Origin: Acidobacteriaceae bacterium | Lineage (GTDB): Bacteria; Acidobacteriota; Terriglobia; Terriglobales; Acidobacteriaceae | Direction: 5' to 3' | DNA length: 64,000 bases | NCBI GenBank assembly: GCA_003151335.1 | Contig: PLXE01000054.1 | Span: 1-64,000, forward strand | In this document: positions 1 through 64,000 of the stretch, piece by piece | Layout of the letters: each line of letters starts with the position of its first letter | Position numbering within the stretch: the first letter of the stretch is position 1 | Notes under the pieces: generated by a model | Seen by the model: only the letters and a program-made list of their open reading frames with translations | Databases searched by the model: none | What the model was told of the DNA's origin: nothing | Translations under genes and position numbers: made by a program

Positions 1-208
1 TTTAGCTCCCAACAGCTCCACACTATATACCCCACGAGGGAGTCGAGAGCACTATTTTTTCTTTGGCTGTGCCCAGGGCTCGGCACCAGGGTCCCGTCTG
101 CCCCAACGCGAGTCCCCAAACTGCTGACCACGGCCTTCCCATCAGCTTTTGTCAGACACCCCTCCCCCTTTTGGCTCTGGATCGGTTTCCTGGCTCCCGC
201 AGTCTCGG

Positions 209-1609
209 TTATCCCGCCGGAAGCGACAGCCCGGCGATCCGCCCGAGCATGCTGCCAAACAATCGTTTCGTCAGATGGCTCTCCGCCAACAGTAGCCAAT
301 AATAGCGGGCATGTTTTACCAGCCGTCCGCCCGTCTTCACCAGCCGTTGCTGCAGACTCGTCAACGACCAGTTCTCGATTCGCTTGGGCAACGCCAGCCG
401 CCGCCACAAATTGCCCAAGTTGTAAGCCAGCACACTCAGCCCCAGCCGTACCTGGTTTGAGCGGAAACGATGACAACTCAGCCGCGTCATCTTCACCGCT
501 TGCTTGCCTTCCTTGATCCACTGCTCCGCCGTCCCGCGCTTGTTATAGAAACGCACCACGCTCCGGCTGGGTGTCTCCAAGTTGGTCACGATGAATCCGA
601 CTCGGGGGAACAACTCCCCGAAGTGGAACTCCACCTTCGCCACCACACGCCGCGCCGTCTTCCAGCTGGCCGCTTGGTAGAGAAAGCCCTTGTACCAGAC
701 CACGGGTATGTGGCTCGGTCTTCCTACGGGCCGCGTCAGCAACTCCGCGATGTCGCACTCCAGACTTTCATTGGCGGGTATGCGGATGGCATACTTCACG
801 CCACGCTCCTCCAGGGCCTCGTAAATCTCCGGCTTGGCAAAGGCAGCATCGGCCCGAAACACTACCTCCTTGCCCAGCATTTGTTGCCGATTGACCTCGG
901 GCAAGAGCAGTTCTTCCCAGTCCTCAGCACTATGCACGTTGCCCGGCCGCAGCTTACCAGCGAGACAGTCGCCCTCCGCGTTGAACAGCAACAGCGGGTG
1001 GTAGCAGGTAGACTCGAAGTGCCCGTTGTATGAGCTTTGCTCCTGCTGCCCGTACACCGGAATCTCGGTCGAATCCATGTCCAGCACCACGCGCTGCGGC
1101 GAATCGACTGTTTCCGCCCGGGCAATCAGCTCGCGGTTGATCGCAGCCAGCCCAGCAAGATTCTCTTCTTGGGCCAATAGCTCCGTCTCGAACGACTGCA
1201 GCCGGGAGGTCAGCGCCGCTCCTCGCTCCCAGATTCTGTCCGAACCCATAAGCCGGAAGGTCGGATCTTGTGCCAGACGCTCGGCATCGTTCACGTCTTC
1301 GTAGCCTGCCAATCGGCTGTACACAGCCTGACGCAACAGATCGGCCATGGGCAATTGCGTGTTCTTCCCGCGTGAGTCGGTCAGGTGTTCCGCGATGAGT
1401 TCGCTCAACCCCAAGCGTTCATCCAACTCTCGCACGAGCAGCAGGCCACCATCCGACGTTACTCGCGATCCTTGGAAATCCACTTTCAAAGAGGGGTTGA
1501 AAGAGAGCTGAAAGGGCTGGTTTTGTTGTTCACCCACTGGGTGCAAGCCTCCGGAGTGTCGTTGCGCCGTCAAAGCCGCATGAATACTGGCGTTGGCGCG
1601 ATCATACAA
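209..1609 (-). mobile_element. IS1380-family (DDE) transposase
   Basis: 466-aa ORF; N-terminal 'VTSDGGLLLVRELDERLGL...' and 'VVLDMDSTEIPVYGQQEQSSYNGHF' followed by 'YNKRGTAEQWIKEGKQAVKMTRLSCHRFRSNQVRLGLSVLAYNLGNLWRRL', typical of IS1380 transposases. IS termini not confidently located. Confidence 0.9.
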
Positions 1610-1657
1610 CCACTTACACAGAGTTCAAAAAGGAAATGTGGGAATAGAGCCGCTCCG

Positions 1658-2260
1658 TTAGGAACCGGCTTGAATGCGTCGCAATAGCCAGGGCGGCCAT
1701 GCACGAGACTCTGCTCCTCCGGCCTCCAGTTGAAGCCGCTGGTACGTGCGCCAGTGCATTCCTGTGGGTTTGGCCGGGAAGGGTTCTAGCATATTCGCGG
1801 AGCCGCCCAGCTTCATCCGAATCGCTTGAGTGCGTCGCAAGGCTCGGTCGTGAGACTGTTCCCTTTGGCTCTTATAGACGAGTTGATGGCAGCGGCGACA
1901 TGCGTAGATTCCACCGCCGTACAGAATGGCAACGCGCCGACGACAGCCCCTGGCAGGACACAGAAACCATGTTCTCTCACCGCCGTAGTGACAAGGAGTG
2001 CGGACAAGTTCTACTGGGTACTCTTTCAGTTGCCACTCGTCTGAGCCCCACGGTTGGTGCCGGTAAGACAGGACGACGGAGTTCGATGTTGTACAGCCAT
2101 GAATTGATCCCGTTTCGACGCCATTGCAGCTCCAGCGAAGCGTGAACGATGCGCCCGGCCGGAGGTAGCCGTAACGACGCAAGGACCGCACGTCGATTCT
2201 CCGGTATTGATCCGTTGTGTCTTTCCCGTCGCGATACCGGCCCATCATTCCTCCTCTCAC
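1658..2260 (-). CDS. zinc-ribbon-containing hypothetical protein of mobile-element type
   Basis: 200-aa ORF with paired cysteines 'CPARGCRRR...YACRRCHQLVYKSQRE'. Confidence 0.6.
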   Translation of the reverse strand: MRGGMMGRYRDGKDTTDQYRRIDVRSLRRYGYLRPGASFTLRWSCNGVETGSIHGCTTSNSVVLSYRHQPWGSDEWQLKEYPVELVRTPCHYGGERTWFLCPARGCRRRVAILYGGGIYACRRCHQLVYKSQREQSHDRALRRTQAIRMKLGGSANMLEPFPAKPTGMHWRTYQRLQLEAGGAESRAWPPWLLRRIQAGS

Positions 2261-2615
2261 GAACCGAAATCATTAGCCAAGTTGTATGTTTTTGTAATGA
2301 AATGTTCGGCTCTCAAAAAGATGTAAGCCACTCTGCATCAACCACTTAGAGACTACAGGTGAGTGACTTGATTTCTTTGATTTCCGCATGAAATTCAAAC
2401 TGCACAGACTGCGGGCTCTCTCGGTTTACAAACATTGATTAGGCCGAGAAATCGATTTGGCAGGTCGCTGACCCCATGGCCTGAGCAGGGCGAATCTCTC
2501 CGCCCCGCCCTTTGGTCTGCTTTGGGTTGAAACCCCGCCCGGCCAAGGCGGGAGCTGAAGAACTCTTCTGCGCTGATCGAGCCTCGGATTCCGACGTTTT
2601 CATGTATGGCAACCT

Positions 2616-2677
2616 TGATTGGTTGATTGCTTGATTGGGTGATTCCTGATTTCTGATTCTCTGATTCATGATTGGGG
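2616..2677. repeat. short direct-repeat tract, about 8 copies of TGATT(N)2-4
   Basis: Read directly: TGATTGGT-TGATTGCT-TGATTGGG-TGATTCC-TGATTTC-TGATTCTC-TGATTCA-TGATTGGGG. Confidence 0.75.
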
Positions 2678-2693
2678 TCAAGGGGGACGGGGA

Positions 2694-3170
2694 TCAGGGG
2701 GATACAAGCTCCCGCAGTTCCGTGATGTGCGAATAGACTTCTTCGTTAATTTTGTCCTTGTCGTTGCTGTCCTTTCCGCAATCCTCGATACGTGCGCGAA
2801 AGAACTTCCCCAGGAATATCGCTGGGTCCATCCCTTCCCCTTTTCGGGGTGGACCGCCGTTCGTCAGCGTCCATGCCTTGTAATAATTTGAATGTCGCCC
2901 AACACGCGGGCTTTTGCGGTTGTTTCCCATGTTCATGAAATAACTGACTTCGCCAGGTTCGTCCGTGAGGGAGCATCCAAGCCGAATCGACCATCGGCTG
3001 TAACGCCGCACCCATTCCGGGCCGTGTATCTCGCAGACCTGAATCAGGCGTTCGCCTTGATCGTGGCGTTGGTACTCTTTGCCGTCCCAGACTGGAATCA
3101 GATTCTTCTTTCGTGCTCTCCTGTTCTCGGCCGCAGATATAGGTTTGGCCATCGTGTGTGCTGTCGCCAT
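2694..3170 (-). CDS. hypothetical protein (accessory region)
   Basis: 158-aa ORF in the same orientation as the neighbouring accessory genes; no family recognised. Confidence 0.45.
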   Translation of the reverse strand: MATAHTMAKPISAAENRRARKKNLIPVWDGKEYQRHDQGERLIQVCEIHGPEWVRRYSRWSIRLGCSLTDEPGEVSYFMNMGNNRKSPRVGRHSNYYKAWTLTNGGPPRKGEGMDPAIFLGKFFRARIEDCGKDSNDKDKINEEVYSHITELRELVSP

Positions 3171-3338
3171 TGATTCTCCCCGTCATGCCTTTCGTGGAAT
3201 TGCGCGTATGGTGGCCCAGAGGGGCCACCAGGATCGCGCTACGCGGGCCATGAGTGTCTCGACCGCCCCTGCCCCTCATCAGTTGCCTGGCAGACGCGCC
3301 TGGGCGCTGGCCCTCCTGTGTCAAGGTGTAGCCGGATG

Positions 3339-3653
3339 CTAGACCAGCGCGTTCCGCCGCATCCGTTCACGTCGGGAGCGCTCCGCTTCGGCGCGGCTGT
3401 CTTTCGTCTGGTTAGCCGGTCTGGGACGACATGGCGCGGGAGACTTACCCCCGTCTTCGATCACCCTCGCGAGTTCGCTCTCGCGGATCATCGTGCGACC
3501 GCCGACTTTGGTCCGCTGTAGCCGTCCCTGTGAGAGCCAGGCGTGAACTGTCCATTTCGAGATTCCACCGAGGCGGCGGGCTGCTTCTTGAACTGAGATC
3601 AATAAGTCCATCTCCATGTAGGTCCTTTCATCTCCCAAAAATTCTTCTTGCAT
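3339..3653 (-). CDS. excisionase-like / MerR-type helix-turn-helix DNA-binding protein
   Basis: 'LISVQEAARRLGGISKWTVHAWLSQGRLQRTKVGGRTMIRESELARVIE' is a canonical helix_turn_helix_17/excisionase motif; close to an integrase. Confidence 0.75.
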   Translation of the reverse strand: MQEEFLGDERTYMEMDLLISVQEAARRLGGISKWTVHAWLSQGRLQRTKVGGRTMIRESELARVIEDGGKSPAPCRPRPANQTKDSRAEAERSRRERMRRNALV

Positions 3654-3692
3654 ACAAACAACAACAGTGAGATAGTATTTTGTGAAGGAGAC

Positions 3693-4391
3693 ATGAACAA
3701 GTCACAAACCATGTCACGAAAACCAATTAACATTCCCATAGAAGTGGAATACTTCATACTTCGGGACAGATTTCTCCCATCCGAATATTCCAGGGACTTA
3801 GAGCCGGTCGAGCATGAAGAAAGTGCGCGTCAAGGGGCCATGCGAATCTTGGCCGAAGCGCTGAATCGGGATATGCCACCGGTTCCCCGGCCGCTCAGAT
3901 CTAACTACACAATTGATCCCTGGGAGCTTCGCAAACAGTTTCTCTCGTGGAATCCCGAGGATTGGAAAAGATTCTCTGAGACCGTGGGAATCCTGGCACG
4001 CAGCGAGAAAGAGTTTGCGGAGTGGCAGGGACTGGTCAGTGAAGCTATGGTGACCCCCCCAAGCGATTGGCAGTCTCTCTCATCGAAGTTTGGTCAATGG
4101 AAGATTAACCAACTCTTTGAGCGCCCGCAGGTGAGTTTCCAGTGGGCGCCAATGCCCATCGGGAAGATCAGAACCGGCAATCCACTTCGAGCGATAATTG
4201 CGACGATCCAGTTGGATGTACTAAGCGGATCACAGTTTCGATACTGTGCCCGCAAGGACTGCAAAGCTCCTGTTTTTGAACTTGAGTCGCGCCACGAGCG
4301 AATTTATTGCAGCACTGATTGCGCTCACCTGGTTGCGGTACGGAACAGCAGAGCGAGAGCCCAGAAACCGAAAAGAAGGAAGAAACGGTGA
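3693..4391 (+). CDS. CGNR-like zinc-finger protein adjacent to integrase
   Basis: C-terminal 'FRYCARKDCKAPVF...ERIYCSTDCAHLVAVRNSRARAQK' (CX4C...CX3C). ATG at 3693 has a GGAG upstream; the ORF-track start at 3648 is probably too early. Confidence 0.65.
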   Translation: MNKSQTMSRKPINIPIEVEYFILRDRFLPSEYSRDLEPVEHEESARQGAMRILAEALNRDMPPVPRPLRSNYTIDPWELRKQFLSWNPEDWKRFSETVGILARSEKEFAEWQGLVSEAMVTPPSDWQSLSSKFGQWKINQLFERPQVSFQWAPMPIGKIRTGNPLRAIIATIQLDVLSGSQFRYCARKDCKAPVFELESRHERIYCSTDCAHLVAVRNSRARAQKPKRRKKR

Positions 4392-4409
4392 TAGCGGACT
4401 GGAGGACTT

Positions 4410-5573
4410 ATGGCGATCTACAAACGCGGTTCAATCTACTGGTACAAGTTCACGTTCAACGGTGAGGCGATACGGGAATCCACCCGGCAGAAGAACCAGC
4501 ACACGGCCCGGCAGATGGAAGCCGCCCACCGTGCGTCACTGGCCAAAGGGGAAGTGGGCATCCGCGACAAAAAGGTGGTCCCCACTCTGTCCGCATTCAT
4601 GGAGAACAGCTTCATTCCTTACGTCAACGTGAAGCACGCCGCGAAGCCGGGTACGGTCGAGTACTACACCGACGGCAGAAAGATGCTGTGCGGCACAGAG
4701 CTGGGCTCGTTGCGGCTCGACGAGGTGAACGATCAGCACGCGCAGCGATTCGCATCGCAGAAATCGAAGCTCTCAGCGTCTCGCATCAATTGTGGGCTTC
4801 GGACTCTCCGCCGTGCCCTAAATCTTGCCTACCAGTGGGGGACTTTGGAGAGACCCGCCAAGGTGACACTCGCCAAGGGTGAACGGCAGAGAGATCGGGT
4901 GCTTACGGACGCGGAAATCACGACGTACCTCGCCGCGTGTCCTCAGCCGTGGAAAGACGCAGCTACGATCATTCGCGGTACGGGGATGCGGCCAGGTGAG
5001 GTTTTCACGCTTCGCTGGGAGCGGGTGTTACTCAGTGGTGACCGAGGACTCTTGCAGGTCTCTGAGGGCAAATCCAAGGCAGCAAGACGCATCCTGCCAC
5101 TCGTGCCCGAAGTGTACGCGGTTCTGGAAAGACGTAGAAACGAGCAGGGGACGCCGGAAGAGGGTTGGGTGTTTCCTTCCACGGCACGCGAGGGACACTT
5201 GAACGGCGATACAACGAAAGACCAGCACGCGATTGCGTTGAACAGGTCGAAAGTCGCACGCTTCGAGCCCTACATCCTTCGGCACACTGCCCTGACGCGG
5301 TTCGCTGAATCGGGATGCGACGTGTTTACTCTGGCGAGGATTGCCGGGCACAGCTCGATAACGATCACGCAGCGGTACGTGCATCCTCAGGCAGACGCAG
5401 TGGAGCGAGCCTTCACCGCGTTCGGGAATCTGGGCACAGCGGGAGAGCCCAAAAAGCTGGTAGTGGGCACAATTTTAGGCACAGGCGAAAATTGCAAATC
5501 GACCGATGCCTTGCAAATTGTTGGTGCGAAAGGGGGGACTCGAACCCCCACGGGTTTCCCCGCCAGATCCTAA
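4410..5573 (+). CDS. tyrosine site-specific recombinase (phage-type integrase)
   Basis: 387 aa; core '[15 protein letters not shown]...', '[35 protein letters not shown]' (R...HxxR...Y). Stop codon TAA lies inside the tRNA-Leu gene. Confidence 0.93.
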
Positions 5574-5606
5574 GTCTGGTGCGTCTGCCAATTCCGCCAC
5601 TCTCGC
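5522..5606 (-). tRNA. tRNA-Leu, anticodon UAG (includes encoded CCA)
   Basis: Minus strand: GCGAGAGTGGCGGAATTGGCAGACGCACCAGACTTAGGATCTGGCGGGGAAACCCGTGGGGGTTCGAGTCCCCCCTTTCGCACCA; acceptor, anticodon (CTTAGGA), variable and T arms identifiable. Confidence 0.95.
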
Positions 5607-5993
5607 AGGTTTCGCTAAACGATCAGCCTGAATTGAGCGGATCCAACTCCGGCCAACACAAGTCTAAAGCAGTTCTAGACCTGGTGTATAGGGTAGAGGA
5701 CCGCTTTAGCGCGGGGCGCCCCGGTGCCGCCAGAGGGTATCGCCTGAGAGGCTGCGCAGCGCCTCCCGAACTCCTGTAGAGCTGACTACGGTTGCCCAAC
5801 CGAACCTGGGATAGAGGAAGGAATGTGGGAAATTTCCTAGAACGATGTCGCAAACGAGTGCATAGGATAACGCCACAGCTCAACATTCTACAGGGTTTAC
5901 GGTGGCACTTGAATTGCAGCTACACCAGTGGCTTCTTCTATTAGGCCGATCGATTTCGTCTGCAGTTTGAACAAGAAAAGGAGGGTTTACCCC

Positions 5994-6665
5994 TTGAAAA
6001 TTCGCATTCTCACTCTGTCTCTCACAATTCTGTGTCTTGCCTTGACCGCCTCCGCTGGCACAACGTTCTTCAACGACGGCGGGATTGATGGCAACGACAA
6101 TGCGTTCTTTGTCACCGGCCCCAACTACATAAATATTGGGCAGTCTTACCAGGACATTTCGAACGGGTTTGTTTCGGCAGCGTCCGGCACCCCCAACACC
6201 CTCGAGTGGGGTGAGTGGTCAGCCGGCGCGCCGACGAGTTTTAGCTATGAGATAGGCACCACGGCGTTCGGCACAGAACTCGGTTCCGGGACCGTTGCGC
6301 AAAATGCTGGTAACAGCACCTTCCTCTTTAACAACGCCTACGGTTACGGCGTTTACGACGTTAAGGTTGGTATTACCTCCTTAGCCATGACAGCCGGCAA
6401 CACGTACTGGCTCTCCATCAGCAATGCCACCGACGCCGCCAACGATGGTACGCAAGGGTGGGATCTAGCAGGACCCAACGGCGGTCCTGCGACTTGCAAC
6501 TTCCGGCAGAGCGGTACCAATTATGGCTATTGTGGTTATGGCGGGGAATCCTTCACGCTCACTGGCGGAACAGCACCAGGAACCCCTGAGCCCAGCAGCA
6601 TTCTGCTGTTCGGTTCTGGCATCCTCGGCTTGGCCGGCGTCCTGCGCCGCAAACTTAACCGGTAA
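5994..6665 (+). CDS. PEP-CTERM sorting-domain secreted protein
   Basis: Signal peptide 'MKIRILTLSLTILCLALTASA' from TTG at 5994 with GGAGG upstream; C-terminus 'GTPEPSSILLFGSGILGLAGVLRRKLNR' is PEP-CTERM. ORF-track start 5928 gives an unlikely N-terminal extension. Confidence 0.85.
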   Translation: MKIRILTLSLTILCLALTASAGTTFFNDGGIDGNDNAFFVTGPNYINIGQSYQDISNGFVSAASGTPNTLEWGEWSAGAPTSFSYEIGTTAFGTELGSGTVAQNAGNSTFLFNNAYGYGVYDVKVGITSLAMTAGNTYWLSISNATDAANDGTQGWDLAGPNGGPATCNFRQSGTNYGYCGYGGESFTLTGGTAPGTPEPSSILLFGSGILGLAGVLRRKLNR

Positions 6666-6805
6666 ATACAACCCTTCCCCATTTCAAGAAAACGGCCGGA
6701 GCTTCTGCTCTGGCTTTTTCTTGCAATCTGGAAAGAAATCAGGGAACGAGCGGTTTCCCTGTACGACCTGAAGTAAGCAGCCCGCGGCCAGCATCGGCGT
6801 TCCGC

Positions 6806-9406
6806 TTACCAGGTTGACGGCAAGGAATCGTCGAGTTCGGTGGTCAGCGCCCACTCGGTGGCCCGCTGCTGCTCGCGCGTGAGTTTCACCCCGCCGCAGG
6901 TCAGGTAAAAAGCGTCATGGGCGGTTGCGCCCTCGGTGTCAATCAGCGCCACCTCAATACTGCAGCTCTGCCGGGCGAGGATGGAACTGATGGTGTGCAG
7001 CAGTCCGGGACGGTCCTGGGTGACGACTTCCAGCAAGGTGCTGGCCGGAGAACATTCCTCGTCGAAGCGCAGGCGGGTTTCGACCTTGAGCCTCGCCGGC
7101 TTGGTGTCGGACTTGAGGCGCGATTCCAGCAGCCGCTCCAGGGGAGCTTCGCCGATCACGATTTCGACAATCGACTTCTTGAAGCGCTCGCATTCCGGGG
7201 GATTCAGCTCCAGGGTGTGAAAGCGGTCTTTGAAATAGAAGCTGTCGACGATGACTCCGGCGCGATTGGAGAAGGCGCTCGCCTTGGTGATGTCCATGCC
7301 CCATCCGTAGAGAATGCCGGCCAGGGTGGAAAACAGGCCGGGGCGGTCGAGGGTCACGATGGTGAGTTCGTGCTGCCCGGCAATGCGACGTATGGCGAGT
7401 TGTGCCGGTTGGCCGCGTAGTTGCTTCGCCATCTCGAAATGCAGCAGCACCTGCTCGGGCGAGTGCGACATGAGGTAGCGCTGGGGCAGGCCATCGAGAA
7501 ACTTCAACAGTTGCGACCGGCGCTTGGGCAGCAGCGCGGCGATGCGCTCCACTTGTGCGCTGCGCTCCTCGGCGTGAAATCGCTCGCTGTCGGCGCTGCG
7601 GGTAAAGTAGTTGGCCGTGCCGGTGTACAGGCGCCAAAGGTTTTCCGCCTTCCACGCAGTGAGCGCGTCAGGATTGACCGACTTGATGTCGGCGAGGGTC
7701 AGCAGCGTCAGCATCTTCAGCCGCTCGGGGGTGCCCACTTTGTGCGCCAGTTCGCGCGCCGTCTCGGGATCGTAAATGTCGCGGCGGCGCAACGTGGACG
7801 ACATCTCCAGGTGGGTCGCGATCAATAGGCCGACGGTCTGATCGTCTTCTTCCTCCAGACCCATGCGCTGCACCGCAGCCGCAGCGAGTTGCACGCTATT
7901 GTGAACATGGTCAGTGCCGTCCATGCCTTTGCCGGTATCGTGCAGCAGCAACGCCAGAAACAGCAGTTCTGGCTGCGCCAACTCGGCCAGCAGAATGGCA
8001 AAAGGCTGCAACCACTCGACGTCATTGGTCGCCAGCCGATGCAACATCTCAATCGCGAGAATGCTGTGTTCATCCACGGTGTAGCGATGGTAGAGGTCGC
8101 GCAGGACCAGCGAGTCAATCGCCTCGAATTCTGGAATGGCGAGCGTGAGCAGGCCCAGCGAATGCATGGCGCGCAGCGCATCCGCAGCGTAGGGCAGCAC
8201 GAGTAGTTCGCGCAGATGTTCCCACAGCCGCGAGTCCAGCGGCATGGTATCGGCCAAGCCGCGGCGTGCGTTGCCCAGCCGGCGCTCGGTCTCAACACTG
8301 AGCGCGACGCCGTGGCGGGCGACAAAAGTGAAGAGCCGCAAGATCACGAAGGGATCGCGAGCGCCGGCAGTTTGCTGGAGATAGACGCGTCCGTCCACCA
8401 GCGAAAATTCTTCATTCGAGGAGCGCGAGCGCCACTGCTGAAACGAGCGGTACAGCGAAGAACGTTTTCTGGGAAGCTGTTCCAGCATCTGCCGCGCGTG
8501 CCGATGGATGGTCTTGGCATGGCGAAAGTACAAGCGCATCCATTCGGCGGAGGAAACGCTGCCGGCCTGGGTCGCGATACCACGCTTGGCCAACTCATCC
8601 TGGGCCTCCCAAGAGATGACGTTCTCGTCGCGATTGCCGCGGTAATGCAGGTAGCAGCGGGTGGAGGTGAGGAAGTCCAGCGCATCGAGGACTGCATCGG
8701 TTTCCGAATTTGGCGGCGGGTTGAGCGTGTCCGGCCACTTGCGCTCGGACGCCAGCGCCAGGATCGTCTCCAGCCATCGCGATACATGCAGGTCGCGCAG
8801 TCCGCCGGGACCTTCTTTCAGGTTGGGCTCCAGATGAAAGATGGTGTCGCCGAAGCGCAAATGGCGGGTGCGAGTCACTTCCGCCAGGCGTTGCATGAGA
8901 ACGTCCGCCTCGCGCGCCACAAGTTGTGGCAGGCCCTTTTCATGGAGACGCTCAAACAGCTTGGCATCGCCGTTCAGAAAGCGGCAGTCGAGCAGCGAGA
9001 CGGTAAACTCGACATTGTCGTGGTCGAAGCGTGCGCACTCGTCGAGCGTGCGAGTCATGGGACTGACCCGCAGGCCGGTGTCCCACATCTCCTGGCACAT
9101 ACTGCGCACCGGGTCCTTCATGCGGCCGCGCAGAGCGTCGTTCTCAGCCAGGAACAATAGGTCGATGTCGGAATAGGGGAAGAGTGCGCTGCGGCCGAAG
9201 CCACCCAGTGCGGCCAGCGCGAAGCCGCTGCGGACGGTTGCCGGGACGTGCTGCTCCCAGAGTTGCAGCGCCAGCTTGTCCACAAACTGCGTGCGGTCAC
9301 GCAGCGAGGCGCGGCCCGAGCCGGTCGCTTCGAACTCCCGCCGCAGACGCTCGAACTCTTGCCGGTACAAGGCGCGAGGACCGTGTTCGAGCGCCTGGCT
9401 GGACAT
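6806..9406 (-). CDS. glnD: [protein-PII] uridylyltransferase / uridylyl-removing enzyme
   Basis: 'GGFGRSALFPYSDIDLLFL' nucleotidyltransferase motif, HD domain 'LLLHDTGKGMDGTDHVHNS', two C-terminal ACT domains. Start set at 9406 (MSSQALEHG...) because the 9607 start would overlap glnB. Confidence 0.95.
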   Translation of the reverse strand: MSSQALEHGPRALYRQEFERLRREFEATGSGRASLRDRTQFVDKLALQLWEQHVPATVRSGFALAALGGFGRSALFPYSDIDLLFLAENDALRGRMKDPVRSMCQEMWDTGLRVSPMTRTLDECARFDHDNVEFTVSLLDCRFLNGDAKLFERLHEKGLPQLVAREADVLMQRLAEVTRTRHLRFGDTIFHLEPNLKEGPGGLRDLHVSRWLETILALASERKWPDTLNPPPNSETDAVLDALDFLTSTRCYLHYRGNRDENVISWEAQDELAKRGIATQAGSVSSAEWMRLYFRHAKTIHRHARQMLEQLPRKRSSLYRSFQQWRSRSSNEEFSLVDGRVYLQQTAGARDPFVILRLFTFVARHGVALSVETERRLGNARRGLADTMPLDSRLWEHLRELLVLPYAADALRAMHSLGLLTLAIPEFEAIDSLVLRDLYHRYTVDEHSILAIEMLHRLATNDVEWLQPFAILLAELAQPELLFLALLLHDTGKGMDGTDHVHNSVQLAAAAVQRMGLEEEDDQTVGLLIATHLEMSSTLRRRDIYDPETARELAHKVGTPERLKMLTLLTLADIKSVNPDALTAWKAENLWRLYTGTANYFTRSADSERFHAEERSAQVERIAALLPKRRSQLLKFLDGLPQRYLMSHSPEQVLLHFEMAKQLRGQPAQLAIRRIAGQHELTIVTLDRPGLFSTLAGILYGWGMDITKASAFSNRAGVIVDSFYFKDRFHTLELNPPECERFKKSIVEIVIGEAPLERLLESRLKSDTKPARLKVETRLRFDEECSPASTLLEVVTQDRPGLLHTISSILARQSCSIEVALIDTEGATAHDAFYLTCGGVKLTREQQRATEWALTTELDDSLPSTW

Positions 9407-9449
9407 GTTTCTTACCCGCCTCCCGGGAACATTCCCGCGCCCTTGTTGG

Positions 9450-9788
9450 TCACAGTGCAGCCTCGCCGCGCTCTTCGTTGCGTATGCGGATAGCTTCATC
9501 GACGCGCGACAGAAAAATCTTGCCGTCGCCGATCTTGCCGGTGCGCGCGGCATTGGTGACCGCCGCAATCGCCTTGTCCACCAGGCGGTCGGGCATGACG
9601 GTCTCAATCTTCACTTTGGGGAGAAGATCGACCGTGTACTCGCGGCCGCGATAAAACTCGGTATGTCCCTTCTGTCGTCCGTGACCGCGGACCTCGGTTA
9701 CGGTCATGCCCTCCACTCCGATTTCCAGCAGAGCGTCTTTGACGGCCTCGAACTTCGAAGGTTGAATCACTGCTTCCAGCTTGGTCAT
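9450..9788 (-). CDS. glnB: nitrogen regulatory protein P-II
   Basis: 112 aa; 'HGRQKGHTEFYRGREYTVDLLPKVKIE' with Tyr at position 51; 'TGKIGDGKIFL'. Confidence 0.95.
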   Translation of the reverse strand: MTKLEAVIQPSKFEAVKDALLEIGVEGMTVTEVRGHGRQKGHTEFYRGREYTVDLLPKVKIETVMPDRLVDKAIAAVTNAARTGKIGDGKIFLSRVDEAIRIRNEERGEAAL

Positions 9789-9809
9789 AAGCGATCTCTA
9801 ACCGTCAGC

Positions 9810-11243
9810 CTACGGCAGAGAAACCTCCCAGTAATAGCCTTCTTCGCCGTGCTGGGTGACGTCGAGCCCCTGCTCCTCGTGTTCCGCGGAGACGCGCACG
9901 CCCAGAACGAAATCGACAACTCTAAGAATGATGTAAGTGCCCACGACAGCGAGCGCAATTGCCATGGCGATGCCGACCATTTGGTTCAACATCTGGTGAT
10001 AGTTGCCGTCGATCACGCCCACAGCCAGCGCACTTCCCTGCCCGTCCTTGAATATCGGGTTGACAAGTCTGGTGGCGAAGACCCCGGTCAACAGCGCGCC
10101 AATAGTTCCTCCGACGCCATGCACACCGAAGGCATCGAGCGAATCGTCATAACCGAGCCAAGCCTTCACTCTGGCAACCATCACGTAGCAGGAAACTCCG
10201 GCGATCAGCCCGATCAACAGGGCCGGCATCGGCCCAACGAATCCCGCTGCCGGGGTGATGGCGACCAATCCAGCAACACACCCGGAGATCGCTCCCAAGG
10301 CGCTGGGTTTGCCATTGCGAATCCACTCCGCTCCCGCCCATCCGATGGCGGCGGAGGCGGCCGCGAAGTGCGTCGCCACAAATGCGCTGGTGGCCAGGCT
10401 TCCGGCGCTGAGCGCGCTGCCCGCGTTGAAGCCGAACCAGCCCACCCACAGCAGACAGGCCCCGATGAAACTGAGCACTACGCTATGCGGCGGCATGGGC
10501 TCATTTGGATAACCAAGCCGGCGGCCGAGGTAGGTCGCACAAATAAGCGCCGAGACTCCCGAGGTGATGTGCACCACGGTGCCGCCCGCGAAATCGAGGG
10601 TGGGAAAGCGCCCGCCGAGGCTGGCGTTCAGCAGACCGCCCTTGCCCCAAACCATGTGGGCCATGGGCGCATACACGAAGAGTGACCACAGCACCATGAA
10701 CAGCACCATTGCGCTGAACTTCATCCGTTCGGCAAAGGCGCCGCTGATGAGCGCCGGAGTAATGATGGCGAACATCAACTGGTAGATCATGAAGGTCTGT
10801 TGCGGGATGGTGGCGGCGTAGTCGGCATCCGGTTGCGCGCCGACGCCGCGCAGAAAGGCGTGACTCAATCCACCGAGGAAGCTGCTGCCGGAGGCAAAGC
10901 ACAGGCTGTAGGCGACGATTCCCCACAGCACTGTGATGACCGCCATCATGGCGAAGCTCTGCATCATGGTGGCCAGCACATTTTTCTTGCGCACCAGGCC
11001 GCCGTAGAACAGCGCCAGGCCCGGGCCGGTCATCATCAGGACCAGGGCGGCGCTGACCAGCATCCACGCGTTATCCGCCGAGCCTTTGGCATCGGCGATC
11101 TGCTGCTGCAATTGCGCGATGCGGTCGCCCTGCGCCGCCCCTTCGTTTGCCCCCGGAGTCGCAGCCGGCGTCGATTGCGCCACCAGAGTGCCTGCCAACA
11201 AGATCAACAGTACGAACGGGAGCAACTTCTGAACCAACCGCAT
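9810..11243 (-). CDS. amt: ammonium transporter
   Basis: 'FYGGLVRKKNVLATMMQSF', 'FGVHGVGGTIGALLTGVFA'; signal-like N-terminus from Met at 11243. Upstream of glnB in the same orientation. Confidence 0.95.
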   Translation of the reverse strand: MRLVQKLLPFVLLILLAGTLVAQSTPAATPGANEGAAQGDRIAQLQQQIADAKGSADNAWMLVSAALVLMMTGPGLALFYGGLVRKKNVLATMMQSFAMMAVITVLWGIVAYSLCFASGSSFLGGLSHAFLRGVGAQPDADYAATIPQQTFMIYQLMFAIITPALISGAFAERMKFSAMVLFMVLWSLFVYAPMAHMVWGKGGLLNASLGGRFPTLDFAGGTVVHITSGVSALICATYLGRRLGYPNEPMPPHSVVLSFIGACLLWVGWFGFNAGSALSAGSLATSAFVATHFAAASAAIGWAGAEWIRNGKPSALGAISGCVAGLVAITPAAGFVGPMPALLIGLIAGVSCYVMVARVKAWLGYDDSLDAFGVHGVGGTIGALLTGVFATRLVNPIFKDGQGSALAVGVIDGNYHQMLNQMVGIAMAIALAVVGTYIILRVVDFVLGVRVSAEHEEQGLDVTQHGEEGYYWEVSLP

Positions 11244-11508
11244 GTATAACTCCTGTTGCGAGTCTGACATCGACTAAATTGAAACCGACTGGTACGTCGG
11301 CTCGCGCGAAAACCATAGTTCAGGCCTTCGAGGGGTCAGAAAATAAAGAGAGTATGCCGGCGCGTGGCCGGTGGTTCCCTTCAATTTTGCTTATGTAAGT
11401 TTGATACGCGGTTTTGCGGTGGATGAGAAATTCAAACTATTTATGGAGGCTATCAGTTCCGTTTATCGCCGTGACATCCCGACGGCAATCGCGGTATCTT
11501 AGCTGAGC

Positions 11509-11832
11509 ATGTCACCACGCAAGCTTGTGCAGATCGCCGACCCTCCCGCCCTGCCTACCATCAAGGATTACTTCGGCATGATGGCCGAAGAGCAGGCAGA
11601 AGACATTCGCAGGTTGAAGCAAGCGGCTGCGGGGAAGAACTCTGGGCCGCCGGAGAAGCAATCCGCCGACAACGCGGTACCCGATCCCTGGCTCATGCAT
11701 CCCATCCGCCCCGCCAAGCGTGCGGCGGCAAAGCGCGGCGCAAAGGGCACTACAAGGTCGGCGGCCAACAAGGCTCCCAAGAAAGTGGCAAAAAAGGCCG
11801 CCAAGAAAGCGTCGAAGAAAGCGCGGCGGTAG
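11509..11832 (+). CDS. small protein with Lys/Ala-rich histone H1-like C-terminal tail
   Basis: 107 aa ending 'RSAANKAPKKVAKKAAKKASKKARR'. Confidence 0.55.
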   Translation: MSPRKLVQIADPPALPTIKDYFGMMAEEQAEDIRRLKQAAAGKNSGPPEKQSADNAVPDPWLMHPIRPAKRAAAKRGAKGTTRSAANKAPKKVAKKAAKKASKKARR

Positions 11833-11859
11833 CACTCGCCCATTAAACCTTTTTCGTCT

Positions 11860-11918
11860 GTCATCCTGAGCGACGAGTCGGTCGCCATGGCGACCGGACG
11901 AGGAGTCGAAGGACCTCT
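11860..11918. repeat. dispersed intergenic palindromic element (GTCATCCTGAGCG...GAGTCGAAGGACCT type)
   Basis: Shares flanks with copies at 56181-56226 and 51214-51243; contains perfect palindrome GGTCGCCATGGCGACC. Confidence 0.6.
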
Positions 11919-12040
11919 ATACTGCCCACTCACTCCCACCTGGCACGTTTTGATGCAGATCCAGCGATGCCAGCGCCAGCTTTTCCAGCGACGCCTGCCA
12001 GCCGCTCCTGTCCTCCCGCCGATGGTAAGATTTCAACTTC

Positions 12041-13426
12041 ATGGTTACTTTCGTTGTGCTGCGCATCGTGGTGGTGGTGTTGCTGATCGCGGCAAACGCC
12101 TTCTTCGTGGCCGCTGAATTCGCGCTGGTGAACGTGCGCGAAACGCGGCTGCAACAAATGATCGCGGCGCACCGCCTGGGCGCGCGCACCGTCCACAAGC
12201 TGCATCAGAAGCTCGACCACGTCCTCAACACCGTGCAGTTCGGCGTCACCGTGGCCAGTCTGGCCTTGGGCTGGATCGGCGAGGCCTCCATGGCCCGCAT
12301 TCTGGAACCGCTGTTCCGTCCCTTGCCCCACTCCCGGCTCTACGCGCACGGTGTCTCCGTCGTGGTGGCCTTCATGTTGATCACCTATCTGGTGGTCATC
12401 CTCGGAGAGGTTGTTCCCAAGACGATTGCCTTGCAGCGCACTGAGCGGGTGGCGCTGGCGGTCGCCGGACCGATGGATTTTTTCATGACCATCACCGCGC
12501 CGTTTCTCGCCTTCATGACCGCTTCCACCCGGATCGCCTTGCGAGCGTTTGGCATGCACCAGGTGCGCGAAGGCGGTGTGCACTCGTCTGAGGAGTTGAA
12601 GCTGATGGTCTCCGCCAGCCGACGCTTGGGAATGCTGGCGCCCACGCAGGAGGAGTTGATCCATCGCGCGCTCGAGCTGGAAAACATTTCGGTGCGCGAA
12701 ATCATGGTTCCGCGCCGCGATATTTTCTCCTTGCCGGGCGACATTTCGCTGGAAGAAGCGTTGCAGCGCGTGGTGGACGAGCAACACTCACGCGTGCCGG
12801 TTTACGATGTGCAGCGCGGCCCCGAGCACATCATCGGGGTGCTGTACGCCAAGGACCTGATGCGCTGGTTGCGCTACCGGGTGGGCCGCACCGCTTCCGG
12901 CAGACCGGTCAGCCGGCCCAGCGGCCTCGCGGTGCACCACATCATGCGCGAGGTGCTGGTGGTGCCCGAGACCAAGCCGCTCCCCGATCTGCTGATCGAG
13001 TTCAAGGTTCGCAAGCGGCACCTGGCTGTGGTGGTGGATGAGTTCGGATCGACTGCCGGCCTGGTGACGGTGGAAGACGTGCTGGAGCAACTGGTGGGCG
13101 AAATCGAGGATGAGTTCGACATCACCGAGCCGCGGCTTGCGCCGGGCGCTGCCTCGATGACCCTGGAGGGCTCGGTCAACATTCGCGATCTGGAATCGCA
13201 ATATCACATTGCGCTGCCGCGCGACGAAGGTTTCGAAACGCTCGCCGGCTTCATGCTGGCGCACCTGCAGAAGATTCCCGAGGTGGGCGACAGCTTTGAA
13301 CACCAGGGCCGCCGCTACAGCGTCGCGGCCATGGACGGACTGCGCGTGGTCAGCGTAACCATCGACGGGACGCAACCGCAGTCCCCGGTGCAATCGTCAC
13401 CGGCAACGCCTCTGGCCCAAGGATGA
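12041..13426 (+). CDS. CNNM/HlyC-CorC family protein (CBS-domain, transporter-associated)
   Basis: N-terminal DUF21 membrane region 'FFVAAEFALVNVRETRL', CBS domains and CorC_HlyC domain 'VEDVLEQLVGEIEDEFD'. Confidence 0.9.
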   Translation: MVTFVVLRIVVVVLLIAANAFFVAAEFALVNVRETRLQQMIAAHRLGARTVHKLHQKLDHVLNTVQFGVTVASLALGWIGEASMARILEPLFRPLPHSRLYAHGVSVVVAFMLITYLVVILGEVVPKTIALQRTERVALAVAGPMDFFMTITAPFLAFMTASTRIALRAFGMHQVREGGVHSSEELKLMVSASRRLGMLAPTQEELIHRALELENISVREIMVPRRDIFSLPGDISLEEALQRVVDEQHSRVPVYDVQRGPEHIIGVLYAKDLMRWLRYRVGRTASGRPVSRPSGLAVHHIMREVLVVPETKPLPDLLIEFKVRKRHLAVVVDEFGSTAGLVTVEDVLEQLVGEIEDEFDITEPRLAPGAASMTLEGSVNIRDLESQYHIALPRDEGFETLAGFMLAHLQKIPEVGDSFEHQGRRYSVAAMDGLRVVSVTIDGTQPQSPVQSSPATPLAQG

Positions 13427-14343
13427 TGCCGCGCTACCTGCTCTCGCGATCGCTGTACATGCTGCCGGTCGTTTGGCTGGTAGTGTCGGTGGTCTTCCTG
13501 CTGATTCACTTGGTGCCGGGCGACCCCATCCCGCAGATGCTGGGCGAAGGAGCCGCCGCCACTGACATCGCGGCGGCGCGTCATGCCTACGGGCTGGATG
13601 CTCCGCTGGGGCAACAGTACGTGAACTACTGGCGCGGTCTGGTGCACGGCGACATGGGACGCTCGCTGCGCCTCAATCAGAATGTCGGCCACGTGATCGC
13701 GCAAGCCTATCCCGCTACCATGGAACTGACGCTGGCGGCATTGCTGGTCGCGCTCGCCCTGGCGATTCCCGCCGGGGTTCGATCGGCGCTGCGCCGCAAT
13801 CGTTGGGACGACCGCGCGCTCAGCTTCGTCTCGTTGCTGGGATTGTCATTCCCCAACTTCGCGCTGGGGCCGATCCTCATTTTGTTCTTCGCGATTGAAT
13901 TGGGCTGGCTGCCGGTTTCAGGCTCAGGCTCGCTGGCCCACCTGGTGCTTCCCGCGATCACCATGGGAGGAGCGCTGGCCGCCATCCTTACACGAATGAT
14001 TCGCACGTCGATGCTGGAAGAGCTGGGACAGGATTACATCCGCACTGCGCGCGCCAAAGGTTTGCCCGAGCGTACCGTGGTTTATCGCCACGCCCTGCGC
14101 AATGCGATGATTCCGATTCTCACCGTCGTCGGATTGCAATTTGGAGCGCTGCTCGCCGGCGCCATCGTGACCGAGACGATCTTCTCGTGGCCAGGCATTG
14201 GGCGGCTTACCATTACGGCCATCTCCAACCGCGACTATTACCTCGTACAAGGCTGCATCTTGATGATCGGGCTGACCTATGTGCTGGTGAACTTCCTCAC
14301 CGACCTGCTGTATTCGGCGTTCAACCCAAGGATTCGGCAGTAG
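13423..14343 (+). CDS. ABC transporter permease, DppB/OppB type
   Basis: 'DYIRTARAKGLPERTVVYRHALRNAMIPILTVVGLQFGALLAGAIVTETIFSWPGIGRL'; overlaps upstream stop by ATGA. Confidence 0.9.
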   Translation: MMPRYLLSRSLYMLPVVWLVVSVVFLLIHLVPGDPIPQMLGEGAAATDIAAARHAYGLDAPLGQQYVNYWRGLVHGDMGRSLRLNQNVGHVIAQAYPATMELTLAALLVALALAIPAGVRSALRRNRWDDRALSFVSLLGLSFPNFALGPILILFFAIELGWLPVSGSGSLAHLVLPAITMGGALAAILTRMIRTSMLEELGQDYIRTARAKGLPERTVVYRHALRNAMIPILTVVGLQFGALLAGAIVTETIFSWPGIGRLTITAISNRDYYLVQGCILMIGLTYVLVNFLTDLLYSAFNPRIRQ

Positions 14344-14400
14344 CGGCGGTGGCGGAAACCGTGGCGCTTCTAAAGTGGTATGGCGCCGGTCATCTTCTGC

Positions 14401-14428
14401 TTGACAGACATTCCGCCTGTGCTATGCT
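14401..14428 (+). promoter_or_regulatory. putative sigma-70-type promoter of the methionine operon
   Basis: TTGACA (14401-14406), 16-nt spacer, TATGCT (14423-14428). Confidence 0.6.
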
Positions 14429-14461
14429 CTTGTCACTGGTCCTTGTGACCAGACTTTTACT

Positions 14462-14539
14462 ATGCATTTGCTGATCAATTCCCGAATGTTTATGGCCATG
14501 TGCGCCCCAGGTGGCGCCGTGCCTGCGTCGGGAGTGTGA
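14462..14539 (+). CDS. putative Met/Cys-containing leader peptide
   Basis: ATG...TGA encodes MHLLINSRMFMAMCAPGGAVPASGV; lies between promoter and terminator, upstream of methionine genes. No strong Shine-Dalgarno visible. Confidence 0.55.
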   Translation: MHLLINSRMFMAMCAPGGAVPASGV

Positions 14540-14570
14540 TCACGCACCTAACAATCTCCCTACACTGAGC

Positions 14571-14607
14571 GGCCGCCTGGGGCTTACACCGGCGGCGATT
14601 TTGTTTT
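14571..14607 (+). terminator. intrinsic terminator/attenuator upstream of the methionine operon
   Basis: Stem GCCGCC(t)GG / CCGGCGGC with 8-nt loop, followed by ATTTTGTTTT. 14572-14583 is also fully complementary (one G-U) to 14504-14515. Confidence 0.7.
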
Positions 14608-14646
14608 AGCCCATATTTCGCTCAGACCATCGAAGGGAGATTCACC

Positions 14647-15846
14647 GTGCCTCACGGCAATTACGACATACCTACTATTGCGATCCATGGCGGACTGGGA
14701 CCCGATCCGACCACCGGCGCCATTCTCCAGCCCATCTGCCAATCGACAACTTTCGTGCAACAAGCGGTCGGTGTGCACAAGGGATTTACCTATTCGCGCG
14801 TAGCTAACCCAACCGTGGACGCGCTGGAGCGCGCACTAGCTGCGCTCGAAGGAACACCTGCCACGGTCTGCTTTGCCACCGGCATGGCGGCAATCACCAC
14901 GCTGTTTCTGTCACTGCTCAAGTCCGGCGACCACGTAATCATTTCCGAAGTGGTTTATGGCGGCACGGTTCGTCTGTGCCAACAACTGCTAAGTGGGCTC
15001 GGCATCGAGCACACGCTGGTGGATGCATCGCGCGCGGATCTGGTCGAGCAGGCCATCACGCCGCAAACCAAGTTGATCTTCATCGAGACGCCGGGAAATC
15101 CGACGCTCAAGCTGTGCGACATTCCGGCTATTGCAGCCGTCGCTCGCCGGCACAGCGTGCGTCTCGCGGTGGACAACACTTTCCTGACGCCGGTGCTGCA
15201 ACCCGTGTTCCAGCTCGGCACCGACATCAGCGTGCTTTCCACCACCAAGTACATCGAGGGCCATAACGCGACCGTAGGCGGTTCGCTGGCGACGCACGAC
15301 GAACAACTGCTGGAACGCTTCCGCTTGATTCGCAAAACCACGGGCTGCATTCAGTCGCCGCAGGATGCCTGGCTCACGCTGCGCGGGATCAAGACTTTGC
15401 CGGTGCGGCTCAAGCTGCATTCCGAGAACGCTGGCACGGTGGCTCGATGGCTGGAATCGCATCCCGCGGTTGAGCGCGTGCATTATCCCGGGCTCGCCTC
15501 GTTTCCGCAGAGAGCGCTGGCGGAGCGTCAGCACCTGGCACACGGAGGCATGCTTGCCTTCGAGATCACAGCCGGCGCCGAGGCTGCCATCGAGCTGATG
15601 AACTCCGTGCGTCTCTGCTCGCTGGCTGAGAACCTGGGCGCAGTCGAGACATTGATTACCCATCCGGCCTCCATGACCCATGGCGATGTGCCGGTGGAGA
15701 CGCGTAAAGCGATTGGCATTACCGATGGGCTGATCCGGCTCTCAGTTGGCTTGGAATCGCCAGAAGACATCATTGCCGACCTGGAACAGGCGCTGGCAGT
15801 CGCAACCGAAAAAGCTGGGAGGGCATCATGCATCGTTACCCGATAA
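14647..15846 (+). CDS. PLP-dependent trans-sulfuration enzyme (cystathionine gamma-synthase / O-acetylhomoserine sulfhydrylase type)
   Basis: 'YSRVANPTVDALERALAALEG', 'VDNTFLTP', 'STTKYIEGHNATVGG' (PLP lysine). Confidence 0.9.
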   Translation: MPHGNYDIPTIAIHGGLGPDPTTGAILQPICQSTTFVQQAVGVHKGFTYSRVANPTVDALERALAALEGTPATVCFATGMAAITTLFLSLLKSGDHVIISEVVYGGTVRLCQQLLSGLGIEHTLVDASRADLVEQAITPQTKLIFIETPGNPTLKLCDIPAIAAVARRHSVRLAVDNTFLTPVLQPVFQLGTDISVLSTTKYIEGHNATVGGSLATHDEQLLERFRLIRKTTGCIQSPQDAWLTLRGIKTLPVRLKLHSENAGTVARWLESHPAVERVHYPGLASFPQRALAERQHLAHGGMLAFEITAGAEAAIELMNSVRLCSLAENLGAVETLITHPASMTHGDVPVETRKAIGITDGLIRLSVGLESPEDIIADLEQALAVATEKAGRASCIVTR

Positions 15847-17561
15847 CAGTTCTGAAGTTTGGCAGCTCGGTGCTGTGTTGCGAGGCCGATCTCTCCAAGG
15901 CCGTGCAGGAAATTTATCGCTGGACTCGCGACGGACACCGCGTTGTTGCGGTGGTTTCGGCGATTGGTTCGACTACCGATTCTCTGCTCGCGCGCGCCCA
16001 GACATACGGCCCCAATCTGAGTGATGAAGCCGTGGCAACCCTGGTCGCGACCGGCGAAGCTACTTCAGCGGCGCTGCTGGCCCTCGCGCTCGAACGCGCT
16101 GGATTACATTCGGTGGTTGTAGATGAAGTCCGGCTTGGCTTGCGAACCCGTGGTCCGGTGTTGAATGCAGAGCCTTGTGCCATCGACGTTCCACGGGTGT
16201 TGAGCGTTTTGGAAAATGCCTCGGTTGCCGTGGTGCCCGGGTTCGTCGGACGGCAGGAGGATGGAACTCTATCCCTCCTCGGCCGTGGCGGCTCCGATTT
16301 GACCGCCGTCTTCGTGGCCCATCACTTGGGGGCCGAACGCTGCCGGCTGGTCAAAGATGTGAACGGCATCTTCGAACACGATCCGGCCGACAAGGTCAAT
16401 GTCCCGCGCCGCTATAGCACGGTCGGCTGGGCGCAGGCGGTGCGCGTCGGCAACGGCGTGGTGCAGCCCAGGGCGATCGAGTTTGCCGAGCTGCATGGGC
16501 TCACCATTGAAGTGGCGACCCTGAACTCCGACTCGCCTACTCTGATCTGCGGCCTTCCCATATCGTTTGCCGACCAGTTCCCCTCGGCGACGCCGTTGCG
16601 CGTCGGACTGCTGGGGGCTGGCACCGTCGGACTGGGCGTCTATCGCACACTGGCGGCCCATCCGGAGACGTTCGACATCAGGCGCGTCGCCGTTCGCCGC
16701 TTGGAGCGCGAGGACGGCATTCCTCCGGTTTTGCTCACTCACGATCCCTGGGAGGTCGTCAGTTCGGACTGCGACGTGATCATCGAGTTGATCGGCGGCT
16801 TGTCGCCGGCGAAGGAATTGATTGAGGCGGCGCTGAAGTCGGGCAAGCACGTCATCACCGCGAACAAACTCGTCGTAAGCCGCCACGGCAAACAGCTTCG
16901 TCGCATTGCTGAGTTTGCCGGCGTGCAACTTTTGTATTCAGCGGCGGTCGGAGGTGGTGTGCCGATGCTGGAGCAGGTGGGGCGCATCGCTCAGACCAGC
17001 GGCATCCGAACGCTGCATGGCGTGGTGAATGGGACCACCAATTTCATCCTCGACCGGCTGGCGGAAGGCCTGAGCCGCGAAGACGCGCTGGGTGAAGCAC
17101 AGCGGCTGGGTTTCGCCGAGCAGGACCCTACCTCCGACCTCGACGGCAGCGATGCGGCGCACAAACTCGCGCTGCTGGCGCAGACCGCTTTCGGGGCGTG
17201 GCTGAATCCGGCAGACATCGAGCGCACCGGCATTGAGCACTTCGATAGCGAGGCCGTCCAAGATGCCGCGCGGTCGGGGCGCTCGGTTCGCCTGGTCGCG
17301 TCGTTGAGTCAGGATAAGTTCGGGTTGCGAGCTCGCATCGCTCCGCAACTGTTCGCGCGTACCCATGCCTTTGCGCAAACCATCAATGAAGAGAACTGTC
17401 TCGAAATCGAATCGCAGAGCGGCGACGTGGTGCAGGTGCGCGGCAAAGGCGCTGGACGATGGCCCACTGCGGTGTCGGTCATGGCCGATGTGTGCGACAT
17501 CTACCGCGCCCAACAAGTGGGTGTTGCCGATGAACTTTTGGTCACCGGGAGGGCTTCATGA
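15828..17561 (+). CDS. fused aspartate kinase-homoserine dehydrogenase lacking ACT regulatory domains
   Basis: N-terminal aspartokinase 'TVLKFGSSVL...LGRGGSDLTAVFVAHHL...VKDVNGIFEHDP'; C-terminal homoserine DH 'VGLLGAGTVGLGVYRTL...TANKLVVS...GVVNGTTNFILDRL...DPTSDLDGSDAAHKLALLA'. Only 577 aa. Confidence 0.92.
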   Translation: MHRYPITVLKFGSSVLCCEADLSKAVQEIYRWTRDGHRVVAVVSAIGSTTDSLLARAQTYGPNLSDEAVATLVATGEATSAALLALALERAGLHSVVVDEVRLGLRTRGPVLNAEPCAIDVPRVLSVLENASVAVVPGFVGRQEDGTLSLLGRGGSDLTAVFVAHHLGAERCRLVKDVNGIFEHDPADKVNVPRRYSTVGWAQAVRVGNGVVQPRAIEFAELHGLTIEVATLNSDSPTLICGLPISFADQFPSATPLRVGLLGAGTVGLGVYRTLAAHPETFDIRRVAVRRLEREDGIPPVLLTHDPWEVVSSDCDVIIELIGGLSPAKELIEAALKSGKHVITANKLVVSRHGKQLRRIAEFAGVQLLYSAAVGGGVPMLEQVGRIAQTSGIRTLHGVVNGTTNFILDRLAEGLSREDALGEAQRLGFAEQDPTSDLDGSDAAHKLALLAQTAFGAWLNPADIERTGIEHFDSEAVQDAARSGRSVRLVASLSQDKFGLRARIAPQLFARTHAFAQTINEENCLEIESQSGDVVQVRGKGAGRWPTAVSVMADVCDIYRAQQVGVADELLVTGRAS

Positions 17562-18754
17562 AATTCGCCAGCCGACTGCTTACTTTCAACGCCTGTCCGG
17601 AAGATCCGTTCCGGCCAATCGCTACGCCGATCTACCAGACCGCAACTTTCGAACAGGAAGAGGCGGACACATTCGGTCGCTACGATTACTCGCGCAGCGG
17701 AAATCCAACCCGCACCGTGGTCGAAGACCTCCTGGCGCGATTGGAAAATGCCGAGCGCGCTTTCTGTTTCTCCAGTGGCTTGGCGGCGATCAGCGCGGTC
17801 GCGCGATTGCTCTCGGTGGGAGACGAGATTCTTGCCGGAGATGATTTGTACGGCGGGACCTACCGGCTGTTTTCCAGAATTCTGGACCGTACCGGCGTGA
17901 CCGTCCGTTATGCTGACGCGTGCGACATCGAGAAGTTTGCAGTGCAGATCACTCCCCAGACCCGACTGCTTTACATCGAGACGCCGACCAACCCGCTGCT
18001 GCGCATCGTGGACATCCGCAAGCTGGCCGACCTGGCGCATCATCACGGAGCGTTATTGTGCGTGGACAGCAGCGCGATGTCGCCGTACTTGCAGAATCCG
18101 CTCGATCTGGGGGCCGACATCGTCGTGCACTCAGCGACCAAGTATCTCTGCGGCCATAGCGACGTGACTGCGGGCGTAGTTGCAGTGAAGCGGCCCGAAC
18201 TGGCGGAGCAAATCTATTTTATTCAGAACGGGGAAGGTGCCGCACTCGGTCCGTTCGACTGTTACCTGTTGCTGCGAGGCGTGAAGACACTGAAGCTGCG
18301 GCTGGACTGCCAACAGGCGAATGCGCTCAAGGTGGCGAATTTCCTGAGCGCGCATCCTGCGGTGCAGCGCGTGCATTACCCTGGGCTGGTAAGCCATCCC
18401 GGTCACGATGTGCATGTGCGGCAGGCGCGCGGAGCCGGGGCGGTCATCAGCTTCGAGACCGGCTCGTTCGAAGTGTCGAAGCAAGTGGTGGAGGCGACGC
18501 AGTTGTTCCGCATCAGCGTGAGCTTCGGCAGCGTGAATTCCTCGATCAGCCTGCCGGGGTGCATGTCACACGCGAGCATTCCGGCGGAGATCCGTCAGGC
18601 GCGCTCGTTAGCGACGGACCTGGTCCGGCTGTCGGTGGGAATCGAAGATGTGGACGACCTTATTGCCGACTTGGAGCGGGCATGCGAACGTGCGGCGTGT
18701 GCAGTTGCCGCCGCGAACCGCGCCGCGGAGATCAGCGAGCAGCAAGTTGTGTAG
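17558..18754 (+). CDS. PLP-dependent trans-sulfuration enzyme (cystathionine beta-lyase/gamma-synthase-like)
   Basis: 'YDYSRSGNPTRTVVEDLLARLE', 'HSATKYLCGHSDVTAGVV'; ATGA overlap with upstream gene. Confidence 0.88.
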   Translation: MKFASRLLTFNACPEDPFRPIATPIYQTATFEQEEADTFGRYDYSRSGNPTRTVVEDLLARLENAERAFCFSSGLAAISAVARLLSVGDEILAGDDLYGGTYRLFSRILDRTGVTVRYADACDIEKFAVQITPQTRLLYIETPTNPLLRIVDIRKLADLAHHHGALLCVDSSAMSPYLQNPLDLGADIVVHSATKYLCGHSDVTAGVVAVKRPELAEQIYFIQNGEGAALGPFDCYLLLRGVKTLKLRLDCQQANALKVANFLSAHPAVQRVHYPGLVSHPGHDVHVRQARGAGAVISFETGSFEVSKQVVEATQLFRISVSFGSVNSSISLPGCMSHASIPAEIRQARSLATDLVRLSVGIEDVDDLIADLERACERAACAVAAANRAAEISEQQVV

Positions 18755-18855
18755 AGCAGCCTTCCCGCCGTTCAAGCGGTGGGCTGTCTTGTTCCGCGCC
18801 CGAGGCGCTGGCTTCAGCGTTGCGCCAGAGTCTTTCTACGTCACGCTTTACTCGC

Positions 18856-19464
18856 TCATTTCGTCGGTGCGGGAGCCGGCTGCTGCGCCGGCGCTCCGCC
18901 AAAATTCACTTTTGGAGCCTGCCGTGCTCCCTCCTCCGTCTTGAAGTAGGCATCGTTGCGGATGAACCCTGAAAGGCTTGCGACAATATTGTTCGGGAAC
19001 AAGCCGATATACGTGTTGTAGTCTTGCACGGTCTCGTTGTAACGGCGGCGTTCGATGGCTATGCGGTTCTCCGTGCCCGCCAACTCGTCCTGCAAGCGCA
19101 GAAAATTTTCATTGGATCGGAGTTGCGGATAATTCTCCACTACGACCAGGAGGCGGCTAAGAGCAGAATCGAGCTGGCCGTTGGCGGCGATCTTCTCCTG
19201 CGGCGTCTTGGCTCCCATCATGGCGGCGCGCGCCGCGGCAATGTCGCCGAACACCTTTTCCTCGTGGATCGCAAAGGCTTTCACCGTCTCAACCAGGTTG
19301 GGGATGAGGTCGGCCCGGCGCTGCAGAACCACATCCACCTGCGACCAGGCTGCATTCACGGTTTCGCGTTTGCGGACCATCTCGTTGCGATGGCCAACGA
19401 ATGTGCCGCCAACCCAGAGCAGCAGCAGCACAATCACGACCAGTACGATGATTCCTTTTTTCAT
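18856..19464 (-). CDS. LemA family protein
   Basis: 'AWSQVDVVLQRRADLIPNLVETVKAFAIHEEKVFGDIAAARA...LSRLLVVVENYPQLRSNENFLRLQDELAGTENRIAIERRRYNETVQDYN'. Confidence 0.93.
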   Translation of the reverse strand: MKKGIIVLVVIVLLLLWVGGTFVGHRNEMVRKRETVNAAWSQVDVVLQRRADLIPNLVETVKAFAIHEEKVFGDIAAARAAMMGAKTPQEKIAANGQLDSALSRLLVVVENYPQLRSNENFLRLQDELAGTENRIAIERRRYNETVQDYNTYIGLFPNNIVASLSGFIRNDAYFKTEEGARQAPKVNFGGAPAQQPAPAPTK

Positions 19465-19505
19465 GCCAATCTCTCCCCGCCGATCGTTGTCAGATGGACA
19501 TCTTC

Positions 19506-20246
19506 CTAGGGCAATTTCTGTAACTGACGCTTGGGTACGCGCGTATCCAGTTCGTGATCGACCCGCTGAATTGCACTCATGTACGCATGGTACAGCTCGT
19601 GTAAGTTCTCCGAATGCGGACCTTGGTTGCGCAACGCCAGGATTGAACGCAACGGCTGCACTTCAAATCCAAAAACCTCCGCCGCAGTTTCCAGCAACTC
19701 CAGCTTCGCCTGAGGTGGATTCTGTCCCAACGCGATCAAGGCATGGCGGAACAGCGTCAGAACGCTGGTGATCGATTTTGCCAGCACCGCGCGGAGTTCG
19801 TCCTGGTTGTCAGGACTCAGCAGCAAGTGGTGGCGCAACCGCAGCAGCGTCGTCCGCAGTTCGTGTTCCACCTCGACGCGGTGCAGATTCATGGGCACAT
19901 CGATTGCGGTCACCACATCCTGGCCGAAAAGCGTCTTATGCGAGCGCTGAATATCCAGCATCTCTATCGCGAACACATCGGCGGACTCACGCAGCTCGTC
20001 GAGGGTCATGATCATCGGCGGCCGCAGCTTCTCTTCGCGACTCCACCAGTGCAGCACCGCCGAGATGGCTGCAAACGAACTCGGTTCCAAGTGCTGCAAC
20101 ACAACCAGCACGTTCACGTCGGAGAATTCTTCGTGGAAGTCCTCGCGGGCCGCGGAGCCATATAGAACGATGGACACCAGATTTTCGCCGCATGCCTGCT
20201 GCAATCGGGTAACAAGTTCCTGCAGTTTACTTTCCGGTCTCTTCAT
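19506..20246 (-). CDS. nucleotidyltransferase-domain protein
   Basis: 'SIVLYGSAAREDFHEEFSDVNVLVVL', a GSxxxxxxxxxSDxN pol-beta-type NTase motif. Confidence 0.75.
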   Translation of the reverse strand: MKRPESKLQELVTRLQQACGENLVSIVLYGSAAREDFHEEFSDVNVLVVLQHLEPSSFAAISAVLHWWSREEKLRPPMIMTLDELRESADVFAIEMLDIQRSHKTLFGQDVVTAIDVPMNLHRVEVEHELRTTLLRLRHHLLLSPDNQDELRAVLAKSITSVLTLFRHALIALGQNPPQAKLELLETAAEVFGFEVQPLRSILALRNQGPHSENLHELYHAYMSAIQRVDHELDTRVPKRQLQKLP

Positions 20247-20271
20247 CGATTGTCACTCCCGGCGCAGTCGT

Positions 20272-21099
20272 TCACCAACTGCCGCCAGCGCCGCCGCCGC
20301 CGCTCATGCCGCCGCCAAAGCCGCCGAAGCCTCCAAATCCACCGCCACCACCCGAGTAACCTCCGGAACTGCCGCCAAACCCGCCGCCCCAGCTACCTCC
20401 ACGGCCGCCTAGAGCACTCCCCAACAGAAACCAGGGAAGAGCGGATCCTCCGCCTCTGCCCGATCGTGGACCGCGACCGCCTCGCGCCGAGCGCGAAATA
20501 GCGCGGACAACTACGAAGATGATCACGACGACCACGACCGGAATCCACCAGGACGCTCCCGAGGTAGGCGCGCTTGGCTGGGAGGCCGGTACGCCGTTCA
20601 ATTGCACTCCCTTGTCCGCTGCTATCAGTTGGGCCACACGTGTTGTACCCACCAGCACAGCAGCACCGTAATCTCCGCTGCGCAGATTGGGCACCATCTC
20701 CCGCCCAATGTCCCCTGCGCGAGCATCGTTGATCACCGGTTCTAACCCGTAGCCAATCTCGATCTTGTACTGCCGCTCCTTGGGCGCCAGCAAAAGCAAG
20801 ACGCCGCGGTTGTCTTTCTTCGATCCGACGCCGAGCTGCTTGTAGAGATCGGCCGTGTAGTCTTCCTTGCTGCGGCCCTCGAGGGAGTTTACAGTCACCA
20901 CCGCAATTTGCGCGCCCGTCTTTTGCTCGACCTCGGCGCACAGCGCCTCCAGCCTGGCTTTGGTCGTGGGATCAATGACGTTGGCGAGATCGGTAACGTA
21001 GCCCTGGGGACGAATATCGGCGATCTTCTCAGCCCATGCGAAGGAACACCAAGCCAACAGCAGCACAGCCAGCAGAGCGAATTTGACACGCGTTGCCAT
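20272..21099 (-). CDS. TPM-domain (YgcG family) membrane protein
   Basis: 'GYVTDLANVIDPTTKARLEALCAEVEQKTGAQIAVVTVNSLEGRSKEDYTADLYKQLGVGSKKDNRGVLLLLAPKERQYKIEIGYGLEPVI'; Gly-rich C-terminus. Confidence 0.92.
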   Translation of the reverse strand: MATRVKFALLAVLLLAWCSFAWAEKIADIRPQGYVTDLANVIDPTTKARLEALCAEVEQKTGAQIAVVTVNSLEGRSKEDYTADLYKQLGVGSKKDNRGVLLLLAPKERQYKIEIGYGLEPVINDARAGDIGREMVPNLRSGDYGAAVLVGTTRVAQLIAADKGVQLNGVPASQPSAPTSGASWWIPVVVVVIIFVVVRAISRSARGGRGPRSGRGGGSALPWFLLGSALGGRGGSWGGGFGGSSGGYSGGGGGFGGFGGFGGGMSGGGGAGGSW

Positions 21100-21256
21100 C
21101 AGTTATCGCCGCCATTGCATCGGCGTAAGTACCGTAGAGAATGCAGGACGCAGTGTCAAGGAACGCATTGAAGCATCTGCGAATCGCAATTCCCCAGTTG
21201 CGTGAATCCCCCCGAACAGGATATTGTCTCCGCGCACACTTTGGAGGGGCGAAGCG

Positions 21257-21700
21257 ATGCGATTGAATTGGCGCGCCGTGTTTGCGGCAGGCATTGCCGA
21301 CTGGATACTCGGAGCGGTGTGGTTCACCTGCTTCCGAGCGCCGTGGCAGGCGGGCACACGCATACCGCCGGAGGAGTTGCAGGCCTACATGGCCCATCCC
21401 AACTTCTGGCCCTACATCATCTCGCTCATCTGCAGCATTTTGATCGCCTACGTCATCGCCCGGGTGCTCAGCGGCTGGCAAACCCACAATCTGGTAAGCG
21501 GAGTCGGCGTTGGTCTCCTGATAGGCTTGGCGGCCGCGTTTGCCATGATTACGGAAATGGTCTTTGAAATTCGCCCTGTCCAGTTCATCATGATCTCTGC
21601 CGCCTACCCGCTGCTGGGCTGCATTTTGATGGGAATCATCGTAGGCGTCTGGAAACCAAAAGCGCAGGCCGAACTGAGTTCGGCGCCGGCGTCACCATGA
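21257..21700 (+). CDS. DUF1761-like membrane protein
   Basis: 'MRLNWRAVFAAGIADWILGAVWFTCFRAPW...' multiple TM segments; start at second Met. Confidence 0.7.
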   Translation: MRLNWRAVFAAGIADWILGAVWFTCFRAPWQAGTRIPPEELQAYMAHPNFWPYIISLICSILIAYVIARVLSGWQTHNLVSGVGVGLLIGLAAAFAMITEMVFEIRPVQFIMISAAYPLLGCILMGIIVGVWKPKAQAELSSAPASP

Positions 21701-22059
21701 AGATCGAAGGAAAAATCGTTCCGGGTTACCTGAAGGCACTGAGCGGGCTGGAGCAACTGCCCGGCCCTAACGGCGAGCGCTCGGTGGAATTGTTTCGCCA
21801 CGGCACGCTTACGGTGAAGCTGTATGCGCCGCGCAGCGCCGATCATCAGCACCCCCACACTCGCGACGAGATTTACGTGATCGCCACCGGCACCGGACGC
21901 TTTGAACGGGAAGGAAAAGAAGTGAGCTTCGGTCCGGGCGATGTTCTGTTCGTCGCCGCTGGCGAGCAACATCACTTCATAGAATTTACCGACGATTTCG
22001 CGACGTGGGTATTTTTCTACGGCCCGGAGGGCGGCGAAGCGCTGCGCGAGAAAAGCTGA
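21697..22059 (+). CDS. cupin-domain protein
   Basis: 'HQHPHTRDEIYVIATGTGRFEREGKEVSFGPGDVLFVAAGEQHHFIEF'. Confidence 0.88.
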   Translation: MKIEGKIVPGYLKALSGLEQLPGPNGERSVELFRHGTLTVKLYAPRSADHQHPHTRDEIYVIATGTGRFEREGKEVSFGPGDVLFVAAGEQHHFIEFTDDFATWVFFYGPEGGEALREKS

Positions 22060-22080
22060 GCCACAACGGCTACGGGTCCA

Positions 22081-23388
22081 CTATTTCCCCGTATAACTCA
22101 CTCGCCAGATCGAGTTCGACGCATCGTCGGTTACCAGCAACGATCCATCGGGAGCCACCGTCACCCCGACCGGACGCCCCCAGACATGCCCATTGGGAAG
22201 CACGAAGCCGGTGAGAAAGTCCTCGTATTCGCCACTCGCTTTTCCGGTCTGATGCCGTGGGACGCGGATGACTTCGTATCCCGTGCGTACACTCTTGTTC
22301 CACGAGCCATGCTGCGCAGAGAAGATGTCGCCCTGGTATTCCGCGGGAAATTGCTTGCCCTCGTAGAACGTGATCTCGAGTGACGCATTGTGAGGCTGCA
22401 GCAAGACGTCGGGCACAATCGTTTTGTCCTTCAGTTCGGGATGCTTGCCCGGCAAGCGCGGGTCCGGGTTGCCGCCGATATAGTAATACGGCCACCCATA
22501 AAAGCCGCCAGCCTGCACGTGGGTAATGTAGTCGGGCACGAGATTGTCGCCTAGGGCGTCACGCTCATTCACCGAACACCACAGCTCGCCGGTTTTGGGA
22601 TCGATCGCCAGCCCACCGCCCGCGTTGCGGATGCCATAGGCATACACGCGCTGATTGGAACCATTGGGATCCATGACCAAAATGTCGGCGCGATTTTTCT
22701 CCGCGGGGTGCGTGTCGGGATCGTCCACATTAGCGTCAGAGCCGACAGCAACGAACATCTGCTTGCCGTCCGGCGAGAAAACGAGGTCGCGAGTCGAGTG
22801 TCCGCCGCTGGGCAGGTCGGCGATGTGCTCCGGCTTGCCCGTCGCCTTCAGGTCGTCGCTGTGGTAGGGGAAGCGCAGCACGGCGCCGGTGTCGCCAACA
22901 TAGACGTACTCCGGGTTCGGTCCCGGTGGATAAAAAGCGATGCCGTATGGCTGGTCGAGGCCCGTCGCGAAGGTCGCCGTCTGTCCTGGCTTTCCATCCG
23001 CGGTGATACCACGGAAAATCGTGATCTCACCCTTGTGGGGTTGGGCAAGAAAGATATCGCCATTGGGGGCGGTGATGATCTTGCGCGGTTCATTGAAGCC
23101 CGTGGCAAACAATTCGACCGTGAACCCCGCCGGCGCCTGCGGCCACGCATTCTTCGGGCGTTCCACAATCCGGGCCCAGTTCCACGCGGATTTGGTTGCG
23201 TAGGGCGCAGGCAGGTCCTTCGCGGTGATCTTGTGGATAGTGCCGGGTTTTTCGGAAAGGTAGTCGGTGAACGGCGTTTGCGACGGCGTCGCTGATTGCG
23301 CATGCTTGCCGCCTTGCGCGCATGCCGTGAAAGTTGAAATCAGAAGGACAAATAGCAGGGGTGCAGATAAATTCCAAGTTATCTTCAT
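22081..23388 (-). CDS. sorbosone/glucose dehydrogenase-like beta-propeller protein (secreted)
   Basis: Signal/lipobox-like N-terminus; 'FATGFNEPRKIITAPNGDIFLAQPHKGEI...YAYGIRNAGGGLAIDPKTGELWCSVNERDALGDNLVPDYITHVQAGGFYGWPYYYIG'. Confidence 0.85.
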   Translation of the reverse strand: MKITWNLSAPLLFVLLISTFTACAQGGKHAQSATPSQTPFTDYLSEKPGTIHKITAKDLPAPYATKSAWNWARIVERPKNAWPQAPAGFTVELFATGFNEPRKIITAPNGDIFLAQPHKGEITIFRGITADGKPGQTATFATGLDQPYGIAFYPPGPNPEYVYVGDTGAVLRFPYHSDDLKATGKPEHIADLPSGGHSTRDLVFSPDGKQMFVAVGSDANVDDPDTHPAEKNRADILVMDPNGSNQRVYAYGIRNAGGGLAIDPKTGELWCSVNERDALGDNLVPDYITHVQAGGFYGWPYYYIGGNPDPRLPGKHPELKDKTIVPDVLLQPHNASLEITFYEGKQFPAEYQGDIFSAQHGSWNKSVRTGYEVIRVPRHQTGKASGEYEDFLTGFVLPNGHVWGRPVGVTVAPDGSLLVTDDASNSIWRVSYTGK

Positions 23389-23604
23389 GAGTTATCGAGT
23401 CGCTCCGGCGTTGTCAACGCTGATCTGGGCGCGCCCCTACCCAAGTGGGCCGCCCACGCGCTCAATTGGATGAACCAGGCAGAGCTTCGTATACGAAAAA
23501 AAGGGACGGCTTTCCTGATACGCACGGCAGAGCGAACGCTCGGGCAAGCTGCGGCGTGCCGCGTAAAACTCGACTCGCCATGGCGACATAGGGGTTACGA
23601 GGCT

Positions 23605-23862
23605 ATGACGATCCAGCTTGAACTTAACCCAGAAATCATGGAGCGGCTTGCTGTAGAAGCCGAAGCGCAAGGCATACCGTTGGAGGCGTACGCGGAACGA
23701 CTGCTGCGGGAGGCAATTGCCAAGCACCCGGAGCCTCACGGGCAACTGTCTGTTGAAGAACTCCACGTTATGCTCAACGAGATCGCCGAAGGCTCGGATA
23801 AATTGCCAAACGTGCCAACCTTGGCATTCATTCGTGAAAGCTTTTACGAGGACCGTCGCTGA
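23605..23862 (+). CDS. small antitoxin-like hypothetical protein
   Basis: 'MTIQLELNPEIMERLAVEAEAQGIPLEAYAERLLREAI'; start chosen at the Met with GAGG upstream. No adjacent toxin. Confidence 0.5.
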   Translation: MTIQLELNPEIMERLAVEAEAQGIPLEAYAERLLREAIAKHPEPHGQLSVEELHVMLNEIAEGSDKLPNVPTLAFIRESFYEDRR

Positions 23863-23921
23863 AAAGGCCGGCACACCCAGTTGCGGAACTTCGGCAAGAG
23901 GTCTAGATTGTTGGGCAAGTA

Positions 23922-24167
23922 ATGGGGTGGCTTGTGTTCAGCCTCAGTTTCATTCTCATCATCGCCGGCCTGGCTTTCGGCGGCGCCACCACGCTCATCG
24001 GATTTGGCGGTCTGCTGGGCGCTTGGTTTCACCGCGCCTTGGGCACTCCCTTGCCTCTGCCGACCATTCACAATCCATTCGAGCGGCGCCTGTATATCTA
24101 TGTGGGAACCGGGGGATTCGTGGTGTGGGTCAGCGCCTTCTTGTACAGCCTGAAGATCGCGCCGTGA
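23922..24167 (+). CDS. small membrane protein, hypothetical
   Basis: 81 aa with two hydrophobic segments. Confidence 0.45.
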   Translation: MGWLVFSLSFILIIAGLAFGGATTLIGFGGLLGAWFHRALGTPLPLPTIHNPFERRLYIYVGTGGFVVWVSAFLYSLKIAP

Positions 24168-24194
24168 TTGGCGTCCTCTCGCGAGGACCGTCGC

Positions 24195-25112
24195 TCAAGC
24201 CTCTCCCTCGGCGGCAAGCACTTCATCGGCAACCGCGGCGGCTTCGACCGCTGGCTTCACGTCGTGGACCCGCACGATGTGGGCGCCGCGCAGGATGCTG
24301 GCCACCATGGCAGCCAGCGATCCATAAAGCCGTTCCGCGGGCGGCGCATCCTTGCCGGTCCGCTGGCCGACGGTGCGGCCCACAAACGATTTGCGCGAGG
24401 TCCCAGCCAGCAGCGGAAATCCGAAGCGGTGCAAGCGATCGAACTGCGCCAACAGGGGATAGTTCTCCTCGAAATTCTTGCCGAAGCCGAAGCCGGGATC
24501 GAGCACGATGCGCGGCCGCTGCACCCCACACTGCAGGGCAACCAGCAGGCGGTTGGCGAGGTCATGCTCCACCAATTCCGCGATCTTGGGCTCGCGCGGA
24601 AGATGGCGCCACTCTTCCGGCTGCCCGCGGGTGTGCATCAGCACCACGCCGCATTGCAGTTCGGCGCACGTCCGCGCCATCTCCGGGTCCCACTGAAAGG
24701 CGCTGACATCGTTGATGATCTCCGCGGCTGCGCCCACGGCCGCGCGGGCCACGCCTGATTTGTAGGTGTCCACCGAAATCACCGTTTCCGGCCGCGCTTG
24801 CAGGACGCCGCGCAGCACCGGCATCACCCGGCGCAGTTCTTCCTCCTCGCTGACCACCGGCTTTGACTGTGAGGTGGCGCTGGCCTCAACGCCGGCGAGG
24901 AGCGCTCCCGGCCGGGTGGACTCGCCACCCACATCCAGAATGTCGGCGCCCTCGTCCAGCATGTGCAGCGCGTGTTGCACCGCACGTTCCGGCTGCAGAA
25001 ACTCGCCTCCGTCGGAGAACGAATCCGGGGTAACGTTCACAACTCCCATGATGAGAGTTCGCCGTCCCAACTCCAGCGTGCGGGACCGTAGCTGCCAACG
25101 AAAGTGAGGGCG
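24195..25112 (-). CDS. folP: dihydropteroate synthase
   Basis: 'LIMGVVNVTPDSFSDGG', 'DILDVGGESTRPGA', 'VLDPGFGFGKNFEENYPLL', 'LLAGTSRKSFVG'. Confidence 0.95.
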   Translation of the reverse strand, partial: RPHFRWQLRSRTLELGRRTLIMGVVNVTPDSFSDGGEFLQPERAVQHALHMLDEGADILDVGGESTRPGALLAGVEASATSQSKPVVSEEEELRRVMPVLRGVLQARPETVISVDTYKSGVARAAVGAAAEIINDVSAFQWDPEMARTCAELQCGVVLMHTRGQPEEWRHLPREPKIAELVEHDLANRLLVALQCGVQRPRIVLDPGFGFGKNFEENYPLLAQFDRLHRFGFPLLAGTSRKSFVGRTVGQRTGKDAPPAERLYGSLAAMVASILRGAHIVRVHDVKPAVEAAAVADEVLAAEGEA

Positions 25113-25211
25113 CATGAAACGATTGTAATGGCTGCCAAGGTGCGACATTCCGGCCGCAAAATGAAATATGGCACCCTTGCCTGCCAGTGCTAGAATTTAT
25201 GTAGTAGCCCC

Positions 25212-26792
25212 ATGTACCGGGTCCGCCATCTCGCCACCTTTATCCTGCTCTTCGCGCTGCTCTCGTCCGCTGTTGCCGCAACCAACAACAAGGCCGACAA
25301 GAAGCCGAGTGAGGAGAAGAAGCTGGCTGCCGAGATCGACAAGATCCTGAGCGGTCCCGAAGCGGCGCGCGGATTTTGGGGTATTTATGCGGTTTCGATG
25401 GACACCGGCAAGCCGCTCTATGCCCTCAACCAGGGCAAACTTTTTACCCCCGCATCCAACACCAAGCTGTTCACCACCGCGGCCGTCTTTGGGCTGATCG
25501 GCCCCGACTATCGCTTCAAGACGACGGTGGAAACCAAGGGCACGCTCGACAAGTACGGCCGGCTCAACTCCGATCTGGTGCTGGTAGGACGCGGCGATCC
25601 CAACCTCTCGGGACGGACCCTTCCCTACAACATGCACACGGAACGCAAGACGCCGCCGATTCAGGTGTTGCAAACTCTGGCCGATCAGCTTGTTCAACAA
25701 GGCTTGAAGTACATTGATGGCGACATCGTGGCCGACGATTCCTACTTCGTCTTCGAGCGCTATGGCGAGGGCTGGTCGCAGGATGATCTGGCGCGGGAAT
25801 GGGGCGCACCGGTTTCGGCGCTGACCATCAATGACAATGTCATCTTCGTGAACATCATGCCGGCGGACCGCCCCGGCGAACGCGCGTTCCTCACCGTCAC
25901 CCCTTTTCCCGAGTACTACAAAATCGATAACCGGGTGATGACCACGCCGCAAGGGACCGGACCGCGCACCGTATCCATCAATCGCGAGCCCGGCTCCAAC
26001 CAGCTCACCTTCTGGGGCAACATTCCGCAGGATGACCCCGGCTTCGGAGAAGCCCTGGCCATCGAGGATCCCGCCGATTTCGCGGCGCGGCTCTTCCGCG
26101 AACTGCTGGAGGAGCGGGGCGTCACCATTTACGGACGCGCGCGCACTCATCACACCGAACTTGCGTCCACGCAGACCTTCAGCGTCACTTCGATGGCTTC
26201 CGGCGGCGGCGACACGACGCGACCGCCCAATCCCTCGCCCCTGGTGCTGGCCAGCTATCAATCGCAGCCGCTCGCGCAAGACCTGCGGGTCATCAACAAG
26301 GTGAGCCAGAACCTGCACGCCGAACTGATGCTGCGCTTGCTGGGCAAGGAGAAGGGCACGTCGGGCTCGATCCAGGGCGGCCTGGAAGTTCTGCGCGGCT
26401 TCCTGATTCGCGCCGGGATCAAGCCGGAACAGTTCGTCTTTCTCGACGGCTCGGGACTGTCGCGCGAGAACCTGGTCACTCCCGACGCGGTGGTTGCCAT
26501 CCTGCTCTACTGCCACAAGCAACCCTGGGGTCAGCTCTATGAAGATACGCTGCCTATCGCCGGAGTGGACGGATCGCTGGCGGAACGTTTTCGCAGCACG
26601 CCGGTGCTGGGTCTGGTGCATGGCAAAACCGGATCGCTGGCACACGTGTACGCGCTGGCGGGCTACGCCACTACCCAGGGCGGCGAACACATCGCGTTCT
26701 CCATCATGACCAACAACGACACCATGCCCTCTAAGAAAGCGCTCGACACCATTGACCAGATCGTGGAGAAAATGGTCGAAGACAAAAAGTAG
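25212..26792 (+). CDS. dacB: D-alanyl-D-alanine carboxypeptidase/endopeptidase (PBP4)
   Basis: 'FTPASNTKLFTTAAVF' (SxxK), 'SQNLHAELMLRLLGKE' (SxN), 'VHGKTGSLAHVYALAGY' (KTG). Confidence 0.95.
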   Translation: MYRVRHLATFILLFALLSSAVAATNNKADKKPSEEKKLAAEIDKILSGPEAARGFWGIYAVSMDTGKPLYALNQGKLFTPASNTKLFTTAAVFGLIGPDYRFKTTVETKGTLDKYGRLNSDLVLVGRGDPNLSGRTLPYNMHTERKTPPIQVLQTLADQLVQQGLKYIDGDIVADDSYFVFERYGEGWSQDDLAREWGAPVSALTINDNVIFVNIMPADRPGERAFLTVTPFPEYYKIDNRVMTTPQGTGPRTVSINREPGSNQLTFWGNIPQDDPGFGEALAIEDPADFAARLFRELLEERGVTIYGRARTHHTELASTQTFSVTSMASGGGDTTRPPNPSPLVLASYQSQPLAQDLRVINKVSQNLHAELMLRLLGKEKGTSGSIQGGLEVLRGFLIRAGIKPEQFVFLDGSGLSRENLVTPDAVVAILLYCHKQPWGQLYEDTLPIAGVDGSLAERFRSTPVLGLVHGKTGSLAHVYALAGYATTQGGEHIAFSIMTNNDTMPSKKALDTIDQIVEKMVEDKK

Positions 26793-26906
26793 CTGCCTGC
26801 CTGAAGTATTAGATGTTTCTACTTGTCATGTAACCGCCACGGACAATCGTGTACAACAGTATCTTGCAGTTATCTCGACCTACTAACAGAAGGAGCACGC
26901 ACCGCC

Positions 26907-27368
26907 ATGATTGAACGTCTCAAAGAGAGCTTTGGGGGAGTACTGGGCTTCAAAGTCGCCGGCAAACTGACGGCCGAAGACATCAAGGCATTTGAGCCGC
27001 AGCTCGAAATCGTGATTGCCCAGCGCAAACACAAGCCCATCGGCATTCTCGCCGATCTTTCGCAGATGCACGGCGCCGACTGGGGAGCGCGCTGGGAGGA
27101 GATGCGGTTTCTGCAGAAGCACACCGACCACATCGCGCGCATGGCAGTGGTGGGCGCCGACAAGTGGGAAGAGATTGTGGCGATCGTCACTGCGGGCGCA
27201 GCGATTCTTGAGGCCGAGACGCACTATTTCGACAGCTCCGAAATCCTGCACGCCTGGGAGTGGGTCCGCACGGCGAAGCACGCCGAGGACGTTCCCGTCC
27301 GCCAGATCTCGCCTGGGACAGGCATCTGGAAGGACTACCATCCAGAGTGGATGGACATCGGCACGTAG
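26907..27368 (+). CDS. SpoIIAA-like STAS-fold protein
   Basis: 'VLGFKVAGKLTAEDIKAFEPQLEIVIAQRKHKPIGILADLSQMHGADWGARWEEMRFLQKHTDHIARMAVVGADKWEEI'. Confidence 0.82.
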   Translation: MIERLKESFGGVLGFKVAGKLTAEDIKAFEPQLEIVIAQRKHKPIGILADLSQMHGADWGARWEEMRFLQKHTDHIARMAVVGADKWEEIVAIVTAGAAILEAETHYFDSSEILHAWEWVRTAKHAEDVPVRQISPGTGIWKDYHPEWMDIGT

Positions 27369-27499
27369 CCCCTTCAACCTCACAAGACAAAGGCCCCAGC
27401 CGCGCTTATCATTGAGGTTGGCCTGCGCTTCCGCCGCATCCCGCCGAAGCGCACGGCATCTATTAAACTGCACTGATAAACACCTGAGAGGACGCACTT

Positions 27500-29125
27500 A
27501 TGGCTACCACAACGACTCCCGCCCGGGAAGGAACTCGCATTTCCGCCACCATCAACAACGCCCAGATCCCCGCCATCTTCAAGAACGAACCCTCGGTTGA
27601 TTTCGCCAATCCGGAGAACGCGCGCCGCATGAAGGCGGCCATCGAGAAAGTCCGCAACGAGCTGGGCCGCGAGTACGACCTGGTCATCGGCGGCCGCCAC
27701 CTGAAGACCGCCGAGAAGACGCAGTCGCTCAATCCCGCCAAGCCGTCGGAGATTGTCGGCATTCATCAGGCGGCGGGCGCGAGCGAGGTTGGGCCCGCGA
27801 TGAAGGCTGCGCTAAAGGCGTTCGAGACCTGGAAATTTTCCTCCATCGAGGAACGCACCAACCTGCTGTTCCGGGTGAGCGTACTGCTGCGCGAGCGCAA
27901 GTTCGAGCTGATGGCGTGGATGATCTTTGAGGTCGGCAAGAACTGGGCCGAGGCCGATGGCGACATCGCCGAGCTGATCGACTTCTGCGATTTCTACGCC
28001 CTGGAAGCGCTGCGCCTCTCCAAGGCCGGGCCGCCGGTGCAGTTGCCGGGCGAGCGCGACCACCTGCGCTACATTCCGCTGGGCGTGGGCGTGGTAATTC
28101 CGCCGTGGAATTTTCCTGGCGCCATCATGGGCGGCATGACCCTGGCCTCCGTCGTGTGTGGCAACACGGTCATCCTGAAGCCCTCCAGCGATTCGCCCAC
28201 CATCGCGGCGAAATTCTTCGAGATCCTGGAAGAAGCCGGCCTGCCCGACGGCGTGGTCAACTTCTGCCCCGGCCACGGCAACAGCTTCGGCAATGCCATC
28301 GTCGAGCATCCCCAGACGCGCTACATCGCCTTCACCGGATCGAAGGAAGTTGGGCTGCACATCAACCAGCGGGCCGCGGTGCAGCAACCCGGCCAGATCT
28401 GGATCAAGCGCACCATCCTGGAGATGGGCGGCAAGGACTCCATCGTGGTGGACACCGACGCCGATCTCGATGCCGCGGTCGAAGGCGTGGCCGTCTCGTC
28501 GTTTGGATTCAGCGGGCAGAAGTGCTCGGCGTGCTCGCGCGCCATCGTCGATGAGCGCGTGTACGACAAATTTTTGCAACGCCTGAAGGAGCGCGTGGAG
28601 AAGATCACGGTTGGCGACCCCACGCAGAACCCGGGGATGGGCCCGGTGGTCAACGAGAAATCGATGAAGTCGATTCTGGGCTATATCGAGAAGGGCATCG
28701 CGGAAGGCGGAAGGCTGATTACCGGCGGCGCGCGCGCCACCGAAGCCGGCGATGGCTACTTCATCCAGCCCACCGTGATTGCCGATGTCGGTCCCATGGC
28801 GACCATTTCGCAGCAGGAAATCTTCGGCCCGGTGCTGGCGGTGATCAAATCGCGCGGCTTCGAACACGGCCTCGAAATCGCCAACAACACCGAGTTCGGC
28901 CTGACCGGCGCGGTCTATACCACCTCGGAGGATAAGATCGAGGCGGCCAAAGAGCAGTTCCACGTCGGCAACCTGTACATCAATCGCAAGTGCACGGGAG
29001 CGATGGTGGGCGCGCATCCCTTCGGCGGCTTCAACATGTCGGGCACCGACTCCAAGGCCGGCGGCCCGGACTACCTGTTGCTGTTCACCCAGGCGAAGTC
29101 CATTGGGGAGAAGATCGCAAGATAG
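27500..29125 (+). CDS. pruA: L-glutamate gamma-semialdehyde (1-pyrroline-5-carboxylate) dehydrogenase
   Basis: 'IPPWNFPGAIMGGMTLASVVCGNTVILKPSSDSPTIAAKFFEILEEAGLPDGVVNFCPG', 'FSGQKCSACSRAIV'. Confidence 0.92.
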   Translation: MATTTTPAREGTRISATINNAQIPAIFKNEPSVDFANPENARRMKAAIEKVRNELGREYDLVIGGRHLKTAEKTQSLNPAKPSEIVGIHQAAGASEVGPAMKAALKAFETWKFSSIEERTNLLFRVSVLLRERKFELMAWMIFEVGKNWAEADGDIAELIDFCDFYALEALRLSKAGPPVQLPGERDHLRYIPLGVGVVIPPWNFPGAIMGGMTLASVVCGNTVILKPSSDSPTIAAKFFEILEEAGLPDGVVNFCPGHGNSFGNAIVEHPQTRYIAFTGSKEVGLHINQRAAVQQPGQIWIKRTILEMGGKDSIVVDTDADLDAAVEGVAVSSFGFSGQKCSACSRAIVDERVYDKFLQRLKERVEKITVGDPTQNPGMGPVVNEKSMKSILGYIEKGIAEGGRLITGGARATEAGDGYFIQPTVIADVGPMATISQQEIFGPVLAVIKSRGFEHGLEIANNTEFGLTGAVYTTSEDKIEAAKEQFHVGNLYINRKCTGAMVGAHPFGGFNMSGTDSKAGGPDYLLLFTQAKSIGEKIAR

Positions 29126-29152
29126 GGGATAGTGGTTAGGGGATAGTGGTTA
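29125..29152. repeat. 14-bp tandem duplication GGGGATAGTGGTTA x2
   Basis: Read directly immediately after the pruA stop codon. Confidence 0.8.
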
Positions 29153-29203
29153 GTGGCCGGGGAGAAATCTCCGGCCCGTTTTGTTCTGGCCGGTGCGCCG
29201 ATC

Positions 29204-30145
29204 TCATTCTGTCCGGAAGCCGATGGCGGCCATCATGCGTCCGGTTTTGCCGAACGCGGCGCGGTGCGAGTAGAAGCGCGCCGTGTCGCACGCGGTGCAT
29301 CCATCGACGACGCTAATGTGTTCCGCGGGCACCCCGGCGTCTTCGAGCTGTCGACGGTTGGCCTCGACCAGATCAAGATGCAGTTCGGGACCAAGCTCGC
29401 TGTGACCGGGGGCCCCCGCGGTCAGAAACAACATGGGATAGCGAACGTGAATGGCGTCAGCGTCGAAGACCTCTTCGAAGAGGTCGCCGCTGTAGGAGAA
29501 TTGCGAGTCGAACTCGGCGCGCACTTCGGGGCCAACCTGATAGCAGCAACGCCGGATGGACGGCCCGATAGCGGCGCGCAGATCACGCGGCGCGCTGCCA
29601 AACTGCCGGCGCATTTCGCCCACGCCCTTCTCCACGATGCGGGCGGCAGTGCCGCGCCACCCCGCGTGGAATGCGCCAATCACGCGGCGCTTCACGTCAG
29701 CTATTAACACGGGAACGCAATCGGCGGTCTTGATGGCCAGCAGCAAGCCGGGCGTGTCGGTGATGATGCCGTCCCCCGCCAGCGGCCCGCGAGGCAGCGC
29801 GCTCACGCGATGGACCACCGCCGAGTGCATCTGCTTCATTTGCACCAGCGGCCAGGCGCCACCAGAGTTCTCGCTCGCCGCGCCCAGCGCTTCCAGAAAC
29901 AACGCGCGGTTACGCGCGACATTCTCTTTGCTGTCCGCCGGGGTGAGGCCGAGGTTCAAGCTCCGTCCGCCGTAGCAAGTCGAAACCCCGCCCTGTCGAG
30001 TACTGAATCCATGCACCAGCCACGGCAGGGCCGCGAGGCTTGGCGCGCGCAGAATCTCCAGGGCGTTTCCGGTCGCGACCGCGGGTTGGTCCGGCTGAGA
30101 TTTCCGGCGTGTGGAATGGGGGTTGGAATTCGGGCGCGCGGACAC
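29204..30145 (-). CDS. pgeF: peptidoglycan editing factor (YfiH / polyphenol oxidase family)
   Basis: 'HGFSTRQGGVS', 'VQMKQMHSAVVHRV', 'GDGIITDTPGLLLAIKTADCVPVLI', 'AFHAGWRGTAARI'. Confidence 0.92.
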   Translation of the reverse strand: MSARPNSNPHSTRRKSQPDQPAVATGNALEILRAPSLAALPWLVHGFSTRQGGVSTCYGGRSLNLGLTPADSKENVARNRALFLEALGAASENSGGAWPLVQMKQMHSAVVHRVSALPRGPLAGDGIITDTPGLLLAIKTADCVPVLIADVKRRVIGAFHAGWRGTAARIVEKGVGEMRRQFGSAPRDLRAAIGPSIRRCCYQVGPEVRAEFDSQFSYSGDLFEEVFDADAIHVRYPMLFLTAGAPGHSELGPELHLDLVEANRRQLEDAGVPAEHISVVDGCTACDTARFYSHRAAFGKTGRMMAAIGFRTE

Positions 30146-30216
30146 GGCCCTATTCTAATGGAATAGCGCGGCTGGAACTCTGCCTCTCCCTTTGGCGGAA
30201 TACAATCGGTGCGGCG

Positions 30217-30864
30217 ATGCTGCTCTACTACATCACGGACCGCAAGAGCCTGGCAGGAACGGACGCGCAGCAGCGCAGCCGATTGCTGGCCAGGATTGGC
30301 GAGGCGGCGCACGCCGGGGTTGACTACATTCAGCTTCGCGAAAAAGATCTGGCGGCGCGCGATCTGGAACGGCTGGCGCGCGAGGCGGTGCGAATGGTTC
30401 GAGCGTATTCCGCGACGGCAAAGCTGCTGATCAACGGGCGCGCCGACGTTGCGCTCGCCTCCGGGGCCGACGGCGTGCATCTTCCCACAGGCGAGCTCGC
30501 TGCCTCAGAGGTTCGCGCGCTGTGGATGCGAGCCAGCGAGCGAGCGCCGGTGATTGCGGTCTCGACTCACACCATCGAAGAGGTGCATGCCGCCGCGACC
30601 CATGGAGCAAACTTCGCAGTGCTGGCGCCGATTTTCGAGAAGGCGCACACTGACGTACGGCCGGTCGGCATTGACGCGCTGCGCGCCGCCTGTGCATCAA
30701 CGCTCCCCGCAGAATTTGCGGTATTGGCCCTGGGAGGAGTCACTCTCGCGAACGTCGAAGCGTGCCTCGCTGCGGGCGCGGCCGGAGTCGCGGGGATTCG
30801 CTTGTTTCAGAACGGCGATATCGTCGAGACGGTCCGCCGCCTGCGCGCGCTGAAACACATCTAA
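30217..30864 (+). CDS. thiE: thiamine-phosphate synthase
   Basis: 'YYITDRKSLAG...GVDYIQLREKDLAARDLERLA...KLLINGRADVALASGADGVHLPTGEL...ALGGVTLANVEACLAAGAAGVAGIRLF'; start at 30217. Confidence 0.93.
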   Translation: MLLYYITDRKSLAGTDAQQRSRLLARIGEAAHAGVDYIQLREKDLAARDLERLAREAVRMVRAYSATAKLLINGRADVALASGADGVHLPTGELAASEVRALWMRASERAPVIAVSTHTIEEVHAAATHGANFAVLAPIFEKAHTDVRPVGIDALRAACASTLPAEFAVLALGGVTLANVEACLAAGAAGVAGIRLFQNGDIVETVRRLRALKHI

Positions 30865-30895
30865 TTAGGCTTGCACAATAGAGTGACGAAACCTT

Positions 30896-30987
30896 GGAAT
30901 TGTCATCACGAGCGAAGCCGGGGTCCCCAGCGAGGGCCGCTTTTGCCCTCGACCCCGAAAAACCCGGGCGCCCGTAATGACAATTCC
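30896..30987. repeat. 92-bp palindromic intergenic element with GGAATTGTCAT/ATGACAATTCC ends
   Basis: Perfect 11-bp terminal inverted repeats enclosing GAGCGAAGC-type interior. Confidence 0.75.
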
Positions 30988-31064
30988 GCAATTCTTGCCG
31001 ACTTCCGGTGCCGTTGCAATTCTCACTAAGTGCGATCGCCGAGGTTCAACGTTGTCGAGTCCCG

Positions 31065-31442
31065 TCACGCGAGCGCGATGACGTCGATCTCCACCAGCAC
31101 ATCCTTGGGCAGACGAGCGACCTCGACCGTGGAGCGCGCGGGCGGCGCTCCTGTGAAGTGGCGGCCATAGACGTCGTTCATGGCGGCGAAGTCAGACATG
31201 TTCTTGAGGAAGACGGTGGTCTTCACGACCTGTGGCAGCGAGCTGCCCGCGGCTTTGAGGATGCCTGCCAGATTTTGCAGCACGCGCTCCGTCTGCGCCG
31301 CCACGTCGCCAGAAATGAGCTGTTGGGTCGCGGGATCGAGCGCGATCTGTCCGGAGAGAAATACCAGGCCGTTGGCCTTGATGGCCTGAGAGTACGGCCC
31401 GATGGCCTTGGGCCCGTCGTTGGTGGCGATCACTTCGCGCAT
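31065..31442 (-). CDS. RidA-family reactive intermediate/imine deaminase
   Basis: 'AIGPYSQAIKANGLVFLSGQIALDP...VLQNLAGILKAAGSSLPQVVKTTVFLKNMSDFAAMNDVYGRHF'. Confidence 0.95.
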   Translation of the reverse strand: MREVIATNDGPKAIGPYSQAIKANGLVFLSGQIALDPATQQLISGDVAAQTERVLQNLAGILKAAGSSLPQVVKTTVFLKNMSDFAAMNDVYGRHFTGAPPARSTVEVARLPKDVLVEIDVIALA

Positions 31443-31562
31443 GGCGTCCTCCCGACTTGTCTAGGAATCAGTGCGTCTCGATTTTCGCACAGGCTGGGCG
31501 AGCGCGGCAGCCCAGTTCACGGGAGTTCAGCGGCATCCAACCACCTCATGCCAGTTCCGGCT

Positions 31563-33803
31563 CTACTTTGATGCAGTCGCAGTGACGGTCGGCTTGGTTC
31601 GCGAAGCCTGAGTCAACTTCTGCCGCTTGATGGCTCGCTCAATGAGTGCCTCCTGGCTATTTAACGCACCCTTCTTCTGGAAATCGGGATCGCGCACGTA
31701 CTTGCCATCGGAGTTCATATGCCGGGCCTTGGCCTTGTCCTTGAGGTAGGTGCCGAGAATCTCGTCGCGAAGCACGCGAATCAGGTCCTTGTCCTGAACG
31801 GGGAAATCCGCTTCCACCCTGCGATTCAGATTGCGAGGCATCAGGTCGGCGCTGCCCAGGTACACCTCTTCGCGTCCGCCATTGCGGAAATAGAACACCC
31901 GGCTGTGCTCCAGAAAACGTCCCACAATGCTGGTGACGCGAATGTGGTCGCTAATTCCGGGAATTCCCGGCCGCAAGCAACAAATGCCCCGCACCAGCAA
32001 GTCCACCCGTACCCCGGCCTGCGAAGCCTGGTACAGCAACTCGATCATCTTCCTGTCCACCAGGGCATTCATCTTCATGATCAGGTGGCCGCCGCGGCCG
32101 CTCCGTTGGTGCTCAATTTCCCGCTCGATCATGGCTTGCATACGCTGGCGCAGCGTCATCGGCGCAACCAGCAGCTTGCGATACGCGGTTTTCGCCGAAT
32201 AGCCGGTAAGAAAGTTGAACAGGTCGGTGCAGTCGGCGCCGATGGCCGGATCGCAGGTCAGCATGCCGATGTCGGTGTAAAGCTGCGCGGTGATGCTGTT
32301 GTAATTGCCGGTGGACAGATGGGCGTAGCGCCGGATGGCGTCGCCCTCTTTGCGTATGATCAGCGCGGCCTTGCAGTGCACTTTTAGTCCCAGCAAACCG
32401 TACACCACGTGAACGCCATATTCTTCCAGCTTGCGTGCCCACCCGATATTACTTTCCTCGTCGAAACGCGCCTTCAATTCCAGCAGGACCGCCACCTGCT
32501 TGCCGTTCTCCACGGCTTCCAGCAAGGCGTCGACGACCGGGGCGTTGCGTCCAATGCGGTAGAGCGTGATCTTGATCGCCAGCACGTTGGGATCGCGCGC
32601 TGCTTTCTGTAGAAGACCAAGGATGGGCTGAAACGAATCGAAGGGATGGTGGAACAAGATGTCTCCACGCCGGATGGTGGCGAAGATATCTTCCTCTTCC
32701 GCCTCCTTGGCCAAGGGGGCAGGCAAAGCGGGAGCAAAGGGAGGAAACTTCAAGTCGGGACGGTTTAGAAGGCAAAGATGGCGCACCCGAACCAGCGCCA
32801 GCGGACCGCTCAGCTTGTAAATGTCGTCGCGCTCCAACTCCAGGTTCTCGACCAGGATGTCGAGGACGGTTGCCGGCATTGCCTCATTGATTTCCACGCG
32901 CACCACATCGGCGAAGCGGCGCTGCCACACGCCTTCTTCCACCGACTCCAGCAGGTCGCCTGCCTCCAGGTTTTGAATCTCGCTGTCGGCGTCGCGGGTG
33001 ATGTGAAAAGGATGGGCCTCAAGAATCTCCATGCCGGGGAAAAGGGTCCCCAGGTTGGCGGTGACCAGCTGTTCCAGCCAGACGAAGCACTGTTCCTTCT
33101 GGGCCGTTTTCGCCCGGCCCTTGGCTTTGGGCGCAGCGCTCAGCGGTACCAACTGCGGCAGCGTATCGGGAATCTTGACGCGCGCGAAATGCTGCTCCCC
33201 TTCACCCGCTCGCAAAAGCACCGCCAGGTTCAAACTGAGGTTGGAGATGTGCGGGAAGGGGCGGCCGGGGTCGAAGGCCAAAGGGGTCAGGGTAGGGAAG
33301 ACGGCTTCCTGAAAGTAAGAGTCCGCGACCGCGCGCTGCTCGTTGGTGAGATCGGTGTAGCTGAGGATGCGAATTCCCGAACTCTCAAGAGCGGGCACCA
33401 GCTCCTTGCTCCAGCACTCATGGGCGCCGCGATACAAGCGGATCACCGAGGCGCGGATGGCACGCAATTGCTCGGCTGCGCTCATTCCGTCGGGACCGGA
33501 GTCCACTACGCCTTTTTCGATCTGCCGCTTCAGGCCGGCCACCCGCACCATAAAAAATTCGTCCACATTGGAGCCCACGAACGACAGAAACATCAGGCGT
33601 TCCAGTAGCGGGTTGCTGCCATCCTGCGCCTCTTCCAAAACTCGTCTCTGGAACTCCAGCAGGCTCAGTTCGCGATTGATGAACAATTCGGGATCGTCGA
33701 GTTGCCGGGGAGATGGCGCGAGAACATGCACGAGGGAACGAGGCGTTGCGCGGGCAGTGGTTCGTCTTGCCTTGGATGGCGCGGCCTTCGCGGGTGTGCT
33801 CAT
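31563..33803 (-). CDS. ppk1: polyphosphate kinase 1
   Basis: 'FINRELSLLEFQRRVLEEA', 'FHHPFDSFQPILGLLQKAARDPNVLAIKITLYR', 'YAHLSTGNYNSITAQLYTDIGMLT'. Confidence 0.97.
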   Translation of the reverse strand: MSTPAKAAPSKARRTTARATPRSLVHVLAPSPRQLDDPELFINRELSLLEFQRRVLEEAQDGSNPLLERLMFLSFVGSNVDEFFMVRVAGLKRQIEKGVVDSGPDGMSAAEQLRAIRASVIRLYRGAHECWSKELVPALESSGIRILSYTDLTNEQRAVADSYFQEAVFPTLTPLAFDPGRPFPHISNLSLNLAVLLRAGEGEQHFARVKIPDTLPQLVPLSAAPKAKGRAKTAQKEQCFVWLEQLVTANLGTLFPGMEILEAHPFHITRDADSEIQNLEAGDLLESVEEGVWQRRFADVVRVEINEAMPATVLDILVENLELERDDIYKLSGPLALVRVRHLCLLNRPDLKFPPFAPALPAPLAKEAEEEDIFATIRRGDILFHHPFDSFQPILGLLQKAARDPNVLAIKITLYRIGRNAPVVDALLEAVENGKQVAVLLELKARFDEESNIGWARKLEEYGVHVVYGLLGLKVHCKAALIIRKEGDAIRRYAHLSTGNYNSITAQLYTDIGMLTCDPAIGADCTDLFNFLTGYSAKTAYRKLLVAPMTLRQRMQAMIEREIEHQRSGRGGHLIMKMNALVDRKMIELLYQASQAGVRVDLLVRGICCLRPGIPGISDHIRVTSIVGRFLEHSRVFYFRNGGREEVYLGSADLMPRNLNRRVEADFPVQDKDLIRVLRDEILGTYLKDKAKARHMNSDGKYVRDPDFQKKGALNSQEALIERAIKRQKLTQASRTKPTVTATASK

Positions 33804-33990
33804 AAAGGGTCGGGTTTACAGGTAGACCCTAATTGTAACGGGACGGCCTCCAGTTGAACACAAATTGGCGCGCCAGACGCAGGATTCGCCAGCTATTAAT
33901 CGGATATTCACAGCGGGGGGAGGCCGCCAAGCGCATTGCTCACAGGCTGTCTTCCAGCAACGGTTCCGGGATTGGTATGTCCACTCATAC

Positions 33991-34183
33991 GTAGTGCGGG
34001 CCTGAAGAGGGTGTGTGAGAACGGTGCCGTCCCTGAAGGGACTCCCCAATTTTTCCCACTTTACCCAGGGCTTACGCCCTGGGCTAGTATTATTTCGCCC
34101 CTGCGGGGCTCAGATTTTGCGCAATCACTCTACCGGAACAACTCAAAACGAGTTCTCACACACCCTCTGAAGGCCCGCACTAC
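33991..34183. mobile_element. MITE-like element: 193 bp with 32-bp terminal inverted repeats and internal hairpins
   Basis: Left arm GTAGTGCGGGCCTGAAGAGGGTGTGTGAGAAC (33991-34022), right arm reverse complement (34152-34183) with two mismatches; internal GTCCCTGAAGGGAC, CCCAGGGCTTACGCCCTGGG, GCCCCTGCGGGGC hairpins. Confidence 0.7.
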
Positions 34184-34271
34184 CCGAACTACAGCCGCCC
34201 GGGAACCGTTCTAGAGCACGCCGAGGAGATGAGTGCCAATTGCCAGCGCGGCAAACGAAATGCCGTTCCAC

Positions 34272-36959
34272 CTAAGGCCTTAGCCACTGGCCTACGCTTC
34301 CGCTGGGGCTGGAAGATACACCTACGCCGGCGCCAGACTGCAGCTTGTCGAGAAGCAGGTCCATGTTGGGCTTGGCGGTGATCCCGGGAGTTGCGGCCTC
34401 GAGCTTGACCGGTCCCAGACCGAAGCTGATTCTGGTAAGCACCGGCGCCAGGAAGATGAGCACAAGAGGAACCAGGCAGATCCAACCTAATTTATAGTTG
34501 TCGCCGGTATTGAGCCATCGCAGCCAATGAGTTGCGTCCTTGCTAATGACGGGCAACGCCGCCACGAACAGAATGAGGAATATCAGCAAGCCACCGAAGA
34601 CCCGGCGCCACCGTGGCGCGGCATCGCCGAACCAATAACCCATCAAGTCGCCGGGGTCGGGCGCGGCCTTGGGTATTTCTTCCAGATACTCTTTGGCTTG
34701 CTGCGATCCGGCGTCCGCCGCCCGCTGCCAGGCCTGCTTGGCGGCAGTGCTTTGCTTCAGACGGTAGAGCGCAATGCCCAGATTCAGATCGAGGTCAGGG
34801 TGGGGGACAATCCGTTGTTCCGCTTCCCGTAGGAAATCGGCAGCCTCGCGGTCGCGCTTCTGCGCAATGAAGATGGACGAAACCCCCAAAGCAAGATCGT
34901 TGGATTTCTTCCGGCTAAGGTCTAGCCGCCAGCCCTCCTGGAAGGTGCGAAGAGCGGTCGGGAGCCGGTCGAGCGAGTTGTAGGCCTTGCCCAAGTTGAC
35001 CCAGATGCGGGAATCGGCCCGCGAAATATCGTCGGGCGCCTGGCTGAATGCCTCCCGCAATACGTCGATGGCCTTTTCGTTACGATCGAGACCGTGCAAG
35101 GCAATGCCTTGCCCGAGCAGGGCCTCGAACCGATCGTGGTCTTTGCTCACCACGGCCAGAACCTGTTGGTAAACATCCTGCGCCTGGCGATAGTCCTCCA
35201 GGTTCAGCAGGGTTTTTCCTTTGCTCAAGCGGATGTCAATGCTGTCGGGCTCCAAGCTTTGGGCGCGGTTGATCGCCCGAAGTGCGGCTTCAAACTTCTC
35301 TTTGTCGGCCAGCAACCCTGCCAGTAGCCACCAGCCGGCGCCTGGCCTGGGCGTACCGACCACCGGGGTCTCGACCGTGGCCTGGGTCAGCAAATCCTCA
35401 GCTTCCTCCCGGCGGTCGAGCTTGATAAGAGCGCTGGCCCGGCCCACTGCGGCCGACAGCCGGAGAGTCGCCCCGGCGGGTTGTTGGGCCAGATCGCTGG
35501 CGGTCACGAAGGCTTGCAGCGACTCCTCCGGGCGCTCGACGGCCGCCAACAGAGCGCCCAGAACAATCCAGTAGGAAAGTGCCGATAACAATGGGGTCGT
35601 GGGCAGAGGCGGCGCAATGCGCTCCATCATCTGCAAGGCTTCGGGAGCCTTGCCCTGGCCCTGTAGCGCCAAGGCCTTGGCCAGAAGCATGTCGTCGGTG
35701 TCCGGCAAATCCTTCAGCACCTCCCAGGCTTCGTCGTACCGTTGCAGGGCCACGAGAGAGGTCCCGAGCGCATAGGTGGCGGTGGGATCGGCAGCAGCGA
35801 GGGCAGGATTCAGGCGGCGCGCTTTTTCCAGGGCCTCAACCGCGGCCGGGTAGTTCAATAGACCCGACTGGGCCAGACCAACGCCGGTCCAAGCCATGGC
35901 ATCGTCTCCGCAATTTGCGGCGGAAGCGGCAGCCCGCAGCAACTCCGCACGGCCATTACCCAAATCACCGGCCGAGTTAAAGATGAAACCGCGCAGCGCC
36001 AGAACCATGGGATGATTCGCAATTTCCGGCGGCGGAGGCTCCAGAGCTTCCTGGAATCGGCGCGCGTAGAAATAAGCGTTGGCTTTCTGCACCCAGAAGG
36101 AGACCTCGGTCCGCAATTCGGGACGGGCCTTTTCCGCCTCCTCAAGTGGGGCAGCGGCCTCGTCGTAGCGCCGAAGCAGGATGAGCAAATTCGCCTTGCT
36201 GATCAGCAGGTTGGATTCAAATGCAGGCGGCAACCCCGCCGGGCGGGTCTTCTGAAAATCACCGAGCGCGGCTTCCAAGGCCTCCAAGGACTTTTTGTTT
36301 TGCTGCAAGCGGTTCAACAGGTTGGCTTTTTGGAAGGCAGCAAGAATCCGGATGGTGGTCGTGGCTTTGTCCGGCAGAGCCTCCGCGAGTGAGCGGTCAA
36401 ACGCTTGCAAAGCGTCGTCAGACTCACCCAGTGCGTCCAGCGCGCGTCCCGTCTGCAGCCAGCAGTTGCTGGCCGCCAATCCTGGCTGGACCAGGGTGGC
36501 GGCGGTGGTCAGCGCGTCCAAGGCCAGCTTAGGCTTGCCCACCCCCAGAAGAGCGATTCCCTTTTGCAGGAACAAGATTCCGCGCCCGGCGGGGTCCTGG
36601 GCAAACGGCCCGGGGGTTTGCTCGGCGAGGGTGATGGCATCGAGTGCCTTTTGAGGCTCCAACATGCCGTTCAGGGATATCGCCTGGCGCAGATAGAAAC
36701 CCGGGCCCTTGAGTTCCGCCGGAAAATCGAGCTGCGCTTTTTCGAAGGCGTCCACCGCCTCCTGGTGTTGGCCCAGGTTTTGGAGCGCGCATCCGCGAAG
36801 GAAATACGCCCCCGCCATCTGAGCAGGATCGGGGTGCAAGTCCTCGAAGGAAGCAAGCAGAGCCAGCACCTGCTGGGGGTCAGTTTCGAGCAGATTGGAT
36901 GCACGGTCGAGCAGAGACTTGGGATCGTGCTCTTGCGTCGCAGCGGGTGCCGGTTCCAT
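34272..36959 (-). CDS. large TPR-repeat protein with C-terminal transmembrane segments
   Basis: Repeated TPR-like motifs ('AYFLRGCALQNLGQHQEAVDAFEKAQLDF' etc.); hydrophobic 'VFGGLLIFLILFVAALPVI' and 'LGWICLVPLVLIFLAPVL'. Start at Met 36959. Confidence 0.8.
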   Translation of the reverse strand: MEPAPAATQEHDPKSLLDRASNLLETDPQQVLALLASFEDLHPDPAQMAGAYFLRGCALQNLGQHQEAVDAFEKAQLDFPAELKGPGFYLRQAISLNGMLEPQKALDAITLAEQTPGPFAQDPAGRGILFLQKGIALLGVGKPKLALDALTTAATLVQPGLAASNCWLQTGRALDALGESDDALQAFDRSLAEALPDKATTTIRILAAFQKANLLNRLQQNKKSLEALEAALGDFQKTRPAGLPPAFESNLLISKANLLILLRRYDEAAAPLEEAEKARPELRTEVSFWVQKANAYFYARRFQEALEPPPPEIANHPMVLALRGFIFNSAGDLGNGRAELLRAAASAANCGDDAMAWTGVGLAQSGLLNYPAAVEALEKARRLNPALAAADPTATYALGTSLVALQRYDEAWEVLKDLPDTDDMLLAKALALQGQGKAPEALQMMERIAPPLPTTPLLSALSYWIVLGALLAAVERPEESLQAFVTASDLAQQPAGATLRLSAAVGRASALIKLDRREEAEDLLTQATVETPVVGTPRPGAGWWLLAGLLADKEKFEAALRAINRAQSLEPDSIDIRLSKGKTLLNLEDYRQAQDVYQQVLAVVSKDHDRFEALLGQGIALHGLDRNEKAIDVLREAFSQAPDDISRADSRIWVNLGKAYNSLDRLPTALRTFQEGWRLDLSRKKSNDLALGVSSIFIAQKRDREAADFLREAEQRIVPHPDLDLNLGIALYRLKQSTAAKQAWQRAADAGSQQAKEYLEEIPKAAPDPGDLMGYWFGDAAPRWRRVFGGLLIFLILFVAALPVISKDATHWLRWLNTGDNYKLGWICLVPLVLIFLAPVLTRISFGLGPVKLEAATPGITAKPNMDLLLDKLQSGAGVGVSSSPSGSVGQWLRP

Positions 36960-37048
36960 GGCGCGCCTCCCGGTTCGCCATTGTAACGCGGTTCGGCGAC
37001 GCTGGCAGGAGTATTGCGTCCCCGCGTGGTCCGGTCTCAAAAACCACT

Positions 37049-37249
37049 TCAGGGCGAATGCCAGCGATCACAAACCAAACATTTGCGAAGCCGCCTCCGC
37101 TGCTGCGCCATCAAGCCAGGGCGGGCTCTTTCACGACGCCGCTTACGGCCCTCTCCCCAGTTCGACCGAGGGACTGGGCTGAAAACCGCATCCAGAGCTT
37201 GCCGCAAGTCCGCGATCAAGTCCTCTGCGTCTTCAATACCGACGGAGTA
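37049..37249 (-). pseudogene. 3' remnant of a trans-sulfuration PLP enzyme gene
   Basis: Minus-strand frame reads ...YSVGIEDAEDLIADLRQALDAVFSPVPRSN..., the conserved C-terminus of cystathionine gamma-synthase-family enzymes; homology stops abruptly at ~37249. Confidence 0.65.
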
Positions 37250-38121
37250 TGGTCCGCGACCACGGCGCAGAGGCGACCTTCATCCCTTTCAACCACGCCG
37301 GGTTCGTGGACCCGGACGATATCGCCAAGGCCATACGGCCTAACACGAAGCTTGTGGTCGTCAACCACGGATCGAACGTGATCGGTACGGTACAGCCAAT
37401 CAAGGAGATTGGGGCGGTCTGCCGCGAGCGCGGCGTCAGGTTCGTCGTGGATACCGCTCAGACCGCCGGCATCGTTCCGATCAACATGCGGGAGATGAAC
37501 ATCGATGTGGTTGCCTTCACCGGCCACAAAGCGCTCATGGGGAGCATGGGCATCGGCGGCCTTTGTGTTCGCAAGCACGTAGGCGTCAAACAAGTGCGCA
37601 GCGGCGGCACCGGCGTTCGGTCTATCCATCCGTTCCATCTCGACGAGTATCCCTGGAGACTTGAGTACGGCACGCCAAACATGGTCGGCGTGGCCTCGTT
37701 GTGGGCCGGACAGGACTGGTTGGACGAGAACGGCATCGCGAATGTCCATGCGCGCGAGATGCAGCTGGCAGAGAGACTCGTGAATGGTTTCAGGCAAATC
37801 GGAGGCGTCCAACTGTACTGCTGCGACAACCTTGCAAACCACCTCCCGACCATCCTTATGAACCTGAGGGGCATCGATCCGGGGGACATCGGTGTCATGC
37901 TCGATGTGGACCACAACATCGCCACCCGCACCAGTCTGCATTGCGCACCTTTGGTGCATGCGCAACTTGGAACGGTCGCGCGAGATGGTGGCGTGCGATT
38001 CTCGATCGGCGCTTTCAATACGGAGCAGGAAGTGGATGCGGCCATTGCGGGGATTGCCGACATCGCCCAGTGGGCGCACAGGCGGGCCACAAAGTCGCAC
38101 AGTGCCTTGGCACAGGCCTAA
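37249..38121 (+). pseudogene. 5'-truncated class V aminotransferase (cysteine desulfurase-like)
   Basis: 'DPDDIAKAIRPNTKLVVVNHGSNVIGTVQPIKEIGAVCRERGVRFVVDTAQTAGIVPINM...FTGHKALMGSMGIGGL'; begins about 100 aa into the family fold, with no N-terminal region upstream. Confidence 0.75.
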
Positions 38122-38217
38122 ACGTATCCTCACATCTGGTGTATAGGCGACGGGTGGAGCACGCCTTGGCATCGCCGGCAATTAGAAGCACCGGCCCACA
38201 ACTACGCGCATCAGAGT

Positions 38218-38766
38218 TCAAGTCCGGGCAGCTTTCTTGGCGGCCTGCATCACGGTCTTTTGCATGCGGTTTTCACCGGCCCAATACAGGCTGATTTCGT
38301 GGCCATCGGGGTCATTGAGATAGGCGTGCCGCCAGCCCCAAGGCATCATGCGCGGCAGCTGCGTGATGTAAAAGCCCTTTTGCTGAAGCTTCCGGCAAAA
38401 GCCATCGAGATCGCCGACTTCGAAGTACAAGCGCACCCCGTCGCTCGCCAGGGGAACGCCCGGTCCCGCCTGGTGCAGGGCGATAGTGCCATCGCCGCCC
38501 GGCGCGCGCAGGCGCGCATATACCGACGTGCCCTCATAGCGGAAGTCTTCGATGAGCTTGAATCCCATCAGATCGCGGTAGAACCCCAAGCTGCGCTCCA
38601 CGTCTTTGGCATAGATCATGGCGTGATTAAAGGTGAGCTTTTGGCTGGTCTCCGGGGTAGCGATCGCCTTCTTTCGTCGCGGCTGGGCTTGCTTCGTAGG
38701 CGCTTTTTTCGCCCGTGAAGCCGGGGCTTTTTTCTTAGAGACCTTTTTTGTTGTTGGCTTCTTCAT
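38218..38766 (-). CDS. VOC-family (glyoxalase-like) protein with Lys-rich N-terminal tail
   Basis: 'LTFNHAMIYAKDVERSLGFYRDLMGFKLIEDF...GVRLYFEVGDLDGFCRKLQQKGF...WGWRHAYLNDPDGHEISLYWAG'; N-terminus 'MKKPTTKKVSKKKAPASRAKKAPTKQAQPRRKKA'. Confidence 0.88.
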   Translation of the reverse strand: MKKPTTKKVSKKKAPASRAKKAPTKQAQPRRKKAIATPETSQKLTFNHAMIYAKDVERSLGFYRDLMGFKLIEDFRYEGTSVYARLRAPGGDGTIALHQAGPGVPLASDGVRLYFEVGDLDGFCRKLQQKGFYITQLPRMMPWGWRHAYLNDPDGHEISLYWAGENRMQKTVMQAAKKAART

Positions 38767-38781
38767 GTGCCGACATTCGGA

Positions 38782-39582
38782 CTACGGTATGGGTTGCGGT
38801 TTTTGCGACATCAGCTCTTCGAAGCGTTTGTCGGTGCGCAAGGTGGCGAACTCGGAGTCGGTGTATACCTTCTGGATGTCCTTATAGCCTTCTTCCATGG
38901 CTTTGCGCAGATACTCGAGCGAGTGATCGAGGTCGCCCGCTTGAGCGTACACTTTGGCGACCATGAACGAGAACGCGGCGCGGTCCTCAGGTGAACTGGA
39001 TTGCGCCATTATCCCAGTCCGCGAAACGCGAAAAAAAATATCGGGATCGAGTGCGTAAGCCGCCCGATACTGCTGCGCGGCTAGTCCGTACTCGTGCTTG
39101 CCGAAATACGAAGTTCCCATGTTGTAGTGGAATAAGGCATCCTTGGGTCGCAACGCCAAGGCTTTCTTGTAGTACTTGATGGCCTTGTTGTAATTCTTAT
39201 TCAACTGCTCCATGAAGCCCCGGTTGTTGTAGCCTTCTGGGGCGTTCCGGTCGGCTTTGATAGCGCGATCGAAGCACTTGGTCGCCTCGGGAAATTTTTT
39301 CAGGAGCAAGTACGCCATACCTTCCTTGTTCCACAGAAGCGCCGTGGGATGTTTTGCAATTGCCGCTGAGTAGAAGTCGAGGGAATCGAGATAGCGTTTT
39401 TGCGCTCGCAGCGCGTCGCCCTGCTCTTCCAAATCCTTGGCGGAAGCGCTGGGATTGGGAACCGGCGACGGCGCGTTCGCCTGCTGTCCGTCGCTGGCCA
39501 ACACCGACAGCGGGAAGGCAAGCAGGAAGATCACCAACAACTTTAGCGGCAGCAGCGTCCGTGGCGATCGGAGACGGGCCAT
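38782..39582 (-). CDS. TPR-repeat protein with signal peptide
   Basis: 'DALRAQKRYLDSLDFYSAAIAKHPTALLWNKEGMAYLLLKKFPEATKCFDRAIKAD...' repeats. Confidence 0.85.
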   Translation of the reverse strand: MARLRSPRTLLPLKLLVIFLLAFPLSVLASDGQQANAPSPVPNPSASAKDLEEQGDALRAQKRYLDSLDFYSAAIAKHPTALLWNKEGMAYLLLKKFPEATKCFDRAIKADRNAPEGYNNRGFMEQLNKNYNKAIKYYKKALALRPKDALFHYNMGTSYFGKHEYGLAAQQYRAAYALDPDIFFRVSRTGIMAQSSSPEDRAAFSFMVAKVYAQAGDLDHSLEYLRKAMEEGYKDIQKVYTDSEFATLRTDKRFEELMSQKPQPIP

Positions 39583-39621
39583 GGCCGGACCTCCAGAGTC
39601 CAGTGTTGTCCCATATTAGAC

Positions 39622-42372
39622 CTATTTTGGGCCGGGATTGTTCCCTTTCTCTGAACTATCCATCCCGCTATTTTGCTGCTGAGCTGCGTTGTCGGCCCGG
39701 CCGAAGAGGCGGCCAAAAAAGCCCCGCTTCTTTATTGGTGGCGGCGGCTGGCTCGAAGCGGGCTGACTGACAGCCCCTCGGACTGGGGTGCCGCTCGGTG
39801 CGGGCTGGACTGCGCCATTGGTTGTTGGTGGTGGAAGCGCAACCGCGGGCTGTCCCAGGCCGAAGATCTTGGTGAAAAAACCCCGGTGATCGCCGGCGGC
39901 CTGGTCACAGGTTTCCTTCGGTTCGGTGCCCGCAATGAAGGCGACCGTGTAGGTTTGCGGACAGGAGGCGGTGGCCAGACGGTTGGTCACTTTGTCCAGC
40001 GTCACCTCCACCACGCCGGAAGGAGCGGTGAAGTTTTTCATGTCGGCATACTGTGGCAACTTGGCCGCCCGCTTCATGAACTCGGCCCAGATGGGCGCAG
40101 CCGTGGCGCCGCCGGCAAGCTTTAGATCGGTGTAGTCGTCATTTCCGACCCAGACTATGCACAGCAGGTTGCTGGTGTATCCCGCAAACCAGGCGTCATG
40201 CGAGGTCCCCGTTTTGCCCGCTGCCGGCGCTTGGAACCCTCGGGCGCGCACCGGATAGCCAGTGCCGTTGTTGATCACGGCCTCCATCATGGTGGTCATA
40301 ACGTAGGAGACGCGAGGGTCGAGCACTTCTTTGCTATCGGCCTTATAGTCGTCGAGAATGTTCCCGCGCACATCCCGCACCGACTTCACCATGAGCGGAG
40401 TGAGGTGGGTGCCGTGGTTACCAAAGACGGTGTAGGCGCCGGCCATCTCCAGCGGAGTCGCATCGTAAGCGCCGAGAGCGATCGCCGGAGTCGCCCGTAC
40501 ACTCTGAATTCCGGCCGCCTTGGCCAGCGCAGCCACCTTATCGAAGCCTACCTCCTGGCCAATCCTGACCGTCGCATTGTTTAACGAGAGCGCCAGGGCA
40601 TAGCGAGCGGTCACCTCTCCGTTGAAGGTGTCGTGATAGTTGCGGGGCTCGTAAACCTGGTCTCCGTTGACGATGCTGACTTGGGAATCGTCAACCAGCG
40701 TGGCCGGGGTGAAAACTCCTAGGTCGCCACCGCTCGGGGCGCTGTCACCATTCGAATCGGCCCCGCCGGTGGCGACCAGCGTCTGTCCGGTCACAGCGGT
40801 GTTGATCGCCGCGGCGTACACGAAGGGCTTAAAAATCGATCCCGTGGGACGCTTGGCGATGGCGTGGTCTAACTGGCTCATGCCATAGTTCCTGCCCCCG
40901 ACCAGCGCGAGCACTTCGCCGGTGTGCGGATCGATGGCCACCAGCGCCACTTGCGGCATCGGTCCGGTCTCGACCCTGGTTTCCGTTTTGGCATCCTTGC
41001 CTGAGCCTACTTTGATCTTGTGGGTCCGCCGTTTTTCCACCTGCTCGTCCACCAACTTCATGCCCGCGTCCACCGCTTCGGCGGCGGCGCGCTGCAGGTC
41101 CGGGTCGAGGGTGGTGTACACGCGATAGGCCTGATCGTTCAACTCGACTTCGCTGAACTGGTTCGAGAGTTGGTCTTTCACCAGGTCAATGAAGTAGGGA
41201 GCATCGCTGGCTTCCACGTTGAACGCCGCGATTTTCAGCGGAGTTGCCTTGGCGCGGTCAGCCTGCTCGCGAGTGATGGCGCCGGTTTCAACCATGGAGT
41301 CGAGCACCAGGTTGCGGCGCTCCAAGGCGCGCTTCGGATTCTTGTACGGCGACAAATAGTTCGGGCGCTGGATCATCCCGGCCAGCAGCGCAGCCTCGGG
41401 CAGAGTGAGGTTCTTGATGTCCTTGTTGAAATAAGCGTGCGAAGCCTGGGCAAAGCCGTTGATGGTGAAGGAGCCGCGCTGTCCCATGTACACCTCGTTG
41501 GCGTACATCTCAAAGATGCGCTGCTTGGAAAACTTGTGTTCCAGCTCGACGGCGATCAACATTTCCACCAGCTTGCGCTTGACCGTCTTCTCCGGTGAGA
41601 GGAAGAAGCCGCGTGAGAGCTGCATGGTCACAGTGGAACCGCCCTGCCCGTGACGGCCTTCGCGGACGTCGATGGCGGCCGCCTCCATCAGGCGAAAATA
41701 GTTGACCCCACTATGTTGGAAGAAGCGGCGATCTTCAATGGCGAGCACCGCGTCCACCAGCGGTTGAGGAATTTCCTCAAACTTGATGATCTCGCGCTTG
41801 GAGCGTTCCTGTCCCTCAAACAAAGCCGTCACCAGTTGCGGTTCCAGCTCGTAGGCATCCAGGTTGCGGCTGCCTTTTCCAGTCTCGTCAATGGCGGCGA
41901 CTTTGCCATTTTCGAACCGGATCACGGCGCCTTCTTCGGCGTGGAAGGATTCTGGCCCGGGAACCACCTGAATGCCATACGGGGTGAAGGCATAATGGCC
42001 AATCGGCGAATCGCTGTTTCCACGCCCCTCAGCGTATCCCGCGCGGCGCAGCTCGGCGGCAACCTCTGCCGCGCCAAGCTTCTCGCCTACGGTGACGGTT
42101 TGCGGGCGAGCGTAGATCCTGGCGGCGTTGCTGAAGATCGGTCCAGCCATGCGGCGGTCCACGATCGCCCCGTACTTGGCGTAAATGAAGCTGAACACCG
42201 CCAGAAAGACGAAGGCGGCGATGAGAAAGCCCGCGAAGAACAGCTTCACCAGCGGATCGGCGATCGAGAAGTGTTGTGCGCGAACCGGCCTGCCCCGCCC
42301 GCTGCGGGAATTCCTTCCGGACGCGGGCCGGGCCGAAGCCCTGCCATCAGGTAATTTGATCTTGATTGCCAC
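39622..42372 (-). CDS. bifunctional class A penicillin-binding protein (PBP1 family)
   Basis: Transglycosylase 'AVLAIEDRRFFQHSGVNYFRLMEAA...GGSTVTMQLSRGFFLSPEKTVKRKLVEML'; transpeptidase 'KRPTGSIFKPFVY', 'AGKTGTSHDAWFAGYT'. Confidence 0.95.
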   Translation of the reverse strand: MAIKIKLPDGRASARPASGRNSRSGRGRPVRAQHFSIADPLVKLFFAGFLIAAFVFLAVFSFIYAKYGAIVDRRMAGPIFSNAARIYARPQTVTVGEKLGAAEVAAELRRAGYAEGRGNSDSPIGHYAFTPYGIQVVPGPESFHAEEGAVIRFENGKVAAIDETGKGSRNLDAYELEPQLVTALFEGQERSKREIIKFEEIPQPLVDAVLAIEDRRFFQHSGVNYFRLMEAAAIDVREGRHGQGGSTVTMQLSRGFFLSPEKTVKRKLVEMLIAVELEHKFSKQRIFEMYANEVYMGQRGSFTINGFAQASHAYFNKDIKNLTLPEAALLAGMIQRPNYLSPYKNPKRALERRNLVLDSMVETGAITREQADRAKATPLKIAAFNVEASDAPYFIDLVKDQLSNQFSEVELNDQAYRVYTTLDPDLQRAAAEAVDAGMKLVDEQVEKRRTHKIKVGSGKDAKTETRVETGPMPQVALVAIDPHTGEVLALVGGRNYGMSQLDHAIAKRPTGSIFKPFVYAAAINTAVTGQTLVATGGADSNGDSAPSGGDLGVFTPATLVDDSQVSIVNGDQVYEPRNYHDTFNGEVTARYALALSLNNATVRIGQEVGFDKVAALAKAAGIQSVRATPAIALGAYDATPLEMAGAYTVFGNHGTHLTPLMVKSVRDVRGNILDDYKADSKEVLDPRVSYVMTTMMEAVINNGTGYPVRARGFQAPAAGKTGTSHDAWFAGYTSNLLCIVWVGNDDYTDLKLAGGATAAPIWAEFMKRAAKLPQYADMKNFTAPSGVVEVTLDKVTNRLATASCPQTYTVAFIAGTEPKETCDQAAGDHRGFFTKIFGLGQPAVALPPPTTNGAVQPAPSGTPVRGAVSQPASSQPPPPIKKRGFFGRLFGRADNAAQQQNSGMDSSEKGNNPGPK

Positions 42373-43128
42373 GGTTATGAATACGCAGAGAAGCCGCTCT
42401 TTCTAAGACGGCAATGCGGCGCTTTCCGTTATCTCCGGATGCTGGTTTCCTAAGGAAATCCTCGAAACTTTTGGCATCCGAGGGCGCGATCCATCCCTCG
42501 GGCGCAGTAAAACCGGCGCCCGAATCGACGAGGTTTAAGGACGGCTCCAGAGCAGTCCTTATTGTAAAGCAGGGAAGGCAGGCCGTGTGAGCAGGGTGGA
42601 CGGCTGGTTACAGGGGTGGCTTGTACCGGCGGTTTTCTCAGGTGAGGCCTTTTGCTCCCAACGCACCTGCCGTGCGGTTTGTCTCCGCGAGGGAACGGCC
42701 CCCGGCGGAATGGAGTGACGTTTCCAGGCACTCGCACTTCATCCCGGATTCAATTATTAAAATTCTGTCAAAAAGAGCTTGACATCTTGACGAACTGGGA
42801 ACACTATGATCCCACTCTTGGCCGAGACCTTCCTCTAGTCGGCCCCATTTACGTACGACACCTCGTAACCCCTTTCGAGGCGTGGGTGAGCAAGCATTTA
42901 GTTGTTTAGGAATTCAGGCAGGGAACTTCTGCATGGTATCCGCTGATTGTTTTGCGGAGCGGCAAGAGTAAAGAAGCCTTTCCCCTGGGCCCTACTAAAG
43001 TCAGCGCCGCTCTCGTCGTCCTTGGCTCTCCGCGGCGCCATGTCGCCACTCTTCTCTTTGTGAGCCAGGGCTCGAATTCGTTTACTCCGAAAATATTGAA
43101 TCCGGGCGACCGCCCGCAAGGAGCCTCT

Positions 43129-45498
43129 ATGCGCCGCTTCAGCGCCATCGTTGCTATTGTCCTCGCCACCTTTTTGTCCGTCTCCATCTGCTCAGCCCAA
43201 CAAGCAGCAACCACATCTGTTCCCAACCCCGTTCGCGACAGCGGAACCTTGAAGGACGCGCCGGGAAGCTGGACTCAGGCCCAGGTCAATACGAGTATCG
43301 TGAACGCGGTCGCCTGGATCGACGCCCCCCCCCAGCGGAACTCGAACGGCAGCTTCGGGGCAACCTTTCCAATAGCCGAAACCGCAACGGCTTTGATCGC
43401 GTACAGCGTGCTCGCCCAGGGAGATTTCAACAACCTGGCAGCCTACCCAGGCTACCAGCACCATGTCAGGGACGCCATCAATTACTTGCTTCCTTTGCAG
43501 AACACAGCCAACGGCTGGTGGGGCGACTTCGGCTACCATACGTACGGGACGGGTCTCGTGCTCGCCGGGCTGAGCTCCTTCCAGTCCGTGCCTGGTGTGA
43601 CTCCTGGTGCTGTGCCGACCGCGATCGCTAAGGGCCGCACCTTCCTCATCAATGAGTTTCAAGGCCCGGTCCACGACGGCTGTCACCTCCCCCAGCCCCC
43701 CGACCCAAGCGCGTACTACTGCGGAGGCTGGAACTACGACGAGGGTATAGGCCGCTCGGACGAGTCCAACACCGGCTATGCAATGTTCGGGCTCCAGCTT
43801 ACGGGTGGGGTTCCCGTGCCTCTCCTCGCTGACAATATCAACTGGCTGCACCACATCCAGGAGATCAACACGAATCCCTTTGCGACGCGCAACGACGGCG
43901 GCGGGGACTACCAGCCCGGCATCAATTCCGGCGATTTCTCGTCGAGCGCCAACGACACCGGGTCAATGATCTTCGGTCTCGGCTACGACAACGTGCCGAT
44001 CAGCGATCCCCACGTAGTTGCGGGACTCTTCTTGGGCCAAGACGTTCTTGACGTTTACGAGTTGGAGCAGCCAACCGACAACATGGTCTACCACGGGGGG
44101 CTGCTCCGAGGCGGCCCCTGCATGATCGGCAGCCTCGGCTGCCAGTGGTTCTTCGCTGGTAGTGAGGGCGGCTTCCATTACTCGCTGTTCGCCCTCGCCA
44201 AGGGCCTGGGCGCGTACATCCCCCCGGTCCTGAGCGACCAGCACAACTGGTACGCCAAGCTGGTTGATCTGCTCTTGACCCAGCAAAATACCAACGGCTC
44301 CTGGCCGCAGGATGGCCGCGACGACGCTACCCCCCTGTTTGCCACCGCCCTCTCGGTCGGCTCGCTCGGGCTGGTTGGGGTCCCCGGCGACATTGAGATT
44401 TGTAAGGCATCCGATCCGAATCACCCGGTCACGGGGTCGTTCACGTTCACGGCGACGACGCCCGGCTTCAACAGCGGTCCAATCGTGGTTCCCGTTGGAC
44501 AGTGCTCAGGATCTATCCAAGTGCCTTCTGGCGCGGTTACCGTTGCCGAAACACCGAAACTCGGCGTCGCGGTCTCAAATGTCACCGCTTTCGCATATGA
44601 CGAACTGGGGTTCTATCATGATGAATTGAATTCATGGATTCAGCCGGACCTGCACGCTATCGTTAATGTTATGGCCGGCGATGTGGATGAAGAAACCCTT
44701 GTGACCTTTACGAACTATGCAGCACCTCCGGGTCTGTTGAAGCTCTGCAAGATTGCGGGTGACCCATCTACACTCGGTCAGGTATTCACGTTTACGGTAA
44801 CCGGCGGGGGCCAAAGACATGTTTACATGGTGACAGCGGGTCCGCCCGAGCAGGGCGGCAACTGCGTGTTGGCTGGCAACTTCCCGGTTAACACGCCGGT
44901 GATGATCGCGGAAACGCCTAAACCTCCCTTTTTCCCGTCGATGATTACGGTAAATGAGGGTCAGCTTATGCCGTGCACGCCCTCTTCCGTTTACTGCACG
45001 ATCGTTACCGTCATTCCAGGCATCACCCAAGTGACCTTTACCAACACGTCCACTGTCCTCTGTGACGGCCAGAATCTTCTCACCAATGGCAGCTTCGAGA
45101 CCGGCGATTTCACGGGCTGGACTCAAGGCGGCAATACTGGGGACACCAGCGTAGTCTCTGGTCCCTATTACCGATACAGCGGTGCTCAGGCCGGCGCCTT
45201 TTACGCGGTGTTGGGCCCCGTAGGCAGCCCTGGAAGCCTTAGGCAGAGAATTTCGACAATTCCGGGTCAGCCCTACCACGTCTGTTTCTGGCTGAATGCA
45301 GTTGGGGACAATCCCAGCTTCTTTAACGGATACTGGGATACCCCTCAATTCGTCAGCCTGACCAACCCCCTTACACGAGGGTGGACGCGGTATGTGTACG
45401 GCCCCTTTACCGGAACGGGCAACGACACCCTCATGTTTACTTTCCGTGACGATCCAGGCTGGATCGCGCTGGACAACGTTTCGGTAGTGTACCCGTAG
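43129..45498 (+). CDS. secreted multidomain protein: alpha/alpha-toroid (prenyltransferase/squalene-cyclase-like) + two prealbumin-like repeats + C-terminal carbohydrate-binding-like domain
   Basis: Start at 43129 with AAGGAG; signal peptide; toroid-like motifs 'NSNGSFGATFPIAETATALIAYSVL', 'ANGWWGDFGYHTYGTGLVLAGL', 'TNGSWPQDGRDDATPLFATALSV'; repeats 'EICKASDP..GSFTFTATT' and 'LKLCKIAGDPSTLGQVFTFTVTG'; 'LLTNGSFETGDFTGWTQGGNTG...WIALDNVSVVYP'. Confidence 0.7.
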   Translation: MRRFSAIVAIVLATFLSVSICSAQQAATTSVPNPVRDSGTLKDAPGSWTQAQVNTSIVNAVAWIDAPPQRNSNGSFGATFPIAETATALIAYSVLAQGDFNNLAAYPGYQHHVRDAINYLLPLQNTANGWWGDFGYHTYGTGLVLAGLSSFQSVPGVTPGAVPTAIAKGRTFLINEFQGPVHDGCHLPQPPDPSAYYCGGWNYDEGIGRSDESNTGYAMFGLQLTGGVPVPLLADNINWLHHIQEINTNPFATRNDGGGDYQPGINSGDFSSSANDTGSMIFGLGYDNVPISDPHVVAGLFLGQDVLDVYELEQPTDNMVYHGGLLRGGPCMIGSLGCQWFFAGSEGGFHYSLFALAKGLGAYIPPVLSDQHNWYAKLVDLLLTQQNTNGSWPQDGRDDATPLFATALSVGSLGLVGVPGDIEICKASDPNHPVTGSFTFTATTPGFNSGPIVVPVGQCSGSIQVPSGAVTVAETPKLGVAVSNVTAFAYDELGFYHDELNSWIQPDLHAIVNVMAGDVDEETLVTFTNYAAPPGLLKLCKIAGDPSTLGQVFTFTVTGGGQRHVYMVTAGPPEQGGNCVLAGNFPVNTPVMIAETPKPPFFPSMITVNEGQLMPCTPSSVYCTIVTVIPGITQVTFTNTSTVLCDGQNLLTNGSFETGDFTGWTQGGNTGDTSVVSGPYYRYSGAQAGAFYAVLGPVGSPGSLRQRISTIPGQPYHVCFWLNAVGDNPSFFNGYWDTPQFVSLTNPLTRGWTRYVYGPFTGTGNDTLMFTFRDDPGWIALDNVSVVYP

Positions 45499-45502
45499 TT
45501 AT

Positions 45503-45540
45503 TCGGACGGGTGAGTGGCCCGGCCCGGGTGCCCGTCCGA
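45503..45540 (+). terminator. terminator-like hairpin after the secreted toroid gene
   Basis: TCGGACGGG...CCCGTCCGA followed by GTTTCC. Confidence 0.5.
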
Positions 45541-45573
45541 GTTTCCTAACGGAAAGAAACTTGCGCGTGCCCT

Positions 45574-45608
45574 CACCCAAGCTTCCTTGGCTTGGGTGGG
45601 GGTTTCCT
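45574..45608. terminator. second terminator-like hairpin
   Basis: CACCCAAGC-ttccttg-GCTTGGGTG followed by GGGGTTTCCTTT. Confidence 0.5.
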
Positions 45609-45761
45609 TTGCCGGGTACGTTGGTCAGTGGGAGTAGATACACGCGAAACCCTAATCTCGGGTAGCCCGTTCTAGCCTTCTTTTGGCTAGGCGGGTCACC
45701 GAGGGTGCGCTCGATAAGACCGAAGGCATCTCTGGATACGGCGGGTTGGCGCGTAGCATCT

Positions 45762-47318
45762 CTACCGCAGCACTTCTGCCAGCTTGCCGCTGGCGATCAG
45801 TTCCGCTACTTTCGCGAAGTCCTGAGTCAAGATTCGATCTTCCCTGATGGTGGGAGACACCGACCGAATGGCTGCGTGGGCCGCCTGGCCGCGCTTGCCG
45901 GTCAGCAGGGGTGCGCGGAAGTCGAGCGCCTGGGCGACAGCCAGGGCTTCGATGGCGAGTACGTTGCGGGTGTTGGTGATCACTCGCAGCAGCTTGTTGG
46001 CCGCGATCATGCCCATGGAGACGTAGTCTTCCTGATTGCCCGACGTGGTGATGGAATCGACCGACGCGGGATGCGCCAGGACTTTGTTTTCGCTGACCAG
46101 AGCGGCCGCTGTGACCTGCGCCATCATGAAGCCCGAGTTCAAGCCGGCGCCGGGCGCCAGGAACGCAGGCAGCCCTTCGTTCAGCGCTGGATTCACCAGC
46201 CGCTCGATGCGCCGCTCGGAGATGCCAGCCAACCCGCTGAGCGCGATGGCCAGAAAATCGAGCGCGAAGGCCAGCGGTTCGCCGTGAAAGTTGCCGCCCG
46301 ACAGGATGTCGCCGGGGACCGTCGCGCCCACTCCGCGTTTCGGCGCGCCCACTTTCCTTTCCTCGGGAAAGACCAGCGGGTTATCCACCGCCGAATTCAT
46401 TTCGATCTCAAAGACCTGGCGGCAATGGACGAGCGTATCGCGGACCGCGCCATGGACCTGCGGGATGCAGCGCAGCGAATAGGCATCCTGCACCTTCTGG
46501 CACTCGCGGTGCGACTCGCGAATCAGGCTGCCTTCCAACATGCGGCGCAGGTTCTCCGCGACCAGTGACTGTCCGGCGTGCGGACGCGCCTGGTGGATGC
46601 GCCTGTCAAACGCGGCGTCGGTGCCTTTTAGCGCGTCCACGGTGAGGGCCCCCAGCACATCCGCGGTGTCGGCAAGTATATTTGCCTGCAGGGTGGCCAA
46701 TAGTCCGACTGCCAGCATGCCCTGCGTGCCATTGATGAGGGAGATCGCCTCTTTGGCTTGCAGCACCAGGGGCTCAATGTCGGCTTGCTTCAACGCCTCG
46801 GCAGCCGCCATGCGCTGGCCGCGGAAGGTTGCTTCGCCCTCGGCGATCAGCACCAGCGCGAGATGCGCCAGCGGAGCCAAATCGCCGCTGGCCCCCACGC
46901 TGCCCTGCGACGGAATCACGGGATGCACGCCCCGGTTCAGCATCTCGCAAAGCGTGTCAATCACCGCCGGCCGCACCCCCGAGAAACCCTTGGCGAGCGA
47001 GTTGGCGCGCAGCAGGACCATGGCCCGCGCAACGTCTTCGGCCAGCGGTTCGCCGACGCCTGCGGCGTGCGAGCGCAAAAGCTTGATTTGCAGCTTGCGA
47101 ATATCGTCTGCCGAGATGCGAAGATCGGCGAGTTTGCCGACGCCGGTGTTCACCGCATACGCGACACCGTCATTCTCCAGCAGCTCTTCGACCACCGCGC
47201 GCGCCCGCTCGACGGCGATCCGCGCCTCGGGTTGCAGCAGCACCGGGCGCCGTTCCTGGACCACCTGGCGAACCTCGTCGAGGCCCAGATTATTGCCGTC
47301 GATGTGGAGTGCTTGCAT
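45762..47318 (-). CDS. hutH: histidine ammonia-lyase
   Basis: 'VNTGVGKLADLRI', 'GSVGASGDLAPLAHLALVLIAEG' (ASG MIO motif), 'NPLVFPE...GGNFHGEPLAFALDFLAIALSGLAGISERRIERL'. Confidence 0.96.
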   Translation of the reverse strand: MQALHIDGNNLGLDEVRQVVQERRPVLLQPEARIAVERARAVVEELLENDGVAYAVNTGVGKLADLRISADDIRKLQIKLLRSHAAGVGEPLAEDVARAMVLLRANSLAKGFSGVRPAVIDTLCEMLNRGVHPVIPSQGSVGASGDLAPLAHLALVLIAEGEATFRGQRMAAAEALKQADIEPLVLQAKEAISLINGTQGMLAVGLLATLQANILADTADVLGALTVDALKGTDAAFDRRIHQARPHAGQSLVAENLRRMLEGSLIRESHRECQKVQDAYSLRCIPQVHGAVRDTLVHCRQVFEIEMNSAVDNPLVFPEERKVGAPKRGVGATVPGDILSGGNFHGEPLAFALDFLAIALSGLAGISERRIERLVNPALNEGLPAFLAPGAGLNSGFMMAQVTAAALVSENKVLAHPASVDSITTSGNQEDYVSMGMIAANKLLRVITNTRNVLAIEALAVAQALDFRAPLLTGKRGQAAHAAIRSVSPTIREDRILTQDFAKVAELIASGKLAEVLR

Positions 47319-47435
47319 CGAAATATTGCCGGTTTCGACTGCCTAAGCGGGGTAACAATGTAGTCGTAAGTTTCGCAGCCAGTTGTCCGAAACCTGGCTC
47401 CACAGTTTTGGCGGGCGCCCCACTCGCCGCTGGCC

Positions 47436-47906
47436 TCAGCTTTTTCCCGACGCCTTCAAGAACGACGCTAGGTACTTTTGCGGCAGGGGGATTCGTCTGA
47501 ATTCAGAATCCACCACCAGGTGCACGGTCTCGCCCTCGGCCAGCAGGATGCCATCTAGGTCGCGCACTACCTCGTAGCCGAAATGCAACAAGGAATCGCG
47601 CACGTTGACCAGGCGCGTCCGGATGGTGACCATGTCATCGTAGCGGGCGGGGACCTTGTAGCGGCAGCGCACGTCCACGACGGCGATGTGGGTGCCGTCC
47701 CGCTTTTCCATTTCGCTATAGGTGAAGCCCAGTTGGCGCAGCATCTCCACCCGGCCTACCTCAAACCAGATGACGAAGTTGGAGTGATAGACCACACCCA
47801 TCTGGTCGGTCTCCGCATAGCGCACCCGCAACTTGGTCTCGTACACTTGAGCTTCCGAGCGGGTACGTCGCGACTGGCCATCTTCAGCTTTCAACCTGGT
47901 ACCCAC
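47436..47906 (-). CDS. acyl-CoA thioesterase, YbgC/4HBT family
   Basis: 'LRVRYAETDQMGVVYHSNFVIWFEVGRVEMLRQLGFTYSEMEKRDGTHIAVVDVRCRYKVPARYDD'. Confidence 0.92.
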   Translation of the reverse strand: MGTRLKAEDGQSRRTRSEAQVYETKLRVRYAETDQMGVVYHSNFVIWFEVGRVEMLRQLGFTYSEMEKRDGTHIAVVDVRCRYKVPARYDDMVTIRTRLVNVRDSLLHFGYEVVRDLDGILLAEGETVHLVVDSEFRRIPLPQKYLASFLKASGKS

Positions 47907-47972
47907 TCGGCTGGAGACACAACCCCTGAAAGAAACCGCAGAGACGACCGCACCTGGCTTGCACCGTTAGCC

Positions 47973-49142
47973 TTATTTTTTCTCCGGCGCTGGAGGGGTG
48001 CTGGAAGCAGGTCCGTTGCTGACCATCTGTCCTCTTTCCACCTCCCCTAGAGGCACAGGCTTGCCGTCCGCGATATAGTCAACGAATTGCGCCGGCAACG
48101 ACTCGGTGGTTGGGAACCCCGCCGAATTCTGCAATTGGTAATGCACTCTGGGAGCGACCGAAGCGCCCGAGTTGCCGCATTCTCCCACAGGATCGCCCTG
48201 TTTGACCATATCGTCATGCTTCAACTTGACGCTGTTTTGCTTGAGGTTGGTCAGCAGGGAATATTCGTTGTTGCTGTGCGCGATCAGGATCATGTTTCCA
48301 TTCGGAGCGTCTGGACTGGGCTTGCCGGGAGCATTGTCCCCGATGTCATTTACCACTCGAACCACTCTACCGTCGGCCGGCGCCAACACTGGCTGGCCAA
48401 AGCAGTAGAACTGCTCGTTTCGGGTTGCGTCGCCCTCAAAAGGATTCCCGTTCTTCAGCAGAACAAAATCGATGGCAAACTGCCGGTCGTCGGTCATCTG
48501 ATAGGCGTTGTTAAAGACGCCGTGTCCGCCTTGGTACACCAGCCACTCGCCGGAGAAGGGCAGCTTCAACCTGGCGGTGTCCTTGTAGCCGGCATTATGG
48601 CCTTCGGGGGGTGAAGACAGCGGTCGGACCGTGAAACCATCGGTGTCGCCATTCTCGTTGACCATGACCACAGTCGCCACCTGGACCTTGGCGTTGGCGA
48701 ATTCCGACAGCCGCGAGTAAACCGTAACTCGCTTCAGCAAGTAGGGAGCGGTATTCTCTGCCACCACCTTGGTCTCCGGGCCCAGTTTTGTTTTCAACTG
48801 CGCGAGCATGGCTACAAATTTCTTCCCGTTCTCGGCACTCTTTCGGTTGTCCGCCGGATACGTAGCCCAAATCGCGCTCCCCTGGCCAGCTTTGAACATT
48901 TCAAAAAGGTTCCTGGCACGCTCCTCGGCCGCTTGGCTCATTACCGGATAACGGGCATAACTACTGGACGCCTTTGCCGCAGCGGGCGCCGCCTGCCATT
49001 TCGCTGCCGGTGACGAAGATTGGGCGTAGATCATAGTGGAAAACAGCATTACCGCTACGATGGAATGCGGACGAAATGTCATCATGACTCTCCCTGGTGA
49101 AACTCTGACAGTGATAATGCTTGAAACGACGCTTCGTGACAA
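47973..49142 (-). CDS. M23-family metallopeptidase (secreted)
   Basis: 'DGRVVRVVNDIGDN...NMILIAHSNNEYSLLTNLKQNSVKLKHDDMVKQGDPVGECGNSGASVAPRVHYQLQ'. Confidence 0.88.
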   Translation of the reverse strand: MSRSVVSSIITVRVSPGRVMMTFRPHSIVAVMLFSTMIYAQSSSPAAKWQAAPAAAKASSSYARYPVMSQAAEERARNLFEMFKAGQGSAIWATYPADNRKSAENGKKFVAMLAQLKTKLGPETKVVAENTAPYLLKRVTVYSRLSEFANAKVQVATVVMVNENGDTDGFTVRPLSSPPEGHNAGYKDTARLKLPFSGEWLVYQGGHGVFNNAYQMTDDRQFAIDFVLLKNGNPFEGDATRNEQFYCFGQPVLAPADGRVVRVVNDIGDNAPGKPSPDAPNGNMILIAHSNNEYSLLTNLKQNSVKLKHDDMVKQGDPVGECGNSGASVAPRVHYQLQNSAGFPTTESLPAQFVDYIADGKPVPLGEVERGQMVSNGPASSTPPAPEKK

Positions 49143-49291
49143 TAGAGACGTGGGCTGTTCCGCTTACGCTGGATTGCCAACTTAAAGCACCGCCAATTCT
49201 ATCGCAAGTGGTCTTTGCCTCTGCACAACCCCACTCGTTTGCCCCGGGACCTATGGTCCAACCTGGATGAGTTCGCCAGGACCTGCACCGG

Positions 49292-50089
49292 CTATTTCCC
49301 TGTCCAGCGCGGATTGCGCTTCTCCAGAAACGAGCTTACACCCTCCCGGAAATCGGCCGTCCTGCGGATGCGCGCGTTCTCCTCCACGGCGACCGCGATC
49401 TCCCGGTCGAGACTCTCCGACGCGTAGCGCGTGAGTAGGCGCTTGGTTGCCAACAGCGAGGCAGGACTGTTGCTCAGCAGGCTGGCCGCCAGATCGCGGG
49501 CGCGTCCCAGAAGTTTCTCGGGCGCAACCACCTCGTTGACCAGCCCCATGCGGAAGGCTTCTTCGGCCCCAATGATTCGACCGGTGAGCAGCAGATCGCG
49601 CGCATGTTTCTCGCTGACCTGGCGCAGTAAGAAGGCCGAAACAATCGCCGGCACGAAGCCAATCCGGACCTCGGTATAGCCGAACTTGGCTTGGGAAGAG
49701 GCCAGGGTGAAATCGCAGAGGGTGGCCAATCCGCAGCCGCCGGCGACCGCGGCGCCGTTCACGGCGGCGATGGTGACCTTGGGGAACTCGTACAAGGTGC
49801 GAAACAGGCGCGCCATGGTGGCGGAGTCGGTCAAGTTTTCTTCTTCGCTGCGGCCGGTGATGGAGCGCAAATTGTCCAGGTCCATGCCCGAGCAGAACGC
49901 CTTGCCCGCACCCGTCAGCATGACGATTTGCGCAGCCGATTGCTCGATCTCCTCCAGGGCGCGCAGTAACTCGCCGATGAGTTCGTAACTGATGGCGTTG
50001 CGCTTATCCGGCCGGTTCAGGGTGACGGTCGCAACCTGTCCATCGTAGGCGAGAGTCAGAGTTACGTATGAGTGAGGTTGCTTTGGCAT
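49292..50089 (-). CDS. enoyl-CoA hydratase/isomerase family protein
   Basis: 'TLNRPDKRNAISYELIGELLRALEEIE...GAGKAFCSGMDLDNL...AAVNGAAVAGGCGLATLCDF'. Confidence 0.93.
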   Translation of the reverse strand: MPKQPHSYVTLTLAYDGQVATVTLNRPDKRNAISYELIGELLRALEEIEQSAAQIVMLTGAGKAFCSGMDLDNLRSITGRSEEENLTDSATMARLFRTLYEFPKVTIAAVNGAAVAGGCGLATLCDFTLASSQAKFGYTEVRIGFVPAIVSAFLLRQVSEKHARDLLLTGRIIGAEEAFRMGLVNEVVAPEKLLGRARDLAASLLSNSPASLLATKRLLTRYASESLDREIAVAVEENARIRRTADFREGVSSFLEKRNPRWTGK

Positions 50090-50150
50090 GAGTAAGATCG
50101 TACGTGATGGCTGGCCGCCCGTTCCTTTCCACGCTGCATTATGCGTAGTT

Positions 50151-50184
50151 CAACTGGCAACTGGCAACTGACCACTGACAACTG
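50151..50184. repeat. degenerate AACTGGCAACTG direct repeats
   Basis: CAACTGGCAACTGGCAACTGACCACTGACAACTG; related tract at 51253-51298. Confidence 0.6.
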
Positions 50185-50189
50185 TTCTT

Positions 50190-51068
50190 TTACATCTTGG
50201 GCCCGCTGAACCTGCCAGCGATCTCCGCCGCCAGGCGGAACGGTTCCGTAATCGGCTTCTTCAGCGGCAAGTCGGCGCCTCGGCTCTTCAACGCGTCCAG
50301 CAATTTCTCGGTTGGGATGTTGCCCACCAGCACATCCTGCGCAAAGGGACAGCCGCCCATGCCGCCGATGGCGGAGTCGAATCGCCGGCAACCGGCATCA
50401 TAAGCCGCCAGAACTTTTGCCGCCGCATCGTCCGGTCGGCTGTGCAGATGCACGCCGATCTCGACGCCTCCGAATTTCTCCAGCACCGGCCCCAGCAAGT
50501 CGGCGATCTGCTGCGGCGTCGCCAATCCTACCGTATCGGCTAGCGAGATGGCCTGCAAATCCATATCGGCAAGCAGGCTGGTCCCTTCAATCAACTCGTC
50601 GGCATTCCACAGGTCGCCGTACGGATTGCCGAACGCCATCGAGATGTAGGCTATCGTGTCGAGTTCACTGTCGTCAGCCTTCGTCTTAATCTTCTCCAGA
50701 ATGTCGAGATTCTCTTCCAGCGTCTGGTTCTGGTTGTTCTTCAGGAAGGTTGGCGAAAGTGAATAAGGGAAGCCCAGGGTCCGCACCGCATTGGTGGCGA
50801 TGGCCCGCTCGGCCCCGCGCTCGTTCACCACAATGGCGATGATCTCGACGTCATCCGGCGGATCAAGCTCGCTCATCACCGTTTCCGAGTCGGCCATCTG
50901 TGGAATGGCTTTCGGCGAGACAAATGACACTGCATCAATGTGCTTGAATCCTGCAGCAATCAAGGCTTTCAGGTACTCGACCTTGACCGGGGTGGGGATC
51001 TGCCCAGGCAGCCCTTGCCACGCATCACGCGGGCATTCGATGAGTTTGAGAACGTCAGCCATTAGCAT
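50190..51068 (-). CDS. hydroxymethylglutaryl-CoA lyase-like protein
   Basis: 'ECPRDAWQGLPGQIPTPVKVEYLKALIAAGFKHIDAVSFVSPKAIPQMADSETVM'; 'HLHSRPDDAAAKVLAAYDAGCRRFDSAIGGMGGCPFA'. Confidence 0.9.
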   Translation of the reverse strand: MLMADVLKLIECPRDAWQGLPGQIPTPVKVEYLKALIAAGFKHIDAVSFVSPKAIPQMADSETVMSELDPPDDVEIIAIVVNERGAERAIATNAVRTLGFPYSLSPTFLKNNQNQTLEENLDILEKIKTKADDSELDTIAYISMAFGNPYGDLWNADELIEGTSLLADMDLQAISLADTVGLATPQQIADLLGPVLEKFGGVEIGVHLHSRPDDAAAKVLAAYDAGCRRFDSAIGGMGGCPFAQDVLVGNIPTEKLLDALKSRGADLPLKKPITEPFRLAAEIAGRFSGPKM

Positions 51069-51298
51069 TTAGCTGTCAGCTATCAGCCCTCAGCTATCCG
51101 CGGGAAACGAAACCTCGAGAGCCAGAAAATCGTTTACGACCCCGCGGCTCGACCCAAGTGGCCGGTTCTTAGCTGAAAGCTGACGGCTGATAGCTGATGG
51201 CTGACAGCCGACCGCAGATCTCTCGACTCCGCTCGGGATGACAACTCCAGGCTGACAACTAAACCACTGGTAACTGGCAACTGACTACTGGCAACTGC
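51068..51298. repeat. intergenic repeat cluster: inverted AGCTGA/TCAGCT arrays, GAGTCGA element and AACTGGC repeats
   Basis: Left AGCTGTCAGCTATCAGCCCTCAGCT and right AGCTGAAAGCTGACGGCTGATAGCTGATGGCTGACAGC are near reverse complements. Confidence 0.65.
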
Positions 51299-51299
51299 C

Positions 51300-52997
51300 C
51301 TACGTTTGCAGCACCCCTACGCTGAACTTCGGCACCTCGGGATTCAGCGATGCCGCCTCCAACGCAGTGATGATCGCCTCCCGGGTTTCCGCCGGATCGA
51401 TGATCTTGTCAATCCACAGCCGCGCCGCGCCGTAGCGCGGATCGGTTTGCTCGTCGTAGGTCGCCTTAACTTCGTCGAACAGCTTCTTCTTGCCTTCTTC
51501 GCTGAGCTTCTTGCCACCGCGCTCCAATTGCTTGATCTTGATCTCCACCAACGTTCCCGCCGCCGAAGCCCCCGCCATCACTGCATAGCGCGCCGTCGGC
51601 CACGCGAACAGAAAGCGTGGATCGTAAGCTTTGCCGCACATGGCGTAATGCCCGGCCCCAAACGAGCCGCCGACAATGACCGCGATCTTTGGCACCACCG
51701 AGTTCGACACCGCATTCACCATCTTGGCTCCGGCCTTGATGATGCCGCTCCACTCGGCGTCGCGTCCCACCATGAAGCCATTCACATCGTGCAGGAAGAG
51801 CAGAGGCACCAGGTTCTGGTTGCAATCCATGATGAAGCGCGCCGCCTTCTCCGCCGACTCGGTGTAGATGACGCCGCCAAACTCGGTGCGCTTGTTGCCG
51901 GAGTGGTCCACCTGCTGCACGTGCGTCTTCTGATTGGCGACAATCCCCACAGCGAAGCCACCAATGCGCGCATAGCCGCACAAGACCGTCTCGCCGTACT
52001 CCGCTTTGTACTCGCCAAACTGGCTGCCGTCCACGATGCGCGCGATGATCTCCTTCATGTCGTACTGACGTGCGGGATCGCCATCGAAGATGCCGTAAAT
52101 CTCTTCCGGGGCGAACCGTGGCTCTTCCGGCTGCTTGCGATCGAAGACGCCCAACTGACGGTTACCTATCTTGTCCACCAGCAGGCGAATGCGCGCCAGG
52201 CATGACTCATCGTCAGGCTCGCGGAAGTCCACGATGCCGCTAATTTGCGAGTGCATCTTGGCGCCGCCAAGCTCCTCGGCTGAATATTTCGCGCCGATGG
52301 CGGCCTGCACCAGCGCCGGTCCGGCGAGAAACAGGCCGCTGCCTTCGGTCATCAGGATGTGATCGCACATCAGCGGCAGGTACGCGCCGCCCGCCACGCA
52401 CATGCCCATGATGGCGGCGATCTGCGGAATGCCCATCGCCGACATCACCGCATTGTTGCGGAAGACGCGGCCAAAATCGTCCGTATCGGGGAAGACGTCT
52501 TCCTGCAAGGGCAGGAATACTCCGGCGGAATCCACCAGGTAAATCGTGGGAATGCGATTATCAATGGCGATGTTCTGGGCGCGAATCACCTTCTTGGCCG
52601 TGATGGGAAAGAACGCCCCAGCCTTTACCGTGGCGTCATTCACAATGAGCATGACCAGCCGCCCTTGCACCCGCGCCAAGCCGGTCACCACACCGGCGCA
52701 GGGCGCGCCGCCCCACTCCTGGTACATTCCCCAGGCTGCGAAGCCGCCAAGCTCGAACAACTCGGTGCCGGGATCGATCAGCAGCGCAATGCGCTCGCGC
52801 GCGGTCAGGCGTCTTTTCTTGTGTTGGGATTCGATCGCCTTATCTCCACCACCCTGGGCGATGATCTGTTCTTCATTGCGAACGTTGGCGACCATCTCGG
52901 CCATGGCGTTCAGGTTGCGTTCGAAGCGTGACGAGTTACTCTTCACTTTGGTTTCGAACGCGGAGGGCGATCCGGAATGATGGCTATGGTCGGTCAT
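51300..52997 (-). CDS. acyl-CoA carboxylase carboxyltransferase (beta) subunit, methylcrotonyl/propionyl-CoA type
   Basis: 'ARERIALLIDPGTELFELGGFAAWGMYQEWGGAPCAGVVTGLARVQGRLVMLIVNDATVKAGAFFPITAKKVIRAQNIAIDNRIPTIYLVDSAGVFLPLQEDVFPD'. Confidence 0.94.
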   Translation of the reverse strand: MTDHSHHSGSPSAFETKVKSNSSRFERNLNAMAEMVANVRNEEQIIAQGGGDKAIESQHKKRRLTARERIALLIDPGTELFELGGFAAWGMYQEWGGAPCAGVVTGLARVQGRLVMLIVNDATVKAGAFFPITAKKVIRAQNIAIDNRIPTIYLVDSAGVFLPLQEDVFPDTDDFGRVFRNNAVMSAMGIPQIAAIMGMCVAGGAYLPLMCDHILMTEGSGLFLAGPALVQAAIGAKYSAEELGGAKMHSQISGIVDFREPDDESCLARIRLLVDKIGNRQLGVFDRKQPEEPRFAPEEIYGIFDGDPARQYDMKEIIARIVDGSQFGEYKAEYGETVLCGYARIGGFAVGIVANQKTHVQQVDHSGNKRTEFGGVIYTESAEKAARFIMDCNQNLVPLLFLHDVNGFMVGRDAEWSGIIKAGAKMVNAVSNSVVPKIAVIVGGSFGAGHYAMCGKAYDPRFLFAWPTARYAVMAGASAAGTLVEIKIKQLERGGKKLSEEGKKKLFDEVKATYDEQTDPRYGAARLWIDKIIDPAETREAIITALEAASLNPEVPKFSVGVLQT

Positions 52998-53065
52998 GAT
53001 GAGTGAGGGGCAAACTATCTACGATAAAGCAGGGAGCGGCGGCACGCAATGCAGGCCGACACAGA

Positions 53066-53674
53066 CTACAGCCCCACCGCAAACGCCACGATGGTTCTGC
53101 CCCGCCGGCCGGTGCTTCGTTCCAATTCGTCGAGCAACGCCGGCTCTATTCCTTCGGGATCGACTGTCATCTCGCAGGCGGCGATCTCTTCTTCGCTGGC
53201 GCCGTGATAACACAGCTCGCAGACACCCAAACCACCTTCGGATTGCACGGGCGGTCCGAAGACGCGGCAGGTGAGCGGCCGCGCAGCGTACAGGTCGCAC
53301 CTCCCAGTCTGGGGATCGAGGACCGGGCAAGGCTCGTCATTGGCGAATTCTTCGAACAGCGCCTCGGCTGTCTCGCCCTCATCCAGAATGCCGGTCTTCC
53401 GATCTCCAGGGAAGTCCTGTGAGAACCGGGAAATCGACGCGCGGGCGCGTTCGCGGACTTGCGCGGCGCGGGCCGGGTCGGTCACTTCCAATTCGGCGAG
53501 CCCTCGCTGCAACCGAAGCGCGTCGAGCTGATTGATGGTAAAAGCTCCCATGCAGCACTGCGTGCATCCCAGCTTGCAGACCAACCACTCGCCACTGCGG
53601 CGGGCCGTATCGGCAAGGGCCGAATCGATAATCTGCACCAGCTTCTGATCGCCAGGTGGCAAGCGGGAGCCCAT
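53066..53674 (-). CDS. YkgJ-family cysteine-cluster protein
   Basis: 'CKLGCTQCCMGAF...CPVLDPQTGRCDLYAARPLTCRVFGPP'. Confidence 0.85.
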   Translation of the reverse strand: MGSRLPPGDQKLVQIIDSALADTARRSGEWLVCKLGCTQCCMGAFTINQLDALRLQRGLAELEVTDPARAAQVRERARASISRFSQDFPGDRKTGILDEGETAEALFEEFANDEPCPVLDPQTGRCDLYAARPLTCRVFGPPVQSEGGLGVCELCYHGASEEEIAACEMTVDPEGIEPALLDELERSTGRRGRTIVAFAVGL

Positions 53675-53724
53675 TGCTAAAGCATAGCGCAGGCGGCGGA
53701 CCTGCTACCGCATAATCCATTCCG

Positions 53725-54318
53725 CTACCGCGCTAGCTCCAGCGCCACTGCGAGCGGGTCCTCCACAATCGCGTCCACCAGTCCGCCCTGTAACGCTTGG
53801 GGCGCGTGCAGCTTTTCCGCTGCCAGGAACATCTGCAGCGCGCGGGCTTTGCCGACGATTCGAGGCAGACGCTGCGTCCCTGCCCACCCGGTGATCAGGC
53901 CGAGCGCGGCGCCGCGATGTCCAAACATCGCATGAGCACTGGCGATGCGGCGATCGCAAGCCAGCGCGAGATCCAGTCCTCCGCCCATGCAGTAGCCCTG
54001 AACGACGGCGATGGTGGGAGCCGGGAAGCTGGCGATTGCAGTCATCAAGCGCTGACCCATCTGCGCGAAACGGAACGCTTCCGCGCCGGTCAACGCGGCA
54101 ATCTCGTTGAGGTCGGCCCCGGCCGAGAAAAACCTGGCATTGCCGGCGATCACCAGGCGCGCGGGCGGATACAGCGCAAGGTCCTCGACAGCAGCGGTGA
54201 GGGCCTGCACTCGGGCGCGCGTCAGGCGGTTCGTGCCATCCTCCGAGACGAGGCGCAGAACGACGGCGTTGCCACGCGGCTCGCGAGAGTACAGGGTTGC
54301 TTGGGAAGTGGGATGCAC
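53725..54318 (-). CDS. short enoyl-CoA hydratase/isomerase family protein
   Basis: 'GNARFFSAGADLNEIAALTGAEAFRFAQMGQRLMTAIASFPAPTIAVVQGYCMGGGLDLALACDRRIASAHAMFGHRGAALGLITGWAGTQRL'; 197 aa. Confidence 0.88.
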   Translation of the reverse strand: MHPTSQATLYSREPRGNAVVLRLVSEDGTNRLTRARVQALTAAVEDLALYPPARLVIAGNARFFSAGADLNEIAALTGAEAFRFAQMGQRLMTAIASFPAPTIAVVQGYCMGGGLDLALACDRRIASAHAMFGHRGAALGLITGWAGTQRLPRIVGKARALQMFLAAEKLHAPQALQGGLVDAIVEDPLAVALELAR

Positions 54319-54454
54319 CGATAGCTAGGGTAGCAAACGGCCCGGCATCTGAGCGGTACTGTCGCTGGCGGCTGCTCGCGCAGGCTGCCATGCTGCGGCG
54401 AATTAGCCGAAAAAGCGTTAAGATGTCGCTCACAAGGCAAGAGGAGGACGGCTA

Positions 54455-55654
54455 ATGGCGCACCATGAGAGGCTAACGACTTTCTCCCGCAGATCGTTTC
54501 TGCAGGTTTCTACCGCCGCATCTGCAGCACTGGCGTTGCGCGTCGTGACTGAGCCCATGCTGGCGTACGCGCAGGAGTTGCCGTACGCGCCCGTCGGCGG
54601 GGTCCGGATCAACGCCAACGAAAATCCACTTGGCCCTTGTGCAGCCGCGCGCAGCGCGATCGCGGCGATCATGCCGGAAGCTGGCCGTTATCGCTTCCGC
54701 TTGACCGAGGAATTCGTCGGCCTCTTCGCGGAAAGCGTCGGCGTGAAAGCGGACCATGTCAGGATTTTTGCCGGCTCGACCGAGCCGCTGCACTATACCG
54801 TGATGGCTTTCACCTCGCCCCGGGCGAGTTACGTGACCGCCGACCCCGGATACGAAGCTGGCATGTATGCCGCGAAAAGTTCCGGCGCGCGGGTGGTCAA
54901 GGTGCCGCTCACCAAGACTCATGCGCACGATGTGAGGGCCATGATTGCCGCCGCGCCCAACGCGGGCGTGTTCTATATCTGCTCGCCGAACAATCCAACC
55001 GGAACGCTGACCAGCCATTCCGACATCGAGTACCTGCTGCAGAACAAGCCCAAAGCTTCAATCGTGCTGGTGGACGAGGCCTACATTCACTTTTGCGATG
55101 CGCCTTCGACCATCGACCTGGTGGCGTCCGGCCATGACTTAATCGTGTTGCGCACTTTTTCGAAGCTCTACGGAATGGCGGGCTTGCGCTGCGGATTGGC
55201 CATCGGCCGGCCCGACCTCATGCAGAGGCTCGAGGATTACGGCGGAGGTAATCCCATGCCCGTGACCGCCGTCGCCGCGGCGTCGGCGAGCCTGAAGGAC
55301 ACGCAACTGGTAGCCGAGCGCAAGCGCATCAACGCAGAAATCCGCGAGGAAACTTTCCAATGGCTCGATCGCAACGGATATTCCTACATTCCTTCGGTAT
55401 CCAACTGCTTCATGCTCGATACCAAGCGGCCGGCGAAAGAGGTAATCGCCGCTATGGCCCAGCAGAACGTCTTCATTGGCCGTATCTGGCCGCTGATGCC
55501 AACCTACACCCGCATCACGGTTGGAACTCGCGAGGAGATGAACCAGTTCCAAGTGGCGCTGCAGAAGGTGATGAAGGGAAGTGTGGTGGGCGGGCTGCGG
55601 CGAAAGGATGAGCCACCGCTGCGGCACATCGATGGGTTTATTTTGCCGGGGTGA
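54455..55654 (+). CDS. Tat-signal-containing histidinol-phosphate-aminotransferase-like PLP enzyme
   Basis: N-terminus 'FSRRSFLQVSTAASAALALRVV' (twin-arginine); 'INANENPLGPCAAARSAI', 'SPNNPTGTLTS', 'VDEAYIHF', 'LRTFSKLYGMAGLRCG'. Confidence 0.9.
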   Translation: MAHHERLTTFSRRSFLQVSTAASAALALRVVTEPMLAYAQELPYAPVGGVRINANENPLGPCAAARSAIAAIMPEAGRYRFRLTEEFVGLFAESVGVKADHVRIFAGSTEPLHYTVMAFTSPRASYVTADPGYEAGMYAAKSSGARVVKVPLTKTHAHDVRAMIAAAPNAGVFYICSPNNPTGTLTSHSDIEYLLQNKPKASIVLVDEAYIHFCDAPSTIDLVASGHDLIVLRTFSKLYGMAGLRCGLAIGRPDLMQRLEDYGGGNPMPVTAVAAASASLKDTQLVAERKRINAEIREETFQWLDRNGYSYIPSVSNCFMLDTKRPAKEVIAAMAQQNVFIGRIWPLMPTYTRITVGTREEMNQFQVALQKVMKGSVVGGLRRKDEPPLRHIDGFILPG

Positions 55655-55727
55655 GTATGTCCAGTAGAGCGGAAGTGGTCATAGGCGATGACCGCGGCGG
55701 GAGAGCTCTCTGTGTCTCTGTGGTGAA

Positions 55728-56150
55728 CTAAGTGGTCGCCGGAACGCCGCGCGACTTCACGTTGGCGCGGATGAACTCAATGATGGAATCCATCGGAGTG
55801 CCCGGTTGGAAGATGGCAGCCACCCCAGCCTTCTTCAGCGTCTCGATATCCTGATCGGGAATGATGCCGCCCACCAGCACCAGCACGTCGTCCATCTGGT
55901 TCTGCTTCAGCAGGTCCATCACCCGGGGCACGATGGCGTTGTGCGCGCCGGAGAGGATGCTGAGGCCAATGACGTCCACGTCTTCCTGCAGCGACGCGTT
56001 GACGATCATCTCCGGGGTCTGGCGGAGCCCGGTGTAGATCACTTCCATGCCGGCATCGCGCAAGGCGCGGGCAATCACTTTGGCGCCGCGGTCGTGGCCA
56101 TCGAGGCCGGGCTTGGCAACCAATACACGGATTTTGCGGTCAGGGGACAT
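55728..56150 (-). CDS. methylmalonyl-CoA mutase B12-binding subunit
   Basis: '[63 protein letters not shown]'. Confidence 0.95.
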
Positions 56151-56180
56151 GTGGCGCTCTTCGCCTTTCGCTACTCGCCG

Positions 56181-56226
56181 GTCATCCCGAGCGAGCCCGC
56201 CGTGGCGGGCGAGTCGAAGGACCTGC
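56181..56226. repeat. dispersed intergenic palindromic element
   Basis: GTCATCCCGAGCGAGCCCGCCGTGGCGGGCGAGTCGAAGGACCTGC; same flanks as 11860-11918 with a different palindromic core. Confidence 0.6.
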
Positions 56227-56584
56227 GGTTGGTTCGAGTTCCTCCGCTCACAACTGAACTAAGAATCATAAACCCCGGGCTGCGCTTTGGTAAGTGGGGT
56301 GCGTTACCGGTAAGGTAGGCCCGACGAGTATTCCTCCCCATGCACCCCTTAATGCCCACGGCCAGTTACTTGTCACCCGACTATCCACTCGGATAGGCCT
56401 CTATCTTTTCGGATAGGGTTCTGCCCCGCCGATTTCTTCTCCGCCAATCGTTTGGATTGAGCTGCAATGGTTCGACTTACGTCCCTTCAACCACTTAGCG
56501 CGCACGAGAGAGCTCGTTGAACGCACGCCGCGAATGGAACCCAACTTGCTACCTACAAAGGCACGCCCTTCGAGGAGAAAAATC

Positions 56585-56836
56585 GTGAAACTGTTCAGGC
56601 TACTAGCTCTCATGCTCGCAATAGGGACTTTCCCCACGTTCTCCATATTGGCTCAGGCTCAACAAGAGGTTGACCCCGATCACTTCGAGCAAGCGCAAAC
56701 CGCGCACGCAAATGGGCACGGCTCGAAGGCGCAAAGCGCTCGCAAGGCTGCAAACGTTGGCCATCGCGGCCATGCGCGGCTGGCCAGCAAGCACTCCGGC
56801 AGGGCTAACCATCATCGGGCCCACGTGTCTGCGTAG
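56585..56836 (+). CDS. small secreted His/Ala-rich hypothetical protein
   Basis: GTG start at 56585; signal peptide 'MKLFRLLALMLAIGTFPTFSILAQAQ'; mature part 'HANGHGSKAQSARKAANVGHRGHARLASKHSGRANHHRAHVSA'. Confidence 0.55.
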   Translation: MKLFRLLALMLAIGTFPTFSILAQAQQEVDPDHFEQAQTAHANGHGSKAQSARKAANVGHRGHARLASKHSGRANHHRAHVSA

Positions 56837-56877
56837 AGGTGCGAACGCGGTCTAGCTGAGGGCTGACAGCTTGTTTC

Positions 56878-58683
56878 TCATGCGAACGCGGTTTCGGTGT
56901 AGGTCCCGTAAACGTCGCGCAGGGCCTCGCAAATCTCGCCCACCGTCGCGTACGCCTTCACGGCCTCCACGATGAAAGGCATGGTGTTGGCCGGTGAGAC
57001 CTGGCCGTTCTTGCCGGCCTTCGGTTCCTGCGCTGCGGCTTTCCGCAAGGCATCGAGGCAGCAGCGAACTTGGTCGTTGGAGCGGCGCGCCCGCAACGCC
57101 TTCAGTTTCTTGCTTTGCGCCTGGGCGACTTCTTCGCCGATGTAGAGGATGTTGGGCGCCGGTTCTTCGACGACAAAATCGTTGGCGCCGACCGTGATTT
57201 TCTCTCGCGCTTCGGTGGCGCGCTGGAATTGGTAGCTGGCCTCTGCGATTTCTTTCTGCGGGTAGCCCTTCTCGATGGCCGCGACCATGCCGCCCATGGC
57301 ATCCAGCTTCTCGAAATAATCGAACGCTCCCTTCTCCATGTCGAGCGTGAGGCGTTCCAGGAAGTAGGAGCCACCCAGGGGATCGACGGTCTGCGCGACC
57401 CCCGATTCGTACGCGATGATCTGTTGCGTGCGCAGGGCGATGCGCACCGCCTCTTCCGTCGGTAGCGCCAGCGCTTCGTCGTAGGAGTCGGTGTGCAGCG
57501 ACTGGGTCCCGCCCAGCACCGCGGCCAGCGCCTGAATGGCGACGCGCGCGATGTTGTTCATCGGCTGCTGCGCGGTCAGCGAGACGCCTGCGGTTTGCGA
57601 GTGGAATCGCATCAGCCAGGTGCGCTGGTGCTTGGCTTCGAAGCGGTCTTTCATCAGGCGATACCAGATCTTACGGGCGGCGCGATACTTCGCAAGTTCC
57701 TCGAAGAAATCATTGTGCGCGTTGAAGAAAAAGCTGAGCCGCGGGCCAAACTCATCTACGTCGAGGCCACGACGGCGCGCCCATTCGACGTACTCCACGC
57801 CGTCGTAGATGGTGAAGGCCAACTCCTGCAACGCGGTCGAACCGGCTTCGCGAATGTGATAGCCGCTGATCGAAATCGTGTTGTAGCGCGGCGTGAACTT
57901 GGAACCGAACTCGAAGGTGTCAATCACCAGCCGCATCGAAGGCGCTGGCGGATAGATGTATTCCTTCTGCGCGATGTATTCCTTCAGGATGTCGTTCTGA
58001 ATGGTGCCGGAAATTTTCTTCCAGTCGGCGCCCTGCTTCTCCGCAACCACGAGATACATGGCCCACAAGATCGACGCCGGCGAATTGATGGTCATCGAGA
58101 CCGTCGTCTTCTCCAGATCAATCCCGCCGAACAGGATCTCCATGTCCTCCAGCGAATCGATGGCCACGCCGCACTTGCCGACTTCGCCTTCGCTGAAGGG
58201 ATGATCGCTGTCATAGCCCATCAGCGTGGGCAAATCGAATGCGACGGAAAGGCCGCCGCCGCCGTGGGCCAGTAGATACTTGTAGCGCTCATTGGTCTCC
58301 TCCGGCGAAGCAAAGCCGGAGAACTGGCGCATGGTCCACATCCTGCCGCGGTATCCGGAAGCATGAATGCCGCGCGTGAAGGGCGGCTGGCCGGGATAAT
58401 TCAGGTAGTCTTCGTACTTCCAGTCGGCAGGAAGATCGGCGGGCGTGTAGAGCCGCCGGATCGGCAGGCCAGAGATGGTGGTGTAGCGCGCATGACCGTG
58501 CTCGTCAACGTTGACGCCCGTGGGCGCGCCAATCGGCTTCTCCGGTCCCTTTTCCAGACTCGGAGCGAGCGTTTTCTCGGCCCATTGCTTCTCCGACTCG
58601 GAAGGATGGCGGCCATTCTCGAAGAGATCGGTGACCGGCGATTCGGCCAGAACTTTTCCGTCAGGCTTGCGGCTATCAGACAT
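56878..58683 (-). CDS. methylmalonyl-CoA mutase catalytic (large) subunit, lacking B12 domain
   Basis: '[67 protein letters not shown]', '[51 protein letters not shown]'. Confidence 0.96.
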
Positions 58684-58800
58684 GAGCTACCCCATTGGAA
58701 GACGAACCCTACATGCTAGTGGATGCCTCGACCCGGAGCAAGAAGTGACGGCGAGGCGAGATTGTCGCCCCCACCTGAAATCGTCATTGCGAAAGCATTG

Positions 58801-59682
58801 TCAATGTTCAAGCTCCTGCTTACGCTCGTTCAGCATCGCGGCCAGCTCAGAAGCAGAAATGGCTTCGCCTATCATTGTCTGAGTTTTCTGATAGAACTCA
58901 TCGAGTATCATTGCCGTCATTTGCGGAATACTGAGATTGAGTTTGGCCTGCGAGCCATCTTGCCTAGTAATGGTCATACCGTAGCCCCACCCACCAGTTG
59001 CTTGGGACATTTGATCAAGCATTTGTTTGATGTATTCGGGGTAAAAGTGCATCGTGAGTACGACTATTCCGATCACGGAGTTCTCTTGTGCCAACAAAAG
59101 CGGGCCGCCGGAGTTACCGTGGTTGAATGCTGCATTGACGACAACATGTTTGACCGGCCTGCCATGTGATCCGTCTGTTCTGTATCCGGCTACATGGCCG
59201 ACGCTCAGGAGGGGTGTCGCCCCGGTATAGGCAAAAGGATAACCCCAGGTGGATACCTCACTGCCAGGCCGGGGGTCACTTTGAGTCGACAGCGTAAAAC
59301 CCTGTCCCAATGCAACTGCAGGAACCAATATCGCCAAGTCCCTTCCGTCATCTTGTACTATTTTTTTGAACGCAACCTTCTGACTATCAGGAGCCAAAGC
59401 AAATAAATTACTCTTGTTGCATTTTTCGACGACGTGGGCGTTCGTTACGACGAATCCCTGATGTAGCAAGAACCCAGTTCCATAAACAAAGCTTCCGGGC
59501 GGATCGGTGAGCGGGCATACGATCATATAGACGTTCTTGATCGCTTCCCTCTGTTTCGGCCCTGCGGCATCCAAAAGCAATCCAGTCTGGACGGATGTTG
59601 GTATCGAAGTGGGCGTCTGTTGCCCCATAGAGTGGCACGTCAGGAGTGCCAAAGTCACCAGCACGGAGCTGTATCTGAACAT
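58801..59682 (-). CDS. trypsin-like serine protease (secreted, S1 fold)
   Basis: 'GTGFLLHQGFVVTNAHVVEKC', 'GRDLAILV', 'FNHGNSGGPLLLAQENSVIGIV' with signal peptide. Confidence 0.85.
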   Translation of the reverse strand: MFRYSSVLVTLALLTCHSMGQQTPTSIPTSVQTGLLLDAAGPKQREAIKNVYMIVCPLTDPPGSFVYGTGFLLHQGFVVTNAHVVEKCNKSNLFALAPDSQKVAFKKIVQDDGRDLAILVPAVALGQGFTLSTQSDPRPGSEVSTWGYPFAYTGATPLLSVGHVAGYRTDGSHGRPVKHVVVNAAFNHGNSGGPLLLAQENSVIGIVVLTMHFYPEYIKQMLDQMSQATGGWGYGMTITRQDGSQAKLNLSIPQMTAMILDEFYQKTQTMIGEAISASELAAMLNERKQELEH

Positions 59683-59968
59683 GAATGCATCCCCTCACTA
59701 AAGGAACGCTCAAGCAAGCAAACATTGCACAGGAAATCTTCTGCGGCAGCACACCCCAGTTTACCGCCTGGAGAGTCCGCCGGTTGCGTACAATTTGCGC
59801 AAACTTAGCCGCCCTTTCCCAGCACGGTTCTCTTTTGCATAGTCACCTTCACGATAGAGTGTTCACATCTTCGTGCGTCGCTATTGTCTCTGTTTTCTCG
59901 GAATCCAGTTTCCTCCCAGCATCTTCGTCCCGCCGAGCGAAACTACAGCGCTCGGCGGGTGGACCCGA

Positions 59969-62164
59969 TTAATGTTGAAGCGGCGGCTGCGACGGCGGTG
60001 CCTGGTCCGGGGTTTGCGGTGGTGTGTCCGGCTGAGGCGCGGGCGTCACTCCGGGAACCGGGATGGGTGTCAAGTTAGGTTGCGTCAGGTCGTTGGTATT
60101 CGCTGGCACGGTGCCGGGTACCTTCGGCTGGTGTTTCACTTGGGCGGCTTCCGCGTCTGACATGTCAATGCCGAGCTTGGCTAAAGTCTCGGCGGTAGAT
60201 AAATCGAGTTGCACCTTCGACTTCTCGTAATTGGTGGCCGCCGCCAGGACATTCGACTCCGCCTGAGTCAAGTTGGAGGACGATTGCAACACCAGCGTGC
60301 TGGTGGAAGCGCCCATGCGCAGTTTTTTCTGCTCGGCATCCAGGCTCTGGGCGGCGTAGTCGCGGGCCGCCAGTGCCGCTTGCAGTCCCACGTAGTTCTG
60401 TTGCATGGCGAATTGCGCCTGCCGCACTTGCAGCCGGATGGTGTTTTCGGTTTGCTGCAAACTCATCTGCGCCTGGCGATATTCCAATAATGAGCGCACC
60501 TGGTCGGCCTGAATCTGGCGGTTACGCAGCGGAATGTTGATATTGATTCCGACTCCTTTGTCCGGCGCACTGCTGTTGAACAGATTGCCGAACGCGTCGC
60601 TGTAACCGGTTGTCGGGAACGATCCTGGCGGCGGGCAACCCCGACTGGTATTCGTACACAAAGGGTTCTGCGGTCCAGCCAGAGCGGAAGCGCCATAGAA
60701 AGCGTACAAGTCGACCGTCGGCAATAACTGGTTGCGAATCGACTTGCGTGAGATTTCGTTGTTGGTGAGGGTGAGGCGCGCGGTGGTGATCTCGGGACGT
60801 TGCTTCAAGGCTTCGTCGATCAGGTCCTCCACCGGCCGCACCTCGTACTGTTCGGATGTACTCAGGGTGTCCGTGGGAATTACGGGCGCAACGGCGAGCA
60901 TAGGGTCGGCCATGTTGCGGGTGATCGCGTTCTTCATGAGCAGTTGTTGCAACTGCAGATTCACTTGCGCGGTAATCAGGTTTTGCTTGGCCGTGGCCAC
61001 GGCACTCTGCGACTGGACCACAGTCAGCGGAGCCAGCGTCCCGGCGGCCACTTGCTTCTGATTGTCGGAAAGCGTCTTGTTGGTGAGATCGAGGGCACGC
61101 TGCTGTACGGTCACGTTGGAGTACGCATTCACCAGGTCCCAGTAGATGTTCTCGATCTGCGATACCGTCTGGATGATCTGCTGACGAAAGGTGACATCTT
61201 CGATCTCACGGTTGTTTCTGGCAATGCGGATCCATCGCAGGTTGGGATCGTAGCCGAATCCCGAGAGCAGGTGCTGGCGCACTTCAAAGCGGAAGTTCGG
61301 GGTCAGGGTAGGATTCAAAGTATTGAAAAGGGAATTCGACGCTGCGCGGTTGTTATTGAAACCCACCGTCATCAAGGTCCCGGTAGAAAATCCCTGGCTG
61401 TAGAGGAAGTTGGCCGTTGTCGTGTTTTGGGTCAGAACATTGGTGCCGGTGAAGATGGTATTGGCCTCTGGCGTGGTGGCGTGCTCAATCGATACCGTTC
61501 CCGAAAGTACGGGATCATAGTTGTCAAGCGGGGGGCCTTCGCCCTGCGTGGACGCGACAATGCCCCCCACTCCCGCACCGGCCCCGCCAACTCCGATGGT
61601 CGTGCCACCTGCGCCGCCGCCCGTGGTTCCCGTGGTGGAGGTGCCAGTGCCACCAGCCGACGTCGTACCGGTGGCTCCGCCGGGGGTGCCCTGGACCAAG
61701 CCGGTATTCACGCCGAGCGCAAACGCTCCCGAACTCGTCCGCAGAATGTCGGTATCGGCAATGGACAGGTTGTAGCGCTGAATGCCGATGTCAAGGTTGT
61801 TTTCCAGCGCCATCGCGACCGCATCGTTCAGCGACAAGTACATGCTGCCGTCTTTCATCAACTGGTCGATGCGGGCGGAGTTGGTCACGTTCAGTGGAGC
61901 AACATCGCGCGCCGTATAAACCACGAACGGATTGGGAAATTGCCGCTTGCCCCGGGTGTAGTCCTGATCGGAATAAACACGAGCATTGTGCTGTGGCGCC
62001 GGCGCCTGAGGCAGCGGGGTCAGCGGCGGGTTGTTGGGCGCGGTTTGCGGCGATGCGTTCTGGGCAAAACTCGCAGTGGCAAGTATCCCCAGCAGAAATG
62101 CAGATACCAGGATTGAGCTGACCGGCCTGACGGACTTAGAACCAGACATTCTTTCGTCTCCCAA
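59969..62164 (-). CDS. TolC-family outer membrane efflux protein with Gly/Thr-rich insertion
   Basis: 'LSLNDAVAMALENNLDIGIQRYNLSIA', 'DLVNAYSNVTVQQRALDLTNKTLSDNQKQVAAGTLAPLTVVQSQSAVATAKQNLITAQ'; low-complexity 'TPGGATGTTSAGGTGTSTTGTTGGGAGGTT'. Confidence 0.9.
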   Translation of the reverse strand: MGDERMSGSKSVRPVSSILVSAFLLGILATASFAQNASPQTAPNNPPLTPLPQAPAPQHNARVYSDQDYTRGKRQFPNPFVVYTARDVAPLNVTNSARIDQLMKDGSMYLSLNDAVAMALENNLDIGIQRYNLSIADTDILRTSSGAFALGVNTGLVQGTPGGATGTTSAGGTGTSTTGTTGGGAGGTTIGVGGAGAGVGGIVASTQGEGPPLDNYDPVLSGTVSIEHATTPEANTIFTGTNVLTQNTTTANFLYSQGFSTGTLMTVGFNNNRAASNSLFNTLNPTLTPNFRFEVRQHLLSGFGYDPNLRWIRIARNNREIEDVTFRQQIIQTVSQIENIYWDLVNAYSNVTVQQRALDLTNKTLSDNQKQVAAGTLAPLTVVQSQSAVATAKQNLITAQVNLQLQQLLMKNAITRNMADPMLAVAPVIPTDTLSTSEQYEVRPVEDLIDEALKQRPEITTARLTLTNNEISRKSIRNQLLPTVDLYAFYGASALAGPQNPLCTNTSRGCPPPGSFPTTGYSDAFGNLFNSSAPDKGVGININIPLRNRQIQADQVRSLLEYRQAQMSLQQTENTIRLQVRQAQFAMQQNYVGLQAALAARDYAAQSLDAEQKKLRMGASTSTLVLQSSSNLTQAESNVLAAATNYEKSKVQLDLSTAETLAKLGIDMSDAEAAQVKHQPKVPGTVPANTNDLTQPNLTPIPVPGVTPAPQPDTPPQTPDQAPPSQPPLQH

Positions 62165-62394
62165 AAAAATGCGTTAGAGTACTTTGGGTTTCGCGTCTTT
62201 CACCTGCTTCCTGTCGCCTTATCTCTGATGCGGCAGAATTCGCAAGGAAGCGATCTCAGATGACGCCGCAGAGGCGGGGAAACCGTTACCAACCTCGTAA
62301 GCAGCAGGAAATGTCATAGTATAGCTGACACACTGCCGCCGCTTGCGGAAGGTATGTGCACAAGATTGAAATTCAGACTGAAAGGAACGCCTCG

Positions 62395-63111
62395 ATGAAA
62401 CGCCTTTTTGCGAGTTTCGCGATTCTGGTTTTGTGGGCCCTTCCTGGTTTTGCGCAGCAACCGGCCGCTGCTCCGCCGCAGCCGTCCACCCATCACGCCG
62501 TCAAGACTCTGCCACCGCCCTCCGCCGATGCCATCTGGGCTGACCTCATGGAAGGCAATAAGCGGTTCATGGCCGGCAAGCCCAAGGCCCGCCAGTTGGT
62601 CAGTCTGCGCGCAAGCCTCGCCAGCAGCCAGCATCCCAATGTAATCGTGTTGGCGTGCTCCGACAGTCGCGTGGCGCCGGAGTTAGTGTTTGACAAGAGC
62701 CTCGGCGAACTGTTCGTAGTGCGCTCAGCCGGAAATATCGCTGACGCCATCGGGGTGGGCAGCATCGAGTATGCGGTGGAACATCTGGGCAGCAGCGTGC
62801 TCGTTGTGATGGGCCACACCAAGTGCGGGGCCGTGACCGCCGCGTGCTCGGGCGAAAAAATGCCATCCGCGAGCCTGCAAACCATCGTGGACAAGATCGA
62901 TCCTGCGGTTGCTATCGCCGCCAAATCCGCCAAAGGCAATGAGCTGATCGAAGACGCGATCGTGCAAAACGTCCATCGCAGCGCCCAGGACGTGCTCGCC
63001 AGCAGCGAGATCCTGCAGCATTTTGTGGCAGACGGGAAACTCAAAGTGATTGAGGCGGAGTATCAGTTGGATAGCGGAGCCGTGGTCCGGCTGGACAAGG
63101 CGCAGCATTGA
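62395..63111 (+). CDS. beta-class carbonic anhydrase with signal peptide
   Basis: 'VLACSDSRVAPELVFDKSLGELFVVRSAGNIADAIGVGSIEYAVEHLGSSVLVVMGHTKCGAVTAAC'; N-terminal 'MKRLFASFAILVLWALPGFAQQ'. Confidence 0.94.
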   Translation: MKRLFASFAILVLWALPGFAQQPAAAPPQPSTHHAVKTLPPPSADAIWADLMEGNKRFMAGKPKARQLVSLRASLASSQHPNVIVLACSDSRVAPELVFDKSLGELFVVRSAGNIADAIGVGSIEYAVEHLGSSVLVVMGHTKCGAVTAACSGEKMPSASLQTIVDKIDPAVAIAAKSAKGNELIEDAIVQNVHRSAQDVLASSEILQHFVADGKLKVIEAEYQLDSGAVVRLDKAQH

Positions 63112-63255
63112 TTTCAGTGCGAATTGTGGCGCTGACTCCCTCGGGGAAGAGTGGCTTTATGGCAGTGAAGTCCGAGATTGCGGCGTCGCTCGCAGCTTTA
63201 CACTGCTTAAGAGAACGCCGCACGCCGGACACCCGGTCTGCTTGCCCCGAATGAT

Positions 63256-64000
63256 GTGAGTCGCAATCTCAAAATCACGCTGGCCTATGACGGATCGGAG
63301 TTTCACGGATGGCAAATCCAACCGGGACTGCGAACTGTGCAGGGCACACTGGCGGAGTGCCTTCAACGGCTGACCAGCGAAGAGGTACTACCGCAAGGCT
63401 CGGGGCGCACCGATGCGGGTGTCCATGCGCTGGCCCAGGTCGCGTCGGTGAGGCTTGAGAGTCCGATTCCAGAGCGAAACCTGGTCATCGCGCTGAACGA
63501 TGTGCTTCCCCCTTCGGTGCGGGTAAATGGCGTGGAGGTGGTCGGGGACGACTTCCACGCGCGGCATTCCGCCAAGGCGAAAACCTACCGCTATCGCATT
63601 TATCGCAAGGATATTTGCCCGCCATTCCTGGCCAGATACGTTTTTCATGACCCCTATCCCATGAACGAAGAGGCGCTCATTCGCGCGTCGGAGCATGTTG
63701 TCGGCAAACACGACTTCACTTCGTTTGCGGCTTCCGACCCGGAGCGTAGCGCACGCATGGCGGAGGGCAGGGAAGCAGAAGCTTCCCATTCTGGAATCAC
63801 GACGAATGTGCGCACCATTCACTTTTCGCAGTGGATGAGAACGGACGAGGAGCTGGTTTACACTGTGCGCGGAGATGGTTTCTTGCACCACATGGTGCGA
63901 AACCTCGTCGGTACTTTTTTGCAGGTCGGAAAAGGTGCATTGCAGATCGAGCATGTGCCGGAGATTCTCGACGCCCGCAATCGCAGCGCGGCCGGCCCTA
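63256..64000 (+). CDS. truA: tRNA pseudouridine(38-40) synthase, partial (runs off window)
   Basis: GTG start at 63256: VSRNLKITLAYDGSEFHGWQIQPGLRTVQGTLAECLQRLTSEEVLPQGSGRTDAGVHALAQVASVRL; absent from the ORF track on the + strand. Confidence 0.92.
   Translation, partial: MSRNLKITLAYDGSEFHGWQIQPGLRTVQGTLAECLQRLTSEEVLPQGSGRTDAGVHALAQVASVRLESPIPERNLVIALNDVLPPSVRVNGVEVVGDDFHARHSAKAKTYRYRIYRKDICPPFLARYVFHDPYPMNEEALIRASEHVVGKHDFTSFAASDPERSARMAEGREAEASHSGITTNVRTIHFSQWMRTDEELVYTVRGDGFLHHMVRNLVGTFLQVGKGALQIEHVPEILDARNRSAAGP

Follow-up and report, generated by a model that had tools for sequence, protein, structure and literature searches.

A predicted ribosome-mediated attenuator with methionine control codons upstream of a methionine operon in Acidobacteriaceae

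Introduction

Methionine genes are usually described as being controlled by SAM riboswitches, T-boxes or repressors. The trp, his and leu attenuators of Proteobacteria and Actinobacteria combine a short leader ORF, tandem control codons and mutually exclusive 1:2, 2:3 and 3:4 pairings. For methionine, a leader peptide with three Met codons, MetL, was found before metBA in Campylobacter jejuni and attenuation was proposed; the same account limits MetL to C. jejuni, C. coli and C. doylei (PMC3847290), and its start codon was later seen by Ribo-seq (PMC11955535). A metL leader peptide before metNIQ in Streptomyces lividans is a single-species prediction (PMC8079986). A survey of actinobacterial elements listed none for methionine (PMC1262725), and a 2010 survey noted an associated function for almost none of the attenuators predicted in the phylum Acidobacteriota (PMC2965389).

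Here we describe a leader upstream of a methionine operon in a 64,000-nucleotide stretch of DNA from an Acidobacteriaceae bacterium (hereafter, the window). It resembles the trp, his and leu attenuators in the three respects given above, but its control amino acid is Met, its phylum is Acidobacteriota, its terminator is nested inside a covarying stem that sequesters a Shine-Dalgarno (SD) sequence, and its leader ORF has no SD and is probably leaderless in several relatives. With Campylobacter MetL it shares a short ORF that contains Met codons and is placed before genes of methionine biosynthesis; covariation of an antiterminator is absent from the accessible part of the Campylobacter account (PMC3847290), and the likeness is one of kind, by description, with no sequence relation claimed. 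The Streptomyces leader ORF is likewise leaderless, contains Met codons and precedes an operon related to Met, but that operon encodes a transporter and has no typical terminator. The SAM-I riboswitch (RF00162) also attenuates methionine-related genes but has no match here. In translational attenuators with SD sequestration, such as the erm leaders, an event on the leader likewise decides SD exposure; here, in contrast, the signal would be a stall at amino-acid codons, and the same stem also encloses a terminator. An initial annotation of the window remarked that attenuation on Met or Cys codons is rarely described compared with SAM riboswitches or T-boxes, which must be qualified in that Met leader peptides had been proposed before, in Campylobacter and Streptomyces. 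The precedents that we found in the searchable literature are predictions only, from single lineages, and the open-access literature searched yielded no description of the present element; subscription literature could hold more.

Results

The leader and the operon that it precedes lie on the forward (+) strand. A sigma-70-like promoter occupies positions 14401-14428 (TTGACA at 14401-14406, a 16-nt spacer and TATGCT at 14423-14428); it is the one such site in 14300-14800, where 0.3 were expected, and equivalents occur in same-genus relatives and several other genera. The leader ORF (14462-14539) encodes 25 amino acids, MHLLINSRMFMAMCAPGGAVPASGV, and contains the control codons ATG TTT ATG GCC ATG (Met-Phe-Met-Ala-Met; 14486-14500, with ATG at 14486, 14492 and 14498) followed by TGC (Cys) at 14501. 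An intrinsic terminator hairpin with a U-rich tail (14572-14607; −16.3 kcal/mol) is formed by GCCGCC at 14572-14577 and GGCGGC at 14591-14596, followed by ATTTTGTTTT; a consensus scanner did not call it because its loop exceeds 8 nt. These elements, and a first gene starting at 14647, had been placed by the initial annotation, and the raw sequence confirmed all of them, the ORF with its tandem Met codons and TGC base for base.

The first gene (14647-15846, start codon GTG at 14647) encodes a cystathionine gamma-synthase-like PLP enzyme (CGS; PF01053, 457 bits; best NCBIfam model NF005871), a call based on family membership and best score, with scores below the strict NCBIfam equivalog cut-offs, that of NF005871 included. 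It is followed by an aspartokinase-homoserine dehydrogenase fusion (AK-HSD; 15828-17561; PF00696, PF03447 and PF00742, with NF004976 above cut-off) and a cystathionine beta-lyase (CBL; 17558-18754; TIGR01329, 525 bits against a cut-off of 487.5). The three genes overlap and constitute one methionine operon leading from homoserine to homocysteine. Elsewhere in the window, Rfam models marked an Acido-Lenti-1 RNA (RF01687; 34064-34110, + strand, 50.5 bits) and a tRNA gene (RF00005; 5525-5606, − strand, 56.4 bits).

Homologous leaders were found before orthologues of the first gene, both within the genus and in more distant relatives. About 30 distinct homologues are known from Acidobacteriaceae, where they span 12-13 genera, and one more from another acidobacterial family. 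The promoter, ORF, helices and gene context all recur among them, and about 30 distinct leaders were read over their whole length. Of 399 genomes of the class, a covariance model built from seven leaders matched 14, none of them outside the family. A refined model, applied to 398 genomes of this family, matched 43, a count that includes a few false positives at weak E-values. Four weak matches (L113, L114, L115 and L120) were rejected as false positives and have no methionine gene downstream. The refined model also confirmed the member in the other acidobacterial family (G512; E 9e-10). A pattern scan for a 32-nt motif across 264 Gb of species genomes returned 23 stretches, all acidobacterial, where roughly 0.02 chance matches were estimated. 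The CGS subfamily was present in 63 of the 398 genomes; 37 of these, from 12 genera, carry the leader, and the 26 that lack it are confined to three genera.

In all verified copies the first downstream gene belongs to the methionine pathway, and in nearly all it is CGS (55-97% identity). Two genomes of one genus carry a separate leader copy (L106 and L108) before a beta-lyase gene unlinked from CGS, and in a further genome (G699) the leader precedes AK-HSD. At this last locus (L085/L137; G699:C88, ~110679-110785) a CGS-like start of about 20 codons is fused in frame to AK-HSD after the leader, and deletion of the CGS gene has apparently put AK-HSD directly under the leader, judging by these remains. 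In genus g48, one of the three genera whose CGS genes lack the leader, relic leaders before CGS (L123, L124, L132 and L133) keep a promoter-like start and a GC hairpin, and their Met codons and antiterminator pairing are gone. In one of them, L132, the decaying leader reads MSLSAASRMPRAIRSPEEIRPASSG (RMPRAIRSPEE), in which two of the three Met codons and the antiterminator were lost together.

The leader frame is open in 29 of 29 leaders, with no stop among 701 codons; the other two frames contain 22 and 5. Conservation of the Met codons, a check that the initial annotation had proposed, was borne out: RMxMAM is present in 28 of 29 leaders, with the second and third Met in 29/29 and the first in 28/29, and neighbouring codons (x and the residue that follows the cluster) vary. 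That residue is Cys in 11 leaders, Arg in 11, Pro in 6 and Thr in 1. In some further g46 leaders the first Met is eroded and MAM is retained, and a distant copy from another family (L069) has MSMGM. The leader ORF is thus probably translated, as far as sequence can show. Most leaders have no SD before the leader ATG. The initial annotation had recorded this absence at 14462 as a weak point; the absence is real, but it is a trait of the family rather than a flaw. In five relatives (L008, L009, L049, L052 and L065) the ATG lies 6-8 nt past the −10 box, so that the ORF is probably leaderless there.

Between the presumed transcription start and the leader ATG, the window and several other genera have a hairpin (14436-14452; CTGGTC/GACCAG) that the initial annotation had missed. 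Its pairing is maintained through G-C to G-U to A-U changes in L003, L004, L005 and L011, and hairpins of unrelated sequence stand at the equivalent position in L035, L037 and L061. It is a candidate for 5'-end protection or for a role in SD-less initiation.

Downstream of the Met codons, region 2 (14504-14515) pairs with region 3 (14572-14583), the latter being also the 5' arm and loop of the terminator. This 12-nt antiterminator is exactly as first proposed, with 11 Watson-Crick pairs and one G-U, and it excludes the terminator (3:4) by overlap at 14572-14583. The suggested covariation check came out in its favour: when the 2:3 partner was located by anchoring on the conserved CCGYCTRGG, 93.2% of cells were paired among 27 sequences, with 12 double-change cells, and slid controls were 29-55% paired. 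None of 500 shuffles was as good; because relatedness is not taken into account in these shuffles, most weight lies with the slid controls and with copies that arose independently. Among such copies, L069 has an antiterminator of 11 bp and other sequence (CCCTCGGGCGG/CCGCTCGAGGG) that still pairs; it counts against the helix in alignment A3 because two columns are out of register, its own pairing being complete. The antiterminators of L106 and L108 differ in sequence and yet remain paired, one of them being a different 12-bp helix (CCCTAGCCGGTG/CACCGGCTAGGG).

The possible protector noted at the outset (1:2; GCGCC-CCAGGT-GGCGC, 14502-14517) is likewise exact and covaries, with 78.8% of cells paired, 15 double-change cells and 2 of 500 shuffles reaching its covariation score. 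Because its columns overlap those of the antiterminator, the two helices cannot coexist. It reaches outward through the Met codons. A large leader hairpin (P1 and inner P2; 14469-14548) would be able to form before region 3 is transcribed. The minimum free energy of 14462-14571 is −39.5 kcal/mol; on inspection, the arms of this hairpin change in sequence among relatives and stay complementary. The folding energy of the leader was 4.8 sd below that of dinucleotide shuffles, none of which (0/200) was equally stable.

A further helix, missed by the initial annotation, encloses the terminator. Its 5' strand (AATCTCCCTACACTGAGCG; 14553-14571) is complementary to the SD of the first gene and pairs with 14619-14642 (CGCTCA...AGGGAGATT), which contains that ribosome-binding site. 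This outer stem is present in nearly all leaders, and positions just upstream of the SD core take all four Watson-Crick pair types. When SD strands were swapped among leaders, a leader's own SD made 8.38 pairs with its anti-SD, compared with 7.49 ± 0.14 for swapped ones (0/500); this test replaced RNAduplex z-scores (mean −1.3), a weak statistic. In one relative (L005, in G002) an insertion with an inverted repeat lies upstream of CGS; it separates the terminator from the SD and falls within the loop that the outer stem closes.

To follow pairing as a function of ribosome position, the nascent leaders of 29 members were folded with a ribosome footprint masked from −17 to +11 of the A site. With the A site on the first Met codon, the next codon or the second Met codon, the computed probability of 2:3 was 0.93, 0.92 and 0.94, respectively, and the antiterminator formed in 27-28 of 29 leaders on the first or second Met codon. 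The probability fell to 0.57 at the Ala codon, 0.16 at the third Met and 0.05 at the following C/R/P/T codon, where 0 of 29 leaders formed the antiterminator, and it was 0.00 to 0.01 while the ribosome covered region 2. The predicted signal is therefore Met and not Cys. The third Met codon, also invariant, lies at or just beyond the edge of the range predicted for stalling. In the window alone, the switch fell between codons 12 and 13, with a probability of 0.00 at the Cys codon; a shift of a few bases in the edge of the footprint displaces this boundary by about one codon. A ribosome with its A site upstream of the Met codons likewise allows 2:3, as expected of any upstream stall.

Other ribosome states gave a less clear separation. 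With a ribosome at the stop codon, 2:3 was predicted at 0.82 for the family and 0.96 for the window. In the ribosome-free nascent leader at equilibrium, 2:3 and the terminator reached 0.78 and 0.15 in the window, and 0.52 and 0.37 as family means. Given this near-tie and the pairing at the stop codon, a clean OFF state would need co-transcriptional kinetics or fast ribosome release.

We conclude that the leader (14436-14646) is very probably, at a probability of roughly 0.86, a ribosome-mediated attenuator of the methionine operon, with methionyl-tRNA as the signal that it senses. Covariation, mutual exclusivity and folding all support the 1:2 / 2:3 / 3:4 logic that had been suggested for this operon. 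Under Met limitation, the ribosome on the leader would wait with its A site on a Met codon, at 14486 or 14492. It would break the protector arm as well as the large leader hairpin, so that region 2 could pair with region 3; this pairing would remove the terminator hairpin and loosen the stem that hides the SD, allowing both transcription and translation of the operon. With Met in ample supply, the ribosome would advance over region 2, region 3 would fold with region 4 and transcription would stop, and any read-through mRNA would have its SD sequestered. If no ribosome loads, the leader hairpin would presumably form before region 3 is made and leave the operon OFF. The dependence of 2:3 on the A site is computed, and the response to Met limitation would follow from it. 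Because the anti-SD stem and 2:3 together make a pseudoknot, we infer the opening of the SD by 2:3; in pseudoknot-free folding, computed SD exposure climbed only from about 0.07 to 0.27.

What the sensor acts on is less certain. The initial annotation named the terminator as the output, which fits the window but not as the sole output, as the covarying anti-SD:SD stem would add to termination or replace it. It is possible, with odds somewhat short of even, that the same sensor has a mainly translational output, the SD-sequestering stem being the conserved part and termination minor or absent in most members. The outer stem occurs in nearly all leaders and covaries, many g46 members have a poor inner hairpin and only 1-5 U in 9, and the U-tract is weak in many Granulicella-type relatives. 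Against this, the window's clade and L069 have strong inner hairpins with U-rich tails, and there the exclusivity of 2:3 and 3:4 is exact. The outputs of the Met-sensing attenuator look dual, with termination in the window's clade and, in members with a poor U-tract, a mainly translational effect; how much each contributes is something we infer.

Arrest by the nascent peptide, in which R-M-x-M-A-M-x-x-P-G-G itself would stall the ribosome on Met or S-adenosylmethionine, was also considered. Plant cystathionine gamma-synthase, which uses S-adenosylmethionine-dependent peptide arrest, provides a precedent, and residues besides Met (R, A and PGG) are conserved. The conservation outside Met tracks the RNA pairing, however: where L069 shifts the pairing element, GPRAG replaces PGG, L041 has PAG, and the second copies have RTLVG or RTLAG, and the residue after the Met cluster is free to be C, R, P or T. 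We therefore regard peptide arrest as unlikely.

Still less probable is an undescribed metabolite riboswitch, with 2:3 and anti-SD:SD forming an H-type pseudoknot and the ORF being incidental. Such a reading would suit the pseudoknot topology and the position of a conserved element ahead of methionine genes, but not the frame-specific avoidance of stops or the Met codons, and the conserved bases are largely explained by codons or pairing. Known riboswitches, a possibility raised by the initial annotation, found no match: the whole Rfam library returned neither a SAM riboswitch nor a T-box for the window, and at a relaxed threshold 14300-14800 likewise yielded no credible match, the best hit being a microRNA model far below cut-off. 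SAM-I (RF00162) had no match in genome G000, and the SAM-II model (RF00521) was silent in every control genome as well, so that its genome search carries no weight. Across the family, SAM-I scored over cut-off in 22 of 60 sampled genera and was absent from the leader-bearing genomes recognised in that 60-genus sample. Replacement of the leader by SAM-I at CGS was rejected: no swap was seen, upstream regions of CGS genes lacking the leader gave no riboswitch match, and four SAM-I loci (L070-L073) precede threonine synthase-like genes (named by reading the sequence), not methionine genes.

The TGC codon that follows the Met codons in the window and in its genus had led to Met and Cys being named together as control codons; the Met part stands, but sensing of Cys, alone or with Met, is hardly tenable and was rejected on codon conservation and the folding scan, as over half of the relatives have Arg, Pro or Thr at that codon and, by the folding prediction, a ribosome held at it would occlude region 2 and promote termination.

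Discussion

Sequence elements, an open frame, covariation in three helices and a gene context in the methionine pathway have been shown for this leader. A broader account, for which we would judge the odds to be even, is that it represents a Met-specific attenuator family that is old in Acidobacteriaceae and occurs in at least one other acidobacterial family. One sensor, consisting of RMxMAM with the protector and antiterminator, would serve a nested terminator and SD-sequestor, acting on transcription or translation according to genus; it would be encoded in leaderless or SD-less mini-ORFs and would have been copied to other methionine genes upon operon break-up.

The carriers include isolates (Acidobacteriaceae bacterium KBS 83, strain AB60 and Granulicella sp. 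L60), so the predicted attenuator can be tested. With its covariation, the Acidobacteriaceae leader is a comparatively documented family of predicted Met-codon attenuators. It offers a testable case of attenuation that would be based on methionine, with which every protein also starts, and of one sensor that may be connected either to termination or to SD sequestration.
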